64,000 nt of DNA from Mucilaginibacter glaciei (GTDB lineage: Bacteria; Bacteroidota; Bacteroidia; Sphingobacteriales; Sphingobacteriaceae). This document shows, piece by piece, positions 1 through 64,000 of this stretch. The stretch's first letter is position 1; each line of letters begins with the position of its first letter. Below the pieces are notes generated by a model that saw nothing but the letters and a program-made list of their open reading frames with translations, made no database searches and had not been told where the DNA came from. The DNA lies in the NCBI RefSeq assembly GCF_014773245.1, contig NZ_JACWMX010000004.1, positions 62,001 through 126,000 on the forward strand. Direction: 5' to 3'. The position numbers were made by a program, and so were the translations under genes.

Positions 1-703
1 CCTGTGTAGCAGCAACAGCAGCTTTAAGGGCGGCTGTTTTAGCAGCCACATTACTCTGGCGTAATGCGATACGTAATTTAAGCGTATTAGCAAATTTTAA
101 CCATTTGTTCATATCACCGCCATACATAACATCTGATGAACCTGGTGATGTTGGTACAATGGCTGCTTTTTGCCCGGTTTGGATCTGTACAATAGCAGCA
201 TCCAAACGTTTCAAAATAGCATCATAAACATCAGAACCTTTGTCATACTTCGGGTTTAATACTGCAGTACCTTTTGTAGCATCGGTGTAAGCTACGTTAT
301 TGTAGTTATCAACCAAAGCCTGGTAACTAAATACCGTCATGATCTCAGAAATTGCCTGGAAGTATGGTTCTGTTGTTGATTTACGCAAAGCATCATAGTT
401 AGTGATGTTTTGGTAAAGCGGTGTCCAGATGTCATAAGTAGTTGGTTGGATCTGGTAAGATAACAAGGCAACGTTAGCCTGGAAACTTGTGCTCCAGCTT
501 AAGTAACCCATCCAACTCGCATACTGTACATAACCGCCACCGTTAACAATATCGGCAGATGTTTTTAACGCTCCCGCTAAAGCAAGCTGTGGTGTGGTAA
601 CGCTGGGCGCGTTGGGGTTTTTATTTAACTCCAGGTAATCTTTTTTACAACTACTCGCCGTTAGGACAAGCGCTGCAGTTAATATAGATAAAAACTTTTT
701 CAT
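1..703 (-). CDS. SusD/RagB-family nutrient-binding outer membrane lipoprotein (N-terminal part, cut by window edge)
   Basis: About 234 N-terminal residues are present; the rest lies beyond the left edge. The start is the ATG at 701-703. The protein opens with a lipoprotein signal ending in TASSC, so Cys19 is the expected lipidated residue, followed by DYLELNKNPNAPS, the opening typical of SusD-like lipoproteins. SusD-type proteins sit on the cell surface and cap a SusC TonB-dependent transporter to capture a ligand. The gene starts 13 bases after the stop of the susC gene at 717-3935, so the two are surely co-transcribed. No glycoside hydrolase or peptidase gene adjoins them in the window, so the substrate is unknown. 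Confidence 0.9.
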   Translation of the reverse strand, partial: MKKFLSILTAALVLTASSCKKDYLELNKNPNAPSVTTPQLALAGALKTSADIVNGGGYVQYASWMGYLSWSTSFQANVALLSYQIQPTTYDIWTPLYQNITNYDALRKSTTEPYFQAISEIMTVFSYQALVDNYNNVAYTDATKGTAVLNPKYDKGSDVYDAILKRLDAAIVQIQTGQKAAIVPTSPGSSDVMYGGDMNKWLKFANTLKLRIALRQSNVAAKTAALKAAVAATQ

Positions 704-716
704 CGTTTTATATTAA

Positions 717-3700
717 TTAAAATGTAATAGTTATGTTACCACCAAATATACGGGTTGGAGGTATTTGGTTAGTGCTGTTAACACCAAGATCACCATTGCT
801 TGAACTGTTAGCAAACTCAGGATCAACCCAGTTGTTAGTTTTAGGTCTCCACATAAATAAGTTACGGCCGTTAAGAGAGAAAGACGCTCTTTTTACGAAA
901 CCTGTTCTTTTGATGAACCTGGTAAGGTCGAAAGCTAAACTTGCTTCACGTATTTTCCAGAATGCACCGCTTGATACGTAAGCAGCGCCTGAAGAATAGA
1001 AGGCACCAGCATCCCAGAAATTCAATGCACCATCCTGAACACTTACCGTAGTATTTGGTGTGTAAACAGGGTTTGCAGTAGTACCTGTGTTGATAACAGA
1101 GTTAGGGAAGATAAAACGCTGACGATCTGAAGACGTAGAGAATGCAGATACACCCGCAGCTGTAGCAGCTTGTAAGCTCTGGCTAAAGATAACGTTACCG
1201 GCACGGTACTCTTCAGTTACATTCAAAGTAATGAATTTATAGCTGATGGTTTGTGTTAAACCTAAAATGTATTTAGGAGTAGTTTGGCCTGCGTAAACCT
1301 GGTTAGGGTTTGCAATAGGGTAACCTGTTGTAGCATTAACAATTGCGCGGCCTTGATCGTCACGCATAATGTCATTCACATAAAGCGCGCTGTAAGGTAA
1401 GCCAACAGCTGCTTTTGTAGTAGCTATGGTATAACCACCTATCGTAAGTTGTTTGGTATCGCCAAATAATGATAATACTTTTGAATTTTGGATAGAGAAG
1501 TTACCGCTCAAGTTAACACCAACACCTGTAGGCGTTTTTTGTACGGCCACAACGTCTAACTTAAACTCGTAACCGGTATTTTGGGTTTCACCAATATTCA
1601 GGATAGTATTTGAGTAACCTGTAGTAGGCGACACACTTACCGGTAAGGTTTGGTTTTTAGTGTGCGTATTGTAATAAGTAGCGGCTAAGTTAATGCGGCC
1701 ATTTAAGAAACCTAAATCGGCACCTACCTCAACCTCACTGGTTAACTCGGGCTTAAGATTAGGGTTATTTAAGGTTGTGCTTTGGCTTAAACCACCTAAG
1801 TTACCATAAGGGAAACCACCCGTAGCGTTAAATGTGCTTATCAAACTGTATGGATCAACGTTCACATCACCTACCTGGCTGTAACCACCTCTTAATTTTA
1901 AGTAGCTGATGGTGTTATTGCCTTTTAAAGCCTGGATTGCATCTGATAATACTAATGAACCTTTTACTGAAGGGTAGTAAATGGAACGGTTAGCAGCAGA
2001 AAGCCTTGAATCGTGGTCGTTACGGATAGTTCCTTCTAAGAACGCCCAATCTTTCCAGTTTAAGGTAAGGTCGGCAAAGTAAGCGACCTGGCGGATCTTA
2101 CGTGTATCCTGACCAGCATTAACTACACCTAATATGGCGTTAACGTTGTAATAATCAGCGATCAGCAAGTTGTTTGATCCGTTAGTTACCACATTTGCAT
2201 ATTCTTGCCAGATAGTGTTACCTACCAATAAGTTAGCTTTCAACTTATCACCAACAAATGAGTGGTGGAAGTTTACTAACGCGTCTTGCTGGATACGGTT
2301 GTAACCTTGAGGGCCACCGTAACCGATGTTTGCAGAACCATCACCAAAGCCTGAGTAGTTAGATACAGTACCCGGGTTTACAGCAGTACCGTAAGAAGCA
2401 CCTACAGTGCTGTAACCACCTGTTGGATCGCTTAATGCGTAAGCCGAGTAGTTAATTTGCGCACGGGTATTTTGTGACTGGTATGAACCACCATTGTAGC
2501 TTAAGCGGTAAGTTGCATCCATCCATTTGGTTGGTGTTAACGTACCTGAAATACTTCCATTCATTACATCAGAACGTCTTTTTAACCTCGAGTTGTTGAT
2601 ACTCCAGTATGGGTTGATACCATAAGAGTTGAAGTAAGTGCTTGGATCAGCAAATGGCTGGGTAGGATCTTTAAAGTTAGTTAATGGCACCCATGATGGT
2701 GTATTGTAAATGGTAGATAAGATGTCACCATAGTTACCATAAGTATCCGTGTTGTTTTGTGAGAAGCTGGCAGTTGCATCAGCTCTGAAAATACCGGCAG
2801 TTTTAGTACCCGAAACACGTAATTGTGTTTTGTTAAACTTGTCTTTAGGAACAACACCTGTTTGGTCTAAACGAAACGCTGTTAAATTGAAAGAGTTAGC
2901 AGCATCGCCGGAAGAATAGCTAAGACTGTGCTGATCGCTGTGGCCTGTTTCGAAGAAACGACGGGCGTAGCTTTGTCCGCTTGGAGACTGGTAAGGGTAA
3001 GACTGAATAGTACCATCTTGCAACGGGATACCTAATTGTTGCAAGTGACCGTCATAAGCAGGACCGTAAGACTGATTCTCGAAAGGAGCAGTAGTAGTGA
3101 TGAAACCTGTAACCGGATCCTGAAAAGGAGCACCCTCGCCACCGTAACCACCAAACTTGCTTTGCAAAGCCGGCATGTAAGAGATTTTCTCTAACTGGTA
3201 AGTGTTTGAATAAGTGATTTGAGGAGTACCGGTTGAGCTACCGCGCTTGGTTGTGATAACCAATGCACCGTTAGATGCTTCAGAACCATAAAGCGCTGCT
3301 GCACCCGCACCGTTCAAAATGTTTACGCTTTCAATATCATCCGGGTTAATTGTCGAAACCTCATTAGGAGATATCGGCGTACCGTTTAATACTACCAATG
3401 CAAAGTTGTTACCAACAATGTGGCGGTTACCACGCAAAGTAAAACGAGTGTCTGGGTTGATACCGTTGTTAACAGTACTTACAACCAAACCCGGTGCTTT
3501 TGCAGTTAAACCATTTGTAAAGTTGGTAGGGTGAGCCTCGGTTAATTGTTTAGCGGAAACGTTAGTAGCCGCATAACCTAATTCTTTAGCCTGGCGCTTT
3601 ACACCTAACGCGCCTGTAACGGTAACCTCGCCAAGCTCTCTTCTTGACGCTTGCAGGGTTACATTAATTACACTGCCGCCAGCACTTACATCTTGTGTGG

Positions 3701-3935
3701 TGTAGCCAACAAATGACACTGAAAGTGTTTGGCTTGGCGATACGGCAATGGTAAATTTACCTGAAGAGTTTGTTTGGGTACCAATGGTGGTACCTTTTAC
3801 CTTGACAGTTGCACCGGGGATAGGCAGGCCGTCATCACTGGCCAGTACCGTTCCGGTAACTGTACGACTTTGTGCAGATACCTGTGTTATGCATAACACC
3901 AGGAAACACAAACTTACTAGTAGAAGTTTTTTCAT
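717..3935 (-). CDS. SusC/RagA-family TonB-linked outer membrane transporter
   Basis: This 1072-residue protein has a signal peptide ending in VSAQ (about residue 22), a carboxypeptidase-like regulatory domain (about 25-98, GTVLASDDGLPIPGATVKVKG), a plug domain (about 115-235, containing LRGNRHIVG and ALYGSEASNGALVITTKRG) and a long beta-barrel ending in the aromatic residue expected of outer membrane proteins (ITITF). Length and order match SusC/RagA transporters, which move SusD-captured ligands across the outer membrane using TonB energy. There is no N-terminal STN signalling domain, so coupling to a FecR/ECF sigma pair is not suggested. It is the first gene of a two-gene unit with the susD gene. 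A promoter candidate lies at 3975-4006. Confidence 0.95.
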   Translation of the reverse strand: MKKLLLVSLCFLVLCITQVSAQSRTVTGTVLASDDGLPIPGATVKVKGTTIGTQTNSSGKFTIAVSPSQTLSVSFVGYTTQDVSAGGSVINVTLQASRRELGEVTVTGALGVKRQAKELGYAATNVSAKQLTEAHPTNFTNGLTAKAPGLVVSTVNNGINPDTRFTLRGNRHIVGNNFALVVLNGTPISPNEVSTINPDDIESVNILNGAGAAALYGSEASNGALVITTKRGSSTGTPQITYSNTYQLEKISYMPALQSKFGGYGGEGAPFQDPVTGFITTTAPFENQSYGPAYDGHLQQLGIPLQDGTIQSYPYQSPSGQSYARRFFETGHSDQHSLSYSSGDAANSFNLTAFRLDQTGVVPKDKFNKTQLRVSGTKTAGIFRADATASFSQNNTDTYGNYGDILSTIYNTPSWVPLTNFKDPTQPFADPSTYFNSYGINPYWSINNSRLKRRSDVMNGSISGTLTPTKWMDATYRLSYNGGSYQSQNTRAQINYSAYALSDPTGGYSTVGASYGTAVNPGTVSNYSGFGDGSANIGYGGPQGYNRIQQDALVNFHHSFVGDKLKANLLVGNTIWQEYANVVTNGSNNLLIADYYNVNAILGVVNAGQDTRKIRQVAYFADLTLNWKDWAFLEGTIRNDHDSRLSAANRSIYYPSVKGSLVLSDAIQALKGNNTISYLKLRGGYSQVGDVNVDPYSLISTFNATGGFPYGNLGGLSQSTTLNNPNLKPELTSEVEVGADLGFLNGRINLAATYYNTHTKNQTLPVSVSPTTGYSNTILNIGETQNTGYEFKLDVVAVQKTPTGVGVNLSGNFSIQNSKVLSLFGDTKQLTIGGYTIATTKAAVGLPYSALYVNDIMRDDQGRAIVNATTGYPIANPNQVYAGQTTPKYILGLTQTISYKFITLNVTEEYRAGNVIFSQSLQAATAAGVSAFSTSSDRQRFIFPNSVINTGTTANPVYTPNTTVSVQDGALNFWDAGAFYSSGAAYVSSGAFWKIREASLAFDLTRFIKRTGFVKRASFSLNGRNLFMWRPKTNNWVDPEFANSSSNGDLGVNSTNQIPPTRIFGGNITITF

Positions 3936-3974
3936 GTTTGTTAATAATAAGATCAGTTAATAGTTAATTAATCA

Positions 3975-4006
3975 TAAAAGTAATGTTCCGTTATCATTAA
4001 ATCAAA
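3975..4006 (-). promoter_or_regulatory. Candidate promoter of the susC-susD pair
   Basis: Read on the minus strand, TTTG (4003-4006) is followed after 20 bases by TACTTTTA (3975-3982), one mismatch from the Bacteroidota -7 consensus TAnnTTTG. Spacing matches the usual 19-21 bases. Transcription would start near 3970, giving a leader of about 35 bases. Only the sequence match supports this. Confidence 0.45.
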
Positions 4007-4079
4007 TGATTTGTGAAAAAAATATGCATTTCATTGAAAATATTTCATTAATCATAAATAATTTAAAAAATATAGTACT

Positions 4080-4097
4080 ATGTATTGCATAATACAT
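4080..4097. promoter_or_regulatory. Perfect inverted repeat at the padR promoter, possible PadR operator
   Basis: The sequence is ATGTATT-GCAT-AATACAT, a perfect 7-bp inverted repeat around a 4-base centre. It covers the -33 TTG (4085-4087) of the padR promoter. PadR-family regulators commonly bind ATGT/ACAT-ended palindromes and repress their own operons, so autoregulation of padR-pspC is a reasonable inference. Confidence 0.5.
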
Positions 4098-4116
4098 TCC
4101 AAAACATATATCTTTG
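4085..4116 (+). promoter_or_regulatory. Promoter of padR-pspC, likely leaderless
   Basis: TTG at 4085-4087 and TATCTTTG at 4109-4116 are separated by 21 bases and match the Bacteroidota -33/-7 pattern (TAnnTTTG). The ATG follows 5 bases after the -7 box at 4121, so the transcript should begin at or next to the start codon. Confidence 0.7.
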
Positions 4117-4120
4117 TATT

Positions 4121-4456
4121 ATGATTGTCGAAAACACACAAACCCAAATGAGGAAAGGCATACTGGAGTATTGCATCCTTTCTGTTATAGCTAAGGGGGA
4201 GATCTACGCTTCAGATATAATTGCCGAACTGAAGAAGGCCCGCTTACTTGTTGTTGAGGGTACATTATACCCGCTCTTAACCCGGTTAAAGAATAATGGA
4301 CTGCTGGCCTATAATTGGGTAGAGTCTACTTCCGGGCCGCCACGTAAATATTATGTACTCAGCGACGAAGGGCGCAAAGTTTTAGAACAATTGGACGGCA
4401 CCTGGAACGAACTGTCATTTGCCGTACAAACCGCCATCGGCGACAGAAAAAATTAA
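4121..4456 (+). CDS. PadR-family transcriptional regulator
   Basis: The protein has 111 residues. It shows the PadR winged helix: MRKGILEYCILSVI, then IIAELKKARLLVVEGTLYPLLTRLKNNGLL and the wing with GPPRKYYVLSDEGRK. The ATG at 4121 is chosen over an upstream in-frame codon at 4085 because a strong promoter box (4109-4116) lies between them. It is followed after 23 bases by a PspC-domain gene, a pairing common in Bacteroidota in which the PadR protein is thought to control the membrane-stress protein. An inverted repeat at its promoter suggests self-regulation. Confidence 0.9.
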   Translation: MIVENTQTQMRKGILEYCILSVIAKGEIYASDIIAELKKARLLVVEGTLYPLLTRLKNNGLLAYNWVESTSGPPRKYYVLSDEGRKVLEQLDGTWNELSFAVQTAIGDRKN

Positions 4457-4479
4457 TCTACCTAAAAACCACCATCATC

Positions 4480-6171
4480 ATGAATAAAACCATCATCATA
4501 AATATGAACGGCATCATCTTCCACATAGAAGAAGACGCCTACGAGATACTTAAAGCTTATATGACCGAAGTGAAACGCCACTTCATGAACTCGGCCGATA
4601 GCCTGGAAATAACCACGGATATTGAGAACCGCATTGCCGAAATGTTTACCGAAATGTTGCTACACGACGGCAAGCAGGTAATTATAGAGCAGGATGTAAA
4701 AGCTGTTGTAGAGCAAATGGGCTCAGTAAAAGATTTTGAACAAGAAGAGGATGGCGCAAGGCCGGCTACTGAACCGCCTTTTAGCTACGGCACCGAAAGC
4801 CGCAGACTATTTCGCGACCCGGATGACCACCTGATTGCAGGTGTGTGCTCAGGCATTGCCAGTTATTTTGATTTCAGCCCGGTTTGGGTAAGGCTTCTGT
4901 TCGCGTTTTTTGTTGCAATCGGCGGATCGGGCTTTATACTATATGTGATCTTGTGGATAGTTGTGCCTAAAGCAGTTAGCCGTGCCGACCGGATGGCCAT
5001 GAAGGGCGAAAAGTTAAATTTACAGGGTTTTAAAAACAACTTTGAAGAAGAGTTGAATAGCGTACACGGTAAACTTACCGATTTTAGCCACGAGGCGAGG
5101 CCACTCATTTACAAAACCCGAGATTTTGCAGGGGACTTTTTTGGTCACCTGGGTAAGTTTTTGGGTGGAGCTGGTAAAGTTTTTTTCAAGATCATTGCCC
5201 TTGCGATATTGGTAGCTTGCTTTGCAGGGATAATCGCGCTTGTTATTACTGTTATCACCGCGTTTGTGTATGGCAACCAAAATATGGGCGTGTATCACAT
5301 ATTCCCTTTTAACATTGTGAACCACCAGGTTAACAACATATTTATTGTGTGCGCCATGTTAATGCTCATATTGCCTTTGCTGGCCATTATACTCGCAATT
5401 ATCGGTTACGTATTTAAAGGTAACGTCATGAACCGCTCAGCGGGCACGGCAATGCTAATGGTTTGGGTAGTTGCGCTTTGTGTGGTTATCTATTACACGG
5501 CCAAAACCAGTGCCGACTTTAAAACCGGCGCAAGCTTTAGCCAAACCATCAATTTAAAACCTGCTGCCGACAGTACTTATTACCTGAAGCTTAACGATAT
5601 TAAATATCTGACCCGCGAGGATAGCATCCGCCTGAAGGTAACCGAAGATTTTAACGGAAAAGTTATTTTAGACGATGACGAGGACAATAATCAGGATATG
5701 CCTGATAAGAACATAGAAATTTATGTGGAGAAGAGTGACGTTTCACAGCCTGTATTGGTCGAGTCGTTCAGTGCGCGTGGCTCTGATTACGAGGACGCTT
5801 TGCTTAACGCCCGCGGCACAACCTATCAGTTTGTACAGACCGGCAACATCCTGAAGTTTAACCGCCGGTTAGAGAAACCTGAAAACCGCTTATGGCGTGC
5901 TCAGGAATTGCGCCTGATCCTTAAAGTACCCATGAACTACAAAGTGGTTGTTGACGATCATGTAGAACGTTTTGTAAGGGATGTAAGTGTACGGGATTGC
6001 AAAAGCATCAATAAAAAGGACGACGCATCATCCGCAACATTCATCATGACCGATAACGGCTTGCAATGTAAGGTAGATACCCTTGTATTACCACCGCTCG
6101 CTAACAAAACTAATGTAACAGATACTGTGCTTGTAGATACTGTTATTAAAAGGATTATCAAACGCAACTAA
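4480..6171 (+). CDS. PspC-domain membrane protein
   Basis: The protein has 563 residues. An N-terminal cytosolic segment (about 1-90, EEDAYEILKAYMTEVKRHF and an acidic helix) precedes a PspC domain (about 108-165, RLFRDPDDHLIAGVCSGIA followed by hydrophobic segments). Three further hydrophobic stretches follow (about 235-265, 285-310 and 318-340), and then a large polar C-terminal domain with no motif I recognise, probably outside the inner membrane. PspC proteins belong to phage-shock-type envelope stress responses. It is the second gene of the padR unit and is followed by a strong terminator at 6193-6225. The downstream partner or signal is not apparent. Confidence 0.88.
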   Translation: MNKTIIINMNGIIFHIEEDAYEILKAYMTEVKRHFMNSADSLEITTDIENRIAEMFTEMLLHDGKQVIIEQDVKAVVEQMGSVKDFEQEEDGARPATEPPFSYGTESRRLFRDPDDHLIAGVCSGIASYFDFSPVWVRLLFAFFVAIGGSGFILYVILWIVVPKAVSRADRMAMKGEKLNLQGFKNNFEEELNSVHGKLTDFSHEARPLIYKTRDFAGDFFGHLGKFLGGAGKVFFKIIALAILVACFAGIIALVITVITAFVYGNQNMGVYHIFPFNIVNHQVNNIFIVCAMLMLILPLLAIILAIIGYVFKGNVMNRSAGTAMLMVWVVALCVVIYYTAKTSADFKTGASFSQTINLKPAADSTYYLKLNDIKYLTREDSIRLKVTEDFNGKVILDDDEDNNQDMPDKNIEIYVEKSDVSQPVLVESFSARGSDYEDALLNARGTTYQFVQTGNILKFNRRLEKPENRLWRAQELRLILKVPMNYKVVVDDHVERFVRDVSVRDCKSINKKDDASSATFIMTDNGLQCKVDTLVLPPLANKTNVTDTVLVDTVIKRIIKRN

Positions 6172-6192
6172 ACTTAAACCACATATCAAATT

Positions 6193-6225
6193 ATATAAAC
6201 CTGCTGTATTTCAGCAGGTTTATAT
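6193..6225 (+). terminator. Hairpin terminator after pspC
   Basis: A 14-bp perfect stem (6193-6206 with 6212-6225, core AAACCTGCTG) closes a 5-base loop 22 bases after the pspC stop codon. An A/T-rich end on both sides would allow function in either direction. Confidence 0.75.
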
Positions 6226-6521
6226 TACCTGTTTGCAACCATCGCATCAGCAGGGAAAATACTGCCCAAATAGCACCCCTTCCATATAAAAATTTAAATT
6301 TATCTGTAACCTTTGCCACCCTTTACGCATCTTATAAATAACAAAAGGGTTGCCTGCAGCATTAAAAGGCACTTCATCTAAACTATCTGCTTATGCGTAA
6401 ATTCATTTCTATCTAAACATTCACCGGGCGCTTAATACCGCTATTACTAAACACAATTTACCGGTTTTTAAAAAATTGAAGGGTAACCTTCCCGGGATTC
6501 CTATTGCCTAAACTTTTTATC
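6226..6521. other. Intergenic region upstream of the TonB-dependent receptor
   Basis: About 300 bases without a plausible gene. It contains a possible ECF-type promoter (6306-6334) and a small palindrome GAAGG-GTAA-CCTTC at 6478-6491. No TAnnTTTG box with correct spacing was found near the 6522 start. Confidence 0.5.
6306..6334 (+). promoter_or_regulatory. Possible ECF-sigma promoter
   Basis: GTAACC (6306-6311) and CGCATCTTA (6326-6334) are separated by 14 bases and resemble ECF-type -35/-10 elements (an AAC-containing -35 and a CGTC-like -10). The leader to the 6522 start would be about 180 bases, longer than usual. This is a weak call by eye. Confidence 0.3.
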
Positions 6522-8984
6522 ATGAACACACTTATCACAAAAACATATCAACTCTTATTACTACTGTTAACCTTAATTACAGTATCAACATATGCACAAG
6601 CGCCAAAAACCGGCAACACTATAGTAACCGGCTCGCTGCAAACAGAACAAGGCAAACCGCTTGATTATGCCACCGTTACTTTACTCCGGGCAAAAGACTC
6701 ATCGGTAGTTAAAGGTACTTTAAGTAATGATGCGGGTAAATATACTTTAGACCATATTGCTGCTGGTACCTATATTATTGCCGCCACCAATATGGGTTAC
6801 GTTAAAAGCTGCAGCCCTACCTTTGAGGTAACAGGCACACAAACTAATGTGCTTGTACCCGTTATAAAAATGGCAGCCGGTAGCCGTACCCTGCAAACAG
6901 TTACCATCACCTCATCAAAACCGCTGATAGAACGCAAGCTTGACCGTACGGTAATGAACATAGAGAACAGCGTTTTGGCGGCAGGAAACTCGGCCATGGA
7001 AATTCTGGAGCGCGCGCCGGGTGTAACTATCGATAAAGACGACAACATCAGCCTGAAAGGGAAACAGGGTGTTACCGTAATGATCAATGATAAGCTTACC
7101 TACATGTCGGCTTCGCAACTAGCTACCATGCTGAAATCTACCGACGGGTCGACTATCCAATCTATCGAGATCATTACCAACCCATCTGCTAAGTATGATG
7201 CATCGGGCAATTCCGGTATCATCAATATCAAGCTTAAAAAGAATAAAATGAGCGGCACCAATGGCAGCTTAACCGCCAACGCTGCTTATGGTAAAAACTT
7301 CAGGGATAACACCAGCCTCACCTTAAACCATAAGCAAGGCAACCTAAACATATTTGGTACCCTGAGCCGCGGCGACCAGACCCGTGAGAACAACATCGAT
7401 ATTGACCGGGTTATAGATAGCGCCGGCAGCAGCACATATTTTAAACAGAACACCAAAATGCTAAACACGGTACATTACAACAATTACCGTGTGGGTGCAG
7501 ATTACAATACATCTAAGAGCAATACGCTGGGCTTTGTAGTAAACGGCGATTACACCAACGAATACAATAATAATATAAGTACCACCTATTTAGGTAAAAC
7601 CCCGGCGGCGAACGATTCCTACCAAAAAACCTTTACAGATATGCTGCAAACCTACCGCAACATAGCCTTGAATTTGAACGATAAATGGCAGATAGACACA
7701 GCCGGCCAGGAATTAAGCATCGACCTGGATTACTCTAAGTTTAAAAACAACTCTAACGCCAAATACGATACTTACTTTTACCGCCCGGATGGCAGCAGTT
7801 TAATGCCTGCATTGTTCCTGCGTAACCAAACCCCGTCAGACATTACGATCTATACCCAAAAGGCAGATTATACGCTCCCGCTATCTAAATCGCTTAAGCT
7901 GGAAACCGGCGTTAAGTTTAGTTCTGTTAAAACGGATAACGATTTGCAGGCGCAAATTAACAGCGGCAGCATATTTGTTAATGATCCTACCCGCACTAAC
8001 CGTTTTATATATGATGAAAAGGTAAGCGCGGGATACATTAACTTGGGCAAAACTTACAAAAGCACGTCTATACAAGCAGGCTTACGCGCCGAGCAAACCA
8101 CATCTAACGGTAACCTGATCACACAAAACCAGATAGTAATCCGCAGTTATCTTGATTTCTTCCCGAGCTTATTTATCAACCATACTTTGTCTGATAAGCA
8201 TGAGATTGGCGTGAGCTACAGCCGCCGGATAGACCGGCCGAACTATGACAACCTTAACCCTTTCCGCTTTTACCTGGACCAGTATACTTATGAGCAGGGT
8301 AACCCCTTCCTGAAACCGCAATACACCAACTCTTACGAATTAAGCTACACCTATAATAAAACCATCAACGTAACTTTAGGCTATAGCCGCACCACCGATG
8401 TGAGTGCCGAAGTACTGCTAACCGATACCTTAACAAAGGCAACCTACCAAACGCGTGTAAATTTGCAAACACAAGACTCTTATAATATCAATATTAACTC
8501 GCCTTATACGATAGCTAAATGGTGGACGGGTAATGTTAATATCAATGGCTTTTACAACAGCTTTAAATCTGATTCGCTTTTGGGCAGTACATTAAATAAC
8601 GGCCAGGCTGCCTTTAACATCCGTACCACACAAACCTTTTTGTTTGGTAAAGGCTATAAGGCAGAAGTGAGTGCCAATTACCAGTCGCCGCAAACGTACA
8701 GTATCTTTAAGTTAAGAGAGCAGTATTCTGTAGATGCCGGGGTAAGCCACTCGTTCCTGAACAAGAAATTAAACGTAAAATTTGCGGTAACAGACATTTT
8801 TAATACCCGCCGTAACAACCTAAGTACGCGTTTCCAAAGTGTAAACCTGGATATCCGCCAAAAGAACGAAACCCGACTGGGCCGCCTAACCGTCACTTAC
8901 AACTTTGGGAACAGCAAAATAAAAATGCGCCAGCACCAAACCGGCTCTGACGATGAAAAGGGCCGGGTGAAGAGCGGAGGATAA
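6522..8984 (+). CDS. TonB-dependent receptor, outer membrane beta-barrel family with carboxypeptidase-like N-terminal domain
   Basis: Counting from the ATG at 6522 the protein has 820 residues; a TTG six codons upstream is less likely because the ATG gives a clean signal peptide ending in STYAQ. A carboxypeptidase regulatory-like domain follows (VTGSLQTEQGKPLDYATVTL), then a plug region (ILERAPGVTIDKDDNISLKG, YDASGNSGIINIKLKK), then a beta-barrel with NPFRFYLDQYTYEQGNPFLKP. This is the 'outer membrane beta-barrel family' of TonB-dependent receptors, which often act without a SusD partner; none is adjacent here. The ligand is unknown. The gene stands alone, followed by a terminator at 9037-9072. 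Confidence 0.92.
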   Translation: MNTLITKTYQLLLLLLTLITVSTYAQAPKTGNTIVTGSLQTEQGKPLDYATVTLLRAKDSSVVKGTLSNDAGKYTLDHIAAGTYIIAATNMGYVKSCSPTFEVTGTQTNVLVPVIKMAAGSRTLQTVTITSSKPLIERKLDRTVMNIENSVLAAGNSAMEILERAPGVTIDKDDNISLKGKQGVTVMINDKLTYMSASQLATMLKSTDGSTIQSIEIITNPSAKYDASGNSGIINIKLKKNKMSGTNGSLTANAAYGKNFRDNTSLTLNHKQGNLNIFGTLSRGDQTRENNIDIDRVIDSAGSSTYFKQNTKMLNTVHYNNYRVGADYNTSKSNTLGFVVNGDYTNEYNNNISTTYLGKTPAANDSYQKTFTDMLQTYRNIALNLNDKWQIDTAGQELSIDLDYSKFKNNSNAKYDTYFYRPDGSSLMPALFLRNQTPSDITIYTQKADYTLPLSKSLKLETGVKFSSVKTDNDLQAQINSGSIFVNDPTRTNRFIYDEKVSAGYINLGKTYKSTSIQAGLRAEQTTSNGNLITQNQIVIRSYLDFFPSLFINHTLSDKHEIGVSYSRRIDRPNYDNLNPFRFYLDQYTYEQGNPFLKPQYTNSYELSYTYNKTINVTLGYSRTTDVSAEVLLTDTLTKATYQTRVNLQTQDSYNININSPYTIAKWWTGNVNINGFYNSFKSDSLLGSTLNNGQAAFNIRTTQTFLFGKGYKAEVSANYQSPQTYSIFKLREQYSVDAGVSHSFLNKKLNVKFAVTDIFNTRRNNLSTRFQSVNLDIRQKNETRLGRLTVTYNFGNSKIKMRQHQTGSDDEKGRVKSGG

Positions 8985-9036
8985 TTTTTGAGGAGAGTCG
9001 AGACTTTAAGACGTAAGAACAAGAAAAAACTACAAC

Positions 9037-9072
9037 AAAAGAAAAGCCAGGCACTTGCCGGGCTTTTCTTTT
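9037..9072. terminator. Bidirectional terminator between convergent genes
   Basis: AAGAAAAGCCAGGC (9039-9052) and GCCGGGCTTTTCTT (9057-9070) pair with one mismatch around a 4-base loop. A-runs and T-runs flank it, so it can serve both the receptor gene on the plus strand and the peptidase on the minus strand. Confidence 0.75.
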
Positions 9073-9121
9073 TACAAATGTAGTCTTAAATCCTGCCTCT
9101 AAAAGTCTTGCTTATTTTTCA

Positions 9122-11623
9122 CTACTGCCCTACCATAAATACCGCGTTGCTAAACAGCAACTTGCCATTTTCCCAAAAACTGCGGAACAGCGGGTCGTCA
9201 GTTAAATAAACAACCTGGCCGCGGCCCATGTTCTGTACACCGAGCAACATGCCGTTGGCTATTTTTTGTTTGGATTTGTACCCGGCAAAACCTGATACAT
9301 AACTGTCTTTTTTGACTGTACCCACATTCCAGTCGTCGTCGCCCAAAAGCTCATAGATATCATCATTCATTTTAAGCGAGTAATAATAATCGGGCAGGCC
9401 GAAGGCTAAAGGGTGCGTATTATCGATACTTAGCTTAAATATTGCGCCGGGTATGGTGCCAGAGATTGCCTCGCGGTCACGGTCGCCGTATTTTTTAACG
9501 GTGAATGATTTGTCCTTGGCATCGTCCTTTTTGTCCTTATCCTCTTTACGTTTTAGGAATGAGGTTTTTTTATCGGCTAACAAAGCTACTGCATTATCAA
9601 TAGCGATAAGCCTGCCTCCATCACGGATCCAGCTTTGCAGTTTCTCTGAAGGGAAATCCAGGTAGCGCCCGTCAGGGAAGATAGCCACATCAAAGTCGGA
9701 CATTTTTGCCCGGCCCAAATCCTGATAGCGCACCAGCGTAACCGGATATTTCAATTGCTGCTCAAACAAGTGCCACACCTCGCCCATCGCTTCGGAATTA
9801 ACACCATCACCGGCAACCAACAATACACGCGGTTGTTTAATCAGGTGGATAGCATCCGAACCAATATCGTTGCCCTTATCAACAAAGCCTGATGAGAGCG
9901 GCATCAACTCGTGCCCCAATTCATTCGCCGTTTGGATTACTGTCTGGTCAAAATCTGTACGGTCGTTGCTGGTGCGCGCAATTACTAACGACCCGGCCGT
10001 GAACTTTTTACCGCCAGCTTCAAATGGCTTATCAGTATAGCGTACCTTAATACCCTTTTTTAATAGCGCCGCTAAAAAGCGCACATCGGCAACAGATTGC
10101 CACGCCGATACATAGGCATAAGCGTGGCTGCTGGCTAATGGCTGTGGCTTAACGATGCTCCAACTGCTGTTAGCCGGTTTCAATGACTCTTTTAAACCAT
10201 AAGCCTTTAACCCATAGGCATAGGGCAAGGCCCAGGCGGTAATATCGTATGTGGCAGAATCGGGAATGAAGGTTTTGGGCTCCATCAGTACATGCAGTAA
10301 TACCGATTTTGGCTGGTAGGCGTTGATCACCAGGTCATTCGGGCCTACGTTATATGCTTCTGTCTTCCCATTAAAGTAATTATAGCCCGTTACCGATTTG
10401 TTAGCTAAACCAAATCCGTATTGGATACCATTACGGCCCAGCATTTTTGCCAGCATATCGGTTTTCTCGTTATTGTCGTTTTTGATCACGTAAGTTTTGT
10501 ATTCGCCTGGCGGGTTGGTACGGCTGTTATCATAAAACTTTTTGAACTCGGTTTTTAGCTTTTCCGCATTCTCAGAAGCCGTTTCAATAGTGCTGATGCC
10601 GGTAGAGTGGTGGTGTGCTACCCGTTGCACCAAGGTTAAAGTATCGCCGTTGCGGGTTACCACTGCCAACCCACCGCTGATACCGCCCTGCTCATAGGTC
10701 ATGCCTATAGACCCATTATACAGCGGATAGGTATCACCGTATGATGGATACAACAGGTCAAACTCCTGCTTGGTAAAATACATCCAACCGTTCTTGTCAA
10801 AGTCTTTCGCGTTGTTTTTACCAATGGTCACCTGGAAATCGCGCTGCCATTGTGTAATGTCTTTATGGTAAGGCTCGGCAGCAGGTGCAAAATAGTAGGG
10901 CGCGTTAATGCCCTGCTCGTGAAAATCTACATGGATCTGCGGCAGCCATTGATTAAAAAGGCCAACACGTGCCTGCGTTTCTTTTTGTGATTGCCATGCC
11001 CAGTCGCGGTTCAGGTCAAAGTAATAGTGGTTTACGCGGCCACCCGGCCAGGGTTCGGCATGCTCGCGCGATGCCAGGTATAGATCGGGTGTTAATCCTT
11101 TAACCGAGTTGTAAAAGTTAACGTAGCGGTCGCGGCCGTCGGGGTTCAAACAGGGGTCTATCACAACCAGCGTGTTCTTTAACCAGGCTTTGGTACGGGT
11201 GTTAGCCGGGTCGACTAAATCAAACAACACCCACATCGCGGCCTCGCTCGATGCCGGTTCGTTACCATGAACGTTATAGCTTAACCACGTAATTTCAGGT
11301 GCGTTGGCTAACGGCGCGCCGCTTTCCATACCTGCCAGGCGCATGTTATTATGGCGGATCTCTTCTAAACGGCCAATGTTCTCGTCAGATCCGATGAACA
11401 TTGCCAACAGTGGCCTGCCTTCATTGGTAGTACCAAATTGCTGTAGTTTGGTGTTCCGGGCTGCACCGGCTATATATTTAAAATAATCAACAATGCGGTG
11501 GTGCGGGGTGTATTGCTCGCCCAATTTATAGCCCAAAAACTGCTCGGGCGACTGGATGCTTTGCGCAAAGCCTGTCGAAACAAAAAGTGATATAAGAAAA
11601 ACGGCAAGTAGCTTTTTTATCAT
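9122..11623 (-). CDS. M14-family zinc carboxypeptidase-like exported peptidase
   Basis: The 833-residue protein has a signal peptide (cut after about STGFAQ). Zinc ligands of the M14 fold are visible: HGNE (His119 and Glu122) and the later histidine in IHVDFHEQG (about 230-238). NPDGRDR (about 160) and a glutamate in MTYEQGG match the rest of the active site. The C-terminal half (about 480-833) has a class I glutamine-amidotransferase-like look (RVLLVAGDGVN, VAIFPDGRYLD, GGRLIAIDNAVALL) and is common in large Bacteroidota M14 proteins. It probably degrades peptides in the periplasm or outside the cell. It forms a single-gene unit divergent from recQ. Confidence 0.9.
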   Translation of the reverse strand: MIKKLLAVFLISLFVSTGFAQSIQSPEQFLGYKLGEQYTPHHRIVDYFKYIAGAARNTKLQQFGTTNEGRPLLAMFIGSDENIGRLEEIRHNNMRLAGMESGAPLANAPEITWLSYNVHGNEPASSEAAMWVLFDLVDPANTRTKAWLKNTLVVIDPCLNPDGRDRYVNFYNSVKGLTPDLYLASREHAEPWPGGRVNHYYFDLNRDWAWQSQKETQARVGLFNQWLPQIHVDFHEQGINAPYYFAPAAEPYHKDITQWQRDFQVTIGKNNAKDFDKNGWMYFTKQEFDLLYPSYGDTYPLYNGSIGMTYEQGGISGGLAVVTRNGDTLTLVQRVAHHHSTGISTIETASENAEKLKTEFKKFYDNSRTNPPGEYKTYVIKNDNNEKTDMLAKMLGRNGIQYGFGLANKSVTGYNYFNGKTEAYNVGPNDLVINAYQPKSVLLHVLMEPKTFIPDSATYDITAWALPYAYGLKAYGLKESLKPANSSWSIVKPQPLASSHAYAYVSAWQSVADVRFLAALLKKGIKVRYTDKPFEAGGKKFTAGSLVIARTSNDRTDFDQTVIQTANELGHELMPLSSGFVDKGNDIGSDAIHLIKQPRVLLVAGDGVNSEAMGEVWHLFEQQLKYPVTLVRYQDLGRAKMSDFDVAIFPDGRYLDFPSEKLQSWIRDGGRLIAIDNAVALLADKKTSFLKRKEDKDKKDDAKDKSFTVKKYGDRDREAISGTIPGAIFKLSIDNTHPLAFGLPDYYYSLKMNDDIYELLGDDDWNVGTVKKDSYVSGFAGYKSKQKIANGMLLGVQNMGRGQVVYLTDDPLFRSFWENGKLLFSNAVFMVGQ

Positions 11624-11924
11624 TGAATAAGAGGTTAGCGGGTATCAAAGGCTAATATGCAGATTTTTTTTGGATGCATGCGTTGACCCGGAATAGATTT
11701 TTGAAAGCGTGGACATGCGGATAACATAGCTGCGTACGCTGTTAAAAGTGCATTTTGGGTTTACAAAGGTTTACATGTTTTTGAAGAAAAATCATTTAAA
11801 CAAATGACAATCAGTTACTTGCAAAAACAGTGGGTTTACACAAAAATTGTGTTATTGCTGATATCAAATAGTTGCCTTAACGCGCAACTCATTTCTTCAT
11901 TATTTGTAATTTGCACACCTATCC
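11624..11924. other. Divergent intergenic region between M14 peptidase and recQ
   Basis: About 300 bases holding the promoters of both genes. No box matches TAnnTTTG exactly at the right distance. The nearest on the recQ side is TAATTTG about 15 bases before the ATG, which is one base short of the consensus. A short inverted repeat AGTTGC/GCAACT lies at 11871-11890. No gene or RNA was recognised. Confidence 0.45.
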
Positions 11925-14081
11925 ATGACACCACTACAGGCACTCCAAAAATATTTCGGTTACAGTAATTTCAGGCACACGCAGGAAGCCATTATCCAGC
12001 GGGTGTTGGATAAGAAAGATGTAATGGTGCTGATGCCAACAGGCGGCGGTAAATCATTATGTTACCAGTTGCCGGCTGTGCTGCTGAACGGTTTAACTGT
12101 GGTGATCTCGCCATTGATCGCTTTGATGAAGGACCAGGTAGACAGCCTGAACCTGAGCGGCATCCCGGCGGCCTTTTTAAATTCGAGCCAAAATCCCGAG
12201 GAGCAAAAGGACATTGCCCTTCAATTACAAAACAACCAGTTGCGTTTGCTTTACATTGCCCCCGAGCGCCTTTTGGGTAAGGACGACAGGCTGATGACCT
12301 TTTTACGCACCCTCAACATTGTGCAGATAGCGATTGACGAGGCGCACTGCATCTCGCAATGGGGGCACGATTTCAGGCCCGAGTACCTGATGCTGGCCGG
12401 GTTAAAAACACAATTCCCCGGTGTGCCGGTCATCGCGCTTACAGCTACTGCCGATAAACTGACGCAGAAGGACATTTTAGAGAAATTGAATCTGCAAGAA
12501 CCGGCAGTTTTCATTTCTTCCTTTAACCGTGAGAATATTACGTACCGGGTGCATCCCAAAAAGAAAAGCTTTGAACAGCTGCTTCATTTTTTGAAAGACC
12601 GCAAAGACGATTCGGGTATCATCTACTGCCTGTCGCGCAAATCGACAGAAGCCCTGGCCGATGACCTGAAAGATGCCGGTTACGCTGCCGAAGCATACCA
12701 CGCAGGTTTGAGCAATGAGGTAAAGGCCCGCAACCAGGAAGCCTTTTTGAAAGATGATGTGAAGATCATGGTGGCCACCATCGCTTTCGGTATGGGGATC
12801 AATAAATCAAACGTGCGCTATGTAGTGCATGTCGACCTGCCCAAAAACATTGAGGGTTACTACCAGGAAACCGGTCGTGCAGGCCGGGATGGCCTGGCAA
12901 GCGATGCCCTGCTGCTCTACTCGCCCGGCGACGCCATGAAACTGAAAGGCTTTGCTATGGTAGAGAATAATGCAGAGCAAAGTGCCATTATGCTGAAAAA
13001 GCTGGACGATATGGTAGATTATTGCCAGTTGCATGCCTGCCGCCGCCAATACCTGATGCACTATTTCGACGAGCCCTTCCCTGATAATTGCGGATCATGC
13101 GATTACTGCCTGAGCGAGTTTGTGAAATTCGACGGTACACTTATCGCACAAAAGGCTTTATCGGCAGTATCACGCTTAAGAGAACGTTTCGGCAGTGCCT
13201 ATGTGATCGATTTTCTGCGCGGGTCTAAACGCGAAAAGATCTGGGGCGAACACAAACTGCTTAAAACTTACGGTGCCGGGGCAGAAGTAAGCCGCGCCGA
13301 CTGGATGCGCTACATCCGCGAGCTGATGGCTTTGGGTTATTTAAAATTAAGCGACGATGGTTATTCGGCCCTCAAATTAACCAGTAAAAGCGAAGCGGTT
13401 TTAAAAGGTTTAGAAAAGGTTGAACTAATCGCTTCACAATCTGTAGAAGAAAAAGATCAGCAGGAACTGGCTTTTGATGCCGGTTTGATGGACCTTTTAC
13501 GCAAGCAACGACAAGATATCGCCGTTGGCGAAAATCTGCCTGCTTACATCATCTTATCGGATGCTACCCTTTTGGAGATAGCCACTTACCTGCCGCAAAA
13601 CATGGATGAGTTGAGGCTGATCTCGGGTTTTGGTGATGTTAAACTGGCCCGGTACGGGCGCGAGTTCTTAAAAACCATTAACGGTTACAGCACACAAAAC
13701 GGGCTGGCATCTAAAATTAGTCAAAAGTCTAAAAAACGAACTACCACCACGAAAAAAACGGCGCGTACCTCAGATACCTCCGGTGTTACCTATAGCCTCT
13801 ACAAAGCCGGTAAAACGGTTGCCCAGATTGCGCAGGAAAGGGGCCTGTCGCCCACTACTATCGAGGGCCACTTGAGTAATTTTGTAGAAACCGGCGAACT
13901 GGATGTATCTGAATTTGTGGTGAAAGAAAAGATCCCTGCAATTAAGGACGCTGTTGAAAGCTACGGCAGTGAGCGCTTATCGCCTCTGAAAGAAATTTTA
14001 GGAGAGAATTACAGCTACGGCGAAATTAAAGCCGTAATTGCCTGGATGAATTACAAACAGAAAGTTAATATTGAAAGCTAA
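11925..14081 (+). CDS. recQ: ATP-dependent DNA helicase RecQ
   Basis: The protein has 718 residues with the full RecQ layout. It shows Walker A GGGKS (residues 40-44), the DEAH box (near 139), helicase motif VI in QETGRAGRDGL, and the zinc-binding region with four cysteines (C..H..CRRQ and NCGSCDYC). An RQC winged helix follows, then an HRDC domain (about 520-600) and a C-terminal helix-turn-helix-like segment (TVAQIAQERGLSPTTIEGHL) found in longer RecQ proteins. RecQ unwinds DNA 3'-5' during recombination and repair. murF follows after 33 bases on the same strand. Confidence 0.96.
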   Translation: MTPLQALQKYFGYSNFRHTQEAIIQRVLDKKDVMVLMPTGGGKSLCYQLPAVLLNGLTVVISPLIALMKDQVDSLNLSGIPAAFLNSSQNPEEQKDIALQLQNNQLRLLYIAPERLLGKDDRLMTFLRTLNIVQIAIDEAHCISQWGHDFRPEYLMLAGLKTQFPGVPVIALTATADKLTQKDILEKLNLQEPAVFISSFNRENITYRVHPKKKSFEQLLHFLKDRKDDSGIIYCLSRKSTEALADDLKDAGYAAEAYHAGLSNEVKARNQEAFLKDDVKIMVATIAFGMGINKSNVRYVVHVDLPKNIEGYYQETGRAGRDGLASDALLLYSPGDAMKLKGFAMVENNAEQSAIMLKKLDDMVDYCQLHACRRQYLMHYFDEPFPDNCGSCDYCLSEFVKFDGTLIAQKALSAVSRLRERFGSAYVIDFLRGSKREKIWGEHKLLKTYGAGAEVSRADWMRYIRELMALGYLKLSDDGYSALKLTSKSEAVLKGLEKVELIASQSVEEKDQQELAFDAGLMDLLRKQRQDIAVGENLPAYIILSDATLLEIATYLPQNMDELRLISGFGDVKLARYGREFLKTINGYSTQNGLASKISQKSKKRTTTTKKTARTSDTSGVTYSLYKAGKTVAQIAQERGLSPTTIEGHLSNFVETGELDVSEFVVKEKIPAIKDAVESYGSERLSPLKEILGENYSYGEIKAVIAWMNYKQKVNIES

Positions 14082-14114
14082 AAGCTATTATATTTAAAGC
14101 CTTAAGTTTACACC

Positions 14115-15437
14115 ATGACCACTACCGAACAACTTTACCAGCTATACCTGCAGCACCCTGTTATCAGTACGGATACCCGTAAGATAGCCGTGGGGAGCCT
14201 GTTCTTTGCATTAAAGGGCGATAAGTTCGACGCCAATACCTTTGCACAAAAAGCGGTAGAAGCGGGCGCATTCTATGCGGTGATAGATAATCCTGAATTT
14301 GCTACCGGCGATAAATTTTTGCTGGTTGATGATGTGCTGACAGCGCTGCAAGATCTTGCACGTTATCACCGCAGTAAATTAACCATCCCGGTTATTGGCC
14401 TTACAGGTTCTAACGGAAAAACCACCACCAAGGAACTGATTAACGCAGTGTTATCGCAGCGGTTTAAGACGCTGGCCACACAGGGCAACCTGAATAACCA
14501 CATTGGCGTGCCCTTAACGATCCTGTCTATCAATAACACGCATCAAATGGCGGTAATAGAGATGGGGGCCAATCATCAGAAAGAAATTGAACTGCTTTGC
14601 AGCATTGCGCAGCCCAGCCACGGTTTGATTACCAATGTGGGTAAGGCACATTTAGAAGGTTTCGGCGGTGTAGAGGGGGTTAAAAAAGGCAAAGGCGAAT
14701 TGTATGATTATTTAGCACAGACCAAAGGCGTCCTATTCATAAATACTGACAGTCCCGATTTAATTAAAATGCAACAGGAGAGGGGCTTGGGCGCTTATGA
14801 TTACGGTGTAAGGGAAGATATTAATTACGTTTATGGCGACCTTACGAGCAACGCTCCTTATCTCTCTTTATGGTGGGGATGGAAAAACAAGGCAAGACAA
14901 AACATAAAAACGAACTTAACAGGAATATATAATCTGCATAATATATTGGCTGCTATAAGCATCGGTTGCTTTTTCGGTCTAAATTCTGAAGAGATTAACA
15001 GCGGCGTCGAAAGTTATCAACCCAAAAACAGCCGCTCGCAAATTATGCAAACGGCCACCAATACGCTCATTTGCGATTTTTACAACGCCAACCCCAGCAG
15101 CATGTTTGTAGCTATCGATAATATGGACAAACTACAGGCTGATCGCAAAATATTGATACTGGGTGACATGTTTGAAATGGGTGACGATGCCGCGATTGAA
15201 CATACCGCCGTGATTGAGAAGGCCTTAGCTGCACAGGTAAATGAATGTATATTCATTGGTAAGGAATTTGCCAGCCAGCAAACCGAAGTGGCTAATACCA
15301 ATTTGATCAACACCACCTTTTATCTATCCGCAGAAGATGCCATTACCGGGTTAAAAACAGACCGCGTCACAAACGCCACGGTGTTAATCAAAGGTTCGCG
15401 CGGTATGGCGTTGGAACGGTTGGTTGAATTATTTTGA
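14115..15437 (+). CDS. murF: UDP-N-acetylmuramoyl-tripeptide--D-alanyl-D-alanine ligase
   Basis: The 440-residue protein carries the Mur ligase ATP loop GLTGSNGKTTTKE (near 95-107), the central-domain motif MAVIEMGANHQKEI, and a C-terminal domain with LICDFYNANPSSM and ILILGDMFEMGDDA, which are MurF-specific. It adds D-Ala-D-Ala to the cell-wall precursor in the cytoplasm. It lies apart from the main mra/mur cluster, between recQ and a TlpA-like gene, which is common in this phylum. Confidence 0.95.
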   Translation: MTTTEQLYQLYLQHPVISTDTRKIAVGSLFFALKGDKFDANTFAQKAVEAGAFYAVIDNPEFATGDKFLLVDDVLTALQDLARYHRSKLTIPVIGLTGSNGKTTTKELINAVLSQRFKTLATQGNLNNHIGVPLTILSINNTHQMAVIEMGANHQKEIELLCSIAQPSHGLITNVGKAHLEGFGGVEGVKKGKGELYDYLAQTKGVLFINTDSPDLIKMQQERGLGAYDYGVREDINYVYGDLTSNAPYLSLWWGWKNKARQNIKTNLTGIYNLHNILAAISIGCFFGLNSEEINSGVESYQPKNSRSQIMQTATNTLICDFYNANPSSMFVAIDNMDKLQADRKILILGDMFEMGDDAAIEHTAVIEKALAAQVNECIFIGKEFASQQTEVANTNLINTTFYLSAEDAITGLKTDRVTNATVLIKGSRGMALERLVELF

Positions 15438-15447
15438 AACTTATCTT

Positions 15448-16548
15448 ATGAAACACAGACTTTTACTTATAGTTAGTTTCGCCATTCTGATTTCCGCATG
15501 CGGGCAGAAAAATAACAACGTCACCATCGCGGGAAAAGTTACGGGTTTTAAGGATGGCACTGTGCTTTATCTCGAAGATGTTTCAGGCGAAGATATTAAG
15601 ATCATTGATTCGGCCCGCATTACTAATAATGCGTTTAGCTTTAGCGATACGCTAAGTAGTCCTGTACTTAACGCCCGTATCCGCACAGCAGATGGTAGCG
15701 ATTACCGTTTCTTTTATATGGAAAAAGCGTCAATGACCTTTACTGCCAAAAAGGGTAAGTTTAGACAAGCTATAATTACTGGCTCCAAAACCCAGGATGA
15801 TGATAATCAACTGGCTGAAATAACATCACCTTTTGATCTAAAAGCAGACAGTCTTAATAAACTATACACCAAAAACACATCAAAGGCCGAAGCGGCAAAG
15901 ATCAGCGGTCAACAAAATGAAGTGAGGAATCAAGAGATCGCAAAAACTGCCGATTTTATACTGGCGCATCCGGCATCATTTGTAAGTGTCCATAACTTAA
16001 ATGTTTACGGATCATCAATGGGTAAAACAAAAACACAAAAGCTTTATGATGCGCTATCGACAGAAATGAAACAAACGGCTATGGGCAAGGGCGTTGCTGA
16101 ATATTTAAAATATAACAAAGACCTAAATATTGGCGATATATATGCTGATTTTACGCAACCCGATTCGTCAGGCAGAAACATCTCGATTTCCAATTATGCT
16201 GGCAAAGTTATACTGATTGATTTTTGGGCATCATGGTGCGGCCCGTGCCGGGCCGAAAACCCCGAAGCAGTCAAATCTTACCAAAAATATCATGATAAAG
16301 GCTTTGAGATCGTAGGCGTATCTATTGACCGAGCATCAGAAAAGGCAGACTGGATAGCGGCTATTAAAAAAGACAAATTAACTTGGCCAAACGTGAGCGA
16401 ACTAAACGGCGACCGAAACACCGCAGCACTGATGTATGGCATCAACGGGATCCCGGATAACTTTCTGATCAATAAGGCGGGTGTGATTATCGCACGCAAC
16501 TTACGCGGCCAGGCGCTACGTGATAAATTGAAGGAATTGTTAGATTAA
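15448..16548 (+). CDS. TlpA-like thioredoxin-fold lipoprotein with DUF4369-type N-terminus
   Basis: Counting from the ATG at 15448 the protein has 366 residues. It has a lipoprotein signal ending in ISAC (Cys17), an N-terminal beta domain (about 25-130, VTIAGKVTGFKDGTVLYLED) of the DUF4369 type, and a C-terminal AhpC/TSA-thioredoxin domain with WASWCGPC and a following GIPDNFLI cis-proline loop. Such lipoproteins reduce disulfides in the periplasm. The start at 15448 is preferred over 15424 because it gives the lipobox and does not overlap murF. Its stop overlaps the stop of the convergent oxidoreductase by two bases. Confidence 0.9.
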   Translation: MKHRLLLIVSFAILISACGQKNNNVTIAGKVTGFKDGTVLYLEDVSGEDIKIIDSARITNNAFSFSDTLSSPVLNARIRTADGSDYRFFYMEKASMTFTAKKGKFRQAIITGSKTQDDDNQLAEITSPFDLKADSLNKLYTKNTSKAEAAKISGQQNEVRNQEIAKTADFILAHPASFVSVHNLNVYGSSMGKTKTQKLYDALSTEMKQTAMGKGVAEYLKYNKDLNIGDIYADFTQPDSSGRNISISNYAGKVILIDFWASWCGPCRAENPEAVKSYQKYHDKGFEIVGVSIDRASEKADWIAAIKKDKLTWPNVSELNGDRNTAALMYGINGIPDNFLINKAGVIIARNLRGQALRDKLKELLD

Positions 16549-17684
16549 CTATCCAACGCCAGCTCCGCCACTTCTTCGCCAACCAAACTGCCCATGGCAA
16601 CACCCATGCCGTTGCAGCGCACGGCGCAAAATACGTTGGACTCCACTTGTTTAACAATTGGGCTCATTTCTTCGCCAAAACCCATAATACCGCTCCACCA
16701 GTAATCTATCTCTGCATTCTGGCCGGGTAGGATCACCTTATGGAGAAAATCTGTTAGCTTTTGCTTTACCAGGTCGGTATGGCCAAACTCGCAGGTTTCC
16801 TCTGCTTTAAAATCAAGGTTACGGCCACCGCCAAATAATACGCGGCCATCAATGTTTCTAAAATAATAGTAGCCTTCGTTAAAATGATAGGTGCCTTTAA
16901 GTTTTAGCCCGGCAATAGGCTTCGTAATAAGCACCTGCCCGCGGCCAGGCTTCACATCCAGTTGCGGGTATAACTGACCGGCGAAGGCATTGGTTGCCAG
17001 GATCACCTTACCTGTTTTGAACACCCCTTGTAATGTATTTACCTGCACCCCATTATCGTGCTGACCGATACTTGTGACCGCGCAATTATTTAAAACCATC
17101 ACGCCCAGATCATAAACTTTGTAAAGTAAGGCCCGCATCATTTTTCCGGTATCTATCTGGCCTTCAAAGGCATTGTAAAGCATTCGGGAAACGCCCTTAA
17201 ATCCAAACCCTGCAATTTTAGCATCCGCTACTGAATAAATGTCATGCCCGCCAACCGCAGGTTTTAACAGATCATTTAAGTATGCTATCTGATTTATCGC
17301 GTCTGCAGCCACTACTGCTTCATCTTCCGTAAAAAGCTCGTAGCCGCCGTGTTGATGATAGTCGATATTGGCGTCGCCTAAGTTTTCCCTTAACCGTTGC
17401 AAGCCACGCCATTTGTAATTAACCAGTTTTGCAACTTCATTAGCTGGCGTATGTTTTAAAGCGGCCAACTGTTCAGACATCGTTCCGAAACAGGCAAAAC
17501 CTGCGTTTTTGGTGCTGGCGCCTGTGGGTAAAAAGCCCCGCTCTAATACTAAAACTTTTAATTTAGGGTCGCTTTTTTTTAAATGCAGGGCGGCGCTGAG
17601 GCCAACAATGCCACTGCCGATGATGATGACATCGGCACCGTCGATAAATGCAGTGCGCTCCCAATATGAATAAGTTTGTTCCAA
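16545..17684 (-). CDS. FAD-dependent oxidoreductase (DadA/DAO family)
   Basis: This is a protein of about 380 residues with the FAD dinucleotide-binding motif VIIIGSGIVGLSAALHL near the N-terminus, the ATG/TN region VILATNAFAG, and a C-terminal MGFGEEMSPIV and CNGMGVAMG. This matches D-amino-acid-oxidase-like enzymes that oxidise C-N bonds, but the substrate is unknown. No ATG is available near the start. A TTG at 17688-17690 lies inside the -7 promoter box (17688-17695), so the TTG two codons later (17682-17684) is the more likely start, giving a leaderless mRNA. The next in-frame alternatives would cut into the FAD motif. Confidence 0.88.
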   Translation of the reverse strand: MEQTYSYWERTAFIDGADVIIIGSGIVGLSAALHLKKSDPKLKVLVLERGFLPTGASTKNAGFACFGTMSEQLAALKHTPANEVAKLVNYKWRGLQRLRENLGDANIDYHQHGGYELFTEDEAVVAADAINQIAYLNDLLKPAVGGHDIYSVADAKIAGFGFKGVSRMLYNAFEGQIDTGKMMRALLYKVYDLGVMVLNNCAVTSIGQHDNGVQVNTLQGVFKTGKVILATNAFAGQLYPQLDVKPGRGQVLITKPIAGLKLKGTYHFNEGYYYFRNIDGRVLFGGGRNLDFKAEETCEFGHTDLVKQKLTDFLHKVILPGQNAEIDYWWSGIMGFGEEMSPIVKQVESNVFCAVRCNGMGVAMGSLVGEEVAELALDS

Positions 17685-17687
17685 ACT

Positions 17688-17695
17688 CAAATGTA
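17688..17695 (-). promoter_or_regulatory. -7 box TACATTTG of the FAD oxidoreductase
   Basis: Read on the minus strand the sequence is TACATTTG, a full match to TAnnTTTG. No clear -33 TTG lies 19-21 bases upstream. Transcription would start at about 17684, which coincides with an in-frame TTG. Confidence 0.55.
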
Positions 17696-17770
17696 AATTA
17701 AAAGCGCATCACTGCCATTTACTAATGTGGAATACTTTTTGAACGTCATTATTTATAAAACTATTGAAAA

Positions 17771-18487
17771 ATGACTCATCTACTATTGATCTCTTATAAT
17801 TCGGCCTGGCTGTTTATGATAGCTATCGCGCTGATCAGTTTTATTGTTCAGTGGCGTTTTAAAAGTAAATTCAAGCAATACTCAGAAATGCCTTTGCTTT
17901 CGGGATTATCCGGAAAGGACGTTGCCGAAAGGATGCTGCGCGACAACGGGATCTATGACGTAAAAGTAATCTCCGTTGATGGCCAGCTGACGGATCATTA
18001 TAACCCCGAAGATAAGACTGTAAACCTGAGTCAGGACGTTTATAATAGCCGCAGTATTGCAGCAGCTGCTGTTGCAGCCCATGAATGCGGCCATGCGGTG
18101 CAGCATGCCAAAGCCTATAGTTGGTTAACCCTACGATCAACTCTGGTACCGGTAGTAAACGTTGCGTCAACACTCACCCAATGGACGTTGATGATTGGCA
18201 TATTACTACTCTTTTTTACGCATAACCCACTTGTATTGGCTGTAGGCGTTGGTGCTTTGGCTTTGGTCACGTTGTTTAGCTTTATAACACTCCCGGTTGA
18301 GTTTGATGCCAGCAACCGCGCGTTGGCTTGGTTAAATAACAATTACAGCGTTATGCAAACCGCTGAAGAGCATCAGCAGGCCAAAGATGCCCTATGGTGG
18401 GCTGCGATGACTTACGTTGTTGCCGCCTTAAGTGCCTTGGCTACTTTATTATATTATGCTTCATTCTTATTTAACAGGCGCAACTAA
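17771..18487 (+). CDS. Putative neutral zinc metallopeptidase (YugP-like membrane protein)
   Basis: The 238-residue membrane protein has an N-terminal membrane helix (LLLISYNSAWLFMIAIALISF), a zinc-binding HECGHAVQH motif near residue 102, and two further hydrophobic segments (about 132-178 and 216-232). The pattern fits the family of membrane zinc peptidases including YugP, whose role is not established. GLSGKDVAERMLRDNGI and LSQDVYNSRSIAA are typical of the family. A terminator follows at 18503-18544. Confidence 0.9.
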   Translation: MTHLLLISYNSAWLFMIAIALISFIVQWRFKSKFKQYSEMPLLSGLSGKDVAERMLRDNGIYDVKVISVDGQLTDHYNPEDKTVNLSQDVYNSRSIAAAAVAAHECGHAVQHAKAYSWLTLRSTLVPVVNVASTLTQWTLMIGILLLFFTHNPLVLAVGVGALALVTLFSFITLPVEFDASNRALAWLNNNYSVMQTAEEHQQAKDALWWAAMTYVVAALSALATLLYYASFLFNRRN

Positions 18488-18502
18488 ATATACAAGCATA
18501 TA

Positions 18503-18544
18503 AATAAAAAAGGTCGCTCCAATTCTCGGGCAACCTTTTTTATT
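18503..18544 (+). terminator. Terminator after the zinc metallopeptidase
   Basis: AATAAAAAAGGT (18503-18514) pairs with ACCTTTTTTATT (18533-18544). An extra GC pair sits inside across a mismatch, closing a loop of about 12 bases and followed by T-rich sequence. Confidence 0.65.
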
Positions 18545-18683
18545 TAACTGAAAATTAGGCAATAACGAGAAAACAAACAATCTTACAACCTATGGGGTTG
18601 ATGTTTACAAAACTTTAAACAATTAATTATCGTATATGTTAATATCTAAACCGATTGTAACACTGCTATAAAATATTGCCATT

Positions 18684-18773
18684 ATGTTAACCTATGTTTT
18701 TGTTACTGCTGCTGTTTTTTTTGTGATAAGCTTTGTGATCATGTTGGTTAAAAAAGACCAAATAGAATTGTAG
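18684..18773 (+). CDS. Possible 29-residue single-helix membrane protein
   Basis: An ATG-to-TAG frame encodes MLTYVFVTAAVFFVISF, then VIMLVKKDQIEL. This is one hydrophobic helix of about 22 residues followed by a positively charged tail, the usual make-up of small membrane proteins. It lies in the gap between the zinc metallopeptidase terminator and the restriction island. No convincing promoter or Shine-Dalgarno sequence was found, so it could also be chance. Confidence 0.35.
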   Translation: MLTYVFVTAAVFFVISFVIMLVKKDQIEL

Positions 18774-18784
18774 TTTACGCTGAG

Positions 18785-19393
18785 TTATGCTTCTCCAATT
18801 AATTTTTGAGCTTGCTTAGGAAATTTCGCTATTATCCATCTTAGAACATCAAGTTGATCGGTAGTAGGAGCCCGCCTGATTTGTGCAAGAAGTTTTATTG
18901 CTTGTGGACGATTCAATGTTAAATTGGATGCCCCTTCATTACATACAGAACATATCGCTCGTAAATTTGAAGCGTCATCTGTTCCGCCCATTGATTTATC
19001 TATAACATGCCCTAAATGAAGTCTCGTTTTTCGATTTGCATCGTATGGGTGTGGTTCTCCTGCAGCGGCACCACACATCTGACAAGTAAATCCATTTCGA
19101 TCTAAAACAAAAGCTCTTGTTTCTTTAGAAATGTCTCTATCAAAAGCTGGAAGGGGTTTTAAATCAACCAACAGATACTCACCAGGTTTCAATTCGCTTC
19201 TATCGTTATGGGTTACGATATTCATACCTTCTTCGTTTCTTAATTCGCGTACTCTTCTACCCCATTCTGTTTTGCCAGCTATTTTACTTAAAATATCTTT
19301 ATTAAGTATCACACCAACATTTTCTAAAAAAAATTCACGCAGCTTCGCCTTTGAACCTTTTTGTTTGAGTTTTATTTCTTTCATACAATTCAA
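18785..19393 (-). CDS. HNH endonuclease, probable type II restriction enzyme
   Basis: The 202-residue protein has an N-terminal winged-helix-like part (about 15-85, REFFLENVGVILNKDILSKI then RRVRELRNEEGMNI) and a C-terminal HNH nuclease. Structural-zinc cysteine pairs are Cys104/Cys107 and Cys148/Cys151, the catalytic His is in LHLGHV (126-129) and Asn143 completes the motif. It overlaps the cytosine methyltransferase gene by 59 bases in another frame, with the methyltransferase first, so translation is probably coupled and the pair is very likely a type II restriction-modification system. A start three codons later (19384) is also possible. Recognition sequence unknown. Confidence 0.85.
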   Translation of the reverse strand: MNCMKEIKLKQKGSKAKLREFFLENVGVILNKDILSKIAGKTEWGRRVRELRNEEGMNIVTHNDRSELKPGEYLLVDLKPLPAFDRDISKETRAFVLDRNGFTCQMCGAAAGEPHPYDANRKTRLHLGHVIDKSMGGTDDASNLRAICSVCNEGASNLTLNRPQAIKLLAQIRRAPTTDQLDVLRWIIAKFPKQAQKLIGEA

Positions 19394-20318
19394 AAGCTGT
19401 AAATATAGATTGCCCTATAGCTCTAGCAACAGGAGGTGGGAAGGCATTACCGACTTGCCGATATGCAGGTGTTTTTTTACCTGCAAACTTCCAATTCTCA
19501 GGAAATCCTTGAACAAGGGCCGTCATTTGCAATGTTAACTTTGGCATCAAATTAAATCCAGGCAACGGAGGGGCATCTGCCAGACCTTTACCATTTATAC
19601 CTATTTCTGCCCAAGCCTGTTTCGCTCTTGTTGGCCCTAAGTCAGCTCCACCATGTTTCTTAGAACCGCCTACTAATGTGGGAGCGATCCCTTTTGCATT
19701 ATTTGCCCAGTTAGCAGCATCCCAACCTAAAGAACTAATCTCGTCAAATAAAAGTTCTCCAATTGAACGTCGGCTTGAGTAATCCTTTTCGGGCCACGAA
19801 AAGAATTCGAAATATTCCTCTCTCATAGCAATAAGAATTGCCCTTGGTCTTAGTTGGGAAACACCATAATCAGAAGAATTAATGAGCTTCCAACTACAAT
19901 TATAACCTAAAGAAATAAGTTCTTGAATAATATGCTTACGGTAATCTTCAAACTTTTTAGAAAGAATACCTTTAACATTTTCAAGCATAACTGCTTTAGG
20001 TCGACACTCTTTAATTAATCGAATAGCCTCTGGGAAAAGGTCGCGTTCATCGTCCTTTCCCAATTGCTTTCCTGCAACAGAAAAAGGTGGGCAAGGAACC
20101 CCACCCGCAAATAAATCAACATCGTTAAATTTAGTAGCCGAAAAAGCTCTAACATCTCTTTCAATTACATTCCAGTTTGGTCTATTGTAGCGAAGTGTTT
20201 GACAAGCCAAATGTTCAAATTCGACTAAAGCAACATGTTCGAAACCCGCTTGTTCAAGACCCAAGGCTTGGCCTCCAGCACCGGCACAAATTTCGATAGA
20301 TGTATATTTATTGACCAT
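19335..20318 (-). CDS. DNA (cytosine-5-)-methyltransferase
   Basis: The 327-residue protein contains the ordered m5C methyltransferase motifs: motif I EICAGAGGQALGLEQAGF (9-26), motif IV GGVPCPPFS with catalytic Cys76, motif VI MLENV (Glu113), motif VIII QLRPR (155-159), and motif X VGNAFPPPVARAIG near 290. The target-recognition region lies between about 165 and 275. It methylates cytosine C5 and protects DNA from the partner HNH nuclease. There is no N-terminal helix-turn-helix extension and no separate controller gene. The pair sits alone downstream of apaG and looks more A/T-rich by eye than its neighbours, suggesting horizontal gain. Confidence 0.95.
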   Translation of the reverse strand: MVNKYTSIEICAGAGGQALGLEQAGFEHVALVEFEHLACQTLRYNRPNWNVIERDVRAFSATKFNDVDLFAGGVPCPPFSVAGKQLGKDDERDLFPEAIRLIKECRPKAVMLENVKGILSKKFEDYRKHIIQELISLGYNCSWKLINSSDYGVSQLRPRAILIAMREEYFEFFSWPEKDYSSRRSIGELLFDEISSLGWDAANWANNAKGIAPTLVGGSKKHGGADLGPTRAKQAWAEIGINGKGLADAPPLPGFNLMPKLTLQMTALVQGFPENWKFAGKKTPAYRQVGNAFPPPVARAIGQSIFTAFELYERNKTQTKRFKGEAA

Positions 20319-20345
20319 TTACAATGACTTAGCTAACATTTTTAG

Positions 20346-20366
20346 CATGTAAATATACCATGTAAA
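20346..20366. repeat. Direct repeat CATGTAAA x2 over the restriction-modification promoter
   Basis: CATGTAAA occurs at 20346-20353 and 20359-20366, 13 bases apart. The first copy overlaps the -7 box and the second lies in the spacer of the predicted methyltransferase promoter. The placement suits an operator, but no regulator is known. Confidence 0.5.
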
Positions 20367-20380
20367 ATGCACACTACAAA
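20350..20380 (-). promoter_or_regulatory. Promoter of the restriction-modification pair
   Basis: On the minus strand TTTG (20377-20380) and TATATTTA (20350-20357) are separated by 19 bases. The -7 box has one mismatch from TAnnTTTG. The start would be near 20345, about 27 bases before the methyltransferase ATG. Confidence 0.5.
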
Positions 20381-20391
20381 AATGTTATTAT

Positions 20392-20778
20392 TTAATTGTA
20401 CCTATAAGGAGCTACCAGATAAAACTCGGGTATTTGCACATTAAAAATCGAATTATCCAGCAGGCGCTCCATTTGGTATTCGCCCTTCATGCTGCCCATA
20501 TCTGTTTTTAGATTACAACCCGATACATACTCATGGGCATTGCCCGGTTCAATAATAGGTTGCTGGCCAACTACACCTTCTCCTTCCACCTCTCGTTTTG
20601 CCCCGTTAGAATCAAAAATATACCAGTGTCGGCTTACCAACCGTACAGCATAGTTGCTCATGTTCTCGATGTTTACCCTGTAAGCAAACATAAAGTGATC
20701 ATTAGCGGGGTTAGAATACTCGGGCTGATAAAGCGTTTCAACTGAAACCTTAACACCTTCAGTTATAGTAGTTGCCAT
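20392..20778 (-). CDS. apaG: ApaG-family protein
   Basis: The 128-residue protein is the length of ApaG and has its fibronectin-III-like fold signature: FMFAYRVNIENMS, RHWYIFDSNG, GVVGQQPIIEPG, YVSGCNL and GSMKGEYQM. ApaG is a small protein linked in E. coli to cobalt resistance and Ap4A metabolism; its molecular function is not settled. dus starts 43 bases upstream on the same strand, and the restriction island follows 73 bases downstream. Confidence 0.93.
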   Translation of the reverse strand: MATTITEGVKVSVETLYQPEYSNPANDHFMFAYRVNIENMSNYAVRLVSRHWYIFDSNGAKREVEGEGVVGQQPIIEPGNAHEYVSGCNLKTDMGSMKGEYQMERLLDNSIFNVQIPEFYLVAPYRYN

Positions 20779-20821
20779 TTTTATTGTGTCTTATTTCAAA
20801 TATATACGTAACAAATAAATA

Positions 20822-21814
20822 TTACGCCATTTCCAGTGTATATTTTTTGTCAACTTCGGCTAAAATGTCCATTATTTCTTCATAAGTGCCTGCTGTAACC
20901 AATTGCATCCGGTGTTCTTTAAAGTTTTCTACCCCTTTAAAATAGTTACTGTAGTGGCGGCGCATTTCAAAAATGCCGGTACGGGGGCCTTTCCACTCCA
21001 TTGATTTTTCGAGGTGGGTTTTACAAACTTCAATCCGTTCGGCAATAGTAGGTTTATCTAAATGTTCGCCGGTTTTAAAGAAATGCTTTACCTCGCGGAA
21101 GATCCATGGGTAACCAATCGCCGCACGGCCTATCATCATTCCATCCACCCCATACTCCATGCGCCAGTTAGCCGCTTTCTCGGGCGAATCGATATCACCG
21201 TTACCAAATATCGGGATCTGGATTCGCGGGTTTTTCTTGATCTCGCTGATCAGCGTCCAGTCGGCAACACCTTTATACATCTGCGCGCGCGTGCGGCCGT
21301 GTATAGTAAGGGCTTTAATACCCACGTCCTGCAGGCGCTCAGCTACTTCATAAACATTTTTAGTGTTATCGTCCCAGCCTAAGCGGGTTTTAACGGTTAC
21401 GGGCAAATGTGTGGCGTTAACAACAGCCCTGGTCATCGCTACCATACGGTCAATATCCTGCAACAGGCTTGCACCGGCACCGCGGCAGGCCACCTGTTTA
21501 ACGGGGCAGCCGTAATTAATATCCATCAGATCGGGCTTTGCTAATGTGGCAATCTCTGTCGCCATACGCATATGGTCTATATCACTGCCAAAGATCTGGA
21601 TGCCAATGGGGCGTTCATAATCAAATATGTCCAGCTTTTGGCGGCTTTTAGCCGCATCGCGTATCAGCCCTTCTGATGATATAAATTCGGTATACATCAT
21701 ATCGGCACCGTTCTGCTTACATACGTAACGGAACGGCGGGTCGCTAACATCCTCCATCGGTGCCAGCAACAGCGGGAACTCCCCTAAATCAATATTTCCT
21801 ATTTGTACAGACAT
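20822..21814 (-). CDS. dusB: tRNA dihydrouridine synthase (DusB-like)
   Basis: The 330-residue TIM-barrel flavoenzyme has the Dus signatures APMEDVSDPPFR near the start, DINYGCPVKQVACRGAGASL with the catalytic Cys, VKTRLGWDD, TIHGRTRAQMYKG and the FMN-binding GNGDIDSP and GVDGMMIGRAAIG. It reduces uridine to dihydrouridine in tRNA. It is upstream of apaG on the same strand and divergent from the CPBP protease gene. Confidence 0.94.
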   Translation of the reverse strand: MSVQIGNIDLGEFPLLLAPMEDVSDPPFRYVCKQNGADMMYTEFISSEGLIRDAAKSRQKLDIFDYERPIGIQIFGSDIDHMRMATEIATLAKPDLMDINYGCPVKQVACRGAGASLLQDIDRMVAMTRAVVNATHLPVTVKTRLGWDDNTKNVYEVAERLQDVGIKALTIHGRTRAQMYKGVADWTLISEIKKNPRIQIPIFGNGDIDSPEKAANWRMEYGVDGMMIGRAAIGYPWIFREVKHFFKTGEHLDKPTIAERIEVCKTHLEKSMEWKGPRTGIFEMRRHYSNYFKGVENFKEHRMQLVTAGTYEEIMDILAEVDKKYTLEMA

Positions 21815-21851
21815 GGGCTATATTCGTGCAAATTTACAAAATTTAAGCTAA

Positions 21852-22793
21852 ATGGTAAAAAAGCCTGTAAATCAAATGACTCCGGGGTTACAGTTTGTTG
21901 TTATTTTATTGTTTACTATACTGGTTGTGCTGATTTGCAACCTACTCGCCATTGGTTTAATAATGCTCTTTTATGGTTTTGACGAAGGCATTAATTTAAC
22001 TAAAGGACTTTTTAACGGGCCGAATATCGCGTCGGAATTATTCCTGCTACAGTTGCTGGGCGCCACTGCACCTTTATTTATAGCACCTGCATTTTTTGCG
22101 AACGTTATTGTAAAAGAGCCGCGCGCATACCTTAAGGCAACCTTTCGTTTTCAGTGGATGCTGATCGTTGTCGTGTTTTTTGTAATGCTCATCTCATCCC
22201 CCCTTATCGAGCTATCCGCTAACATTAACCAAAAAATGGTTTTGCCCGAGTTTTTAAAGGGCTTGGAAGAATGGATGAAGCGAAGCGAAGAGGCCGCCAA
22301 AAAACTAACTGCGATTATCTTGCGGATGGATAACATAGGCGATTGCATTAAAAATGTAATACTGATAGGCCTGCTCACCGCCATTGCCGAGGAGTTTCTA
22401 TTCCGGGGCGTGTTGCAAACCATTATGCAACGGTGGACGAAGAATACCCACGCTACGGTTTGGATAACTGCTGCCTTGTTCAGCGCCTTCCATATGGAGT
22501 TTTATGGTTTTTTACCAAGGATGTTCCTGGGGGCGCTTTTTGGCTATTTTGTAGCCTGGAGCGGCAGTATCTGGCCGGCCGTTTGGGGGCATTTTATAAA
22601 TAATGGCAGCATCGTTGTTGTCACCTACCTGTTTCAGCATAAAATAATAAAGATAGATCCGGACGACCAGCATGTATTTAATTACACGGGCTATGTATTT
22701 AGCTTTATAATTATTATAATTTTGCTGGCGGTTTATAAAAAAATAGCATCGGGACAACCAAGCCCTGAAATTAATGGAGAAGAACTGGGTTAA
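21852..22793 (+). CDS. CPBP-family intramembrane metalloprotease
   Basis: The 313-residue polytopic membrane protein has the CPBP (CAAX protease and bacteriocin-processing) motifs: AIAEEFLFRGVLQ with the EExxxR motif at about 178-186, FSAFHMEFYGFLPR with a metal-binding His, and a final helix with AVWGHFINN. About seven membrane helices are visible. Its substrate is unknown. The following DUF2007 gene overlaps its end by 20 bases and cdsA follows with a 4-base overlap, so the run behaves as one operon. Confidence 0.92.
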   Translation: MVKKPVNQMTPGLQFVVILLFTILVVLICNLLAIGLIMLFYGFDEGINLTKGLFNGPNIASELFLLQLLGATAPLFIAPAFFANVIVKEPRAYLKATFRFQWMLIVVVFFVMLISSPLIELSANINQKMVLPEFLKGLEEWMKRSEEAAKKLTAIILRMDNIGDCIKNVILIGLLTAIAEEFLFRGVLQTIMQRWTKNTHATVWITAALFSAFHMEFYGFLPRMFLGALFGYFVAWSGSIWPAVWGHFINNGSIVVVTYLFQHKIIKIDPDDQHVFNYTGYVFSFIIIIILLAVYKKIASGQPSPEINGEELG

Positions 22794-22986
22794 AATATTT
22801 ACTTCGACTAACTTTTATCAATCAGAGATTGTTAAACAGATGCTTACCGGTAACCACATTGATGCCGTTATGCTTAATAAGCAGGCATCATCGCACCAGG
22901 CTTTTGGCGATATAGAGGTTTACATCCACCAGGAAGATTTTAGCCAGGCTATCGAAATAATGATACTGAACCAAATAAATTTATGA
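22774..22986 (+). CDS. DUF2007-family small protein
   Basis: This 70-residue protein begins KNWVKIFTSTNFYQSEIVKQ and continues with DIEVYIHQEDFSQAIEIM, the pattern of the DUF2007 'putative signal transducing protein' family related to PII-like folds. It overlaps the protease gene upstream by 20 bases and its TGA overlaps the cdsA ATG (ATGA), so translation is likely coupled. Its function is not established. Confidence 0.85.
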   Translation: MEKNWVKIFTSTNFYQSEIVKQMLTGNHIDAVMLNKQASSHQAFGDIEVYIHQEDFSQAIEIMILNQINL

Positions 22987-23795
22987 AGACACGCGCCATA
23001 ACGGGCTTTTTTTTTATTATCGTAATGCTTGGCTCGGTACTGTTGGGGCACTATGTTTTCGGCGGATTTTACCTGTTGCTCTCCCTGTTTTGCCTGCATG
23101 AGTTTTATGGATTAAACATAAAAAGCGGCATAGAACCCAACCGGGCCGCAGGTTTTGTTAACGCGATATTTATCTATTTTATTTTCGCGCTAATTACGTT
23201 TCATTATAAGCCCGAATACCTGGAGATACTTTTTTTACTCACCCTTACTTTCAGCGCTGTTTTTATACAGGAATTGTTTAAGATAGCGGTAGCACCATTT
23301 ACCAACATTGCCTACACTTTCGCCGGGCTGATATTTGTGATTATCCCATTTACATTTTTTCATGCAATGGCCTTTATTAAAGGCGGGTTTAATTTCCATT
23401 TCCCGCTGGCTTTTTTACTGATGCTGTGGGCCAATGATACCGGTGCCTATTTGGTGGGCCGTGCTATTGGCCGTACTAAGTTGTTTGAGCGCCATTCGCC
23501 TAAAAAAACATGGGAGGGATTTATTGGTGGCGTAGCTATCAGCGCAGCGGTAGGTTTTGTTATTAGTATTTACTTCCCTGAGCTGCCCTGGAAACAATGG
23601 GTATCTATCGCAATACTGATTGGCTGCTTTGGCACCCTGGGCGATTTAGTAGAATCGATGTTCAAACGCAGCATCAATATCAAAGATTCGGGCGGCATTC
23701 TGCCCGGCCACGGCGGTTTGTTGGACAGGTTCGATGGCTTTTTGATGGCCGCGCCTATTGTTTATACGTATTTATACTTCGTTGTAAATGCTTAG
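22983..23795 (+). CDS. cdsA: Phosphatidate cytidylyltransferase
   Basis: The 270-residue membrane protein has about eight hydrophobic segments and the CdsA signature near the C-terminus: SMFKRSINIKDSGGILPGHG followed by GLLDRFDG, preceded by NDTGAYLVGRAIGRTKL and SPKKTWEG. It makes CDP-diacylglycerol from phosphatidate and CTP in the inner membrane. The gene downstream (psd) acts in the same phospholipid pathway, which supports the assignment. Confidence 0.96.
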   Translation: MKTRAITGFFFIIVMLGSVLLGHYVFGGFYLLLSLFCLHEFYGLNIKSGIEPNRAAGFVNAIFIYFIFALITFHYKPEYLEILFLLTLTFSAVFIQELFKIAVAPFTNIAYTFAGLIFVIIPFTFFHAMAFIKGGFNFHFPLAFLLMLWANDTGAYLVGRAIGRTKLFERHSPKKTWEGFIGGVAISAAVGFVISIYFPELPWKQWVSIAILIGCFGTLGDLVESMFKRSINIKDSGGILPGHGGLLDRFDGFLMAAPIVYTYLYFVVNA

Positions 23796-23822
23796 TTTTG
23801 TAATAAATTATAAATCAATAAT

Positions 23823-24695
23823 ATGACTATCCACAAAGAAGGATATACTTCCATTGCGATTACGGTGCTATTTATCTTTGTTTTAAATGCACTGGTACAG
23901 TTTTATTTCCCGGATGCCCATACCGTAAAATGGATTCTTTATATCTTATCGTTTTTACTGTTTGTGATCATCCTGCAGTTTTTTCGCAGCCCGATATTGC
24001 ATATCAACACTAACGAAACACAGGTTTTATGCCCTGCGGATGGTAAAGTTGTAGTAATTGAAGAAGCCGATGAACCGGAATTTTTAAAAGACAGGCGCAT
24101 CCAGTTATCGGTATTTATGTCGCCGGTAAACGTGCACGTAAACCGTAACCCTATAAGTGGCGTGGTAAAATATTTTAAATATCACCCGGGTAAATATTTG
24201 GTGGCATGGCACCCTAAATCATCTACAGAAAACGAGCGCACTACCGTTGTTACCGAAAATAGCGAAGGCACCATGGTGCTGTTCCGCCAGATTGCCGGTG
24301 CATTGGCCCGCCGTATTGTATGGTATGTTAAAGAGGGAGACGTGGTTGAGCAGGGCCAGCAATTTGGCTTTATTAAATTTGGATCGAGGGTTGACATATT
24401 TTTGCCTTTAGGCACCAAGATCAATGTTGAATTGAACCAGGTTGTTAAAGGTGGCCGCACCGTTTTAGCCGAACTGCCTACTGTAGGCACCTTTATCGAG
24501 GAGGAAGAGTTAGCCGAAAAATTAGAGCAGCAGGAAGAATTAGCCCGCCAGCCAAAAGATAATTATGTGGAACCTACATTGGTAATTGAGCATGATGGGG
24601 CTGTAGAAACACCTGAAACAAATAAGCCTGCAGCCGAAGTTACGCCTAAACCCGCAGTAAAAAAACCAGCGGCACCACGTAAGAAGAAGGAATAA
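23823..24695 (+). CDS. psd: Phosphatidylserine decarboxylase-family protein (short, archaeal-like type)
   Basis: The 290-residue protein has two N-terminal membrane helices (about 10-55), then VLCPADGKVVVIEE, SVFMSPVNVHVNRNP and KFGSRVDIFLP. The Gly-Ser in this last motif is the self-cleavage site that creates the pyruvoyl group in the short class of Psd proteins. It makes phosphatidylethanolamine from phosphatidylserine. The last 70 residues or so are a Glu/Lys/Pro/Ala-rich tail absent from the core family. It lies 27 bases after cdsA. A 7-bp tandem repeat begins directly after the stop codon. Confidence 0.93.
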   Translation: MTIHKEGYTSIAITVLFIFVLNALVQFYFPDAHTVKWILYILSFLLFVIILQFFRSPILHINTNETQVLCPADGKVVVIEEADEPEFLKDRRIQLSVFMSPVNVHVNRNPISGVVKYFKYHPGKYLVAWHPKSSTENERTTVVTENSEGTMVLFRQIAGALARRIVWYVKEGDVVEQGQQFGFIKFGSRVDIFLPLGTKINVELNQVVKGGRTVLAELPTVGTFIEEEELAEKLEQQEELARQPKDNYVEPTLVIEHDGAVETPETNKPAAEVTPKPAVKKPAAPRKKKE

Positions 24696-24696
24696 T

Positions 24697-24744
24697 TGAG
24701 TGGTGAGTGGTGAGTGGTGAGTGGTGAGTGGTGAGTGGTGAGTG
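24697..24744. repeat. Tandem 7-bp repeat TGAGTGG, 6 full copies plus a partial one
   Basis: The unit TGAGTGG repeats without change from 24697 and ends in a partial copy at 24744. It lies between the psd stop codon and its terminator. A 7-bp unit outside coding sequence can change copy number without affecting a reading frame. Confidence 0.9.
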
Positions 24745-24753
24745 TAAATATTT

Positions 24754-24780
24754 AAGCCAAGCGTTTTGTTTGGCTTTTCT
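24754..24780. terminator. Terminator between convergent psd and the GldN-domain gene
   Basis: AAGCCAA (24754-24760) pairs with TTGGCTT (24770-24776) around a 9-base loop, followed by T-rich sequence on the plus strand. Confidence 0.65.
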
Positions 24781-24787
24781 TTTACAT

Positions 24788-26011
24788 TTAGTTATTGTTT
24801 TTCCATAATTGGGCTTCCCATTCGGCGAGGGCTTTTTTCAATTTGTCAGATTCGCGAAGTTTATCCAGCCCCTGTGCAAAGTCTTGAATACGCTGGTCTT
24901 GCACATTGGACTCCTTGATGACATAACTGGTAAACAAGCGTTTGATAAATATATCGTCGTAGCTAAGGTTGGTGGCATCATTAAACCGGCCGGCAACTTC
25001 TTTATTGGCAAAAACACGCCGGGCATTAGGAAAATAGATCCAAAAGGCGGGCTGATATTCCAGGTTTAAATTAGCAGCTTTTGGTTTAACCATCGGCGCT
25101 ATCCCAATAATGCGTGGCTCAAATACCGAGCGTTGCTTATCATAAACCCAATCCTCTTTTATCCTGAACTTTATAATGCTATCAGGGTTAAACTCTCCAG
25201 CCTTGAGCACTGATCCGGTTTTGTTGCCATCTTTGTCAAACCGGTCTACCAACGTACTATCGGCCATTTTACGTTTAGCCTGCTCGGGTGTCAACCGCTT
25301 TACAAAGCCATCGCCATTAGGGTCATCTTTGCTTACGGCAGCGTCGTAGGCGGTTATTTCCCCTTTTTGTATGGCATCTGTCAACACATCAATAAACCGT
25401 TGCCTTGGCGATGCCATAAAGCGGTTGGCCTTATCGCGCACATCAAAATCACGCCACACGCGTTTGGCAAAGGTAACATCACCTTCGCGCAGATTGGCGT
25501 ATGGTGTACTATGCGAGTTTGCCAAATCAGTCTTTTTATAAGCCCCATCTAGCGGGCGCAATTGTACAGGTTTGGCAATAGCGAAAGTACCCGGCGCGCA
25601 ATCGCTTTTAGTATAAGTGGTTCCATTGTATGACGAGTCGCTTGTCCAGATGCCGCTGATGGCCAGCTGCGAGTTAAGCGAATCGATGATCAGCCTGCCC
25701 TTCATCCGTTTCATACAAAATATATACTGGTTATTGCAGTCGCAGTTAAGGGTTTTGTACTCGTTCAGCACCACATCTTTACCATTTACGCTCCCCTGTA
25801 ACAAAAAACTAACCGCATGATTATCTAATGTTCGGAAGTTCGATGAGCCGGTAATTTGGTTACCCGTTTGCTTAAGGTCCATCTCTATCCTAAAGTGGAT
25901 ACTTTTATCGGCCTGCGGCAACTCGCCCAGCCATTTACCCGTCAGGTTTAGCTTTTGGCCAAAACTGTTATTTACCGTTAATAAAGCGAGTAAAAAAAAC
26001 AGGTGTCTCAT
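24788..26011 (-). CDS. GldN-domain exported protein with an extra N-terminal beta domain
   Basis: Counting from the ATG at 26011 the protein has 407 residues and a signal peptide ending in NNSFGQ. Residues about 20-130 look like a small beta-barrel (LTGKWLGELPQADKSIHFRI, SGIWTSDSSYNGTTY). From about 150 to the end it follows GldN of the gliding/type IX secretion machinery: ANLREGDVTFAKRVWRDFDV, IKEDWVYDKQRSVFEPRIIG, ANKEVAGRFNDATNLSYDDI, SYVIKESNVQDQRIQDFAQG. GldN is normally encoded after gldK, gldL and gldM and lacks this N-terminal domain; none of those genes is nearby. A start at 26065 would lie across the rplS terminator, so 26011 is preferred. Confidence 0.82.
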   Translation of the reverse strand: MRHLFFLLALLTVNNSFGQKLNLTGKWLGELPQADKSIHFRIEMDLKQTGNQITGSSNFRTLDNHAVSFLLQGSVNGKDVVLNEYKTLNCDCNNQYIFCMKRMKGRLIIDSLNSQLAISGIWTSDSSYNGTTYTKSDCAPGTFAIAKPVQLRPLDGAYKKTDLANSHSTPYANLREGDVTFAKRVWRDFDVRDKANRFMASPRQRFIDVLTDAIQKGEITAYDAAVSKDDPNGDGFVKRLTPEQAKRKMADSTLVDRFDKDGNKTGSVLKAGEFNPDSIIKFRIKEDWVYDKQRSVFEPRIIGIAPMVKPKAANLNLEYQPAFWIYFPNARRVFANKEVAGRFNDATNLSYDDIFIKRLFTSYVIKESNVQDQRIQDFAQGLDKLRESDKLKKALAEWEAQLWKNNN

Positions 26012-26034
26012 TCGTAAACAGCTATAACGAAAAA

Positions 26035-26062
26035 AAGCCTCACTGCATTGCAGAGAGGCCTT
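26035..26062 (-). terminator. Terminator of rplS
   Basis: GCCTC-A-CTGCA (26037-26047) and TGCAG-A-GAGGC (26049-26059) form a GC-rich stem with one A-A mismatch, with an A-rich flank at 26029-26036 that reads as a T-run on the minus strand. It starts 21 bases after the rplS stop codon. Confidence 0.65.
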
Positions 26063-26082
26063 CAATATACAAAAAATGTAAA

Positions 26083-26430
26083 TTAAACTCTTTTTGATTT
26101 GATACGGGCTGCTTTACCGGTAAGAGCACGCAGATAAAATAATTTAGCGCGGCGTACTTTACCAACACTATTCACCTGTATTTTATCAATGTTTGGCGAA
26201 TTGTAAGGGAATATACGCTCAACACCAATACCATTTGATACTTTACGTACGGTAAAAGTTTCGCTGTTACCAACACTGTTACGTTGTAAAACAACGCCCT
26301 GGTAAAGCTGTATACGCTCTTTGTTACCTTCTCTGATTTTATAATACACGCTAACAGTGTCACCGGCTTTAAAAGACGGGAATTGATTCTTAACTACTGA
26401 TTGCTCTTCTACAAATTTTACTAAATCCAT
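26083..26430 (-). CDS. rplS: 50S ribosomal protein L19
   Basis: The 115-residue protein has standard length and sequence for L19: [71 protein letters not shown]. It sits at the 30S-50S interface. It is normally the last gene of rpsP-rimM-trmD-rplS, but here an opposite-strand gene (26658-27938) separates it from trmD, so it must have its own promoter. Confidence 0.97.
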
Positions 26431-26657
26431 GATTTTTAGCTCTTAAAGCGATTTTTAACCCGTAAAAATCGGAGTGCAATTATAGGGATTATTTTTGAAA
26501 TAAAAAAGCGCATGTGAAAAATTTCCACATTTATTGTTTTGTCAACAATGCAATACCCTTAACTGGGGTTAATGGGTTGCTTTATACCTAATTATAACTA
26601 TTTTTAAATCGCATTGCGGGTAAATTCTAGTTATTCAAGCGCTGTGCAAAATATAAA

Positions 26658-27938
26658 ATGTTAACGCAACTTAAACGGTCTCCTTTTTTCCTGTTTTTCC
26701 CCTTCTTCCTTTATTATGTATATTATATTGTAAAATTTAAGTGGCCAGTATTATATGGAGATGAGCCGCGTTACGTTGGGTTTGCCAACAACATGCTTCA
26801 CGGCTTTTTTTCACCACCACCGCCCGATATTAACTTATGGAGCGGTCCTGGATATTCAATCGCCCTGATACCGTTTGCCGTATTGAATTTACCTTATATT
26901 TACTATGCCTTGCTTAACGCCGTTTTTTATTATCTGGCTGTAGTATTTTTGTACAAGGCCCTCGTAAAAATCACCCAGCCAATGCTGGCAAAGCTTTCTG
27001 CTATCCTGCTGGCGTTATATCATAACGTGTACTACTTGTTGCCAGCTATCTATACAGAGATATTTACAATGTTTTTAGTATCCCTTTTTATTTATAGCCT
27101 CACTATTTATTATGCGTTGGGTAAAAAAAACTACCTTATTATAACCGGTATCGTCATAGGTTTCCTTGCTTTAACTAAGGTGATTTTTGGTTATGTTATC
27201 GTCATCGCCTTTTTTAGCTGTTTCCTTTTTTTTATATCAGGAAGGGGCAAAAAATTCAGGAAAGCAAGCTTAACTATTCTTTTAATTAGCATGCTGGTTA
27301 CTTTACCTTATTTATTGTATACCTATAAACTTGTCAAGAAGCCGTTTTATTGGGGTAACGCCGGCGGCATGAGCCTTTATTGGATGAGTGCGACAAGCGA
27401 GCTGGAGTATGGTGACTGGAAAGTCCCTAATCTCACTAATTCATTAAACCCTAACCCGTTTAAAACAACTGAAGGGGACTCTATGCTAAAAGCTAATCAT
27501 TCCGCGCAAATTACCCGGATATTGAGTTATCACGGGGTAACTCAAGATAGCCTGTTTAAACAAGCGGCTATCCGCAACATCAAAGCACATCCTAAAAAAT
27601 TTATCCGTAACTACTATTATAACGTTAGCCGGTTGCTGTTTGACTTCCCCTATTCATACAGCTATCAAATTACTCAAACTATCCAAAATATAATAATAGG
27701 CTCATTTATTCTATGGGCATCTGTCGCAGCAGGTATAGTTAGCATAATAAACCGGCGTAAAATAATCTATCCGGTAAAGTTTGCCTTGCTGATATTTGCA
27801 ATATACTTCTTGCTATCGGGTATGTTAAGTGCTTACGCAAGGATGTTTGATGTAGTAGTACCTATTCTGTTATTTTGGATGGCTTATACCTTTGGGCAAA
27901 TACCCGCAATAAACCTCAGATTTACCCAGCCGGACTAA
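26658..27938 (+). CDS. Polytopic membrane protein, GT-C glycosyltransferase-like
   Basis: The 426-residue protein has roughly ten hydrophobic segments. An acidic YGDEPRYVGFANNM in the first loop after helix 1 (about residues 34-47) is the position of the catalytic Asp/Glu in ArnT/PMT-type GT-C glycosyltransferases, followed by a Pro-rich loop with SGPGYSIALIPFAVLN. Such enzymes transfer sugars from polyprenyl-phosphate carriers at the outer face of the membrane. No other cell-surface sugar genes are adjacent. It lies on the opposite strand inside the rpsP-rimM-trmD-rplS cluster, converging on trmD with a gap of 12 bases. Confidence 0.65.
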   Translation: MLTQLKRSPFFLFFPFFLYYVYYIVKFKWPVLYGDEPRYVGFANNMLHGFFSPPPPDINLWSGPGYSIALIPFAVLNLPYIYYALLNAVFYYLAVVFLYKALVKITQPMLAKLSAILLALYHNVYYLLPAIYTEIFTMFLVSLFIYSLTIYYALGKKNYLIITGIVIGFLALTKVIFGYVIVIAFFSCFLFFISGRGKKFRKASLTILLISMLVTLPYLLYTYKLVKKPFYWGNAGGMSLYWMSATSELEYGDWKVPNLTNSLNPNPFKTTEGDSMLKANHSAQITRILSYHGVTQDSLFKQAAIRNIKAHPKKFIRNYYYNVSRLLFDFPYSYSYQITQTIQNIIIGSFILWASVAAGIVSIINRRKIIYPVKFALLIFAIYFLLSGMLSAYARMFDVVVPILLFWMAYTFGQIPAINLRFTQPD

Positions 27939-27950
27939 AAAGCCCAAGCA

Positions 27951-28625
27951 TTACTCCAGCAAGTCGGGCCGGCGTTGCTTGGTACGTTCCAGCGCTTGTT
28001 CAAAACGCCATTTTTCAACCTTGGGGGTGTCGCCGCTTAACAATATGTCAGGGACTTTGTGCCCGTTCCAATCTGCAGGCCGGGTATAAACCGGTGCATC
28101 CAGCATGTCATCCTGGAAAGAATCTGACAAGGCCGAAGTTTCGTCAGACAATACGCCCGGTATTAACCTAACCACGGCATCAACCAGCACCGCTGCGGGC
28201 AGTTCACCACCCGACAGCACATAATCCCCTATTGAGATCTCACGGGTCACGTAAATATCGCGGATGCGCTGGTCTATCCCCTTGTAATGCCCGCAAAGGA
28301 TAATAATATTACCTTTAATTGAAAGCTGGTTGGCTATCTTCTGGTTCAGCGTTTCGCCATCCGGCGACATAAAAATCACCTCGTCGTAAGTACGTTCGCC
28401 TTTTAGCTTTTCTATACAATCGGCAAAGGGTTGTATGGTCATCACCATGCCGCTGCCACCGCCATACGGGTAATCGTCGACGCTTTTTTGCTTGGCGGTT
28501 GAGTAATCGCGGAGGTTATGCACAACGATCTCGGCTACGCCCTTTTTTTGCGCCCGCTGTAAAATAGAGTGGGCAAATGGGCTTTCCAGCAAGCCGGGCA
28601 ATACAGAGATGATATCAAAACGCAT
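27951..28625 (-). CDS. trmD: tRNA (guanine-37-N1)-methyltransferase
   Basis: The 224-residue protein has TrmD motifs: [14 protein letters not shown] at the start, [25 protein letters not shown], and [16 protein letters not shown] in the deep trefoil knot that binds S-adenosylmethionine. It methylates G37 next to the anticodon to keep the reading frame. A -7 promoter box ends 5 bases before its ATG, so trmD can be transcribed apart from rimM as a leaderless mRNA. Confidence 0.97.
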
Positions 28626-28629
28626 GGGG

Positions 28630-28637
28630 CAAAGATA
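28630..28637 (-). promoter_or_regulatory. -7 box TATCTTTG of trmD, leaderless
   Basis: Read on the minus strand TATCTTTG matches TAnnTTTG fully and is followed by CCCC and then the trmD ATG. No -33 TTG is seen at the usual distance. Confidence 0.55.
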
Positions 28638-28648
28638 ATTATAATGTG

Positions 28649-28672
28649 CAGATGTGCGGATTACAGATGTGC
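28649..28672. repeat. Short direct repeat CAGATGTGC x2
   Basis: CAGATGTGC occurs at 28649-28657 and 28664-28672 in the trmD-rimM gap. It lies just upstream of the trmD -7 box, where a -33 element would otherwise be expected. Confidence 0.5.
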
Positions 28673-28693
28673 AGACGGTGTAGCATGCCTTAC

Positions 28694-29221
28694 TTATTCC
28701 TCCAAGTAAACATCCAGCAAGCCATCGGGCAGGGCAACATATATTTCGCCACCTTCTACATCTATGCCTTTAATGATATCAACGTTGAGCGGAAACAACA
28801 CTTCTTTATTTTTGTAGATCACCGTAGCCAATAGTTGCTGGGGGTATTCGGCTACTTCGGTTATCTCGCCTAATTCGCCGTGGGTTTCATCCACAGCTAA
28901 AAATCCCTTTACATCTTTCAGCGTAAACTCGTCTTTATTGCGTTTTGGTTTGAGCTTGTTGGGCAGGTAAAGGTCTTTCTTAACCAGCATCGTTGCCTTC
29001 TCAATGGTATCTACATCCTCTAAAAACAAATAGGCCTGGCTTTTTTGCAGGTATTTGATGGATGTGATAAAATAAGGCACCAATTTGCCGCTCATATCTA
29101 TCAGCAGCGATGTAAACTTTATCTTTTCAATGCCGTCAAAATCTACATACAGCTGCATTTCGCCTTTGAGGCCTTTGGTCTTTAAAACACTCCCAATCCG
29201 GAAACAATCTTCGGTCTTCAT
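28694..29221 (-). CDS. rimM: Ribosome maturation factor RimM
   Basis: Counting from the ATG at 29219-29221 the protein has 175 residues, the normal RimM length. It has the N-terminal [20 protein letters not shown] and the PRC-barrel part with [21 protein letters not shown] and [23 protein letters not shown]. RimM helps assemble the 30S head around S19. A longer start at 29287 would run through a perfect terminator hairpin (29242-29278) and is rejected. The gene lies between rpsP and trmD. Confidence 0.95.
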
Positions 29222-29241
29222 TTTATTAAATGCTTTTAAAT

Positions 29242-29278
29242 AACAATGGCGAAAGACTTTGTGTCTTTCGCCATTGTT
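29242..29278. terminator. Perfect 16-bp hairpin between rpsP and rimM
   Basis: AACAATGGCGAAAGAC (29242-29257) and GTCTTTCGCCATTGTT (29263-29278) pair perfectly around 5 bases. It lies after the rpsP stop codon on the minus strand and just before rimM, so it may reduce read-through into rimM-trmD. Confidence 0.75.
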
Positions 29279-29280
29279 AA

Positions 29281-29318
29281 GAGTCAAGAGTCAAGATTGT
29301 AAGAATCAAGAGAGCGAC
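29281..29318. repeat. Copy of a dispersed intergenic element (TAAGAATCAAGA type)
   Basis: GAGTCAAGAGTCAAGATTGT followed by AAGAATCAAGAGAGCGAC contains a GTCAAGA duplication and GTAAGAATCAAGAG, which recurs at 59982-59995 and in related form at 39650-39680. It lies directly beside a strong hairpin, as at the other sites. Confidence 0.6.
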
Positions 29319-29361
29319 TATTGTCGTGCCTCATGGTTCTTGGTTCCCTGCCTCTATTAAA

Positions 29362-29892
29362 TTATTCTGCGTTTTCAGTTTCTGTAGCAGCGTCTTCAGC
29401 AGGTGCTTCAGTTTCTTCTACTTCTTCGGCAACCGGTGCATTTTTAGCAGCGATGGCAGCAGCTTTATCTTCTTTCTTTTTCGCTTCAGCAATTAAGGCT
29501 AATTTTTTAGCTTCATCCTTAGCAGCGTTAAGGTTTGATTTTTTACCGGTGATCTTACCGTCTTTCTGATCTAACCACTCAGCAAATTTAGTATCTGCCT
29601 GCTCTGTAGTTAAAGCGCCTTTTTTAACACCACCTTCTAAGTGTTTTTTATATAAAACACCTTTGTAAGATAATATTGCACGGCAAGTGTCTGTTGGCTG
29701 TGCGCCATTATTTACCCAATCAAGGGTTTTATCAAAATTGATGTCAATTGTAGCGGGATTGGTGTTAGGGTTGTATGAACCTATACGCTCAATAAAACGA
29801 CCGTCTCTTGGAGCACGGGCATCTGCTACTACGATGTAATAAAAAGGTTTACCTTTTTTACCGTGTCTTTGCAGTCTGATCTTAGTTGCCAT
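29362..29892 (-). CDS. rpsP: 30S ribosomal protein S16 with a long C-terminal extension
   Basis: The first 80 or so residues are a typical S16 ([34 protein letters not shown]). The remaining 90 or so residues are an Ala/Glu/Lys-rich tail, making 176 residues where E. coli S16 has 82. Such tails are usual in Bacteroidota S16. It is first in the rpsP-rimM-trmD group. Its predicted mRNA begins with a stem-loop (29919-29942). Confidence 0.96.
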
Positions 29893-29918
29893 TTTTTATT
29901 TTTTATGTATTCAACATG

Positions 29919-29942
29919 TCCCCGGAGTTCTTTCTGCGGGGA
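29919..29942 (-). promoter_or_regulatory. Stem-loop at the predicted 5' end of the rpsP mRNA
   Basis: TCCCCG and CGGGGA (29919-29924 and 29937-29942) pair around a 12-base loop. The -7 box at 29945-29952 puts transcription start at about 29941, so the hairpin would be at the very 5' end of the leader. It could stabilise the mRNA or be a ribosomal-protein control site. Confidence 0.45.
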
Positions 29943-29944
29943 TG

Positions 29945-29952
29945 CAAAGGTA
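29945..29952 (-). promoter_or_regulatory. -7 box TACCTTTG of rpsP
   Basis: Read on the minus strand TACCTTTG is a full match to TAnnTTTG, about 52 bases before the rpsP ATG. No clear -33 TTG is present at the expected distance. Confidence 0.6.
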
Positions 29953-30184
29953 TAAATAATTATTTATAATATAAAAGGCTTATAATTAATTGTGTATCAG
30001 CCCCGGGCTTTGCAGGCAATTGCGTAGTATATGGCTTAAAAAAATAATTTCTTCATTTTTTGTAACAACAATAATAGGGCATAATCTTATATATACTATA
30101 TAGCCAAGGTCTCATAAAGCTATAAGTTATTGTGAGGAGCCCGCACCTTAAGGGCCCCGTTAAATTAACAAAAATCTTAAAAAA

Positions 30185-32074
30185 ATGTCTGCTCCAATTT
30201 TTGAATTTTGGTGGGTATTCCCCATCATTGCCGCACTAATTTTGTACAAATTTGTGCTTCGTGTGTTTTTCGGGATGATTATCGTGCCTGATGACCGTAT
30301 TGGCTTAGTTGTTAAAAAATTTACCCTTTACGGCGACAAGCGCCTTCCCGACGGCCGCATCATAGCCATAAGCGGCGAAGCCGGTATGCAGGCCAAACCA
30401 CTGGCTCCAGGTTTATACTGGCGCATGTGGCCGTGGCAGTACGCCGTAACAATGGAGGGCTTTACCGTTATCCCGCAAGATAAACTGGGCCTTGTAAAAG
30501 CTAAGGATGGTGCGCCTATGGATATTGGCCGAGTATTGGGAAAGCCGGTAAGCTGCGACAAGTTTCAGGATGCGCAGGCGTTCCTGGAAAATAATGGGCA
30601 AAAAGGCCCGCAGGCTGCGTTCTTAACACCAGGTAACTACCGTATCAACACGTTCTTGTTCGAGATTGTGATGGTGCCAATTACCAGTATTCATGAAAAC
30701 AAGGTAGGTATTGTAACCACCCTTGATGGCGAGCCTTTAGAAAAAGGTGACATTGCCGGTGGGTCTGTTGTTGGGCACCGTAACTATCAGGACCCGATGG
30801 CGTTTATTCAAAGTGGCGGCAAAAAGGGTTTGCAGGAAGATGTTATCCTGGCGGGCACTTATTACCTGAACCCCTGGTTTGCCATTGTTGAACAGGTAGA
30901 AATGATCCATATCCACATCGGTTATGTAGGAGTGGTCAACTCATTTGTGGGCCCCGAAGGCAAAGACACCAGCGGCCTGGGCTTTACACATGGTAACATT
31001 GTTAAAAAGTACGACAAAGGTGTATGGGATGAGCCGCTTGACCCCGGAAAACACCCTGTAAATATTTATACCCACACGGTAGAAATAGTACCAACCACCA
31101 ATATTGTATTGAACTGGGCTAACAGCCGTACAGAGTCTCATGAGTTAGATAAAAACCTATGTACTATTAGCGTACGTTCTTATGATGGTTTTACATTTAA
31201 TCTCGATGTATCGCAAATAATCCACATACCGCGCAACGAGGCACCAAAAGTGATCGCGCGGTTTGGGAATATGAAAAACCTTGTTTCGCAGGTGCTCGAG
31301 CCTACTATAGCCAACTACTTCCGTAATTCGGCGCAAAAAAGCGGCGTGATAGAGTTTTTAACCAATCGGAGTGACAGGCAGGAAGATGCCCGTGCACAAA
31401 TAAGTAAGGTATTGGCAGCCTATAACGTTGAAGGTGTAGATACCTTGATTGGTGACATAGTGCCGCCCGAAGCTTTGATGAAAACACTTACCGATCGTAA
31501 AATAGCCGAGCAGGAGCGCGTTACTTACGAAATACAGAAAGGCGCACAAATTGAGCGCAAGGAATTTGAAAGTGCCAAAGCCGGCGCGGATATGCAAACC
31601 GAAGTGGTAAAATCGATCCGCCAGGTAGAGATCAACACGCAGATGGCTGCTTCAAAGGTAGCATCTGCAAGGGGTGACGCTGAATCGCGAGTGATCAATG
31701 CCAAAGCGGATGCGGAGAATAAAACCATCATTGCAAAAGCGGATGCTGAAGCTAAAACCATTAACGCAAAGGCAGATGCCGCGGCTACCGAGGTTAACGG
31801 TAACGCCGATGCCGGTAAAATAAAGGCGGTAGGTTTGGCTGAAGCCGAAGTAACCAAACAAAAAACCGAAGCGATGGGTACCGAGCAATACGCTATTGTG
31901 CGTGTAGCCGAAGCCTTAGCCAGCAACGGCATCAAATTAGTACCCGAAATTTTGGTTAACGGCCAAAATGGCGGCGGCAACGGTATGATAGATGCCCTGA
32001 TTGGTAGCGAAATGCTGAAAAAACTGCAACGCGAAGGTGATGCTAAAAAGGCCGGGGCTGTGCCGGAGGTATAG
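30185..32074 (+). CDS. Flotillin-like SPFH/band 7 membrane protein
   Basis: The 629-residue protein has an N-terminal membrane segment (about 8-30), a long SPFH region, and a C-terminal Ala/Glu-rich coiled coil (about 460-590) with repeated AKADAE units (NAKADAENKTIIAKADAEAK). It ends in MIDALIGSEML. The order matches bacterial flotillins, which organise membrane microdomains. Duplicated stretches around residues 80-250 (GxPVSCDKFQDAQAFLENNG, then GSVVGHRNYQDPMAFIQSGG) look like an internal repeat. It is a single-gene unit on the plus strand, ending at a palindromic repeat and a strong terminator. Confidence 0.87.
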   Translation: MSAPIFEFWWVFPIIAALILYKFVLRVFFGMIIVPDDRIGLVVKKFTLYGDKRLPDGRIIAISGEAGMQAKPLAPGLYWRMWPWQYAVTMEGFTVIPQDKLGLVKAKDGAPMDIGRVLGKPVSCDKFQDAQAFLENNGQKGPQAAFLTPGNYRINTFLFEIVMVPITSIHENKVGIVTTLDGEPLEKGDIAGGSVVGHRNYQDPMAFIQSGGKKGLQEDVILAGTYYLNPWFAIVEQVEMIHIHIGYVGVVNSFVGPEGKDTSGLGFTHGNIVKKYDKGVWDEPLDPGKHPVNIYTHTVEIVPTTNIVLNWANSRTESHELDKNLCTISVRSYDGFTFNLDVSQIIHIPRNEAPKVIARFGNMKNLVSQVLEPTIANYFRNSAQKSGVIEFLTNRSDRQEDARAQISKVLAAYNVEGVDTLIGDIVPPEALMKTLTDRKIAEQERVTYEIQKGAQIERKEFESAKAGADMQTEVVKSIRQVEINTQMAASKVASARGDAESRVINAKADAENKTIIAKADAEAKTINAKADAAATEVNGNADAGKIKAVGLAEAEVTKQKTEAMGTEQYAIVRVAEALASNGIKLVPEILVNGQNGGGNGMIDALIGSEMLKKLQREGDAKKAGAVPEV

Positions 32075-32085
32075 TACATTGCTAA

Positions 32086-32173
32086 ATGTCATTGCGAGAA
32101 GCGACAGCGACGCGGCAATCTCAACATATCCGCATATCCTATGAGATTGCCGCGCTATCGCTCGCAATGACAT
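32086..32173. repeat. Palindromic intergenic element (TGTCATTGCGAG / CTCGCAATGACA)
   Basis: The arms TGTCATTGCGAG (32087-32098) and CTCGCAATGACA (32161-32172) are perfectly complementary, and inner GCAATCTCA (32115-32123) pairs with TGAGATTGC (32142-32150). The element is MITE-like or REP-like. Its outer arm resembles the inverted repeats around the GIY-YIG gene at 47921 and 48352 (TTGCGAG then GCAATC). Confidence 0.8.
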
Positions 32174-32177
32174 GTTT

Positions 32178-32216
32178 AACAAGAAGAGCCGCTGATTATC
32201 AGCGGCTCTTCTTGTT
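32178..32216. terminator. Strong bidirectional terminator between the flotillin-like gene and pfkA
   Basis: An 18-bp perfect stem (32178-32195 with 32199-32216, core GAAGAGCCGCTGA) closes a 3-base loop and is followed by a T-run. It serves the two convergent genes. Confidence 0.85.
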
Positions 32217-32232
32217 TTTGGGATATACTAAG

Positions 32233-33210
32233 TTATATAGCCAGTATCTCTACTATCTTTAAAAAGGCAGGGTTAATTTCTACGGTATGTTTGCAGGCAT
32301 GTTCAAACGGGGTGTAGGAGATCTCGTTATGGATAACGCCTACCATTTCGTTACGATGGCCATCTCGTAAGGCTTCAACTGCCGCAACACCCACTCTGCT
32401 TGCCAGTACCCTATCCATACATGACGGCCTGCCGCCGCGCTGTATATGGCCTAAAATAGATACCCTTGTATCATAATGCGGGAAGCGTTCCTTTACATGG
32501 CGGCCTATTTCAAACGCGCCGCCGGCATCTTCACCTTCGGCAACAATAACAATTTTTGATAATTTGTCTTTGCGGCTATGTTCCAGGCGCTCGCACAGGT
32601 TATTTAGATCTGTTTTGGTTTCGGGGATGATGATCGCTTCGGCACCCGATGCGATACCCGTACGCAGGGCAATTAAGCCAGAGTCGCGGCCCATTACCTC
32701 TATAATAAACACCCTGTCGTGCGATTCGGCCGTATCACGGATCTTATCCACCGCATCGATAACGGTATTAATAGCCGTATCATAACCGATAGTGAAATCG
32801 GTACCCGACAAGTCGTTATCAATAGTACCCGGTAAACCCACCACAGGGATGTCATACTCCTGGCCAAAAATACGGGCACCGGTAAAGGTCCCGTCGCCGC
32901 CAATGGCTACAAGGGCATCAACATTGTGTTTTTTTAGTTGCTCATAAGCCAGTTTACGCCCTTCGGGGGTTTTAAACTGCTCGCTGCGGGCAGTTTTTAA
33001 GATAGTACCACCGCGCTGAATAATGTTTGATACCGATTTACGGTCCATGGCAAAAAGCTCGCCATTGATCATCCCTTCGTATCCGCGGCGGATACCCGTT
33101 ACATCAAAACCGTAATAAGTTGCAGAACGTACCACAGAGCGGATGGCTGCATTCATGCCGGGGGCATCGCCACCAGATGTAAATACTCCTATATTTTTTA
33201 TTTGCGTCAT
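32233..33210 (-). CDS. pfkA: ATP-dependent 6-phosphofructokinase
   Basis: The 325-residue protein has the standard bacterial PfkA length and motifs: GVFTSGGDAPGMNAAIR, GGDGTFTGA, the active-site PGTIDNDLSGTDFTIGYDTA, EVMGRDSGLIAL and LGHIQRGGRPSCMDR. It phosphorylates fructose 6-phosphate in glycolysis. It is a single-gene unit. Confidence 0.97.
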   Translation of the reverse strand: MTQIKNIGVFTSGGDAPGMNAAIRSVVRSATYYGFDVTGIRRGYEGMINGELFAMDRKSVSNIIQRGGTILKTARSEQFKTPEGRKLAYEQLKKHNVDALVAIGGDGTFTGARIFGQEYDIPVVGLPGTIDNDLSGTDFTIGYDTAINTVIDAVDKIRDTAESHDRVFIIEVMGRDSGLIALRTGIASGAEAIIIPETKTDLNNLCERLEHSRKDKLSKIVIVAEGEDAGGAFEIGRHVKERFPHYDTRVSILGHIQRGGRPSCMDRVLASRVGVAAVEALRDGHRNEMVGVIHNEISYTPFEHACKHTVEINPAFLKIVEILAI

Positions 33211-33334
33211 TTTTGTAAAAGGCGCTAATCGCTTTGTAAGTGTAAACAGAAAGAACTTTACAAAAACAAGCAGTTTTAGCTACATCGTTTTCGTAAAGTT
33301 CTGCGAATTTACATTAATTTTTACAAGTGCCTGC

Positions 33335-35041
33335 CTATTTTTTGTAAGCAGCCAAACCGCTGTCTAAAAATTTGATGTAATTATCAATGCTGTAATTAGC
33401 CCCTTGTGCCGGCACTAACTGGTTGCCGTCGCTATCCAGCAGCACATAATTAGGCTGCGAATTTGAATTGAACCTGTCGGCCTCCAAATCGCTCCATTTA
33501 TCGCCAAGCGTGATCTTTTTCTTTCCGTCGAATTTAGAAACGTACTGATCCTTGATATCCAGCTTTGCCTTATCGTCAACAACCAATTGTAATAACACGT
33601 AGTCGTTTTTTATTTTATTGAACACCACCGGGTCCGACCATACATCGGCCTCCATTTTACGGCAGTTAACACAGTTAAAGCCTGTAAAATCAATCAGGAT
33701 AGGTTTTTTTAATTCCTTTGAAACCTGCAAAGCCTGTTCATAATCATACCACGCATCTAGGCCGCGGGTTTTGATCCGGGCGTAATTGGCTTCATATTTT
33801 TTCTCTTTAATACTGGTTACAACTGCAGGAGCACTTGCTGCAGGGGCCGCACCACCCGGTATGCTGGATAAGTTAAAATCCTGCGTTGCTTCTGGTGGTA
33901 AAAACGCGCTGATAGATTTTAAAGGCGCACCCCACAAACCGGGTACCATGTATATCACAAAAGCAAATGTGATGATGGCGAAGAAAACCCTCGGGATAGA
34001 CAAATATAGCACGTCGCTGTCATGCGAAAATTTGATCTTGCCGATAAGGTATAAGCCTAATAACAGCCCGATTGCGATCCAGAGCGACAGGAAGATCTCG
34101 CGGTCGAACCAGTTCCAGTGATAGGCCAGATCGACGTTGGATAAAAACTTAAGCGCAAAACCCAGTTCTAAAAAGCCTAAAACAACTTTTACGCTATTTA
34201 ACCAACCGCCAGATTTTGGCAGCGATTTTAACAACGACGGGAACAAAGCGAAGATGGTAAACGGTAACGCCAGCGCTAAAGAGAAACCAAACATACCCAT
34301 TGCGGGGCCAAGCCTGTCGCCTTTGGATGCTGCTTCCACCAATAGGGTTCCAATAATTGGGCCTGTACAAGAGAATGACACCACCACAAGGGTTGATGCC
34401 ATGAAAAAGATCCCGGCAACACCACCTTTGTCAGCATTCTCATCCAGCTTGTTCGCTAACGAACTCGGCAGCGTCAACTCAAATGCCCCAAGGAACGAAA
34501 CACCAAAAACCACCAGCAACAAGAAGAAAAAGATATTAAAGATACCATTCGTAGCCAGTTCATTTAACGCACTCGATCCAAATATGATCGAGATCAACAA
34601 CCCCAGCCCTACATAAATTAAAATAATAGAAAAACCATATAATAACGACTGGCCTATTGCCTTACTCCTGGAACCACTTTTTTTAGTGAAAAAGCTAACG
34701 GTTAAGGGCAATAATGGATAGATACAAGGCAGTAATATAGCCGTAAAGCCCCCTAACAATCCCTCAATAAATATTTGCCACAACGATTTTGGCATTTCCT
34801 TTACCGCTGCAAATGCTTTGGCAGGTTTTGCTTTGGCAGAATCGGCCGTTGTTTTTTTACGGGCGGCAATGCTATCGGCCGCCGTAGGGATATCGGTAAA
34901 CTGCACATCGCCGGTTGATACCGTATCTGCTGGTTTTTGAAAAGCCTTTGCTTGGTTTGGGCTTAAAACCACAAAGGCAAGCAACAAGGTAAGTAATAAA
35001 AATCCGCTACGGAATATATTGCGACTGGTAGGTTGTGTCAT
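33335..35041 (-). CDS. DsbD-like thiol:disulfide interchange membrane protein
   Basis: The 568-residue protein has an N-terminal signal and a linker of about 90 residues. A membrane domain of about eight helices follows, in which the conserved Cys pair lies in LPCIYPLLPLTV and FSCTGPIIG. The C-terminal thioredoxin domain has GFNCVNCRKME. DsbD passes electrons from cytosolic thioredoxin to periplasmic proteins. The N-terminal periplasmic domain of E. coli DsbD is not fused here but encoded by the next gene upstream (35058-35510). Confidence 0.93.
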   Translation of the reverse strand: MTQPTSRNIFRSGFLLLTLLLAFVVLSPNQAKAFQKPADTVSTGDVQFTDIPTAADSIAARKKTTADSAKAKPAKAFAAVKEMPKSLWQIFIEGLLGGFTAILLPCIYPLLPLTVSFFTKKSGSRSKAIGQSLLYGFSIILIYVGLGLLISIIFGSSALNELATNGIFNIFFFLLLVVFGVSFLGAFELTLPSSLANKLDENADKGGVAGIFFMASTLVVVSFSCTGPIIGTLLVEAASKGDRLGPAMGMFGFSLALALPFTIFALFPSLLKSLPKSGGWLNSVKVVLGFLELGFALKFLSNVDLAYHWNWFDREIFLSLWIAIGLLLGLYLIGKIKFSHDSDVLYLSIPRVFFAIITFAFVIYMVPGLWGAPLKSISAFLPPEATQDFNLSSIPGGAAPAASAPAVVTSIKEKKYEANYARIKTRGLDAWYDYEQALQVSKELKKPILIDFTGFNCVNCRKMEADVWSDPVVFNKIKNDYVLLQLVVDDKAKLDIKDQYVSKFDGKKKITLGDKWSDLEADRFNSNSQPNYVLLDSDGNQLVPAQGANYSIDNYIKFLDSGLAAYKK

Positions 35042-35057
35042 TATCGTTTCCTTGCAA

Positions 35058-35510
35058 TTATTTACCTAAGGGGATATTAAACGCAACCTCTTCTGGCGGC
35101 AGGCATTTTTGATCGTTACAGGTCATAAACTCCAGTTTACCTGTAACCGCCGAGGCTTTAGCCGATTTTAACTTAATTTTTTGTTGAAACACCACGCTGC
35201 TTTCAAAGTAGCCCACGTTCATGCCAAAAACCTTTTCGAATTTACTGATCGGCTTTGGCTCGGTAGCCTTACCTACCGGCGTATAATCTTTTGATGATGC
35301 GAACGTAAACGATGTTTTCACAGGCCCGCCATCCTTTACATTTTGCGAGTAAATGTGCCAGCCCGGCTGTATAGTTGCCTTTAAAAATACAATGGCCTCG
35401 GTGCTGCTTAACTTTTTGGCCGCGTATGACCATCTAACCGGTGCCTCGATCTGGGCAAATGCCGCAGTGCTTAACACCAATACAGCCAATAATACCAATA
35501 TCCGTTTCAT
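35058..35510 (-). CDS. Stand-alone DsbD alpha-type periplasmic domain
   Basis: The 150-residue protein has a signal peptide ending in TAAFAQ and an immunoglobulin-like domain matching the N-terminal domain of DsbD: PGWHIYSQNVKDGGPVKTSF and a final CNDQKCLPPEEVAF containing the redox Cys pair. It is expected to receive electrons from the DsbD-like protein encoded 16 bases downstream and reduce periplasmic targets. The split of DsbD into two adjacent genes is common in Bacteroidota. Confidence 0.87.
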   Translation of the reverse strand: MKRILVLLAVLVLSTAAFAQIEAPVRWSYAAKKLSSTEAIVFLKATIQPGWHIYSQNVKDGGPVKTSFTFASSKDYTPVGKATEPKPISKFEKVFGMNVGYFESSVVFQQKIKLKSAKASAVTGKLEFMTCNDQKCLPPEEVAFNIPLGK

Positions 35511-35512
35511 AA

Positions 35513-36283
35513 TTATTTGTTTAAAAATTCAATCTCCTTAAAATTAAACGTCTCCACTTTTCCTTCATGCTCAACCACTAAAAGGCCGTTATCCGTCACG
35601 TTGTTGATCGTCCCGGTAAAGGTCTGCCCGTTTGACCGGAATGGCTTCGCTTCGTTTAGCCAATATAGTCGGCTTAAATAAGTATTCCTTACAAAATCAG
35701 TCCGGCCAGCCTTTAATTGCAGGTAATAGCCTTCTATATGGTTACAAATCTGCGCTAATATATTTTTTAATTCATAATCCCTGTGCAATATCTGCTTAAT
35801 CGATGTAGCGTTGCCGGTATTGTCAGTAAAATTATCCTGATTTACATTAAGCCCTATGCCTACAATTGACGCCTTTATCTGGCTGCCCTGTAAAATATTT
35901 TCTATCAGCATCCCGCCCAACTTCTTGTCGCCATAATAAATATCATTGGGCCACTTGATTTTAAGGCCACCGCCAAATAGGGGTTGCAAAGCGTCATATA
36001 CACCTAAACTTGCGGCGCGTGTAACATCGTATTGCCCCTGTGCGTCTACAAAAGAAGGTTTTAATAATATGCTGAATGTTAAATTTTTCCCGGGCTCGGT
36101 ATGCCAGGTGTTTTCGCGCTGACCCCGACCTGCAAATTGGTCTTCTGCCATAATGACCGTTCCTTCGGGTACTGGCTTGGATTTTGACAACATATCTTTG
36201 AGGTATGTGTTGGTAGAGTCGACCTGTTTCAGTGTCACTAAATTTTGTCCGACAAATAATCCTGAAAATATGTTATTTTGCAA
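35513..36283 (-). CDS. birA: Biotin--[acetyl-CoA carboxylase] ligase
   Basis: The 256-residue protein has the biotin-ligase core: VDSTNTYLK, the biotinyl-AMP loop GRGQRENTW, KWPNDIYYGDKKLGG and VGIGLNVNQ. It has no N-terminal helix-turn-helix, so unlike E. coli BirA it is not a repressor. The start is a TTG at 36281-36283 with no alternative before the core. The stop lies 2 bases before the next gene on the same strand. It is divergent from rsfS. Confidence 0.94.
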   Translation of the reverse strand: MQNNIFSGLFVGQNLVTLKQVDSTNTYLKDMLSKSKPVPEGTVIMAEDQFAGRGQRENTWHTEPGKNLTFSILLKPSFVDAQGQYDVTRAASLGVYDALQPLFGGGLKIKWPNDIYYGDKKLGGMLIENILQGSQIKASIVGIGLNVNQDNFTDNTGNATSIKQILHRDYELKNILAQICNHIEGYYLQLKAGRTDFVRNTYLSRLYWLNEAKPFRSNGQTFTGTINNVTDNGLLVVEHEGKVETFNFKEIEFLNK

Positions 36284-36330
36284 CGTATAATATTTTTTAA
36301 CCCAAAATCGTTCAAAACTAATTCTTTTTG

Positions 36331-36705
36331 ATGGTAAAAAGCAAAGTGTTAAATGAATCCGCTTACATTTCCGAACTGGCCATACACGGCATGCAGGAAA
36401 AAAAGGGGAATGAACTGGTAAGGCTCGATCTGCGAAGTGTTAACAGTTCTGTGGCAGATTACTTTGTAATTTGCCATGCCGATTCGACCACGCAGGTTAA
36501 AGCCATAGCCGGTAGCGTAGAAGAAGAGATTTACAAAGCCATACAGCAAGATCCCTGGAGAAAAGAGGGCTTAGAGCATGGCGAATGGATATTACTTGAT
36601 TACGTAGATGTTGTTGTACATATCTTCAGGACAGATAAACGCGAGTTTTATGGTGTTGAAGACCTTTGGGGTGATGCTGAGATAAAAAGCTACAAAAGCG
36701 CTTAA
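36331..36705 (+). CDS. rsfS: Ribosome silencing factor RsfS
   Basis: The 124-residue protein (from the ATG at 36331) has the RsfS/Iojap pattern: DLRSVNSSVADYFVICHADS, GEWILLDYVDVVVHIFR, REFYGVEDLWGDA. It binds L14 and blocks subunit joining in starvation. The preceding TTG at 36328 is in frame but gives only one extra residue. ftsH follows after 58 bases. Confidence 0.95.
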   Translation: MVKSKVLNESAYISELAIHGMQEKKGNELVRLDLRSVNSSVADYFVICHADSTTQVKAIAGSVEEEIYKAIQQDPWRKEGLEHGEWILLDYVDVVVHIFRTDKREFYGVEDLWGDAEIKSYKSA

Positions 36706-36763
36706 GCAGGCTCAAAACAAATCCCCATAAATTTAATTATTGATAAGTTGAGTTGCTATAAAA

Positions 36764-38866
36764 ATGAAAGATAACGATAATAAGATTGAAAGCACTAAGC
36801 CTTCCCGTAAGGTTCCGAATAAAAAAATAACGCCAAAACCGCCTAAATTTAACTTAATGTGGCTTTATGCCATAGCAATTATTGGGTTATTGGTTGTACC
36901 TACACTGTTGGGTGGTAACAACGGCACCCAAATAGATTTCCAGACGTTTAGTAACACTATGCTTAAAACGCATGATGTTGACCATATTACCGCTTACAAA
37001 AACGGCGACCTGGTAATGGCCGAGGTTTATATTAAAAAAGATAGCCTTACCAAACCCAAATTTGAAAAGGTAGCTAAACCACAGCGCGGTTTTGGCATGC
37101 CGGCAGATGGCCCTCAGTATTTTTTCACTGATGCCAGCTATGAAAGTTTAAAGCAATCTATCAACAATGCCGAGAAAGACCTGGCCGATGCTGACAAAAC
37201 GCCCATCAAATATGAGCAAGGTAAAGAAAACCTGTTAAGCAACTGGTTGGTGCAATGCATTATAATGGCTGTGTTGCTGGTTGGTGTTTGGCTATTTATT
37301 ATGCGCCGCATGAGTGGCGGTGCAGGTGGTGGACCCGGCGGCCAGATCTTCAACATCGGTAAATCAAAGGCTACCCTGTTTGATAAAGAGGCGCAGGTTT
37401 CTGTAACGTTTAACGATGTTGCCGGTTTGGAAGAAGCCAAGCAAGAGGTGATGGAGATTGTTGATTTCCTGAAAAACCCTAAAAAATACACCAACCTTGG
37501 TGGTAAGATCCCTAAAGGTGCGCTATTAGTTGGCTCGCCGGGTACTGGTAAAACGCTTTTAGCTAAAGCCGTTGCCGGCGAAGCTCAGGTGCCGTTCTTC
37601 TCCCTTTCGGGTTCAGACTTTGTAGAGATGTTTGTGGGTGTGGGCGCTTCACGTGTGCGTGATTTGTTCCGCCAGGCAAAGGATAAGGCGCCGTGTATTA
37701 TCTTTATTGACGAGATTGATGCTATTGGCCGTGCCCGTGGTAAAAACAATATGATGGGTGGTAACGACGAACGCGAAAACACCCTGAACCAGTTACTGGT
37801 AGAAATGGATGGATTCGGTACCGATTCAGGTATTATCATCTTGGCGGCAACTAACCGTCCTGACGTTCTTGACAGTGCTTTAATGCGCCCGGGACGTTTT
37901 GACAGGCAGGTATCTATAGATAAACCGGATTTGAACGGACGTGAGCAGATATTTAAGGTACATTTAAAGCCCCTTAAACTGGCCGAAGGTGTTGACCCTA
38001 AGAAGTTATCAGCACAAACCCCCGGTTTTGCAGGTGCTGAAATTGCTAACGTTTGCAACGAAGCCGCTTTGATAGCAGCTCGCCAAAATAAGGAAGCTGT
38101 TGATATGAAGGATTTTCAAGACGCTATCGATCGTGTGATCGGCGGTTTGGAAAAGAAAAATACATTGATCACGCCAGAAGAGAAAAAGGTTGTTGCTTAT
38201 CACGAAGCAGGCCACGCTATTGCAGGCTGGTTCCTGGAACATACAGATCCTTTGGTGAAGGTTTCTATCGTTCCGCGTGGAGTTGCAGCATTGGGTTACG
38301 CCCAATACCTGCCAAATGAGCGGTTTTTAGTTGCCAAAGAGGAACTGATTGACGACATGACACTCTCTATGGGTGGCCGTGTTGCCGAGGATATCGTATT
38401 CGGTAAAATTACAACCGGTGCACTGAGCGATCTGGAGCGGATTACCCGCCTTGCTTACGGTATGGTGAAGATCTACGGGATGAACGAAAAGGTAGGTAAC
38501 CTTTCCTTCTACGACCCGCAGGGCGATAACCAGTTTGTAAAGCCCTACTCTGATGCAACTGCAGAGCTAATTGATGCCGAGGTGCGTAACCTGATAGACT
38601 CTGTTTACAGCCGCACGAAAGAGCTTTTGATCAAACACCGCGAAGGGTTGGAGAATGTAGCTGCTAAATTGTTAGAAAAAGAGGTGTTGTTCCAATCAGA
38701 TCTGGAAGAGATATTGGGTAAACGTCCGTTTGAACACCGTACTGCTTATGATAAATTTGTAAATGGTGAGCCCGCAGCACTTGTACCTGACAATAATGCT
38801 ATTCCTGACAACCTGATCAATCCGGAGTTATCGAGGATAGAAGGATCGGCCGATACTAATATTTAA
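36764..38866 (+). CDS. ftsH: ATP-dependent zinc metalloprotease FtsH
   Basis: The 700-residue protein has two membrane helices (about 28-47 and 160-180) around a periplasmic domain, a Gly-rich linker and an AAA domain (Walker A GSPGTGKT, Walker B IIFIDEID, SRH NRPDVLDSALMRPGRFD). The M41 protease domain has HEAGH and a later Asp ligand. It degrades membrane and short-lived proteins at the inner membrane. The rsfS-ftsH-LUD order on one strand suggests a shared transcription unit, ending partly at the hairpin 38884-38944. Confidence 0.97.
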   Translation: MKDNDNKIESTKPSRKVPNKKITPKPPKFNLMWLYAIAIIGLLVVPTLLGGNNGTQIDFQTFSNTMLKTHDVDHITAYKNGDLVMAEVYIKKDSLTKPKFEKVAKPQRGFGMPADGPQYFFTDASYESLKQSINNAEKDLADADKTPIKYEQGKENLLSNWLVQCIIMAVLLVGVWLFIMRRMSGGAGGGPGGQIFNIGKSKATLFDKEAQVSVTFNDVAGLEEAKQEVMEIVDFLKNPKKYTNLGGKIPKGALLVGSPGTGKTLLAKAVAGEAQVPFFSLSGSDFVEMFVGVGASRVRDLFRQAKDKAPCIIFIDEIDAIGRARGKNNMMGGNDERENTLNQLLVEMDGFGTDSGIIILAATNRPDVLDSALMRPGRFDRQVSIDKPDLNGREQIFKVHLKPLKLAEGVDPKKLSAQTPGFAGAEIANVCNEAALIAARQNKEAVDMKDFQDAIDRVIGGLEKKNTLITPEEKKVVAYHEAGHAIAGWFLEHTDPLVKVSIVPRGVAALGYAQYLPNERFLVAKEELIDDMTLSMGGRVAEDIVFGKITTGALSDLERITRLAYGMVKIYGMNEKVGNLSFYDPQGDNQFVKPYSDATAELIDAEVRNLIDSVYSRTKELLIKHREGLENVAAKLLEKEVLFQSDLEEILGKRPFEHRTAYDKFVNGEPAALVPDNNAIPDNLINPELSRIEGSADTNI

Positions 38867-38883
38867 AATAGTTTTAGACAGAA

Positions 38884-38944
38884 TAAAAGTCTAAAGTTGA
38901 AAGATAAACCTGCAAGGGTTATACTTTTAACTTTAGACTTTTTA
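38884..38944. terminator. Long A/T-rich hairpin after ftsH
   Basis: AAAAGTCTAAAGTT (38884-38898 region) pairs with AACTTTAGACTTTT (38929-38942 region), with inner pairing around CCTGCAAGG. It lies between ftsH and the LUD gene and belongs to the same kind of A/G-rich intergenic repeats seen near 39600 and 59976. Confidence 0.6.
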
Positions 38945-38957
38945 CTTTTAACCTGCC

Positions 38958-39596
38958 ATGAGGGATAATACCACATCAAAAGAAAAGCTGCTTAAAAAAG
39001 TGCGTAAGGCACTTTTAGAGAAGCGGGATAATCCCTACCCCAACCTGGAGGACTTGCCGCTATACCCGCCCGATGATGAGATATTGGAGGTTACATTTGC
39101 CGAACAATTTACAGCTGTAAGCGGGCAGTTTGTTTTTTGTGAAGACGAGGTACAATTCATAGAGAATTTATTAGAATTGGCCGAGGAACGTAAATGGCAT
39201 AAAATTTACTGTTGGGAAACTGCCCTGCAAGAGGTACTGAAAACCTACGAATATCCTTTTTTTGAAACAGACAAAGACTTTGATCAGGCTGATGTTGGCT
39301 TTACCCTTTGCGAAGCTTTAATTGCGCGTAACGGCAGCATCATGCTTTCCAATGCTAACGCCGCAGGCCGCAGGTTAAGCATTTATCCGCCGGTGCATAT
39401 TGTGCTGGCCTACACCTCACAGCTGGTACCCGATCTGAAGGACGCCTTTAAACTAATGAAGCATAAATATGGCAGCCAAATCCCTTCAATGATCACTACT
39501 GTAACCGGCCCCAGCCGCACCGCCGATATTGAAAAAACGCTCGTTTTAGGTGCACATGGCCCGAAAGAACTGTTTGTATTTTTGTTGGACGGGTAG
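38958..39596 (+). CDS. LUD-domain protein (LutC/YkgG-like)
   Basis: The 212-residue protein fits the LUD family: VGFTLCEALIARNGSIMLSN, AAGRRLSIYPPVHIVLA, and a C-terminal TVTGPSRTADIEKTLVLGAHGPKELF. LutC acts with LutA and LutB in lactate oxidation, but those partner genes are not next to this one, and single LUD proteins of this type are common in Bacteroidota. It follows ftsH by 91 bases. Confidence 0.88.
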   Translation: MRDNTTSKEKLLKKVRKALLEKRDNPYPNLEDLPLYPPDDEILEVTFAEQFTAVSGQFVFCEDEVQFIENLLELAEERKWHKIYCWETALQEVLKTYEYPFFETDKDFDQADVGFTLCEALIARNGSIMLSNANAAGRRLSIYPPVHIVLAYTSQLVPDLKDAFKLMKHKYGSQIPSMITTVTGPSRTADIEKTLVLGAHGPKELFVFLLDG

Positions 39597-39599
39597 TCA

Positions 39600-39680
39600 A
39601 AAGACATAAGACTGATAGAGACAAGATTAAAGACAGGCAATTACGCTTTTTGTCTTGACTCTCAAGTCTTGATTCTCATA
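39600..39680. repeat. Copy of the dispersed A/G-rich intergenic element
   Basis: Runs such as AAAAGACATAAGACTGATAG and TTGTCTTGACTCTCAAGTCT with GATTCTCATATC lie between two convergent genes. The minus strand reads ATGAGAATCAAGACTTGAGA, close to the element at 29281 and 59976. AGACAA and TTGTCT can pair, so it may also end transcription. Confidence 0.55.
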
Positions 39681-39686
39681 TCCTAA

Positions 39687-40775
39687 CTACTCCAGCCTTA
39701 AATCTTCCAGCTTGCTTTCTTCTAAAACCGTGCGTACGCTTACCTTTTTTAGGTAGCTCCATTTGATGAGTCGGATGCAACCATTTTCTATTTCAATCCC
39801 GGTAATATCGCCGTCGTTAAAGCAGCAACAGCCGCTATTAAAGTAAGTGTCCAGGTAGCCGTTAAAATTGGGCTGGGCGTTGCCTTTCAGGTGCAAATCG
39901 GTTATTTTCTTCTCAAAATCTTTAATTTTCTCTAACTTATTTTGCTTTTTAGCGATCTCTAAAGAATTATACAGATTTTCTAATTGCGTCATGGACCTAA
40001 ACACCGGCTGATGGGTGTGCCCGGTTATCAGCACCAAATTTTTTCGCTTACTGCTCCATTCATACATAATCCGGTTATGATCTGTTTTCAGTTGATTGTT
40101 GTAGGCCGGCGTATTGGGGTTGATGCGCAGATAGCCCTGCAGCTTGCCCCAAACTTCGCTTACAAACCATTTGCTAAACCAGTTGCCATCGCTCTGCAGA
40201 TCGCCCTGGTGGCCGTGTGTGAGGAAGACCTCTAAAGGCTTGCCGTTAACGGTAGTTTGTAAAATAGCCCCTTCATAAACTTTGATAGCCTTGCCGTAAA
40301 TTTGCATCAAACTAACCGCGGCCAAAGGGTCATTACCCCAATACAGGTCATGGTTGCCAAAGATCTTTACAAACCTGTCCTCCTCTAAAAAAAGCTTTTC
40401 CTTTTCAAAAGTTGCTTTGTTGTGCCGCTTAACAGTTATAAAAAGGTTTTCCCAAAGCTCCTCGCTGTCGCCCAGGTTAATGTAAATGAACTTTTCCAGA
40501 TTATAATGCGCTAATGCCGCAAGGTAATTCTTGGCGGATTTAGCGAAGATATCCGCGCCGTCACGAGCCCCCTTATGCTGATCAGACAGGATGATAAATT
40601 TGTCGGTGGCGTTATCGAACGGGATCACCAAACCCTTTTTACCGGGCTTGGTAATAATGCTTTTGTGGAGCGCATTCAGCGCTTTGTTTACCCGCGCCTT
40701 ATTTGGCCGCGACGAGTATTTATCGGCCAGGCGCGATACCGGTTTATATAATAAGCGTTGCAAAAATCTGCGCAT
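39687..40775 (-). CDS. Calcineurin-like metallophosphoesterase
   Basis: The 362-residue protein has the two-metal phosphoesterase motifs in order: LSDQHKG, NLGDSEELW, IFGNHDLYWG, LTHGHQGD and ITGHTHQP. There is no signal peptide. The physiological substrate is unknown; the family includes nucleotide and lipid phosphatases. It is a single-gene unit convergent with the LUD gene. Confidence 0.9.
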   Translation of the reverse strand: MRRFLQRLLYKPVSRLADKYSSRPNKARVNKALNALHKSIITKPGKKGLVIPFDNATDKFIILSDQHKGARDGADIFAKSAKNYLAALAHYNLEKFIYINLGDSEELWENLFITVKRHNKATFEKEKLFLEEDRFVKIFGNHDLYWGNDPLAAVSLMQIYGKAIKVYEGAILQTTVNGKPLEVFLTHGHQGDLQSDGNWFSKWFVSEVWGKLQGYLRINPNTPAYNNQLKTDHNRIMYEWSSKRKNLVLITGHTHQPVFRSMTQLENLYNSLEIAKKQNKLEKIKDFEKKITDLHLKGNAQPNFNGYLDTYFNSGCCCFNDGDITGIEIENGCIRLIKWSYLKKVSVRTVLEESKLEDLRLE

Positions 40776-40817
40776 GGCTGGTAAACAGGCAAGGTACCCT
40801 TTTGTGTTATCATTACC

Positions 40818-40908
40818 GTTACCCTAATGCTGTTAAGAAAGATAGTGGAAAAGGTAAACTCCTCCACTAAATCTTTCTAACCCCCTAATCCCCCCGAATT
40901 AGGGTTAC
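40818..40908. repeat. Nested inverted repeat between the phosphoesterase and an exported protein gene
   Basis: Outer arms GTTACCCTAAT (40818-40828) and ATTAGGGTTAC (40898-40908) match at 10 of 11 positions. Inner arms GTTAAGAAAGATAGTGGA (40832-40849) and TCCACTAAATCTTTCTAAC (40863-40881) also pair with few mismatches. The whole could fold into one long hairpin. The right outer arm runs into the stop codon of the next gene. Confidence 0.7.
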
Positions 40909-42389
40909 TTTGCTGCGGACTTATTGGTGCCGAATATGTTATAGGTTATGCCAACAAAGAAACCAGGTTTGTAAAGCGCATCGTAATTTATAGTGGTTTC
41001 GGTAGAATTAAAGGTGTATTTATTAGTGTCTGTCACCTTATCCAGATTACCGGTGTTTAATACCTTCACTTTAACAAACGATAACCCTGCCGATAGTGCC
41101 AGCCTGTTCTTTTCAAGGAAAAGGCCGCTGCCGCCTGCGTAAAACCCTATAACGCCATCTGTTGTTAAACTAAATCCACCGCTTAATGCTACAGAGGCCC
41201 CTGTAGCATTTCTGCGGTACCAGTGCGCAAGAGCCCCAATGGAGTTCGTTATTGAATTATGCGATTGTTTTGCAACGCCTTTAATCTTGCCATCTGCATA
41301 GTAATAGGCGTAATTATCGTCGCCCCTGAAAGTTACGAGGTATCCGGTAGAAAAATCAACCTTGCTACCCCCGTAAGCCCTAATGCTAACCGGGTTAAAC
41401 GTTTTAACAATTGTGCCCTTTTCATCCTTTAGCACGGGTGTTTCCAAATTCTCATCATCCATAATCTGCGATGAATTTGTGAACAGTTCAAAGGCATGCG
41501 GTTGTATAATACGCCTGAAAAGGCTGATCCCTTTAAAAGCTTTGTTAAATATCTTAGCTTGTGCGTCGCCTTTATTAAGTTCATCATATATTTTGGTGGC
41601 TGCGGTGTATTGATCCAGAAAAAAAGGGTCGGTTTTTATCAATACGCTGGCTTTATCAACAGTTACTGTGATCGATCCGGTTTTGTCTTTTAATGCCCCG
41701 GTTAAAACCGTATTGCTGGTATTGGTTATTTTATTAAGCGACTCATAAGCTTGTTTAAGTGCGATGTAATTGTCATAAATATTTGATAACGTGACTTTAA
41801 GCTTTGCTTCAAGTTCGTATTCATGATCAGCATCGTATATGTTTAACATGTACATTTCAACATTACGCTGTAAGCCTGCAGGGTCTGGCACAATGATATC
41901 GGGCAGCATTTTATATAACGAATCTTCGGCAGCGATATATAATTGCACGTTTCGGTAATCATGCGTAAAATCATTGTATTTGTCGGCAAAAGTATTTTTT
42001 AAAGCGTCCAGTTGTTTCTGAGTCAACTCTGGTTTAGGCCCTTTTGGTTTTGGTATAGCAGCCCAGGCAAGTGCTGGCGGGGCGGCGGGCACAACGGCCG
42101 GGGTGCCGGCAGGCAGTGCCGGTAAATTTGTATCGGCAAATATGTTTGGCACTGTGCTTTCAAAATTAACCGGCTTTGATGTAGTATAGCCAATTAGCTT
42201 TATGGCATTTACATGGGTAATACGGAATTTATAAAAACTCCTGAACTTTGCTTTGTTACTAAATACATCTTGCCCAACCGGGTTAATTTCAAAAATGGCC
42301 GATTTATCGCCGGTTGCCTGCTGCGCCAAAGCTGGCCCGGCGCTCATAAAAAATGCTGCTATAGCAGTTAGGGTAAATACTTTTTTCAT
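40905..42389 (-). CDS. Exported protein of unknown function
   Basis: The 494-residue protein has a signal peptide ending in PALAQ (about residue 23). An Ala/Pro-rich segment (about 85-120, PAGTPAVVPAAPPALAWAAI) separates two parts, followed by a helical region (about 120-320). The last 180 residues alternate polar and hydrophobic residues with Gly-rich turns (VALSGGFSLTTDGVIGFYAGGSG) and end FFVGITYNIF, resembling an outer-membrane barrel or a fragment of one. I do not recognise a family. The gene stands alone, 64 bases from the C1 peptidase gene, both on the minus strand. Confidence 0.7.
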   Translation of the reverse strand: MKKVFTLTAIAAFFMSAGPALAQQATGDKSAIFEINPVGQDVFSNKAKFRSFYKFRITHVNAIKLIGYTTSKPVNFESTVPNIFADTNLPALPAGTPAVVPAAPPALAWAAIPKPKGPKPELTQKQLDALKNTFADKYNDFTHDYRNVQLYIAAEDSLYKMLPDIIVPDPAGLQRNVEMYMLNIYDADHEYELEAKLKVTLSNIYDNYIALKQAYESLNKITNTSNTVLTGALKDKTGSITVTVDKASVLIKTDPFFLDQYTAATKIYDELNKGDAQAKIFNKAFKGISLFRRIIQPHAFELFTNSSQIMDDENLETPVLKDEKGTIVKTFNPVSIRAYGGSKVDFSTGYLVTFRGDDNYAYYYADGKIKGVAKQSHNSITNSIGALAHWYRRNATGASVALSGGFSLTTDGVIGFYAGGSGLFLEKNRLALSAGLSFVKVKVLNTGNLDKVTDTNKYTFNSTETTINYDALYKPGFFVGITYNIFGTNKSAAK

Positions 42390-42453
42390 TTGATGGTTTT
42401 TTAAATGCCGGGCCCGCTAAACGCACTGGGTTAGCACTGTTTACATAATTAAA

Positions 42454-43239
42454 TTATGCCGGTTGTAGTGCCGGGGCTTCGCTAACGAGCCTCAAAGTCC
42501 AGAAATCATCTGAAAGGTGCTCGTTCAGTAAATAAGCATACGGCAGGGTAAAATATCCATGCATCCCCCAACCTTCGCCCCAGCTATTTCTTACCAAAAA
42601 CCTTTCTGCAGCGTCATTATAACCAACAGCAACCACGGCATGACCGCCCTTAAATTTGTCGGTTTGTAATGGCAGGTTTACGGTGCCGGTTGCAGCCGCT
42701 TCCTGGCTTTCAAACTGTTCATAAACGCTAAACCCAAAAACAAAGGGATACCCATCGGCCAAACAGCCCTTCATTTGATCTAAGCTGCGGTCAACCCTGT
42801 AAAAACTCAAGGCTTTATGCCCTGCCGCTTTTTTATAGCAGCTTTCAAACGGTTTGGTTGCAAATTCACTGATGTTGTAAGGCCATATTTGCTCGTTGCA
42901 TACGCCAATGTTACTTATACTGCTCATACCATCCCTCAAATAAGCGCCGGCATCGGTATTCACCGTGTTTTCAATTACCCTTGTATTGTAATATATAAAT
43001 AGCCTTGACGGGGTAAATACCGGGGCGGCCTGTTTCATGAGGTCGAACTCAAATGCCCCGGCAATGGCGTTGGCCGTACAGCTGCCCAGTTGGGCCTGGT
43101 TATATACAGGCGGGCATTTTTCTCTAAGGTCTGCCTTAGCGGGCAGTGCTTCTAAAACCGGTGCCGGTGCGGCATACCTAAAATCGCGAAAATCGGGCAG
43201 ATCGGGCTTCCAGCCGTAGTATACATTTGAGCGGTTCAT
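42454..43239 (-). CDS. Papain-like C1 family cysteine peptidase
   Basis: The 261-residue protein opens with GWKPDLPDFRDFRY, a propeptide-like start often seen in bacterial C1 peptidases. The catalytic residues are visible: Cys in AQLGSCTANAI (near residue 53), His in GGHAVVAVGYND (near 204), and Asn in VRNSWGEGWGMHGYF (near 220). No signal peptide is seen, so how it leaves the cell, if it does, is unclear. Its upstream region shares a motif with the next gene (43255-43287 compared with 43909-43940). Confidence 0.9.
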   Translation of the reverse strand: MNRSNVYYGWKPDLPDFRDFRYAAPAPVLEALPAKADLREKCPPVYNQAQLGSCTANAIAGAFEFDLMKQAAPVFTPSRLFIYYNTRVIENTVNTDAGAYLRDGMSSISNIGVCNEQIWPYNISEFATKPFESCYKKAAGHKALSFYRVDRSLDQMKGCLADGYPFVFGFSVYEQFESQEAAATGTVNLPLQTDKFKGGHAVVAVGYNDAAERFLVRNSWGEGWGMHGYFTLPYAYLLNEHLSDDFWTLRLVSEAPALQPA

Positions 43240-43254
43240 AATTTTAAGATTGTT

Positions 43255-43287
43255 TGCCTACTCTAAATCCGTTTTCGGCTTACCCGG
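43255..43287 (-). promoter_or_regulatory. Shared upstream motif, copy B (C1 peptidase)
   Basis: On the minus strand the sequence reads AGCCGAAAACGGATTTAGAG, then TAGGCA, 16 bases before the C1 peptidase ATG. It matches copy A upstream of the collar-like gene at AGCCGAAAA, GG, TTAGAGTA and GCA, in the same order and near-equal spacing. Confidence 0.5.
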
Positions 43288-43303
43288 TAACTTATAGTAT
43301 GTA

Positions 43304-43900
43304 TCAATTAATCCTGATGTAACAATAGACCGCCACATTTTTAGGTCTCGTTTCGGCCCCCCCGTATTCATTCATAGTTATCCCGGTAGTGTTTTGCAAT
43401 GCCGGATGAACGTTTCTATCGCCGTTGCCATTCCCCCCATTGGTTAATTCGCCGCCAGGCTTGCCGTTCGACCCACCAGCGGTAGAATATCCGCTGGCCA
43501 CCGGATGGGTATGACCCGGATCATTTAATACATGCTTATGGCTTTTTATGGTGTCGGGCTGAAAACTTCCTGCGGTTCTGATGTCCGGGTCGGCTTGGGG
43601 TATATTATCCGGCATCCCAACATAAAATTTGTTCAACCCTCTTAAAAAAACGCCCCTTAAATCAGGCACTGTACCTGCGTAAGCACCGTATTTAGATCCG
43701 TTAACTTTCCGGCCGTCGGCAGGAGCCCATTTGCTTTTAGTGATGTTAAAAATGATGGGCTGCTTATTCGCTTTTGAAAACGTGCTATAATCAAGCACCG
43801 ATGCTACAATAGACCCAACTGCTGCATCAGAAAAGTGGGCCTGCGCATACGAACCTGTTACGGAGCAGCTGATGATCAAAAAAATATAAATTTGTTTCAT
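43304..43900 (-). CDS. Exported protein with a phage tail-collar-like fold
   Basis: Counting from the ATG at 43900 the protein has 198 residues with a signal peptide ending in GSYAQ. The body contains WAPADGRKVNGSKYG, VPDLRGVFLRGLN, SHKHVLNDPGHTHP, a Gly/Asn-rich stretch, and a closing GGAETRPKNVAVYCYIRIN. These are the features of tail-collar and short-tail-fibre C-termini (His-rich metal-binding HxH repeats and the RPxNxxxxxxI end). There are no other phage genes nearby. A role in surface adhesion or sugar binding is possible. A start at 43945 is less likely because it lies upstream of motif A and would give no signal peptide. Confidence 0.72.
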   Translation of the reverse strand: MKQIYIFLIISCSVTGSYAQAHFSDAAVGSIVASVLDYSTFSKANKQPIIFNITKSKWAPADGRKVNGSKYGAYAGTVPDLRGVFLRGLNKFYVGMPDNIPQADPDIRTAGSFQPDTIKSHKHVLNDPGHTHPVASGYSTAGGSNGKPGGELTNGGNGNGDRNVHPALQNTTGITMNEYGGAETRPKNVAVYCYIRIN

Positions 43901-43908
43901 TTTATTTG

Positions 43909-43940
43909 TGCTTACTCTAACCCCTTTTCGGCTAAACGGG
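43909..43940 (-). promoter_or_regulatory. Shared upstream motif, copy A (collar-like gene)
   Basis: On the minus strand the sequence reads CCCGTTTAGCCGAAAAGGGG, then TTAGAGTAAGCA, 8 bases before the ATG at 43900. See copy B at 43255-43287 and a looser copy at 51576-51599. Confidence 0.5.
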
Positions 43941-44112
43941 AACAACCGATCATCCGGCTGCCATCACAAAATTGCAAAGGAGCATCAAGATCGGCAATGA
44001 GGGAAAAACCCGATTTAAGCGTTATTTTAACTTTGAAATACCGTGAAAACACGGGGTGCAGATGATTTGTATCTGAGGTATTTTTGGTGATACAACCTTA
44101 AACAATTTGATC
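43941..44112. other. Divergent intergenic region upstream of an exported protein gene
   Basis: About 170 bases. The only structure seen is a short hairpin CCGTG-AAAA-CACGG at 44041-44054, inside the leader or promoter region of the gene at 44113. No -7 box was identified with confidence. Confidence 0.4.
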
Positions 44113-44688
44113 ATGAAAAATTTATTTAAAACTTCCTTAACCTTATTAACAGGCCTTATGGGTGGCCTTTTGATAGGAGTGTATGCCGTTTCCCCAAAAG
44201 AGCAATCCTTCGCCGGGAATAACGACAGGATACAATACGAAATAGCATACAACAAGTTTATGCCGCGCACGTACCAGGATACGTTAAAAGCACTGCAATC
44301 CGTGAAAGACAGCATTTTTAAAGCCCACCGTATTTGGTATAGTAAAGCCGATAGCATGCAAAACAACTATCTGGAGTATGATAAAAAATGGTATAACGCA
44401 TCGCTCCACACAAATGAAGCTGACTCTAACGGAAATGACCACCTCAAATCTTTTTTCATTTCTAAGGTGCTCATCGATACCTTATTCGCGCATAAAAAAG
44501 ACCCTGACGGCATCCGGTTAACAATGGCTAAAAAAAGGGCGGATAATAAAAAGATCTTTACTTTTGTTATATCCGGCAGCTATATGGGCGACCGCGCAAA
44601 GCCATACGGCCCGCTTGCCACATCAAGGCGTGATACATCCGGATTGCAATTTGACTATGTTGATACCTGCCCGAAAAATTGCAACTAA
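44113..44688 (+). CDS. Exported protein of unknown function
   Basis: Counting from the ATG at 44113 the protein has 191 residues. It has an N-terminal hydrophobic segment (LFKTSLTLLTGLMGGLLIGV) and a charged helical body (YQDTLKALQSVKDSIFKAHR), with MPRTYQDT and a final CPKNC pair of cysteines. I do not recognise a family. Its stop codon overlaps the next start (TAATG), and the run continues to a histidine kinase and a response regulator, so it may be part of that signalling unit, for instance as a sensor partner. Confidence 0.7.
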   Translation: MKNLFKTSLTLLTGLMGGLLIGVYAVSPKEQSFAGNNDRIQYEIAYNKFMPRTYQDTLKALQSVKDSIFKAHRIWYSKADSMQNNYLEYDKKWYNASLHTNEADSNGNDHLKSFFISKVLIDTLFAHKKDPDGIRLTMAKKRADNKKIFTFVISGSYMGDRAKPYGPLATSRRDTSGLQFDYVDTCPKNCN

Positions 44689-45344
44689 TGCGGCCTCACT
44701 TCTTGATCTACCTGCTTGTTTTATTGACATCGTCCACAATCGGAATGGTTCGCTTTAAAAAGCTAACCGTTCCTTTTAGGTTTTTGGCGGTTTTGGCAAC
44801 TTATTCCTTTGTAAGCGAGTGTGCTACAAGGCTTTTAATAAAAACGATTCACTCCAGCATGCCGGCATATCACATTATCGCCATTGTACATTTTGTTTTG
44901 TTCTCTATCATATATTATCACCTCATTAAAGATCCAACGCTTAGGAAGATAATACTTCTCTTAATTATCCCGTTTATTGCATTTTCAGTAGTAAATACCT
45001 TTTACAACCAATCGTTCCTGTTATCGTTCCCTTCTAACAGTGTGTTGTTATCTGAGGCCGTTTACATTTTTTATACATTGCTGCTTTTCAGGCAAATGTT
45101 ATTAAACCCCGTGTTAATACCTCTTTACAAACAAAGTGTATTCTGGTTTAATATTGCGATGCTTATCTTTTCGGCAGTAACCCTTTTTAACTTGGGGATG
45201 ATCAACTATTTTAACAAACACAACATAGATACCAGCCTGCTGGATAGCATTATCTATATCATCAGCCTATCCTTTTACGGGCTCTTTGGCTATGCGTTAT
45301 TTATAAACAATAAGTTTGATGGTGAAAACAGCCCACATAATTAA
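44688..45344 (+). CDS. Polytopic membrane protein of unknown function
   Basis: The 218-residue protein (from the ATG at 44688) has about seven hydrophobic segments with short loops, such as FLIYLLVLLTSSTIGMVRF, IIAIVHFVLFSIIYYHLI and SIIYIISLSFYGLFGYALF. The arrangement resembles the membrane-sensor part of some 7TM histidine kinases, and the kinase gene follows directly. It overlaps the gene before by 1 base. A role in signal input is an inference only. Confidence 0.75.
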   Translation: MRPHFLIYLLVLLTSSTIGMVRFKKLTVPFRFLAVLATYSFVSECATRLLIKTIHSSMPAYHIIAIVHFVLFSIIYYHLIKDPTLRKIILLLIIPFIAFSVVNTFYNQSFLLSFPSNSVLLSEAVYIFYTLLLFRQMLLNPVLIPLYKQSVFWFNIAMLIFSAVTLFNLGMINYFNKHNIDTSLLDSIIYIISLSFYGLFGYALFINNKFDGENSPHN

Positions 45345-45363
45345 TAATAACGAAGAGCTTGAA

Positions 45364-46170
45364 ATGCAAATACTGATACTATCTGCATTTTTGGTTTTTA
45401 TTTGCCTGGTGGGCTTTGTAGTTTACTTTGTAGCTATTTACAATAAAAAGCAAATTCAGAATAAACAGGAGCAAGCTTCCCTGCAGGCGGCTTTTCAGCA
45501 GGAGCTGCTTAAAACCCAGAATGAAATTCAGGAGCAAACACTCACCCATGTAAGCCGCGAAATTCATGACAACATTACGCAGGTGCTCTCTTTTGTAAAA
45601 TTGAACCTGGCCATGACTGGCGACCTGAATGAGACCGATAAAGCTGATAAAATAAATGAGAGCCGCAAATTGGTAGCACAAGTAATTACCGATCTTCGCG
45701 ACTTGTCTAAAAGCATGAGCTTTGAACACATCGCAAACTTAGGCCTTGCCAAAACTATTGCTTTTGATGTTGACCGGATCAATAAAAGTGGCCTGCTTAA
45801 GGCAATGTTTATTGTAGCGGGCGATGCACTGTCTTTAGGCGACGAGCGCGAACTGGTGCTGTTCCGCATTTTTCAGGAGGCATTAAATAATTCACTCAAA
45901 CACTCGGGTGCTAAACATTTGAAAATCAGCTTGCAATATTCTGAGCAATTATTTAACTTAACCATCGCAGATGACGGGATAGGTTTTTTAACCGGCGATT
46001 TAACGGGCAACGGCTCGGGGTTAAAAAACATTACGGATAGGGCAACCTTGATTGGCGCTACCGCTACAATTGATAGCGAACCGGGCAAGGGTTGTTGTGT
46101 TAAAATAACTATTGACCCCTTATTACAACAACCCTATGCCGACCCAAAACATCCAGATAGCACTGGTTGA
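45364..46170 (+). CDS. Sensor histidine kinase (NarL/DesK type)
   Basis: Counting from the ATG at 45364 the protein has 268 residues. It has one N-terminal helix (ILILSAFLVFICLVGFVVYF), a coiled coil, and the dimerisation/phosphoacceptor motif VSREIHDNITQVLSFVKLNL with the phospho-His in REIHDN. The HATPase domain follows (EALNNSLKHS, IADDGIGF, GSGLKNITDRA). The ATG at 45319 is also possible but overlaps the membrane-protein gene. There is no separate sensing domain, which makes the two preceding genes good candidates for input. It overlaps the regulator gene by 35 bases. Confidence 0.9.
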   Translation: MQILILSAFLVFICLVGFVVYFVAIYNKKQIQNKQEQASLQAAFQQELLKTQNEIQEQTLTHVSREIHDNITQVLSFVKLNLAMTGDLNETDKADKINESRKLVAQVITDLRDLSKSMSFEHIANLGLAKTIAFDVDRINKSGLLKAMFIVAGDALSLGDERELVLFRIFQEALNNSLKHSGAKHLKISLQYSEQLFNLTIADDGIGFLTGDLTGNGSGLKNITDRATLIGATATIDSEPGKGCCVKITIDPLLQQPYADPKHPDSTG

Positions 46171-46777
46171 TGATCATCGCCTTTTTAGAAGCGGGCTGGT
46201 ATCATTGATCAACAGTTTTAGCGGTTACACAATTATGCTGGAGGCCGCCAACGGCGAAGAACTTTCCCGCAAGCTATCGCCAAAATTTAAACCCGATATT
46301 ATCTTGCTTGATCTTAACATGCCGGTGATGGCTGGCACCCAAACTGCACAGTGGCTGCGGGCAAACTACCCGGATATCTGTATCATCATCCTATCTATGT
46401 TTGAGGATGCCGATAAGGTGTTAAATATGGTGAAGTTAGGCGTTAAAGGCTATTTGTTAAAAGATGCCGAACCCCATGAATTTGAACAAGCCCTTAAAAA
46501 AGTAGCACAGGGCGAATTATATTATCCCGAATTTGTAACCCGACACTTAGTGAATAACTTTAACCGCGGCGTTGACCCAATTAAACTCAACAACCGCGAG
46601 CTGGAGTTTTTAAAATTGGCCGGCACCGAACTCACCTATAAAGAAATTGCCGACCAAATGTGCATCAGCGCCCGCACCGTTGATGGCTACCGCGACCAGC
46701 TTTTTGAAAAATTACAGATAAAAAGCCGGGTGGGCCTGGTTTTATATGCCATAAAAAACAACTTGGTACAATTGTAA
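46136..46777 (+). CDS. LuxR-family response regulator
   Basis: Counting from the ATG at 46136 the protein has 213 residues. The receiver domain has the acidic pocket ALVDDHRLFR and the phospho-Asp in IILLDLNMPVM, and the output domain is a LuxR helix-turn-helix (NNRELEFLKLAGTEL, KEIADQMCISARTVDGYRDQ). It is the partner of the kinase before it. Its targets are unknown. Confidence 0.93.
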   Translation: MPTQNIQIALVDDHRLFRSGLVSLINSFSGYTIMLEAANGEELSRKLSPKFKPDIILLDLNMPVMAGTQTAQWLRANYPDICIIILSMFEDADKVLNMVKLGVKGYLLKDAEPHEFEQALKKVAQGELYYPEFVTRHLVNNFNRGVDPIKLNNRELEFLKLAGTELTYKEIADQMCISARTVDGYRDQLFEKLQIKSRVGLVLYAIKNNLVQL

Positions 46778-46800
46778 TTTGCTAATTATTTTAGCAAATT
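46776..46800. terminator. A/T-rich hairpin after the response regulator
   Basis: AATTTGCTAA (46776-46785) pairs perfectly with TTAGCAAATT (46791-46800) around 5 bases. The left arm overlaps the stop codon of the regulator, and the right arm is 7 bases before the next gene. It could be a weak terminator or an operator of the following gene. Confidence 0.5.
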
Positions 46801-46806
46801 TGCTCT

Positions 46807-47877
46807 ATGTCGCATGAGCAGAATGAGGAGTTTTTTAAAGGGCGGGGGGCCCAGGTTAACACCCACAACAAGTTTTTAAAAAATAAATATGTGCAGGAGC
46901 ATATAGAGGGATTGGATGAGCAGTTGCTTGAAAACACGCATACCCAGCTTTTTGAAGAGAACCCCAAAAAGATCGTAAGTGAATCTAACAGCCCGGACCT
47001 GAGCCATTTCCATTCCATTAACCCCTACCAGGGTTGCGAGCACGGCTGTATTTATTGCTACGCCCGTAACAGCCACGAATATTATGGCTTTAGCGCCGGC
47101 CTTGATTTTGAGCGTAAGATCATCGTTAAACGCAACGCACCCGAACTGCTGGAAAAGTATTTTAATAAACGCGGTTATCAGCCCATCCCTATCGTACTAT
47201 CCGGCAATACCGATTGTTACCAGCCGATAGAACGCAAACTAAAAATTACCCGCGGGCTGTTGCAGGTTTTTTTGAAATACAAACACCCGGTGAGCATCAT
47301 CACTAAAAACAATGTGATACTGCGCGATATGGATATTTTGAGCGAGCTGGCAGCCATGAAACTCGCGCACGTAAACATGTCTGTAACTACACTCAGCGAG
47401 TCGCTACGGCAAAAGCTGGAACCACGAACGGTAACCGGCATGAGCCGCCTGCGGGTAATAGAAAAACTGTCAGACAAAGGCATCCCCTGCCGGGTGATGG
47501 TAGCACCCATTATACCGGGCTTAAACAGTAACGAGATCCCGGATATTATTAAAGCCGCTGCCGACCGCGGGGCGCTATCTGCCGGGTTTACTATTGTTCG
47601 GCTGAACGGCAGCATCGCGGAGATCTTTACCGACTGGATCTACAAAGCATTCCCAGATCGTGCCGAGAAGGTACTTAACATGATAAAGGCCTGTCATGAC
47701 GGGAAGCTAAACGACAGCGATTTTGGCCGCCGGATGAGCGGCGAGGGGCACGTAGCCAGCTCCATTCATCAATTATACCGTATGGCCTGCGTCCGCTTCC
47801 TCTCCGGCCGCGAAATGCCGGGGTATGACCTGAGTTTGTTTACGCCAAGGGGCGGGAAGCAGATGGATTTGTTTTGA
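46807..47877 (+). CDS. PA0069-family radical SAM protein
   Basis: The 356-residue protein has a radical SAM iron-sulfur motif CEHGCIYCYARNSHEYYGF (Cys at about 78, 82 and 85). SGNTDCYQPIERKLKITRGL, SIITKNNVILRDMDIL and APIIPGLNSNEIPDI follow, and are typical of the PA0069 family related to SplB. Such proteins use S-adenosylmethionine to form a 5'-deoxyadenosyl radical. The substrate is not established. It starts 29 bases after the response regulator, behind a hairpin, and is probably transcribed separately. Confidence 0.9.
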   Translation: MSHEQNEEFFKGRGAQVNTHNKFLKNKYVQEHIEGLDEQLLENTHTQLFEENPKKIVSESNSPDLSHFHSINPYQGCEHGCIYCYARNSHEYYGFSAGLDFERKIIVKRNAPELLEKYFNKRGYQPIPIVLSGNTDCYQPIERKLKITRGLLQVFLKYKHPVSIITKNNVILRDMDILSELAAMKLAHVNMSVTTLSESLRQKLEPRTVTGMSRLRVIEKLSDKGIPCRVMVAPIIPGLNSNEIPDIIKAAADRGALSAGFTIVRLNGSIAEIFTDWIYKAFPDRAEKVLNMIKACHDGKLNDSDFGRRMSGEGHVASSIHQLYRMACVRFLSGREMPGYDLSLFTPRGGKQMDLF

Positions 47878-47920
47878 CCGTTGATTTTGGTGGAACTCTG
47901 CGCACGTTACCCATCACGCA

Positions 47921-47949
47921 CGTCTTTGCGAGGTACGAAGCAATCCCCG
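47921..47949 (+). repeat. Left inverted repeat of the GIY-YIG unit
   Basis: A 29-bp sequence starting CGTCTTTGCGAGGTACGAAG and ending CAATCCCCG. Its exact reverse complement lies at 48324-48352. The unit between, 47921-48352, is 432 bases long. The neighbouring sequence outside (47908-47920) also pairs with 48353-48365 at 10 of 13 positions. Confidence 0.9.
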
Positions 47950-47973
47950 ATACGCTTATCGCCGACATGAAGT

Positions 47974-48282
47974 CTATTGTTCCATTAATTCCTCATACAA
48001 ATCATTCCAATTTGGATTCATTGCGTTGATCAATTTAATTTTACTTGCCCTATTTCCGCCTTTAATTATTTTCTCAACGGCAATCGCTTCTTCGATATGT
48101 GAATAAGCCTCATAGTAAACAAGCTTATTACAGTTGTATTTGGCAGAAAAGCTGTTTGGATGAATTTTGTTTTTGTGCTGCCAAATCCTGGTGATGAGAT
48201 CTGACGTAACGCCGATATATAGTACCAGGTGCTGCTGATTGGTCATTATGTAAACACAGCCACCTCTTTGAAATACCATCAT
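47974..48282 (-). CDS. GIY-YIG-domain nuclease family protein
   Basis: The 102-residue protein has the GIY-YIG core: VYIMTN, VLYIGVTSDLITRIWQHKNK with the catalytic Arg, and YEAYSHIEEAIAVEKIIKGG with the Glu. It matches the short single-domain GIY-YIG proteins abundant in Bacteroidota genomes. It fills nearly all of a 432-bp unit closed by 29-bp perfect inverted repeats, with 24 bases from the left repeat and 41 from the right. The arrangement suggests that the gene and repeats form a mobile or repeat-associated unit. Two ATGs are adjacent at the start (48282 and 48279). Confidence 0.88.
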   Translation of the reverse strand: MMVFQRGGCVYIMTNQQHLVLYIGVTSDLITRIWQHKNKIHPNSFSAKYNCNKLVYYEAYSHIEEAIAVEKIIKGGNRASKIKLINAMNPNWNDLYEELMEQ

Positions 48283-48323
48283 GCAAATTAGAAAAGATCT
48301 TTAATAATTCGTTACCGTCCTGG

Positions 48324-48352
48324 CGGGGATTGCTTCGTACCTCGCAAAGACG
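48324..48352 (-). repeat. Right inverted repeat of the GIY-YIG unit
   Basis: This is the perfect reverse complement of the left repeat at 47921-47949 (29 of 29 bases). It shares TTGCGAG and a GCAATC-type half with the palindromic element at 32086-32173. Confidence 0.9.
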
Positions 48353-48389
48353 TGTGTAGTGGTTTGATCTTTAAGTTCTATTTTCCTGA

Positions 48390-48620
48390 TTACATCCGCA
48401 ACCGTAACGATACCGACCTGCCCAGGGCCTGCACAAAATTAGGGTCGAGTGTTTGGTCGCCGTCTTTTTGGATCCAGATGGTTTTCTCTTTTATCAGTTG
48501 TAGTTTTTCACCGTTGAGCAGCAACTCCAGTTCAACTGTATTTTGGTTGATCAGGTTGCTATTTATAATCTGGTAAACGTAATCCCGGTCGTTAAATGTT
48601 ATTCGTAGTGGTAGTCCCAT
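48390..48620 (-). CDS. Small protein of unknown function
   Basis: The 76-residue protein reads as MGLPLRITFNDRDYVYQIIN, then SNLINQNTVELELLLNGEKL and a charged middle with TIWIQKDGDQTLDP. It has mixed alpha/beta character with no membrane segment and no domain I recognise. Codon use and composition look like those of the neighbours. The ATG, the absence of overlap with other genes and the clean ending beside the GIY-YIG unit support a real gene, with moderate certainty. Confidence 0.6.
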   Translation of the reverse strand: MGLPLRITFNDRDYVYQIINSNLINQNTVELELLLNGEKLQLIKEKTIWIQKDGDQTLDPNFVQALGRSVSLRLRM

Positions 48621-48746
48621 GTCGCTTATCTCTTCGGTTGTAAAGATAAACGTTAACGCGGGTTGTAGCGTTTTATTTGAAAAAATATAAATTGCTCATA
48701 GGATTACTAAGTCCTTACAACAATATCAAGATCGTTTTAAAAACAA

Positions 48747-48772
48747 GAAAGGCCCCGTAAACGGAGCCTTTC
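48747..48772 (-). terminator. Terminator after the zinc-ribbon protein gene
   Basis: GAAAGGC-C-CCGT (48747-48758) and ACGG-A-GCCTTTC (48761-48772) pair with one mismatch. On the minus strand this is downstream of the 48801 stop codon. Confidence 0.6.
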
Positions 48773-48800
48773 GATATTAAATTTATACGTGGTTTCTTGA

Positions 48801-49544
48801 TTAAACGTTCTCTTCTTCCAAAGCCATTTGCTCATCAACCAAAATACGGCCGCAGTGTTCGCAAACGATAATTTTTTTGCGTTGACGGATATCCGACTGC
48901 CGTTGTGGCGGGATTTGATTAAAGCAACCTGAACATGAATCGCGCTGAATGGTAACTACTGCTAAACCATTTTTAGCGTTTTTACGCAAACGGTTGTAAG
49001 CAATTAACAAACGCTCGTCAATACCACCGGTCGACGCTTCGGCCTGGGTAGTTAACTCGTTCTCTTCTTTTTCAGTTTCGGCAGTAATAGTGCCTAACTC
49101 ATCTTTTTTAGCGTCAAGGTCGCTGCGGCGGGCTTCCAGATCGGCAAGGGCTTTTTCGTAAACGGTGGTCTTTGATGCAATCTCAAAACCAAATTCCCTA
49201 ATCTTCTTTTCGCTCACTTGTATATCTAAGCCCTGGATCTCGATTTCTTTTGAAATTGCATCATACTCACGGTTATTTTTAACCTCGTTAAGTTGCGTTT
49301 CGTATTTTTTAGTGTTCGCTTGTGAATCTTTGATCAGATTTTTGCGGGTAACAATTTCGTCTTCCAGATCATCAAGCTCATTCTTTATTTTCTGTATACG
49401 GGTTTCTAAGCCGGCAACGTCATCTTCCAGGTCGGCAACTTCCATAGGCAGTTCACCTCTTACCTGGCGTATTTTATCAATTTTTGTGTGGATAAGTTGC
49501 AGGTCGTATAAAGCTTTAAGCTTTTGTTCTATGGTTTGTTCCAT
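48801..49544 (-). CDS. Coiled-coil protein with a C4-type zinc ribbon
   Basis: The 247-residue protein is mostly a long coiled coil (about 20-180, e.g. DLEDDVAGLETRIQKIKNEL) followed by a C4 zinc ribbon with CSGCFNQIPPQ and CEHCGRILVDE. This is the layout of the family long annotated as 'C4-type zinc ribbon domain' proteins, of unclear role in nucleic-acid or envelope functions. Its start codon shares one base with the stop codon of the upstream Nif3-like gene, so the two are translated as one unit. Confidence 0.9.
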   Translation of the reverse strand: MEQTIEQKLKALYDLQLIHTKIDKIRQVRGELPMEVADLEDDVAGLETRIQKIKNELDDLEDEIVTRKNLIKDSQANTKKYETQLNEVKNNREYDAISKEIEIQGLDIQVSEKKIREFGFEIASKTTVYEKALADLEARRSDLDAKKDELGTITAETEKEENELTTQAEASTGGIDERLLIAYNRLRKNAKNGLAVVTIQRDSCSGCFNQIPPQRQSDIRQRKKIIVCEHCGRILVDEQMALEEENV

Positions 49545-50641
49545 TAAATAAAATATTTGACGGGGTTTGTATTCACTTTTGTTAAACGGATGGCAAAGTT
49601 AACAAATTTATTTTGAATTAATTCATACAATAATTGCTGCGTAAATTGCTCACTTTCAAAATGTCCGATGTCAGCAATAAGTATCTTTCCCTCTGCGTCA
49701 AAAAACTCATGGTATTTGTAATCGGCTGTAATAAAAACGTCGGCACCTGCTGCAATAGCGTGTTTCAATAAAAACCCTCCAGAGCCGCCACATACCGCCA
49801 CTTTCCTGATCTGCTTCCCGGTAAAAGCCGTATGCCTGATCACTTCGGCCTGCATATTTTGCTTTACCTCACGCAAAAACTCTTCTTCGCTCATGGGCAC
49901 GTCCAGTTCGCCTATCATTCCACTGCCTACCTGCTGGTGCTGGTTGGTTAGGTTATATAGATCATAGGCTACCTCTTCATAGGGGTGCGCTAATACCAGC
50001 GCCATCAAAATCTTGCTCTCCAAATTGGCCGGATAAATGGTCTCAATGCGAACCTCTTCTCCCCAATGTCGGATGCCCGGCTCGCCTATATAAGGGTCGG
50101 TGCCCTCTCCCGCTTTAAAAGTGCCGGCACCTTCTGCGTTAAAACTCACCTCGCTGTAATTGCCAATGTTGCCCGCCCCGGCATGGAACAGGGCGTTGCG
50201 CACCTGGTCGGCCTGCGCGGTGGGCACATAGGTAACCAGTTTTTTCAGGATGCCGTGCTTGGGTGCCAGCGTATGGTAATTAACCAGGCCCAATGTTTCG
50301 CAAATGCGGGCGTTAACCCCCACCATTACATTATCCAGGTTGGTGTGGATGGCATAAAGCGCAATGTTGTTGCGGATGGCCTTCTCCACTACGCGCTCTA
50401 CATAGGTTTTACCGTTAAATTTTTTTAGCCCCTTAAAAACAATAGGGTGGTGCGAAACGATGACCTCACATCCGGTGGTAATAGCCTCATCAACCACGGC
50501 CTCTGTACAATCTAAAGAGATCAGGGCTTGGGTAACTTCCTGGTCGGGCCGGCCGACGATAAGGCCACTATTATCATAATCTTCCTGGTAGGCCAGCGGG
50601 GCCAGGCTTTCCAGGTAAGCGGTTAGCTGTGCTAATTTCAT
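49544..50641 (-). CDS. Nif3-like dinuclear metal-centre hexameric protein
   Basis: The 365-residue protein has the Nif3 metal ligands in VSHHPIVFKGLKKF and AIHTNLDNV (N-terminal), and DIGHFESEQF near the C-terminus. A middle insert (about 130-235, KLVTYVPTAQADQVRNALF) is the PII-like domain found in the longer versions. These are GTP-cyclohydrolase-like toroidal proteins of unknown exact activity. It precedes the zinc-ribbon gene on the same strand, a conserved pairing in Bacteroidota. Confidence 0.92.
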   Translation of the reverse strand: MKLAQLTAYLESLAPLAYQEDYDNSGLIVGRPDQEVTQALISLDCTEAVVDEAITTGCEVIVSHHPIVFKGLKKFNGKTYVERVVEKAIRNNIALYAIHTNLDNVMVGVNARICETLGLVNYHTLAPKHGILKKLVTYVPTAQADQVRNALFHAGAGNIGNYSEVSFNAEGAGTFKAGEGTDPYIGEPGIRHWGEEVRIETIYPANLESKILMALVLAHPYEEVAYDLYNLTNQHQQVGSGMIGELDVPMSEEEFLREVKQNMQAEVIRHTAFTGKQIRKVAVCGGSGGFLLKHAIAAGADVFITADYKYHEFFDAEGKILIADIGHFESEQFTQQLLYELIQNKFVNFAIRLTKVNTNPVKYFI

Positions 50642-50710
50642 ATAACCCGAAGATAGTACACGATTAAGCAGATTGAAAGGTTGGAAAGGAATTTTATTTG
50701 GCGGCGAGTT

Positions 50711-50826
50711 GACTCACCCCGGCTACGCTTCGCTGGCCGACCCTCTCTGCTTCGCAAAGAGGGTAATGTAGAATTTGTTCTCACCCTCTTTTCGCCGCAG
50801 TCGAAGAAAGGGTCGCGGGGTGAGTA
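50711..50826. repeat. Palindromic intergenic element with ACTCACCCCG arms
   Basis: ACTCACCCCG (50712-50721) pairs with CGGGGTGAGT (50816-50825). Inside, two smaller hairpins built from CCCTCT/AGAGGG and a CTTCG-type core are visible. It is a repeated-element type structure. It accounts for a minus-strand reading frame at 50638-50907, which is therefore not called as a gene. Beyond the element I see nothing else in 50642-50961. Confidence 0.75.
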
Positions 50827-50961
50827 ACTATGCGATAGCCAAAACATTTCAACGCAACAAAGATCAAAACGGGTGGTAATATTTTCTTTGGCGCGGATTA
50901 ATGGCATAACCTTCCAATTCTTACCTCGTTTTGATCTTTGGATATTGTAGAGCCTGGCTAC

Positions 50962-51078
50962 TTATGCTTTTAAGCGGCTTTTGGCTTTTGCGGCTTTCAG
51001 GTCGCTCATTAACAGGTTCATCAATTCTTTATCAAAGCGCGCTGTTAATTTGCTGGTCGATTTTTTTAGCGTTTTCAT
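50962..51078 (-). CDS. Possible 38-residue Lys/Ala-rich small protein
   Basis: The frame ATG (51078) to TAA (50962) encodes MKTLKKSTSKLTARFDKELM followed by NLLMSDLKAAKAKSRLKA. The peptide is strongly basic and predicted helical. It lies 37 bases after the TM2-protein gene on the same strand, so it could be its operon partner. No Shine-Dalgarno sequence is visible. A conserved homolog would be needed to confirm it. Confidence 0.45.
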   Translation of the reverse strand: MKTLKKSTSKLTARFDKELMNLLMSDLKAAKAKSRLKA

Positions 51079-51115
51079 GGTAGTGATATAATGTGATAAG
51101 GTTTAAGCGTATTTA

Positions 51116-51475
51116 TTAGAAGCTCATTTTAGCTATCTGGAAGCTTTCGTAAGCCATTTTTTTGTTATAATCTGTGGCGATAGCTTCATGGTTAATTAAA
51201 TCTACTATGGTACCGATAAAGCAAAAGCCTGCAGTAAAAAAGTAGAAGATCCCCATCAATATCTGCCCGGTAATGAACCGTTGCACACCGGCTATGCCAA
51301 CGAAACCCAGCAGCGTAAATATTAAAATATCCTGTGCGCTTTTCCTTTTACCAGAGTAGGCCATAAAAAAACTTTGTTTCTGGGTATCATTCAACTCATT
51401 TGTTGCCTGGTGTAAAAATGCCATCTCTTCGGTAGTGATGCCGGGTAATGACATATAAGGATTGTAAGTTTCCAT
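51116..51475 (-). CDS. TM2-domain membrane protein
   Basis: The 119-residue protein has a TM2 domain with two membrane helices (LIFTLLGFVGIAGVQRFITG, then a short turn and GIFYFFTAGFCFIGTIVDLI) after a polar N-terminal half (YMSLPGITTEEMAFLHQATN). TM2 proteins have no established function in bacteria. A motif resembling the one upstream of the C1 peptidase and collar-like genes lies 101 bases upstream at 51576-51599. Confidence 0.88.
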   Translation of the reverse strand: METYNPYMSLPGITTEEMAFLHQATNELNDTQKQSFFMAYSGKRKSAQDILIFTLLGFVGIAGVQRFITGQILMGIFYFFTAGFCFIGTIVDLINHEAIATDYNKKMAYESFQIAKMSF

Positions 51476-51575
51476 TGTCGTAGTGTTTTGTTTGTGATTG
51501 ATGATGTAAAACTACGGCGTAATAGCACGTACGCCAATAGAATATAGGCAGCCTGTAATAAACTATCGGTAAATG

Positions 51576-51599
51576 CGGCGGTTTATTCGGCGAAACGGG
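51576..51599 (-). promoter_or_regulatory. Looser copy C of the shared upstream motif
   Basis: On the minus strand the sequence is CCCGTTTCGCCGAATAAACC, then GCCG. It matches copy A at CCCGTTTnGCCGAA but lacks the TTAGAGTA half. It is 101 bases before the TM2 gene. Confidence 0.3.
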
Positions 51600-51623
51600 T
51601 AATACATTTTCACCGAAGATGAT

Positions 51624-51977
51624 TTAAAGAGGTTTTGAAGCCGTATGCGGGATATCATACCTGTGCCTCAAAAAGATAAGCGTATAAATGCGGTATAGCA
51701 ACCCGACTACGATGGGTATGCCCAGCCAGTGTGCCCGGAAAGATTTTCTGATGTCGCCATGGAAGAGGTAAGAAATAGCATGTCCCAACCCGCAGCCGGG
51801 GCACCATTTAAAGCCCATGAGTTTTAAGGGGCATAAACTAAAATGGCCCTGATCTGCCGGGTTCATAAACGCCAGGCATATCAGGGCCACTATCCAAAAT
51901 GTTAGTTCGAAGTATCTGCTGAAAAGCTTTTTAATCAACCTTATTGCTCTTGGTGGTAAGCAATAAAGATACACCAA
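51624..51977 (-). CDS. DUF2752-family membrane protein
   Basis: The 117-residue protein has three hydrophobic segments and the DUF2752 motif WCPGCGLGHAISYLFHGDIR. The function is unknown. The start at 51977 overlaps the DUF4199 gene by 47 bases in another frame; a TTG start a dozen codons later is also possible. It is probably co-transcribed with that gene. Confidence 0.85.
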   Translation of the reverse strand: MVYLYCLPPRAIRLIKKLFSRYFELTFWIVALICLAFMNPADQGHFSLCPLKLMGFKWCPGCGLGHAISYLFHGDIRKSFRAHWLGIPIVVGLLYRIYTLIFLRHRYDIPHTASKPL

Positions 51978-52344
51978 ATGCCATAATTACACCAACCAGC
52001 AATGCGCCAAAAATACGGCCGCTAAAGCTCTGGAAACTGGTATCGTTACCCGATACCATGTAGTTAATATATAAAATACCTGCAAAAATGGTTACTACAC
52101 CGCCTACCAGCAAAATCTTAAAGGCTTGGACCAATGCTTCTAAAAAGCCCATTTTGCCTTCTAATTCGCCATCCCTAAATTGTTTAACGCCAAAGTATAA
52201 GCCTATCAGCGGGATCAATGCCGATGCATATTCTATTGGTGCTACCTGGCTGTCAACTATGTTGTGTTCTGTTGAGCGCATCACAAATAGCCATATGATA
52301 CTTAAAACACCTATTAATAGCCCGAAAATTACTGAATTCTTCAT
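51931..52344 (-). CDS. DUF4199-family membrane protein
   Basis: The 137-residue protein has about four membrane helices (FGLLIGVLSIIWLFVM, ALIPLIGLYFGVKQF, ILLVGGVVTIFAGILY, IFGALLVGVIMAFGVSLLLT) and FRDGELEGKMGFLEAL between helices 2 and 3, matching DUF4199. The function is unknown. It is divergent from mfd. Confidence 0.87.
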   Translation of the reverse strand: MKNSVIFGLLIGVLSIIWLFVMRSTEHNIVDSQVAPIEYASALIPLIGLYFGVKQFRDGELEGKMGFLEALVQAFKILLVGGVVTIFAGILYINYMVSGNDTSFQSFSGRIFGALLVGVIMAFGVSLLLTTKSNKVD

Positions 52345-52469
52345 ATTGTATAAAGTTTGGTTAAAATTGCGTGTGGTTTGGAAATATCATTTAAAAGTAA
52401 ACAATACCCCAAATTGTTTGCTATAAAATCTGATAATTAACCTGCGGGCTTTAAAAACCCTTTTTTATC

Positions 52470-52477
52470 TATATTTG
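52470..52477 (+). promoter_or_regulatory. -7 box TATATTTG of mfd, near-leaderless
   Basis: TATATTTG is a full match to TAnnTTTG and ends 8 bases before the TTG start codon of mfd. No clear -33 TTG lies 19-21 bases upstream. Confidence 0.55.
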
Positions 52478-52484
52478 TACCGAT

Positions 52485-55400
52485 TTGAACATCCGTGATA
52501 TATTAGAGCGATACAAGGCAGACGAGCGGGTTAAGGCATTGGCGCAAGCGCTAAATTCCGGTAAAAATCCAAGGATACAACTGCGTGGTTTAGTCGGGTC
52601 GGGGGATGCGGCCATGGCGGCAGCATTGTATTTTTTGCAGCACAAGCACATGATTTTTGTGCTGCCCGAGCGCGAAGAAGCCTCTTACTTTCTGGCCGAC
52701 CTGGAGAGCCTTACCGGCAAGGATGTTTTGCTCTTCCCCTCATCGTACCGCAAACCATTTGAATTTACCCAGCCCGATAGCGCCAATGTACTGGCACGTG
52801 CCGAGGTATTGAACGAGCTGAACCATTCTACCGAGTACGGTCAGCTGATCGTAACTTACCCGGAAGCCATTGCCGAAAAGGTGATAGACCGGGCATCATT
52901 AGAAAAAAACACTTTAGAAATTTCTGTAGGCAATAAACTCAATATCGAATTCATCAGCGAGTTTTTAGTTGATTATGATTTTGACCGGGTTGATTTTGTT
53001 TATGAGCCGGGACAATTCTCTGTCCGTGGGGGTATCGTTGATATCTTTTCATTCTCGCATGACCTGCCCTACCGGGTAGAGTTCTTCGGCGATTTTATCG
53101 AGTCGATCCGTACATTCGAGATAGAGAGCCAACTTTCTGTTGAGCAGGTGAAGAATATCACCATAGTCCCTAACGTACAATCTAAATTTTTAACAGAGAA
53201 CAATATTTCCCTGCTGGAATATGTAGAGCCAGACACCTGCGTATGGATAAAGGATGTACAGTTTACGCTGGACATTATCCAAACGGGCCACAAAAAGGCA
53301 ACCCAGTTATGGAAGGCTTTATCTGCCGAGGATAAAAACCAAAACCCCGATTGGATAGACCCTAAATTTAGTTTTACGGACGAAAAACTAATTGCCGACC
53401 AGCTGCGCGATTTTTCGGTAGTAGAATTTGGCAAGCAGTTTTTTTATACTGATGCCACGCAGATCAGTTTTGATATGCGCCCGCAGCCATCTTTTAATAA
53501 AGATTTTAGCCTGCTGATCCATAATTTCAAGAACAACGAGGCTGAAAAGATAGAGAACTATATCCTGACGGATAGTGCGAGACAGGTAGAGCGTTTGTAT
53601 GCGATCCTGGAAGATCTGGATAAAACCGTGAAATTCACACCGGTTAGCATCAGCATCCGCGAAGGGTTTATTGACCGCGAACACAAACTGGCCTGCTATA
53701 CCGATCATCAGATTTTTGACCGTTACTACAAATACAAGCTTAAAAAGGGTTACCAGCGCTCGCAAGCTATCACGCTGAAAGAACTGCGTGATCTGAAACC
53801 CGGCGATTTCATCACCCACATCGATCACGGTATTGGCAAATATGCCGGGCTGGAAAAGGTAGAAGTGAACAGCAAAACGCAGGAGATGATCCGTTTGATC
53901 TATGCTGATAACGATCTGCTCTACGTGAATATCAATTCGCTAAACCGTATCAGCAAATACAGCGGCAAAGAAGGTACGCAGCCCCGCATGAACAAGCTGG
54001 GTACCGATACCTGGGAACGCCTCAAGAAAACCACAAAAAAAAAAGTTAAAGATATTGCCCGCGACCTGATCAAGCTATATGCCGTGCGTAAGGCGCAGGA
54101 TGGCAACGCGTTTTCGCCGGATAGTTACTTGCAAACCGAGCTGGAAGCGTCCTTCCTTTACGAAGACACCCCCGACCAGGAAAAAGCCACTACCGATTTT
54201 AAAAAGGATATGGAATCACCGCATCCTATGGACAGACTGATCTGCGGTGATGTGGGTTTTGGTAAAACAGAGATTGCCGTTCGTGCAGCATTTAAAGCCG
54301 TGGCCGATAGCAAGCAAGTGGCCATATTGGTGCCTACTACTATTTTAGCCGCCCAGCATTACAAAACATTCAGTGACCGCCTAAAGGGTTTCCCCTGCAA
54401 TATAGATTACGTAAACCGCTTTAAAACTAATAAACAGATCAAAGATACCCTTGCCGGGTTAAAGGAAGGCAAGGTGGATATTATTATCGGCACGCACCGT
54501 TTGGTGAGTAAGGATGTGAAGTTTAAGGATCTGGGCCTGATGATCATTGACGAGGAACAGAAGTTTGGCGTAGGCACCAAAGAAAAGCTGAAGCAGATGC
54601 GCGCCAACGTAGATACGCTGACGCTGACGGCAACGCCGATCCCGCGTACACTGCATTTTTCCCTGATGGGTGCGCGTGATCTTTCCATTATATCCACCCC
54701 GCCGCCCAACAGGCAGCCGGTGGTTACCGAATTACATGTGTTTAATGATACGCTGATCAAAGAAGCTGTCGAGCATGAGATAGAGCGCGACGGACAGGTG
54801 TTCTTTATCCATAACCGCGTGGCTGATTTGCCGCAATTAGGGGGCATGATCCATAAACTTGTTCCCAAAGCACGCATCGGTATTGCCCACGGGCAGTTAG
54901 AGGGCGACGCGCTGGAAGATGTGATGCTGAAATTTGTGAACCACGAGTACGACGTATTAGTAGCCACAACCATTATCGAAGCAGGTTTGGATATCCCGAA
55001 CGCCAACACCATCATTATTAACCATGCCCACATGTTTGGCCTGAGCGATCTGCACCAGATGCGCGGCCGTGTGGGGCGGAGCAATAAAAAGGCTTACTGT
55101 TATTTATTGAGTCCGCCGTTAAGTACATTAACCAACGAGGCCCGCAAGCGCCTGAGCGCCATTGAAGAGTTTAGCGACCTGGGCAGCGGCTTTAACGTAG
55201 CCATGCGCGATCTGGACATCCGCGGAAGCGGTAACCTTTTGGGCGCAGAACAAAGCGGCTTTATCGCCGAGATCGGCTTTGATATGTACCATAAGATCCT
55301 GGACGAGGCCATACAGGAACTGAAAGAAGATGAATTTAAGGGCGTGTTCCCGGATGATAAGCCAAGGCCGTACATTTCCTTTACCCAGATAGACACCGAC

Positions 55401-55835
55401 CAGGAGATCATGATCCCGGACGAATACGTAACCAGCATTGCCGAGCGTTATAATTTGTATACCGAGCTAAGCAAACTGGAAAATGAGACCGAGCTGGCCG
55501 CCTTTAAACAGCAACTGCATGACCGTTTCGGCCCTGTCCCGCCTACGGTTAATGACCTGCTGAATTCTATGCGCCTGCAATGGCTGGGAAAAGCTATCGG
55601 GTTTGAAAAAGTGTCGCTTAAAAAGAATGTGCTGCGCGGATATTTCATTGCCAACCAGCAATCATCCTACTTTGAAACCGATGCCTTTAAAGAAGTGCTC
55701 AACTTTGTACAACGCAACCCGCGACGTACCAATTTAAAGGAAGTAAAGAATACCCTGAGATTAAGTATTGAAAGTGTTAATTCTATTGACCAGGCCGTTG
55801 AATTTTTGAGCGAGATTGCGTGGCAGCCGGCTTAA
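52485..55835 (+). CDS. mfd: Transcription-repair coupling factor
   Basis: The 1116-residue protein has an N-terminal UvrB-like region, the RNA polymerase interaction domain (PGDFITHIDHGIGKYAGLE, near 430-450), a helicase core (GDVGFGKTEIAVRAA, IIDEEQKFG, LTATPIPRTLHFSLMGARDL, ATTIIEAGLDIPNANTII, RGRVGRS) and the C-terminal TRCF domain. Mfd removes stalled RNA polymerase and recruits UvrA. The start is TTG: the N-terminal NIRDILERYKADERVKALAQ follows directly and the first ATG is about 40 codons later inside conserved sequence. It has its own promoter just upstream. Confidence 0.96.
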   Translation: MNIRDILERYKADERVKALAQALNSGKNPRIQLRGLVGSGDAAMAAALYFLQHKHMIFVLPEREEASYFLADLESLTGKDVLLFPSSYRKPFEFTQPDSANVLARAEVLNELNHSTEYGQLIVTYPEAIAEKVIDRASLEKNTLEISVGNKLNIEFISEFLVDYDFDRVDFVYEPGQFSVRGGIVDIFSFSHDLPYRVEFFGDFIESIRTFEIESQLSVEQVKNITIVPNVQSKFLTENNISLLEYVEPDTCVWIKDVQFTLDIIQTGHKKATQLWKALSAEDKNQNPDWIDPKFSFTDEKLIADQLRDFSVVEFGKQFFYTDATQISFDMRPQPSFNKDFSLLIHNFKNNEAEKIENYILTDSARQVERLYAILEDLDKTVKFTPVSISIREGFIDREHKLACYTDHQIFDRYYKYKLKKGYQRSQAITLKELRDLKPGDFITHIDHGIGKYAGLEKVEVNSKTQEMIRLIYADNDLLYVNINSLNRISKYSGKEGTQPRMNKLGTDTWERLKKTTKKKVKDIARDLIKLYAVRKAQDGNAFSPDSYLQTELEASFLYEDTPDQEKATTDFKKDMESPHPMDRLICGDVGFGKTEIAVRAAFKAVADSKQVAILVPTTILAAQHYKTFSDRLKGFPCNIDYVNRFKTNKQIKDTLAGLKEGKVDIIIGTHRLVSKDVKFKDLGLMIIDEEQKFGVGTKEKLKQMRANVDTLTLTATPIPRTLHFSLMGARDLSIISTPPPNRQPVVTELHVFNDTLIKEAVEHEIERDGQVFFIHNRVADLPQLGGMIHKLVPKARIGIAHGQLEGDALEDVMLKFVNHEYDVLVATTIIEAGLDIPNANTIIINHAHMFGLSDLHQMRGRVGRSNKKAYCYLLSPPLSTLTNEARKRLSAIEEFSDLGSGFNVAMRDLDIRGSGNLLGAEQSGFIAEIGFDMYHKILDEAIQELKEDEFKGVFPDDKPRPYISFTQIDTDQEIMIPDEYVTSIAERYNLYTELSKLENETELAAFKQQLHDRFGPVPPTVNDLLNSMRLQWLGKAIGFEKVSLKKNVLRGYFIANQQSSYFETDAFKEVLNFVQRNPRRTNLKEVKNTLRLSIESVNSIDQAVEFLSEIAWQPA

Positions 55836-55837
55836 GG

Positions 55838-56245
55838 TTACCAAACAACGTTGACAATATCTTTGTAAAGACCGAATTTTTCATCGCCTGATAATATTGT
55901 AGCTTTCTCTTCAGTCGCCGTAGCTATCAATAGTGTGTCAAAAGGGTCACGATGGTTTTCGAAAAGTGGAACCTTACCGTATGCATACAAATGTTGCGTT
56001 TCCGTTGGGAGATATTCAAAGCCATCAGCTATCGCTTGTAAATAGAATTCTTCAATTGAGATTGAAAACTTATCAAGTTTGACCAACTTTAATTTTATTG
56101 CTAACTCAAATAAGCTTGTCTGGCTAAATAAGATTGCGTTATCCGCATCTTGTATTATTTCTACAACGCGCTTAGGGAGGCTACTGTTATTTTGTTGAAA
56201 CCATATGAGGCAGTGAGTATCTAAAAGATACTTATTAGTAGACAT
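55838..56245 (-). CDS. PIN-domain toxin (VapC-like)
   Basis: The 135-residue protein has PIN-domain acidic residues Asp9 (LLDTHCLIW), Glu47 (SLFELAIKL), Asp100/Asp103 (HRDPFDTLLIATA) and Asp121 (LSGDEKFG). This is the metal-dependent RNase fold of VapC-type toxins. Its start overlaps the stop of the antitoxin gene by one base (TAATG). Its stop is 2 bases from the mfd stop, convergent. Confidence 0.92.
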   Translation of the reverse strand: MSTNKYLLDTHCLIWFQQNNSSLPKRVVEIIQDADNAILFSQTSLFELAIKLKLVKLDKFSISIEEFYLQAIADGFEYLPTETQHLYAYGKVPLFENHRDPFDTLLIATATEEKATILSGDEKFGLYKDIVNVVW

Positions 56246-56457
56246 TACATATAATCTTTAAGATCATCTAATGGCTCGTTAAAGTCATCCGGCAATTCTA
56301 CTTTTCCTTTTAAGCTTCCGGGCACCCTTTTATTGGGTTTATTTTCGTCGGGGCCTGTTAAAAATGTCACCATTACATCGGTTTTAGAATACACCGGTGC
56401 ATCCTCGCTTAAAACAATACGCCCTTCTTCGTAATATCCTTTTATGGTAGTGAGCAT
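56245..56457 (-). CDS. Antitoxin of the PIN toxin (VapB-like, DUF2281 type)
   Basis: The 70-residue protein begins MLTTIKGYYEEGRIVLSEDA and ends VPGSLKGKVELPDDFNEPLD then DLKDYM. The N-terminal beta part and a C-terminal GSLKGK-acidic segment that masks the toxin active site are typical of DUF2281-type antitoxins. It is the first gene of the pair, and the toxin is translated by overlap. Confidence 0.87.
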   Translation of the reverse strand: MLTTIKGYYEEGRIVLSEDAPVYSKTDVMVTFLTGPDENKPNKRVPGSLKGKVELPDDFNEPLDDLKDYM

Positions 56458-56511
56458 AATAACAAATATAACAATAGTTGTAGTACAAATTACAAGCTAA
56501 GGATTTAACTT

Positions 56512-57465
56512 TTAAGCAGCTTTCTCGGCCTCTACTTTGATGTGCGCTAATACACGTTCGTGTATCTTATGGATAATAAAATCGCACCAGATGTTCCAGT
56601 ACGCAACAGGTTTTATCTTGTTGTAATACCAGGTAGTACCTTCTAATAATGTGCTGCCGTTTTTTAACCGGTTTATATTGAATTGCCCATGTTTGGAAAT
56701 AAAATAGCCATGTATATGATTGGGGTGCAGGTCATAAAAGCTTAATTCTTTCATCGTTTCAGGCTGTTCATCTACATCAAACTTAAGTAAATGCGGTTGC
56801 TGCCATACGGTTATGGGTTCAATAAAGCTACCTGTCGAAAAATTACAACGCCTGATAGCACCCACGCCTACCCCATCAATCTTTGCATTAATAGGATATG
56901 CTATGCCAGCATTAAAAATCAATTCAGACGGCGGGCTTAATTGAGGGAATTGAATAACATTTTTCCAGACAGCTTCCGGCGATGCTTTTATGATGATGCG
57001 GGTTGTCACTGTACTTAACTGTTCTTTATCACTTCTACTTTGAACATATTCAAAGCCACTTATTACAGGCATTGAGACAATTAATAGTATGGCTACCACT
57101 GACGGGCTAACCGTTTTACTCCGGACTATCTCATACCCTATCAAATAGCCTAACCAGGCAAAGAATAACCCTATCGGCGCGGCCATCACAATGCAAATGA
57201 TGCCTTCAAACGCAAAAGTTAGTAAACCCAGGCAAAAGATTAGTAGAGTTGCCAACGTCAGCTTAAAACAAGAAACTTTCCGTACCTCATTTTTGTAAGC
57301 GTAAAATATTGTTGCCAATGCACCTAACACCGTAGGTAGCCAAACAAACAAGCCAACAGAGTAACTTGGGAAAATTTTCAGGTTAATAAAAGCGCAAACC
57401 CAGCAAATTATGCAGGTAATAGCAATAGCAAACGTTCTTCTATTATTAGAAAGTTGTTGAAGCAT
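56512..57465 (-). CDS. Membrane protein with a C-terminal SRPBCC (START-like) domain
   Basis: The 317-residue protein has about five N-terminal membrane helices (to about residue 145) followed by an SRPBCC/polyketide-cyclase-like domain (VTTRIIIKASPEAVWKNVIQ, GVGAIRRCNFSTGSFIEPIT, LLEGTTWYYNKIKP). Such domains bind lipophilic ligands. The function is unknown. It ends 54 bases from vapB and begins 6 bases after hpt, so it is the second gene of an hpt operon. Confidence 0.82.
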   Translation of the reverse strand: MLQQLSNNRRTFAIAITCIICWVCAFINLKIFPSYSVGLFVWLPTVLGALATIFYAYKNEVRKVSCFKLTLATLLIFCLGLLTFAFEGIICIVMAAPIGLFFAWLGYLIGYEIVRSKTVSPSVVAILLIVSMPVISGFEYVQSRSDKEQLSTVTTRIIIKASPEAVWKNVIQFPQLSPPSELIFNAGIAYPINAKIDGVGVGAIRRCNFSTGSFIEPITVWQQPHLLKFDVDEQPETMKELSFYDLHPNHIHGYFISKHGQFNINRLKNGSTLLEGTTWYYNKIKPVAYWNIWCDFIIHKIHERVLAHIKVEAEKAA

Positions 57466-57471
57466 AATGTG

Positions 57472-58011
57472 CTACCCTATCTTCCTGTAAATCCCTTTTA
57501 AATTCCTGCCCAGTTCTTTGTAATCTAACCCATAACCTACCACAAATTCATTAGGGATCTGGAAGGCTACATATTTCAACTCCTCAATGCTGTATACTAC
57601 AGCATCGGGTTTAAAAAGAAGGGTGCAAACGGTGATAGACGCCGGCTTGCGTACCATTAGTTTCTCTATCAGGTATTTGATGGTATTACCGCTGTCAATA
57701 ATATCTTCAACCAGTATCACATCTTTATTCTCAATGTTTACATGGAGGTCAAAATCATCGCGAATGGTGCGGGTGCTCGACAGACCGCCAAAGTAGGAAG
57801 CCAGCTTAGTAAACGTAACTTCGCAGGGCACTACAATTTCTTTAACCAAATCGGCAGCGAACATAAAACTACCGTTTAGGATTCCTACAAATATGGGCTC
57901 CTTACCCTCAAAATCTTCGTTGATTTGCTGTGCAACTTCGGCAACGCGCTGCTGAATTTTCTCGGGCGATATCAGCGGCTCAAACTCCAGGTCGGCTATT
58001 TGTAGTTTCAT
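57472..58011 (-). CDS. hpt: Hypoxanthine phosphoribosyltransferase
   Basis: The 179-residue protein has the PRPP-binding loop VILVEDIIDSGNTIKYL, the N-terminal IFVGILNGSFMFAADLVKEI and the loop KLASYFGG, as in bacterial Hpt. It salvages hypoxanthine (and often guanine) to the nucleotide. An upstream TATATTTT (one mismatch to the -7 box) ends a few bases before the ATG, again suggesting a very short leader. Confidence 0.95.
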   Translation of the reverse strand: MKLQIADLEFEPLISPEKIQQRVAEVAQQINEDFEGKEPIFVGILNGSFMFAADLVKEIVVPCEVTFTKLASYFGGLSSTRTIRDDFDLHVNIENKDVILVEDIIDSGNTIKYLIEKLMVRKPASITVCTLLFKPDAVVYSIEELKYVAFQIPNEFVVGYGLDYKELGRNLKGIYRKIG

Positions 58012-58127
58012 CGTACTAAAATATATTTTTTTTTGATGCGTAGTGTAAAAATATCGTCATCAACTATTCACCTGGCTTTGTAATAATCAACTTGACAGCG
58101 GTATACACATCCAAAAAAGATAAATAC

Positions 58128-58135
58128 TATATTTG
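58128..58135 (+). promoter_or_regulatory. -7 box TATATTTG of the M16 peptidase, near-leaderless
   Basis: TATATTTG matches TAnnTTTG fully and ends 6 bases before the ATG at 58142. The nearest TTG upstream (58092-58094) is too far for a -33 element. Confidence 0.55.
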
Positions 58136-58141
58136 AATTGC

Positions 58142-59374
58142 ATGACAGACCATTATATTCATACGCTGCCCAACGGTATCCGGATCCTTTTTAAACCTTC
58201 ACCATCGCCCATTACCCATTGCTGCTTTGTGCTAAACGCCGGCTCACGCGATGAACTGCCCGAAAAGGAAGGCCTCGCGCATTTTATTGAGCACCTGGTG
58301 TTTAAAGCAACCGAAAGGCGCAGCACCAACCAGATACTCAACTACCTGGAGTTGGTAGGTGCCGACCTGAATGCGTACACCACAAAAGAATATACCTGTA
58401 TTCACGCATCGTTGCTAAACCAGCACCTGGAGCGGGCCGTAGATCTTTTTGAGGATATCCTGTTCCACTCTACCTTCCCCGAACAGGAAATGGAAAAGGA
58501 GCGCGGCGTGATCTTAGATGAGATTGCCAGCTATGAAGATCAGCCCGAAGAAGCCATCCAGGATGATTTTGAGGCTTTGCTCTTTGACGGCCACCCCATA
58601 GGTAAAAATATATTGGGCACCCCCAAATCTGTAGCGGCTCTAAGTGGTGATGATATTAAACAATTCACGCTCGCTAATAACAATACGCATCAAATGATCT
58701 TTGCCGTTTATGGCAACTACGATTTTAAAAAGCTGGTGAAATTGTGCGAAAAGTATTTTGGCGGGGTTGCAGAGAACAACCATCAAAAAAACCGTATCAC
58801 GCCTGAGGCGATTAAAAGCTCCATTCATACTATCCAAAAACCTATCAATCAAACGCATTGTGTGCTGGGTGGCAGGGCGTACCCGTCGGCAAGCCCTAAC
58901 AAATATGGTTTGCTTTTGCTTAACAACGTATTGGGCGGTATGGGTATGAGTAACCGATTAAACCTGGAGATCCGTGAGAAATACGGCATTGCATACACTA
59001 TAGAAAGTAATTACACATCGTTAACCGACACAGGCATTTTCTCTATCTATTTCGGCACCGATGCCGGCAAGGCAGAAAAGGCCCTGAAACTGGTGCATAA
59101 AGAACTAAAAAAGCTGCGAGACAATAAGCTGGGACCGATACAACTGAAACAGGCAAAGGAAAAATTTATCGGGCAAATTGCATTGGCCGAAGAGAACCGT
59201 ATGAGCCTGATCATATCTATGGCTAAAAGCCTGCTTGATTTTGATCGCATCGACTCTTTAGAAGATATTTTTAGTAAGATAAACTCGGTTACGGCAGAAG
59301 ACCTGCTGGGTGTCAGCAACGAAATATTTGATAATGACCGTATGATAACCTTATTATTTGAGCCTAAAGCGTAA
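58142..59374 (+). CDS. M16-family zinc peptidase (pitrilysin-like)
   Basis: Counting from the ATG at 58142 the protein has 410 residues. It has the inverted zinc motif HFIEH (near residues 45-49), with the third ligand about 76 residues later in VILDEIASYEDQPEE. The second half repeats the fold (GLLLLNNVLGGMGMSNRLNL, EKYGIAYTIESNY). It cleaves peptides or proteins, probably in the cytoplasm since no signal peptide is present. A TTG at 58133 overlaps the promoter box and is rejected. def follows after 18 bases and has its own promoter. Confidence 0.93.
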   Translation: MTDHYIHTLPNGIRILFKPSPSPITHCCFVLNAGSRDELPEKEGLAHFIEHLVFKATERRSTNQILNYLELVGADLNAYTTKEYTCIHASLLNQHLERAVDLFEDILFHSTFPEQEMEKERGVILDEIASYEDQPEEAIQDDFEALLFDGHPIGKNILGTPKSVAALSGDDIKQFTLANNNTHQMIFAVYGNYDFKKLVKLCEKYFGGVAENNHQKNRITPEAIKSSIHTIQKPINQTHCVLGGRAYPSASPNKYGLLLLNNVLGGMGMSNRLNLEIREKYGIAYTIESNYTSLTDTGIFSIYFGTDAGKAEKALKLVHKELKKLRDNKLGPIQLKQAKEKFIGQIALAEENRMSLIISMAKSLLDFDRIDSLEDIFSKINSVTAEDLLGVSNEIFDNDRMITLLFEPKA

Positions 59375-59388
59375 AACTATTACTTTTG
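59357..59388 (+). promoter_or_regulatory. Promoter of def, leaderless
   Basis: TTTG (59357-59360) and TACTTTTG (59381-59388) are separated by 20 bases, a full match to the Bacteroidota promoter pattern. The def ATG starts 4 bases later at 59393, so the mRNA should have no leader. The -33 element lies inside the end of the M16 gene. Confidence 0.75.
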
Positions 59389-59392
59389 TATA

Positions 59393-59965
59393 ATGAAATA
59401 CCCTATCATCGCATACGGCGACCCTGTTTTAAGGCGCAAAGCCACGTCAATTGAGCCTGATGAGTACCCGCATATTAAAGAATTGGTAGATAATATGTTT
59501 GATACCATGTACGGTGCGCGCGGTGTAGGATTGGCCGCCCCGCAGGTAGGAATGTCGATGCGTTTGTTCGTGATAGATGCCTCGCCATTTGATGATGAAG
59601 ACCCGGATCTAAAAGGGTTTAAAAAGGTATTTATAAACGCCACCATACTGGAAGAAACCGGTGAAGAGTGGTCGTTTAATGAGGGCTGTTTAAGCATCCC
59701 GGATATCCGCGAAGATGTGTCGCGCAAGCCGGTTGTGCGCATTTCTTACTACGACGAAACCTGGAAACACCACGAAGAAACATTTAAGGGAATGGCCGCC
59801 CGTGTTATTCAGCATGAATACGACCATATTGAAGGTAAATTATTCACAGATAAGTTAAGCCCCTTACGAAAACGACTGATTGAAAAACGCTTGAATGATA
59901 TTTCAAAAGGCGCTGTCGACGTAGATTACCGGATGAAATTCCCGGCTGCTAAGAAAGGGAGATAG
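59393..59965 (+). CDS. def: Peptide deformylase
   Basis: The 190-residue protein has the three deformylase motifs: GVGLAAPQVG, EGCLSIPDI with the metal-binding Cys, and the final IQHEYDHIEGKLF with the HExxH metal site. It removes the formyl group from new proteins. It is transcribed from its own promoter and ends at a bidirectional terminator. Confidence 0.97.
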   Translation: MKYPIIAYGDPVLRRKATSIEPDEYPHIKELVDNMFDTMYGARGVGLAAPQVGMSMRLFVIDASPFDDEDPDLKGFKKVFINATILEETGEEWSFNEGCLSIPDIREDVSRKPVVRISYYDETWKHHEETFKGMAARVIQHEYDHIEGKLFTDKLSPLRKRLIEKRLNDISKGAVDVDYRMKFPAAKKGR

Positions 59966-59975
59966 CAGCGAACGC

Positions 59976-60078
59976 AAGATAGTAAGAATCAAGAGCCAAG
60001 ACTGAAAATATAACAAGAAAGCCGCGAACAAATGTTCGCGGCTTTCTTAATTTCTTGACCTTTGATTCTTACTATCTT
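59976..60078. repeat. 17-bp perfect inverted repeat around the def terminator (dispersed element)
   Basis: AAGATAGTAAGAATCAA (59976-59992) is the reverse complement of TTGATTCTTACTATCTT (60062-60078). The arms belong to the TAAGAATCAAGA family seen at 29281 and 39600, here as an inverted pair with the terminator hairpin inside. Confidence 0.8.
60015..60048. terminator. Bidirectional terminator between def and a carboxypeptidase-like-domain gene
   Basis: AAGAAAGCCGCGAACA (60015-60030) and TGTTCGCGGCTTTCTT (60033-60048) pair perfectly, with T-rich ends on both strands. Confidence 0.85.
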
Positions 60079-60085
60079 ACCTCTC

Positions 60086-60721
60086 CTAATTCGACGTGCT
60101 TCTGCTCTTATCGCCGTCGGCAATTGATTTGATCAGACTACCCCATGCTAAAGGGTTCAGCAGCGGGTTAGTAATAGAGTGCGAATTAACAATATTGTTG
60201 TGGAATTGGGTTGCGTTAGCCGATTGGATCTCATGCCCGTCACGTGCCAGTGTATTTTGCGATGCGAATAAGGCTGCGCGGCTTACATTTTTACGGGCAA
60301 TCTCCAGGTCGTCATCCGCTAATTTAGCAGAAACAAAGTCCTTACGGAACTCGTCTGTTGTAGCCCATGGAAATAACCGCACAACCGGCAGGTTATTGAT
60401 CTGCGGCTTGATCTTTACCTGTGTAGTATAGCTTTTATTGGCAACGTTAGCCGGTATAACCACCATCACAGGTGCGTAACCCACTGCAGTAAAACGCAGG
60501 GTATCCTGCTCATGCGCCACAAAAGAAAAATAACCTTTATAGTTGGCGGCAGTTACGTTACCGTGGTCATTTAGATTGGTAATGTTCACAAACGGTACAA
60601 TCACATTGCTGCTATCGGCATTGAATATAACGCCGGTAAATTGCACCAATGGCTGCTCCTTCTTCTGCGCCAGCGCGCCGAACGATACAAACAATAACAA
60701 TATGCCAATTAACTTCTTCAT
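60086..60721 (-). CDS. Exported protein with carboxypeptidase-like regulatory domain
   Basis: The 211-residue protein has a signal peptide ending in GALAQ and a carboxypeptidase-regulatory-like beta domain (about 27-95, VQFTGVIFNADSSNVIVPFV, GYFSFVAHEQDTLRFTAVGY). The last 100 residues are helical, with TTDEFRKDFVSAKLADDDLE. Such proteins are common in Bacteroidota. Their exact role is unknown. It is a single gene convergent with def. Confidence 0.82.
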   Translation of the reverse strand: MKKLIGILLLFVSFGALAQKKEQPLVQFTGVIFNADSSNVIVPFVNITNLNDHGNVTAANYKGYFSFVAHEQDTLRFTAVGYAPVMVVIPANVANKSYTTQVKIKPQINNLPVVRLFPWATTDEFRKDFVSAKLADDDLEIARKNVSRAALFASQNTLARDGHEIQSANATQFHNNIVNSHSITNPLLNPLAWGSLIKSIADGDKSRSTSN

Positions 60722-60828
60722 TTATAAATCCGTAGTATAACTACCTATAGGGTTAAATATTGTTTTAACCGGCGGGTAAAAATACATCATTGAACTAACT
60801 CAACACGTAATTTAACAATTCTTAACAA

Positions 60829-61107
60829 CTATCTTAAATTTTCAGGGAGCACGGCATTGGGGTCATCAATGTCGGTTAGGTTTATCGCTTCAATGCCAGT
60901 AATCTCCGGTACTGCCTTCAGTATCGCTTGCTCAATGCCGGCTTTCAACGTCATGATGCTCATAGGGCAAGAGCCGCATGAACCTAATAACTTTAACCGC
61001 ACTATTTTTTCAGGAGTAATTTCTTCTACAGACACGTTACCACCATCTGCCTCTAAATAAGGGCGAATGGTATCCAATGCTGCTTCTACCTGATCTGTTA
61101 AACTCAT
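60829..61107 (-). CDS. NifU C-terminal-domain protein
   Basis: The 92-residue protein is the NifU-type scaffold domain alone: VEAALDTIRPYLEADGGNV, the Fe-S binding KLLGSCGSCPMSIMTLKAGI with CxxC, and EITGIEAI. It carries or delivers Fe-S clusters. It lies 45 bases after the Mrp ATPase gene on the same strand, and the two probably act together in cluster assembly. Confidence 0.94.
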   Translation of the reverse strand: MSLTDQVEAALDTIRPYLEADGGNVSVEEITPEKIVRLKLLGSCGSCPMSIMTLKAGIEQAILKAVPEITGIEAINLTDIDDPNAVLPENLR

Positions 61108-61152
61108 TTTATTTAATTATATAGTAAAGTTATTTAAAATTATCTAAATAGC

Positions 61153-62241
61153 CTAATCCGCTACCGGGGTGGCTTGCATAGGGCTAACGGCATTATTAAT
61201 AGACACCTGCTGGGCAACCCTGCGGGCCATTTCCATAAATGCCGTATTCATCACACCCCCTTCGTCCATCACTATTGGCCTGCCTGCGTCGCCGCTATCG
61301 CTGATGCTTTTTATCAGCGGGATCTCTCCTAAAAATGGTACGTCTAAGGTTTGCGCCAATTTTTGCCCGCCGCCTTGTCCAAAAATGTAATATTTATTCT
61401 CAGGTAATTCTGCAGGTGTAAAGTAACTCATGTTCTCTACTACACCCAATATCGGTACGTTTATGGCAGGCATTAAAAACATGCCCACGCCCTTTTTAGC
61501 ATCGGCGAGCGCCACCTTTTGAGGTGTGGTTACAATTACCGCACCTGTAACCGGGAAGCTTTGCGTAACGGTGATGTGGATATCGCCGGTACCCGGTGGC
61601 AGGTCTACAACCAGGTAATCCAGCTCGCCCCATTCGGCGTCGTTAAACAACTGCTTGATGGCTGTAGATACCATTGGCCCACGCCAGGGCACAGGTTGGT
61701 TAGGGTCGGTAAAAAAACCTATCGATAGCAGCTTGATGCCAAATTTTTCTATCGGTTCTATCCGGGTTTTGCCGTCTACCTGGCTGGCCTTCGGCCGCTC
61801 ATTCTCTAACCCGAACATGATAGGGATAGAGGGGCCGTAAATATCGGCATCTATTAAACCTACCTTTGCGCCTGTTTTTGAAAGTGCCAGCGCAAGGTTA
61901 ACCGATACGGTAGATTTGCCTACCCCGCCTTTGCCGGATGCTACCGCAATGATATTTTTAACACCCGGTACCCCGGTGTTCTTTTGCGATGTAACGCGCG
62001 AGGTCATATTCACCGTCACTTCGACCTCTTTACTGATAAAGTGACCAATGGCATTGCGACAGGCATTTTCTATCAAAGCCTTTAAAGGGCATGCCGGGGT
62101 TGTTAAGACAACCGAAAAGCTGAGCTTGCTGCCATCTATGTGGATGTCCTGGATCATATTTAAGGTTACCAGGTCCTTCTTCAGGTCCGGCTCCTCTACA
62201 TTGCCCAGGGCTTGTAATACTTGTTCTTTAGTTATTTCCAT
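61153..62241 (-). CDS. Mrp/ApbC-family P-loop ATPase, Fe-S cluster carrier
   Basis: Counting from the ATG at 62239-62241 the protein has 362 residues. It has an N-terminal MIP18-like domain (about 1-90, ITKEQVLQALGNVEEPDLKK) and a P-loop domain with ASGKGGVGKSTVSVNLA, DADIYGPSIPIMFGL and VVDLPPGTGDIHIT. A CxxC motif is not obvious in this copy. A start at 62301 would add 20 residues not seen in the family. It is upstream of the NifU-domain gene. Confidence 0.93.
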   Translation of the reverse strand: MEITKEQVLQALGNVEEPDLKKDLVTLNMIQDIHIDGSKLSFSVVLTTPACPLKALIENACRNAIGHFISKEVEVTVNMTSRVTSQKNTGVPGVKNIIAVASGKGGVGKSTVSVNLALALSKTGAKVGLIDADIYGPSIPIMFGLENERPKASQVDGKTRIEPIEKFGIKLLSIGFFTDPNQPVPWRGPMVSTAIKQLFNDAEWGELDYLVVDLPPGTGDIHITVTQSFPVTGAVIVTTPQKVALADAKKGVGMFLMPAINVPILGVVENMSYFTPAELPENKYYIFGQGGGQKLAQTLDVPFLGEIPLIKSISDSGDAGRPIVMDEGGVMNTAFMEMARRVAQQVSINNAVSPMQATPVAD

Positions 62242-62317
62242 TTTTATTTCATCGCAAAAATACGAAAACAGGTAGCAGCTTGCGTTGTTATCAAAAAACA
62301 TTTGCTACGGCCCGCCG

Positions 62318-62348
62318 TTTGCACCACATCATATTTAGTTTAGTTTTG
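62318..62348 (+). promoter_or_regulatory. Promoter of the AsmA-GT51 gene
   Basis: TTTG (62318-62321) and TAGTTTTG (62341-62348) are separated by 19 bases and match the -33/-7 pattern. The ATG at 62363 follows after 14 bases, giving a leader of about 10 bases. Confidence 0.7.
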
Positions 62349-62362
62349 AACAAATTTATCAG

Positions 62363-64000
62363 ATGCGCCGTATCAACCCCAAATATCTTCGTATAGCAGG
62401 AATAGCTGCCGCCGTATTCGTATTGATCATGCTCATAGGCGGATTTGTTGCCTATTCTAAACGCGAAGTACTGCTGCAAAAAGCTATCAGCAAAGCTAAA
62501 TCAAAAGCAAAAAGGGATTATAATTTAGATGTAAAAATAGGCTCGGCGAAGTTTACAGGCTTAAGTACAGTGGCTTTTACCGACATTTCCGTTATCCCTT
62601 ACCAGCGCGACAGCCTGTTCTCTGTAAAGAAGTTTGACGTTAGCGTTAAGATCTTCCCGCTTATATTCGGCACCATTAAACTGGCAGATGTGGTAGTTGA
62701 GAATGGCCACATAAATTTAACCAGCATCAAAGGCGTTAAAAATTTTGATTTTCTGTTCAAAAAGAAAAAAGACACCACCAATACCGGTAACAAGGTTGAT
62801 CTGTCCGAGCTATCGAACAATCTCATTAACGATGTACTTTATAAGATCCCTGATAACCTGTCATTAACCAACTTCCTGATAAGTTTTAAGGATGACAGCA
62901 GCCGTATGAGCGCATCAGCAACAACAGCCCGCATCAATGACGGCAAGCTCACCTCAACCATTAATGTAGACGACGGCACCGCGCAGGCTACCTGGCACTT
63001 TGATGGCAAAATGCATGCGTCAGATAAAGACATTGATGTGAAGCTATACGCCGATGGTAAAAAAGTGGAGCTGCCTATCCTGCAAAAGAAGTTTAAAGTG
63101 AAATTGAACTTTGATACCCTTACTACCAAGTTAACCAAAGTAAGTAACGGAAGCGGGGAGACCAAGATCTATAGTTACCTATCGGTACGCAACCTGTTGA
63201 TCAATCACCCGGGCCTGTCAACCACCGATATTATTATTCCTAATGGCGGGATAGATGCCAATATTTTTGTAGGCAGCAATTATGTATCGTTGGATAGTTC
63301 TTCGGTTATTCACCTCAAAAAAATAACCGCCAACCCTTACATCAAATACACGCTTAACCCGGTTAAGATCTATGAATTGAAGGTGCATAGCGACTGGCAA
63401 AACGCGCAGGATATCTTCGATGCCTTCCCCACCGGCATGTTCGAATCGTTAGACGGTATTAAGGTGGCCGGTAAACTTAGCTATAACCTTAACCTGTTTT
63501 ATAACGCAAGCCAAATAGATAACCTGCAATTCGATTCGCGGCTGGATAAGGATAATTTCCGGATCATCAGCTACGGTAAAACCGACCTGGGTAAATTGAA
63601 CAGTACATTTGTATACACGCCTTATGAAAAGGGCAAACCGATGTCGCCCCATGTTATCGGCCCCGAAAATGAAGATTTTACCCGCTTGGAAGATATTTCG
63701 CCCAACCTGCGTAACGCGGTAATGACGGCAGAGGATCCTTCCTTCTATAAAAACAAGGGGTTTGTAGAAGAGTCTATTCGCAAATCTATCATTACGGATA
63801 TTAAAGACCATAAGTTTAAGCGCGGCGGCAGTACCATTTCCATGCAACTGGTTAAGAACGCCTTTTTGAGCAGGAACAAAACCTTATCGCGTAAGATAGA
63901 AGAGATCCTGATCGTATGGATGATTGAGAACAACCGCATCATGAGCAAAAACCGCATGCTGGAGGTTTACTTTAACATTATAGAATGGGGACGCGGTATT
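62363..64000 (+). CDS. AsmA-like/peptidoglycan transglycosylase (GT51) fusion, N-terminal part cut by window edge
   Basis: About 546 residues are present before the right edge. There is one N-terminal membrane helix (YLRIAGIAAAVFVLIMLIGG), then about 390 residues of AsmA-like beta repeats (VKIGSAKFTGLSTVAFTDIS, VVVENGHINLTSIKGVKNFD). A GT51 transglycosylase domain follows, with VMTAEDPSFYKNKGF, the catalytic-region RGGSTISMQLVKNAFL and NRMLEVYFNIIEWGRG. GT51 enzymes polymerise lipid II into glycan strands at the outer face of the inner membrane. The long AsmA-like part is not found in E. coli MtgA or the class A penicillin-binding proteins. The rest of the gene, including any transpeptidase domain, is not visible. 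Confidence 0.85.
   Translation, partial: MRRINPKYLRIAGIAAAVFVLIMLIGGFVAYSKREVLLQKAISKAKSKAKRDYNLDVKIGSAKFTGLSTVAFTDISVIPYQRDSLFSVKKFDVSVKIFPLIFGTIKLADVVVENGHINLTSIKGVKNFDFLFKKKKDTTNTGNKVDLSELSNNLINDVLYKIPDNLSLTNFLISFKDDSSRMSASATTARINDGKLTSTINVDDGTAQATWHFDGKMHASDKDIDVKLYADGKKVELPILQKKFKVKLNFDTLTTKLTKVSNGSGETKIYSYLSVRNLLINHPGLSTTDIIIPNGGIDANIFVGSNYVSLDSSSVIHLKKITANPYIKYTLNPVKIYELKVHSDWQNAQDIFDAFPTGMFESLDGIKVAGKLSYNLNLFYNASQIDNLQFDSRLDKDNFRIISYGKTDLGKLNSTFVYTPYEKGKPMSPHVIGPENEDFTRLEDISPNLRNAVMTAEDPSFYKNKGFVEESIRKSIITDIKDHKFKRGGSTISMQLVKNAFLSRNKTLSRKIEEILIVWMIENNRIMSKNRMLEVYFNIIEWGRGI

Follow-up and report, generated by a model that had tools for sequence, protein, structure and literature searches.

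The window analysed here, a stretch of 64,000 nucleotides from Mucilaginibacter glaciei, carries a compact unit in which a small GIY-YIG nuclease gene lies between the two arms of an inverted repeat. The unit and its neighbours are arranged as follows:

46807..47877, + strand: left neighbour gene, radical-SAM-like by eye; present in 59 of 61 genus genomes including our own, and the marker for the orthologous site
47911..48362, no strand: whole unit including the imperfect outer parts of the arms (39-bp arms, 92%); the relative G004 has nothing corresponding between the same two genes
47919..47949, + strand: left repeat arm, a CGTC-tagged half-repeat, perfect part; exact 31-bp inverted match to 48324-48354; dispersed in the genome
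47974..48282, - strand: gene of the GIY-YIG nuclease (102 residues), separated from the arms by 41 bp at its start and 24 bp at its stop
48324..48354, - strand: perfect portion of the right arm; exact inverted counterpart of the left arm over 31 bp
48390..48620, - strand: right neighbour, a small 76-residue open reading frame that also adjoins the left neighbour in the relatives G004 and G067

The segments 47921-47949 and 48324-48352 are exact reverse complements (29 of 29 bases), as the sequence-only reading of this DNA had described, and two more outward bases pair, giving a perfect inverted repeat of 31 bp (47919-47949 and 48324-48354). The partial complementarity which that reading had seen beyond the repeats is an imperfect extension of the arms: with mismatches allowed, the inverted repeat reaches 39 bp (92%; 47911-47949 and 48324-48362). 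The 31-bp repeat exceeds every other perfect inverted repeat within 1 kb in the window (20 single-base shuffles of the window gave maxima of 12-16 bp), and both arms open with CGTC, the end tag of CGTC-tagged REPs. Besides the GIY-YIG gene, the list of open reading frames holds no frame of 60 codons or more in the interior of the unit. A search of positions 46500-50000 against Rfam returned no match up to E 0.1, group I introns included, and we rejected an intron-borne GIY-YIG homing gene because no structured RNA was found there.

The gene itself is intact and, as had been read from the sequence, encodes 102 residues, and its product matches the Pfam GIY-YIG domain (PF01541, E = 3.7e-13, residues 8-81), its sole Pfam match; an NCBIfam profile search, taken to E 0.01, returned no family. 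UPF0213 proteins (1zg2, 1ywl) have fold and domain in common with the window nuclease, to which they are only distantly similar: 1zg2, the best solved-structure match of an AlphaFold2 model that used an alignment of 21 sequences (mean pLDDT 92.9), shows 24% identity in the structural match. Residues invariant in that alignment include Y11, Y22, R32, H36, E70 and N89, which we take to be the GIY-YIG catalytic set. Mucilaginibacter and Pedobacter proteins are among the closest named relatives.

The arm is dispersed through the 4.6-Mb genome. With up to 3 mismatches its 18-base core has 55 matches (24 + 31), while the reversed control pattern has 2 in the same search; within the window, the only matches are the unit's two arms (0.03 expected). 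In the 44 loci examined, 14 distinct inverted arm pairs are readable, the remaining matches being single or in arrays. Twelve of the pairs are gene-less dimers of ~90 bp overall, with an arm spacing of 51-67 bases, and the other two enclose GIY-YIG sequence: the window unit (spacing 400) and a second unit at C17:151924-152298 (spacing 357), in which the GIY-YIG gene is broken. Copies with the gene or a remnant of it and copies without one, which the sequence-only reading had proposed to look for, thus both exist. Arms are slightly more alike within pairs (0.916, a value reached in 14 of 2000 permutations) than between pairs (0.891). As single-stranded DNA, a gene-less dimer forms a single extended hairpin (-36.2 kcal/mol, z -12.3). 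A single arm of the window unit folds weakly (4-bp inner stem, z 0.23), and the genome's common arm has an inner stem of 5 bp.

Arms of the type found with clade-A nucleases (see below) also occur in arrays on contig C7 (L304, 4300-4829; spacing 128, 128 and 93 bases) and at the start of contig C18 (L305; spacing 128 and 93 bases). Both arrays mix these repeats with another GTCA-tagged repeat, of the CTGAGCTTGTCGAAG type, and both contigs end inside the array; on C7 it is adjoined by a 1075-residue open reading frame, restriction-modification-like by eye.

We compared the unit's own site among relatives at 30 of the 60 matches of the left neighbour, covering ~1.5 kb on each side (less at two contig ends). 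The nuclease is visible at our own locus only among these 30. Two relatives keep the same right neighbour: in G004 the left and right neighbour genes lie a few bases apart with no unit between them, and in G067 they are separated by a 16-base palindrome that reads as the outermost ends of the arms fused. The second unit's site lies after a tRNA gene, and we examined the loci of 11 of 13 relatives. It is empty in five (G067, G021, G028, G062 and G009), holds a gene-less repeat dimer in G004 and G080 (the G080 contig begins there, leaving the tRNA side unseen), and is different or ambiguous in four (G006, G010, G066 and G081). No target-site duplication is evident at the clearest of the second unit's empty sites, where relatives are only ~70-83% alike. 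A further unit lies in G013. G031, whose flanks are 93% and 87% alike, lacks it and has half a dimer and other repeat hairpins at the site; G017 has one dimer there without the nuclease, and the matching stretch of G027 has no such repeat. The empty-site comparison suggested from the sequence thus finds relatives nuclease-free at the window site and at two other unit sites. The outcome that the sequence-only reading had named as refuting it, the unit at the same place in all strains with no other copies of the repeat, did not occur. The two flanks of the G013 unit (L045) lie ~9 kb apart in G031 and ~16 kb apart in G027 and are oppositely oriented, a pattern that an inversion with its breakpoint in the repeat cluster would leave.

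To place the unit in its class, we scored 135 of 137 GIY-YIG loci in 60 genomes, including our own, for inverted repeats spanning the gene. L034 was left out as a duplicate of L039, and L036 and L037 gave no profile match; the survey also left out the second pieces of split genes, G037:C5:13741 (whose sequence lies inside L144), G034:C1:114293 and five further matches of ~30% identity (G029:C122, G006:C141, G015:C64, G005:C228 and G008:C5). Housekeeping GIY-YIG genes, whose open frames span 118-181 codons and of which 28 genomes have one each, served as an internal control. A score of at least 20 was reached by 71 of the 93 full-length small-class nucleases and by 12 of 14 small-class fragments, versus none of the 28 housekeeping genes, whose highest score was 17; in the genus alone the counts are 66 of 78 versus 0 of 28. 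Twelve of the 93 full-length nucleases score below 16. The maximum in shuffled sequence was 14, and the 99th percentile of the cross-locus null is 26 because arms are shared between loci.

The arms have a general form: GTC, a 5-base stem that usually starts with AT, a loop, the complementary stem and C. Exact tagged hairpins lie within 450 bases of 64 of the 93 small-class loci, on both sides in 46, and 29 loci have none. Their total around the 93 loci is 215, versus 12 in shuffled flanks; among controls they occur at 4 of 28 housekeeping loci and at 3 of 30 loci of another gene (2 of the 30 being cut at contig ends). The pattern extends to named genomes, where we scanned the best 80 of at least 579 relatives: tagged hairpins are present at 70 of these 80 loci, on both sides in 60 (252 hairpins vs 20 in shuffled flanks), and 42 reach the stricter inverted-repeat score of at least 20 (cross-locus 95th percentile 22, shuffle maximum 19). 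The named-genome loci span Bacteroidota, Alpha-, Beta- and Gammaproteobacteria, Cyanobacteria, Clostridia, Elusimicrobia, Armatimonadetes and others. Homologs in two Sphingobium strains and one Shinella strain, from plasmid-collection records, are flanked by their own GTC-tagged palindromes.

The core of the arm varies with the nuclease clade. It reads ATTGC in clades A and A2, ATGCC or ATGCT in B, mostly ATNCT in C and mostly ATTTC in D, and a distant nuclease clade has a mixture such as ATGCT, ATACT and ATGGT with a different loop. A core was readable in 76 of the 81 full-length loci with a score of at least 16. On the nuclease tree, the core triplet of these 76 loci changes 19 times, versus 36.4 changes on average and never fewer than 29 when it is shuffled within genomes (500 trials); 17 genomes in this set have more than one core. 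Clades A, A2, C and D are all represented in the genome of the window.

The number of repeats follows the nuclease in part. In 37 genus genomes, copies of a clade's repeat are more numerous where that clade's nuclease is present: medians are 56 versus 21 for clade A (p = 0.011), 43 versus 9 for clade B (p = 0.0026) and 16 versus 4 for clade C (p = 0.0097), while for clade D the association is not significant in the same genomes (p = 0.16). Off the diagonal, 3 of 12 combinations of clade and repeat also gave p<0.05, all p values being uncorrected for kinship or for the number of tests. We assigned the clades manually, following the order of the tree, and added fragments by identity or, in clade D, by their arms; because fragments were placed in this way the copy-number test leans towards association. 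The genome G017, rated 100% complete, holds 315 clade-A repeats, and we found no nuclease of the small class in it; this orphan repeat population may reflect loss of the nuclease after the repeats had spread. A simple dependence of repeat number on the nuclease is borne out in part only, given clade D and G017.

Among the 70 repeat-flanked nuclease loci of the genus, only 18 of the 2415 pairs have a flank gene in common, versus all 378 of 378 pairs of housekeeping GIY-YIG loci. Nuclease copies number mostly one or two per clade in a genome. In the closest 25 of 208 nuclease pairs, pN/pS is 0.07-0.20, and judging by these ratios the small-class nucleases are under purifying selection. The closest same-genome pairs among these 25 have dS values of 0.65, 1.4 and 1.5; therefore no recent dispersed duplication is seen, and no dispersed near-identical copies appeared within any one genome, in draft assemblies that may collapse recent copies. 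A near-identical pair was seen once, as a tandem duplication of a small-class nuclease in G037, which belongs to another family (L144, G037:C5:12242-14314); there, nuclease and surroundings repeat with a 599-base period and 599 of 600 bases are alike. The sequence-only reading had proposed a minimal mobile or repeat-propagating unit. This is partly supported, by the dispersed arm, the gene-less copies, the nuclease-free sites and the mostly unrelated places in which the nucleases lie; multiplication of the 432-bp unit itself is not borne out. Since the gene-less repeat is the numerous part, a nuclease acting in trans fits these observations better than a self-copying minimal transposon.

Two chromosome-size Neisseria gonorrhoeae records in the plasmid collection contain a homolog of the nuclease (42% identical, over 90% of the query). 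In the one record examined, CGTCATTCCCGC...GCGGGAATC repeats lie on its flanks, and they number 226 in that record (up to 2 mismatches) versus 0 for the control pattern. We presume this homolog to be the Ssn protein, and treat the tie as a lead. Ssn, a site-specific GIY-YIG nuclease of Neisseria and others, reportedly cuts single-stranded DNA at a dRS3-type repeat and is said to have thousands of homologs; the Ssn nuclease family probably covers the biochemistry of the present case. What the two share is this homology to a Neisseria protein linked to dRS3-type repeats, the homolog itself lying among dRS3 repeats. The window unit differs in having another repeat, a gene nested within the dimer and nuclease-free sites in relatives, and its cleavage activity is only predicted here.

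The window repeat also resembles the CGTC-tagged REPs. These are described, in the passages of Di Nocera, De Gregorio and Rocco 2013 (PMC3733652) used here, as having a CGTC or TGTC end tag, a stem of 8-9 bp that starts with AT and a loop of 4-5 bases, and as forming dispersed inverted dimers, with members in Bacteroidetes and with CGTC-1 of Neisseria being dRS3. The same passages present CGTC repeats as widespread, with dRS3 in Neisseria and palindromic elements in Rickettsia and Wolbachia. Our repeat shares the tag and is likewise dispersed, mostly as inverted dimers (the 55 matches, and the 14 inverted pairs in 44 loci), but the arm of the window unit has only a weak inner stem of 4-5 bp, against the published 8-9 bp. 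By stem length, therefore, the window repeat is CGTC-like and not a strict CGTC-tagged REP; the clade-B arm, with an 8-bp stem and a 5-base loop, is one. CGTC repeats are stated in those passages (PMC3733652) to "apparently lack a dedicated transposase", whereas the repeats studied here regularly come with a GIY-YIG gene; its association and covariation with the repeats name the GIY-YIG class as a candidate partner enzyme for them. The arrangement is also that of RAYT/REP REPtrons and of the GTAG-tagged REPINs as outlined in the same source (PMC3733652) and in further abstracts, in which one or a few repeat-flanked enzyme genes stand beside many gene-less repeats or dimers in trans. However, the REPtron enzyme is a tyrosine transposase of the IS200/IS605 type and its repeats carry GTAG, while the window unit has a GIY-YIG nuclease and CGTC/GTCA tags. 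Among the titles and abstract openings listed in our literature search, which covered neither subscription literature nor preprints, no paper linked GIY-YIG proteins to REP, dRS3, MITE or Ssn; a Moraxella paper containing both search terms was set aside because its mentions are unrelated, as was, judging by its listing, a plant genome-editing review.

Our preferred reading, to which we give a probability of roughly 0.7, is that a small GIY-YIG nuclease gene has come to lie inside a dispersed palindromic repeat with GTCA/CGTC tags, between its inverted halves, and that this repeat is the one recognised by the nuclease. In favour of this reading are the 55 arm matches, the 12 gene-less pairs and the nuclease-free states at three sites, together with the class-wide flanking repeats, the core that follows the nuclease tree, the copy-number association in clades A, B and C, the purifying selection and the dRS3-flanked homolog of N. 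gonorrhoeae. The clade-matched flanking repeats in many bacteria suggest that the nucleases act on those repeats, and they may help their spread. We counted against the reading that cutting and movement are inferred only, the 12 of 93 scores below 16, the 29 of 93 loci without an exact tagged hairpin, the weak fold of the window arm, the clade-D result and the off-diagonal tests with p<0.05. The strongest counter-evidence is the G017 repeat population without a nuclease, followed by the missing fresh dispersed copies and the missing evident target duplication.

By analogy, the unit would work like a REPtron, as a GIY-YIG counterpart of RAYT/REP with an unrelated enzyme. The nuclease would recognise the variable core of its own repeat and cut the cognate repeat in trans, probably at replication forks or in incoming DNA, where the repeat would be exposed as a single strand or pushed out as a hairpin. 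New repeat copies could then arise through repair or template switching from one copy to another, and the same processes could carry the nuclease into existing dimers. In this scheme a dimer with the nuclease would act as the "autonomous" element and the ~90-bp hairpins as its non-autonomous counterparts, a division of roles like that of RAYT genes and REPs among GTAG repeats. A wider proposal is that the dedicated enzymes so long missing for CGTC/GTCA-tagged repeats across bacteria are GIY-YIG nucleases, and that nuclease plus dimer is a third minimal repeat-propagating system beside RAYT-REPIN and IS-MITE, with a readable clade/core code; we put this at slightly under even odds.

Compatible with the nested-nuclease reading, and possible though on the doubtful side, is a domesticated genome-dynamics nuclease of the Ssn kind, which would cut single-stranded DNA at the repeats and tune DNA uptake or recombination; the repeats would then be the enzyme's marks, spread mainly by other means, and the gene would sit in a repeat because repeats cluster there. 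Purifying selection, the mostly one or two copies per clade, the Neisseria homolog among dRS3 repeats and the reported Ssn biochemistry all agree with such a role. However, mostly unrelated sites and the absence of the gene from orthologous sites would be unusual for a domesticated core gene, and this account alone leaves the multiplication of the repeats unexplained.

A homing-type selfish gene, which would be a variant of the nested-nuclease reading, appears unlikely. Here the nuclease would cut nuclease-free dimers, which serve as homing sites, and repair would copy the gene in; its position between dimer halves and the gene-less dimers at orthologous sites in G004, G080 and G017 fit this picture. 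Yet both arms of the unit are intact and the gene does not interrupt the repeat, so that the host copy would stay cleavable, and in many genomes the nuclease copies are few although the repeats run to dozens or hundreds. Far less probable still is passive capture, in which the repeats are hot spots of insertion or rearrangement and the GIY-YIG gene arrived by chance, a possibility that the sequence-only reading had raised as a repeat-derived element that captured the nuclease. Several repeats can sit together, and the flanks of the G013 unit are rearranged in G031 and G027, but we rejected passive capture because the housekeeping GIY-YIG genes and another gene of the same genomes mostly lack such flanks. 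Within genomes the core follows the nuclease clade, and chance capture is unlikely because the pairing recurs across phyla with clade-specific repeats.

Whether the nested nuclease acts on its repeat can be tested with a protein of ~100 residues and 30-base oligonucleotides, and the clade-matched repeats provide a natural panel of nuclease specificities.

Relatives of the nuclease also occur in other settings. On plasmid p1 of Planktothrix agardhii (L309), a homolog with repeats of the GTCATTCTGAG type has a type IIL restriction enzyme gene on one side and a DISARM helicase gene on the other. Contigs of the viral collection carry 35 relatives (L340-L374), one of them 67% identical to the window nuclease.
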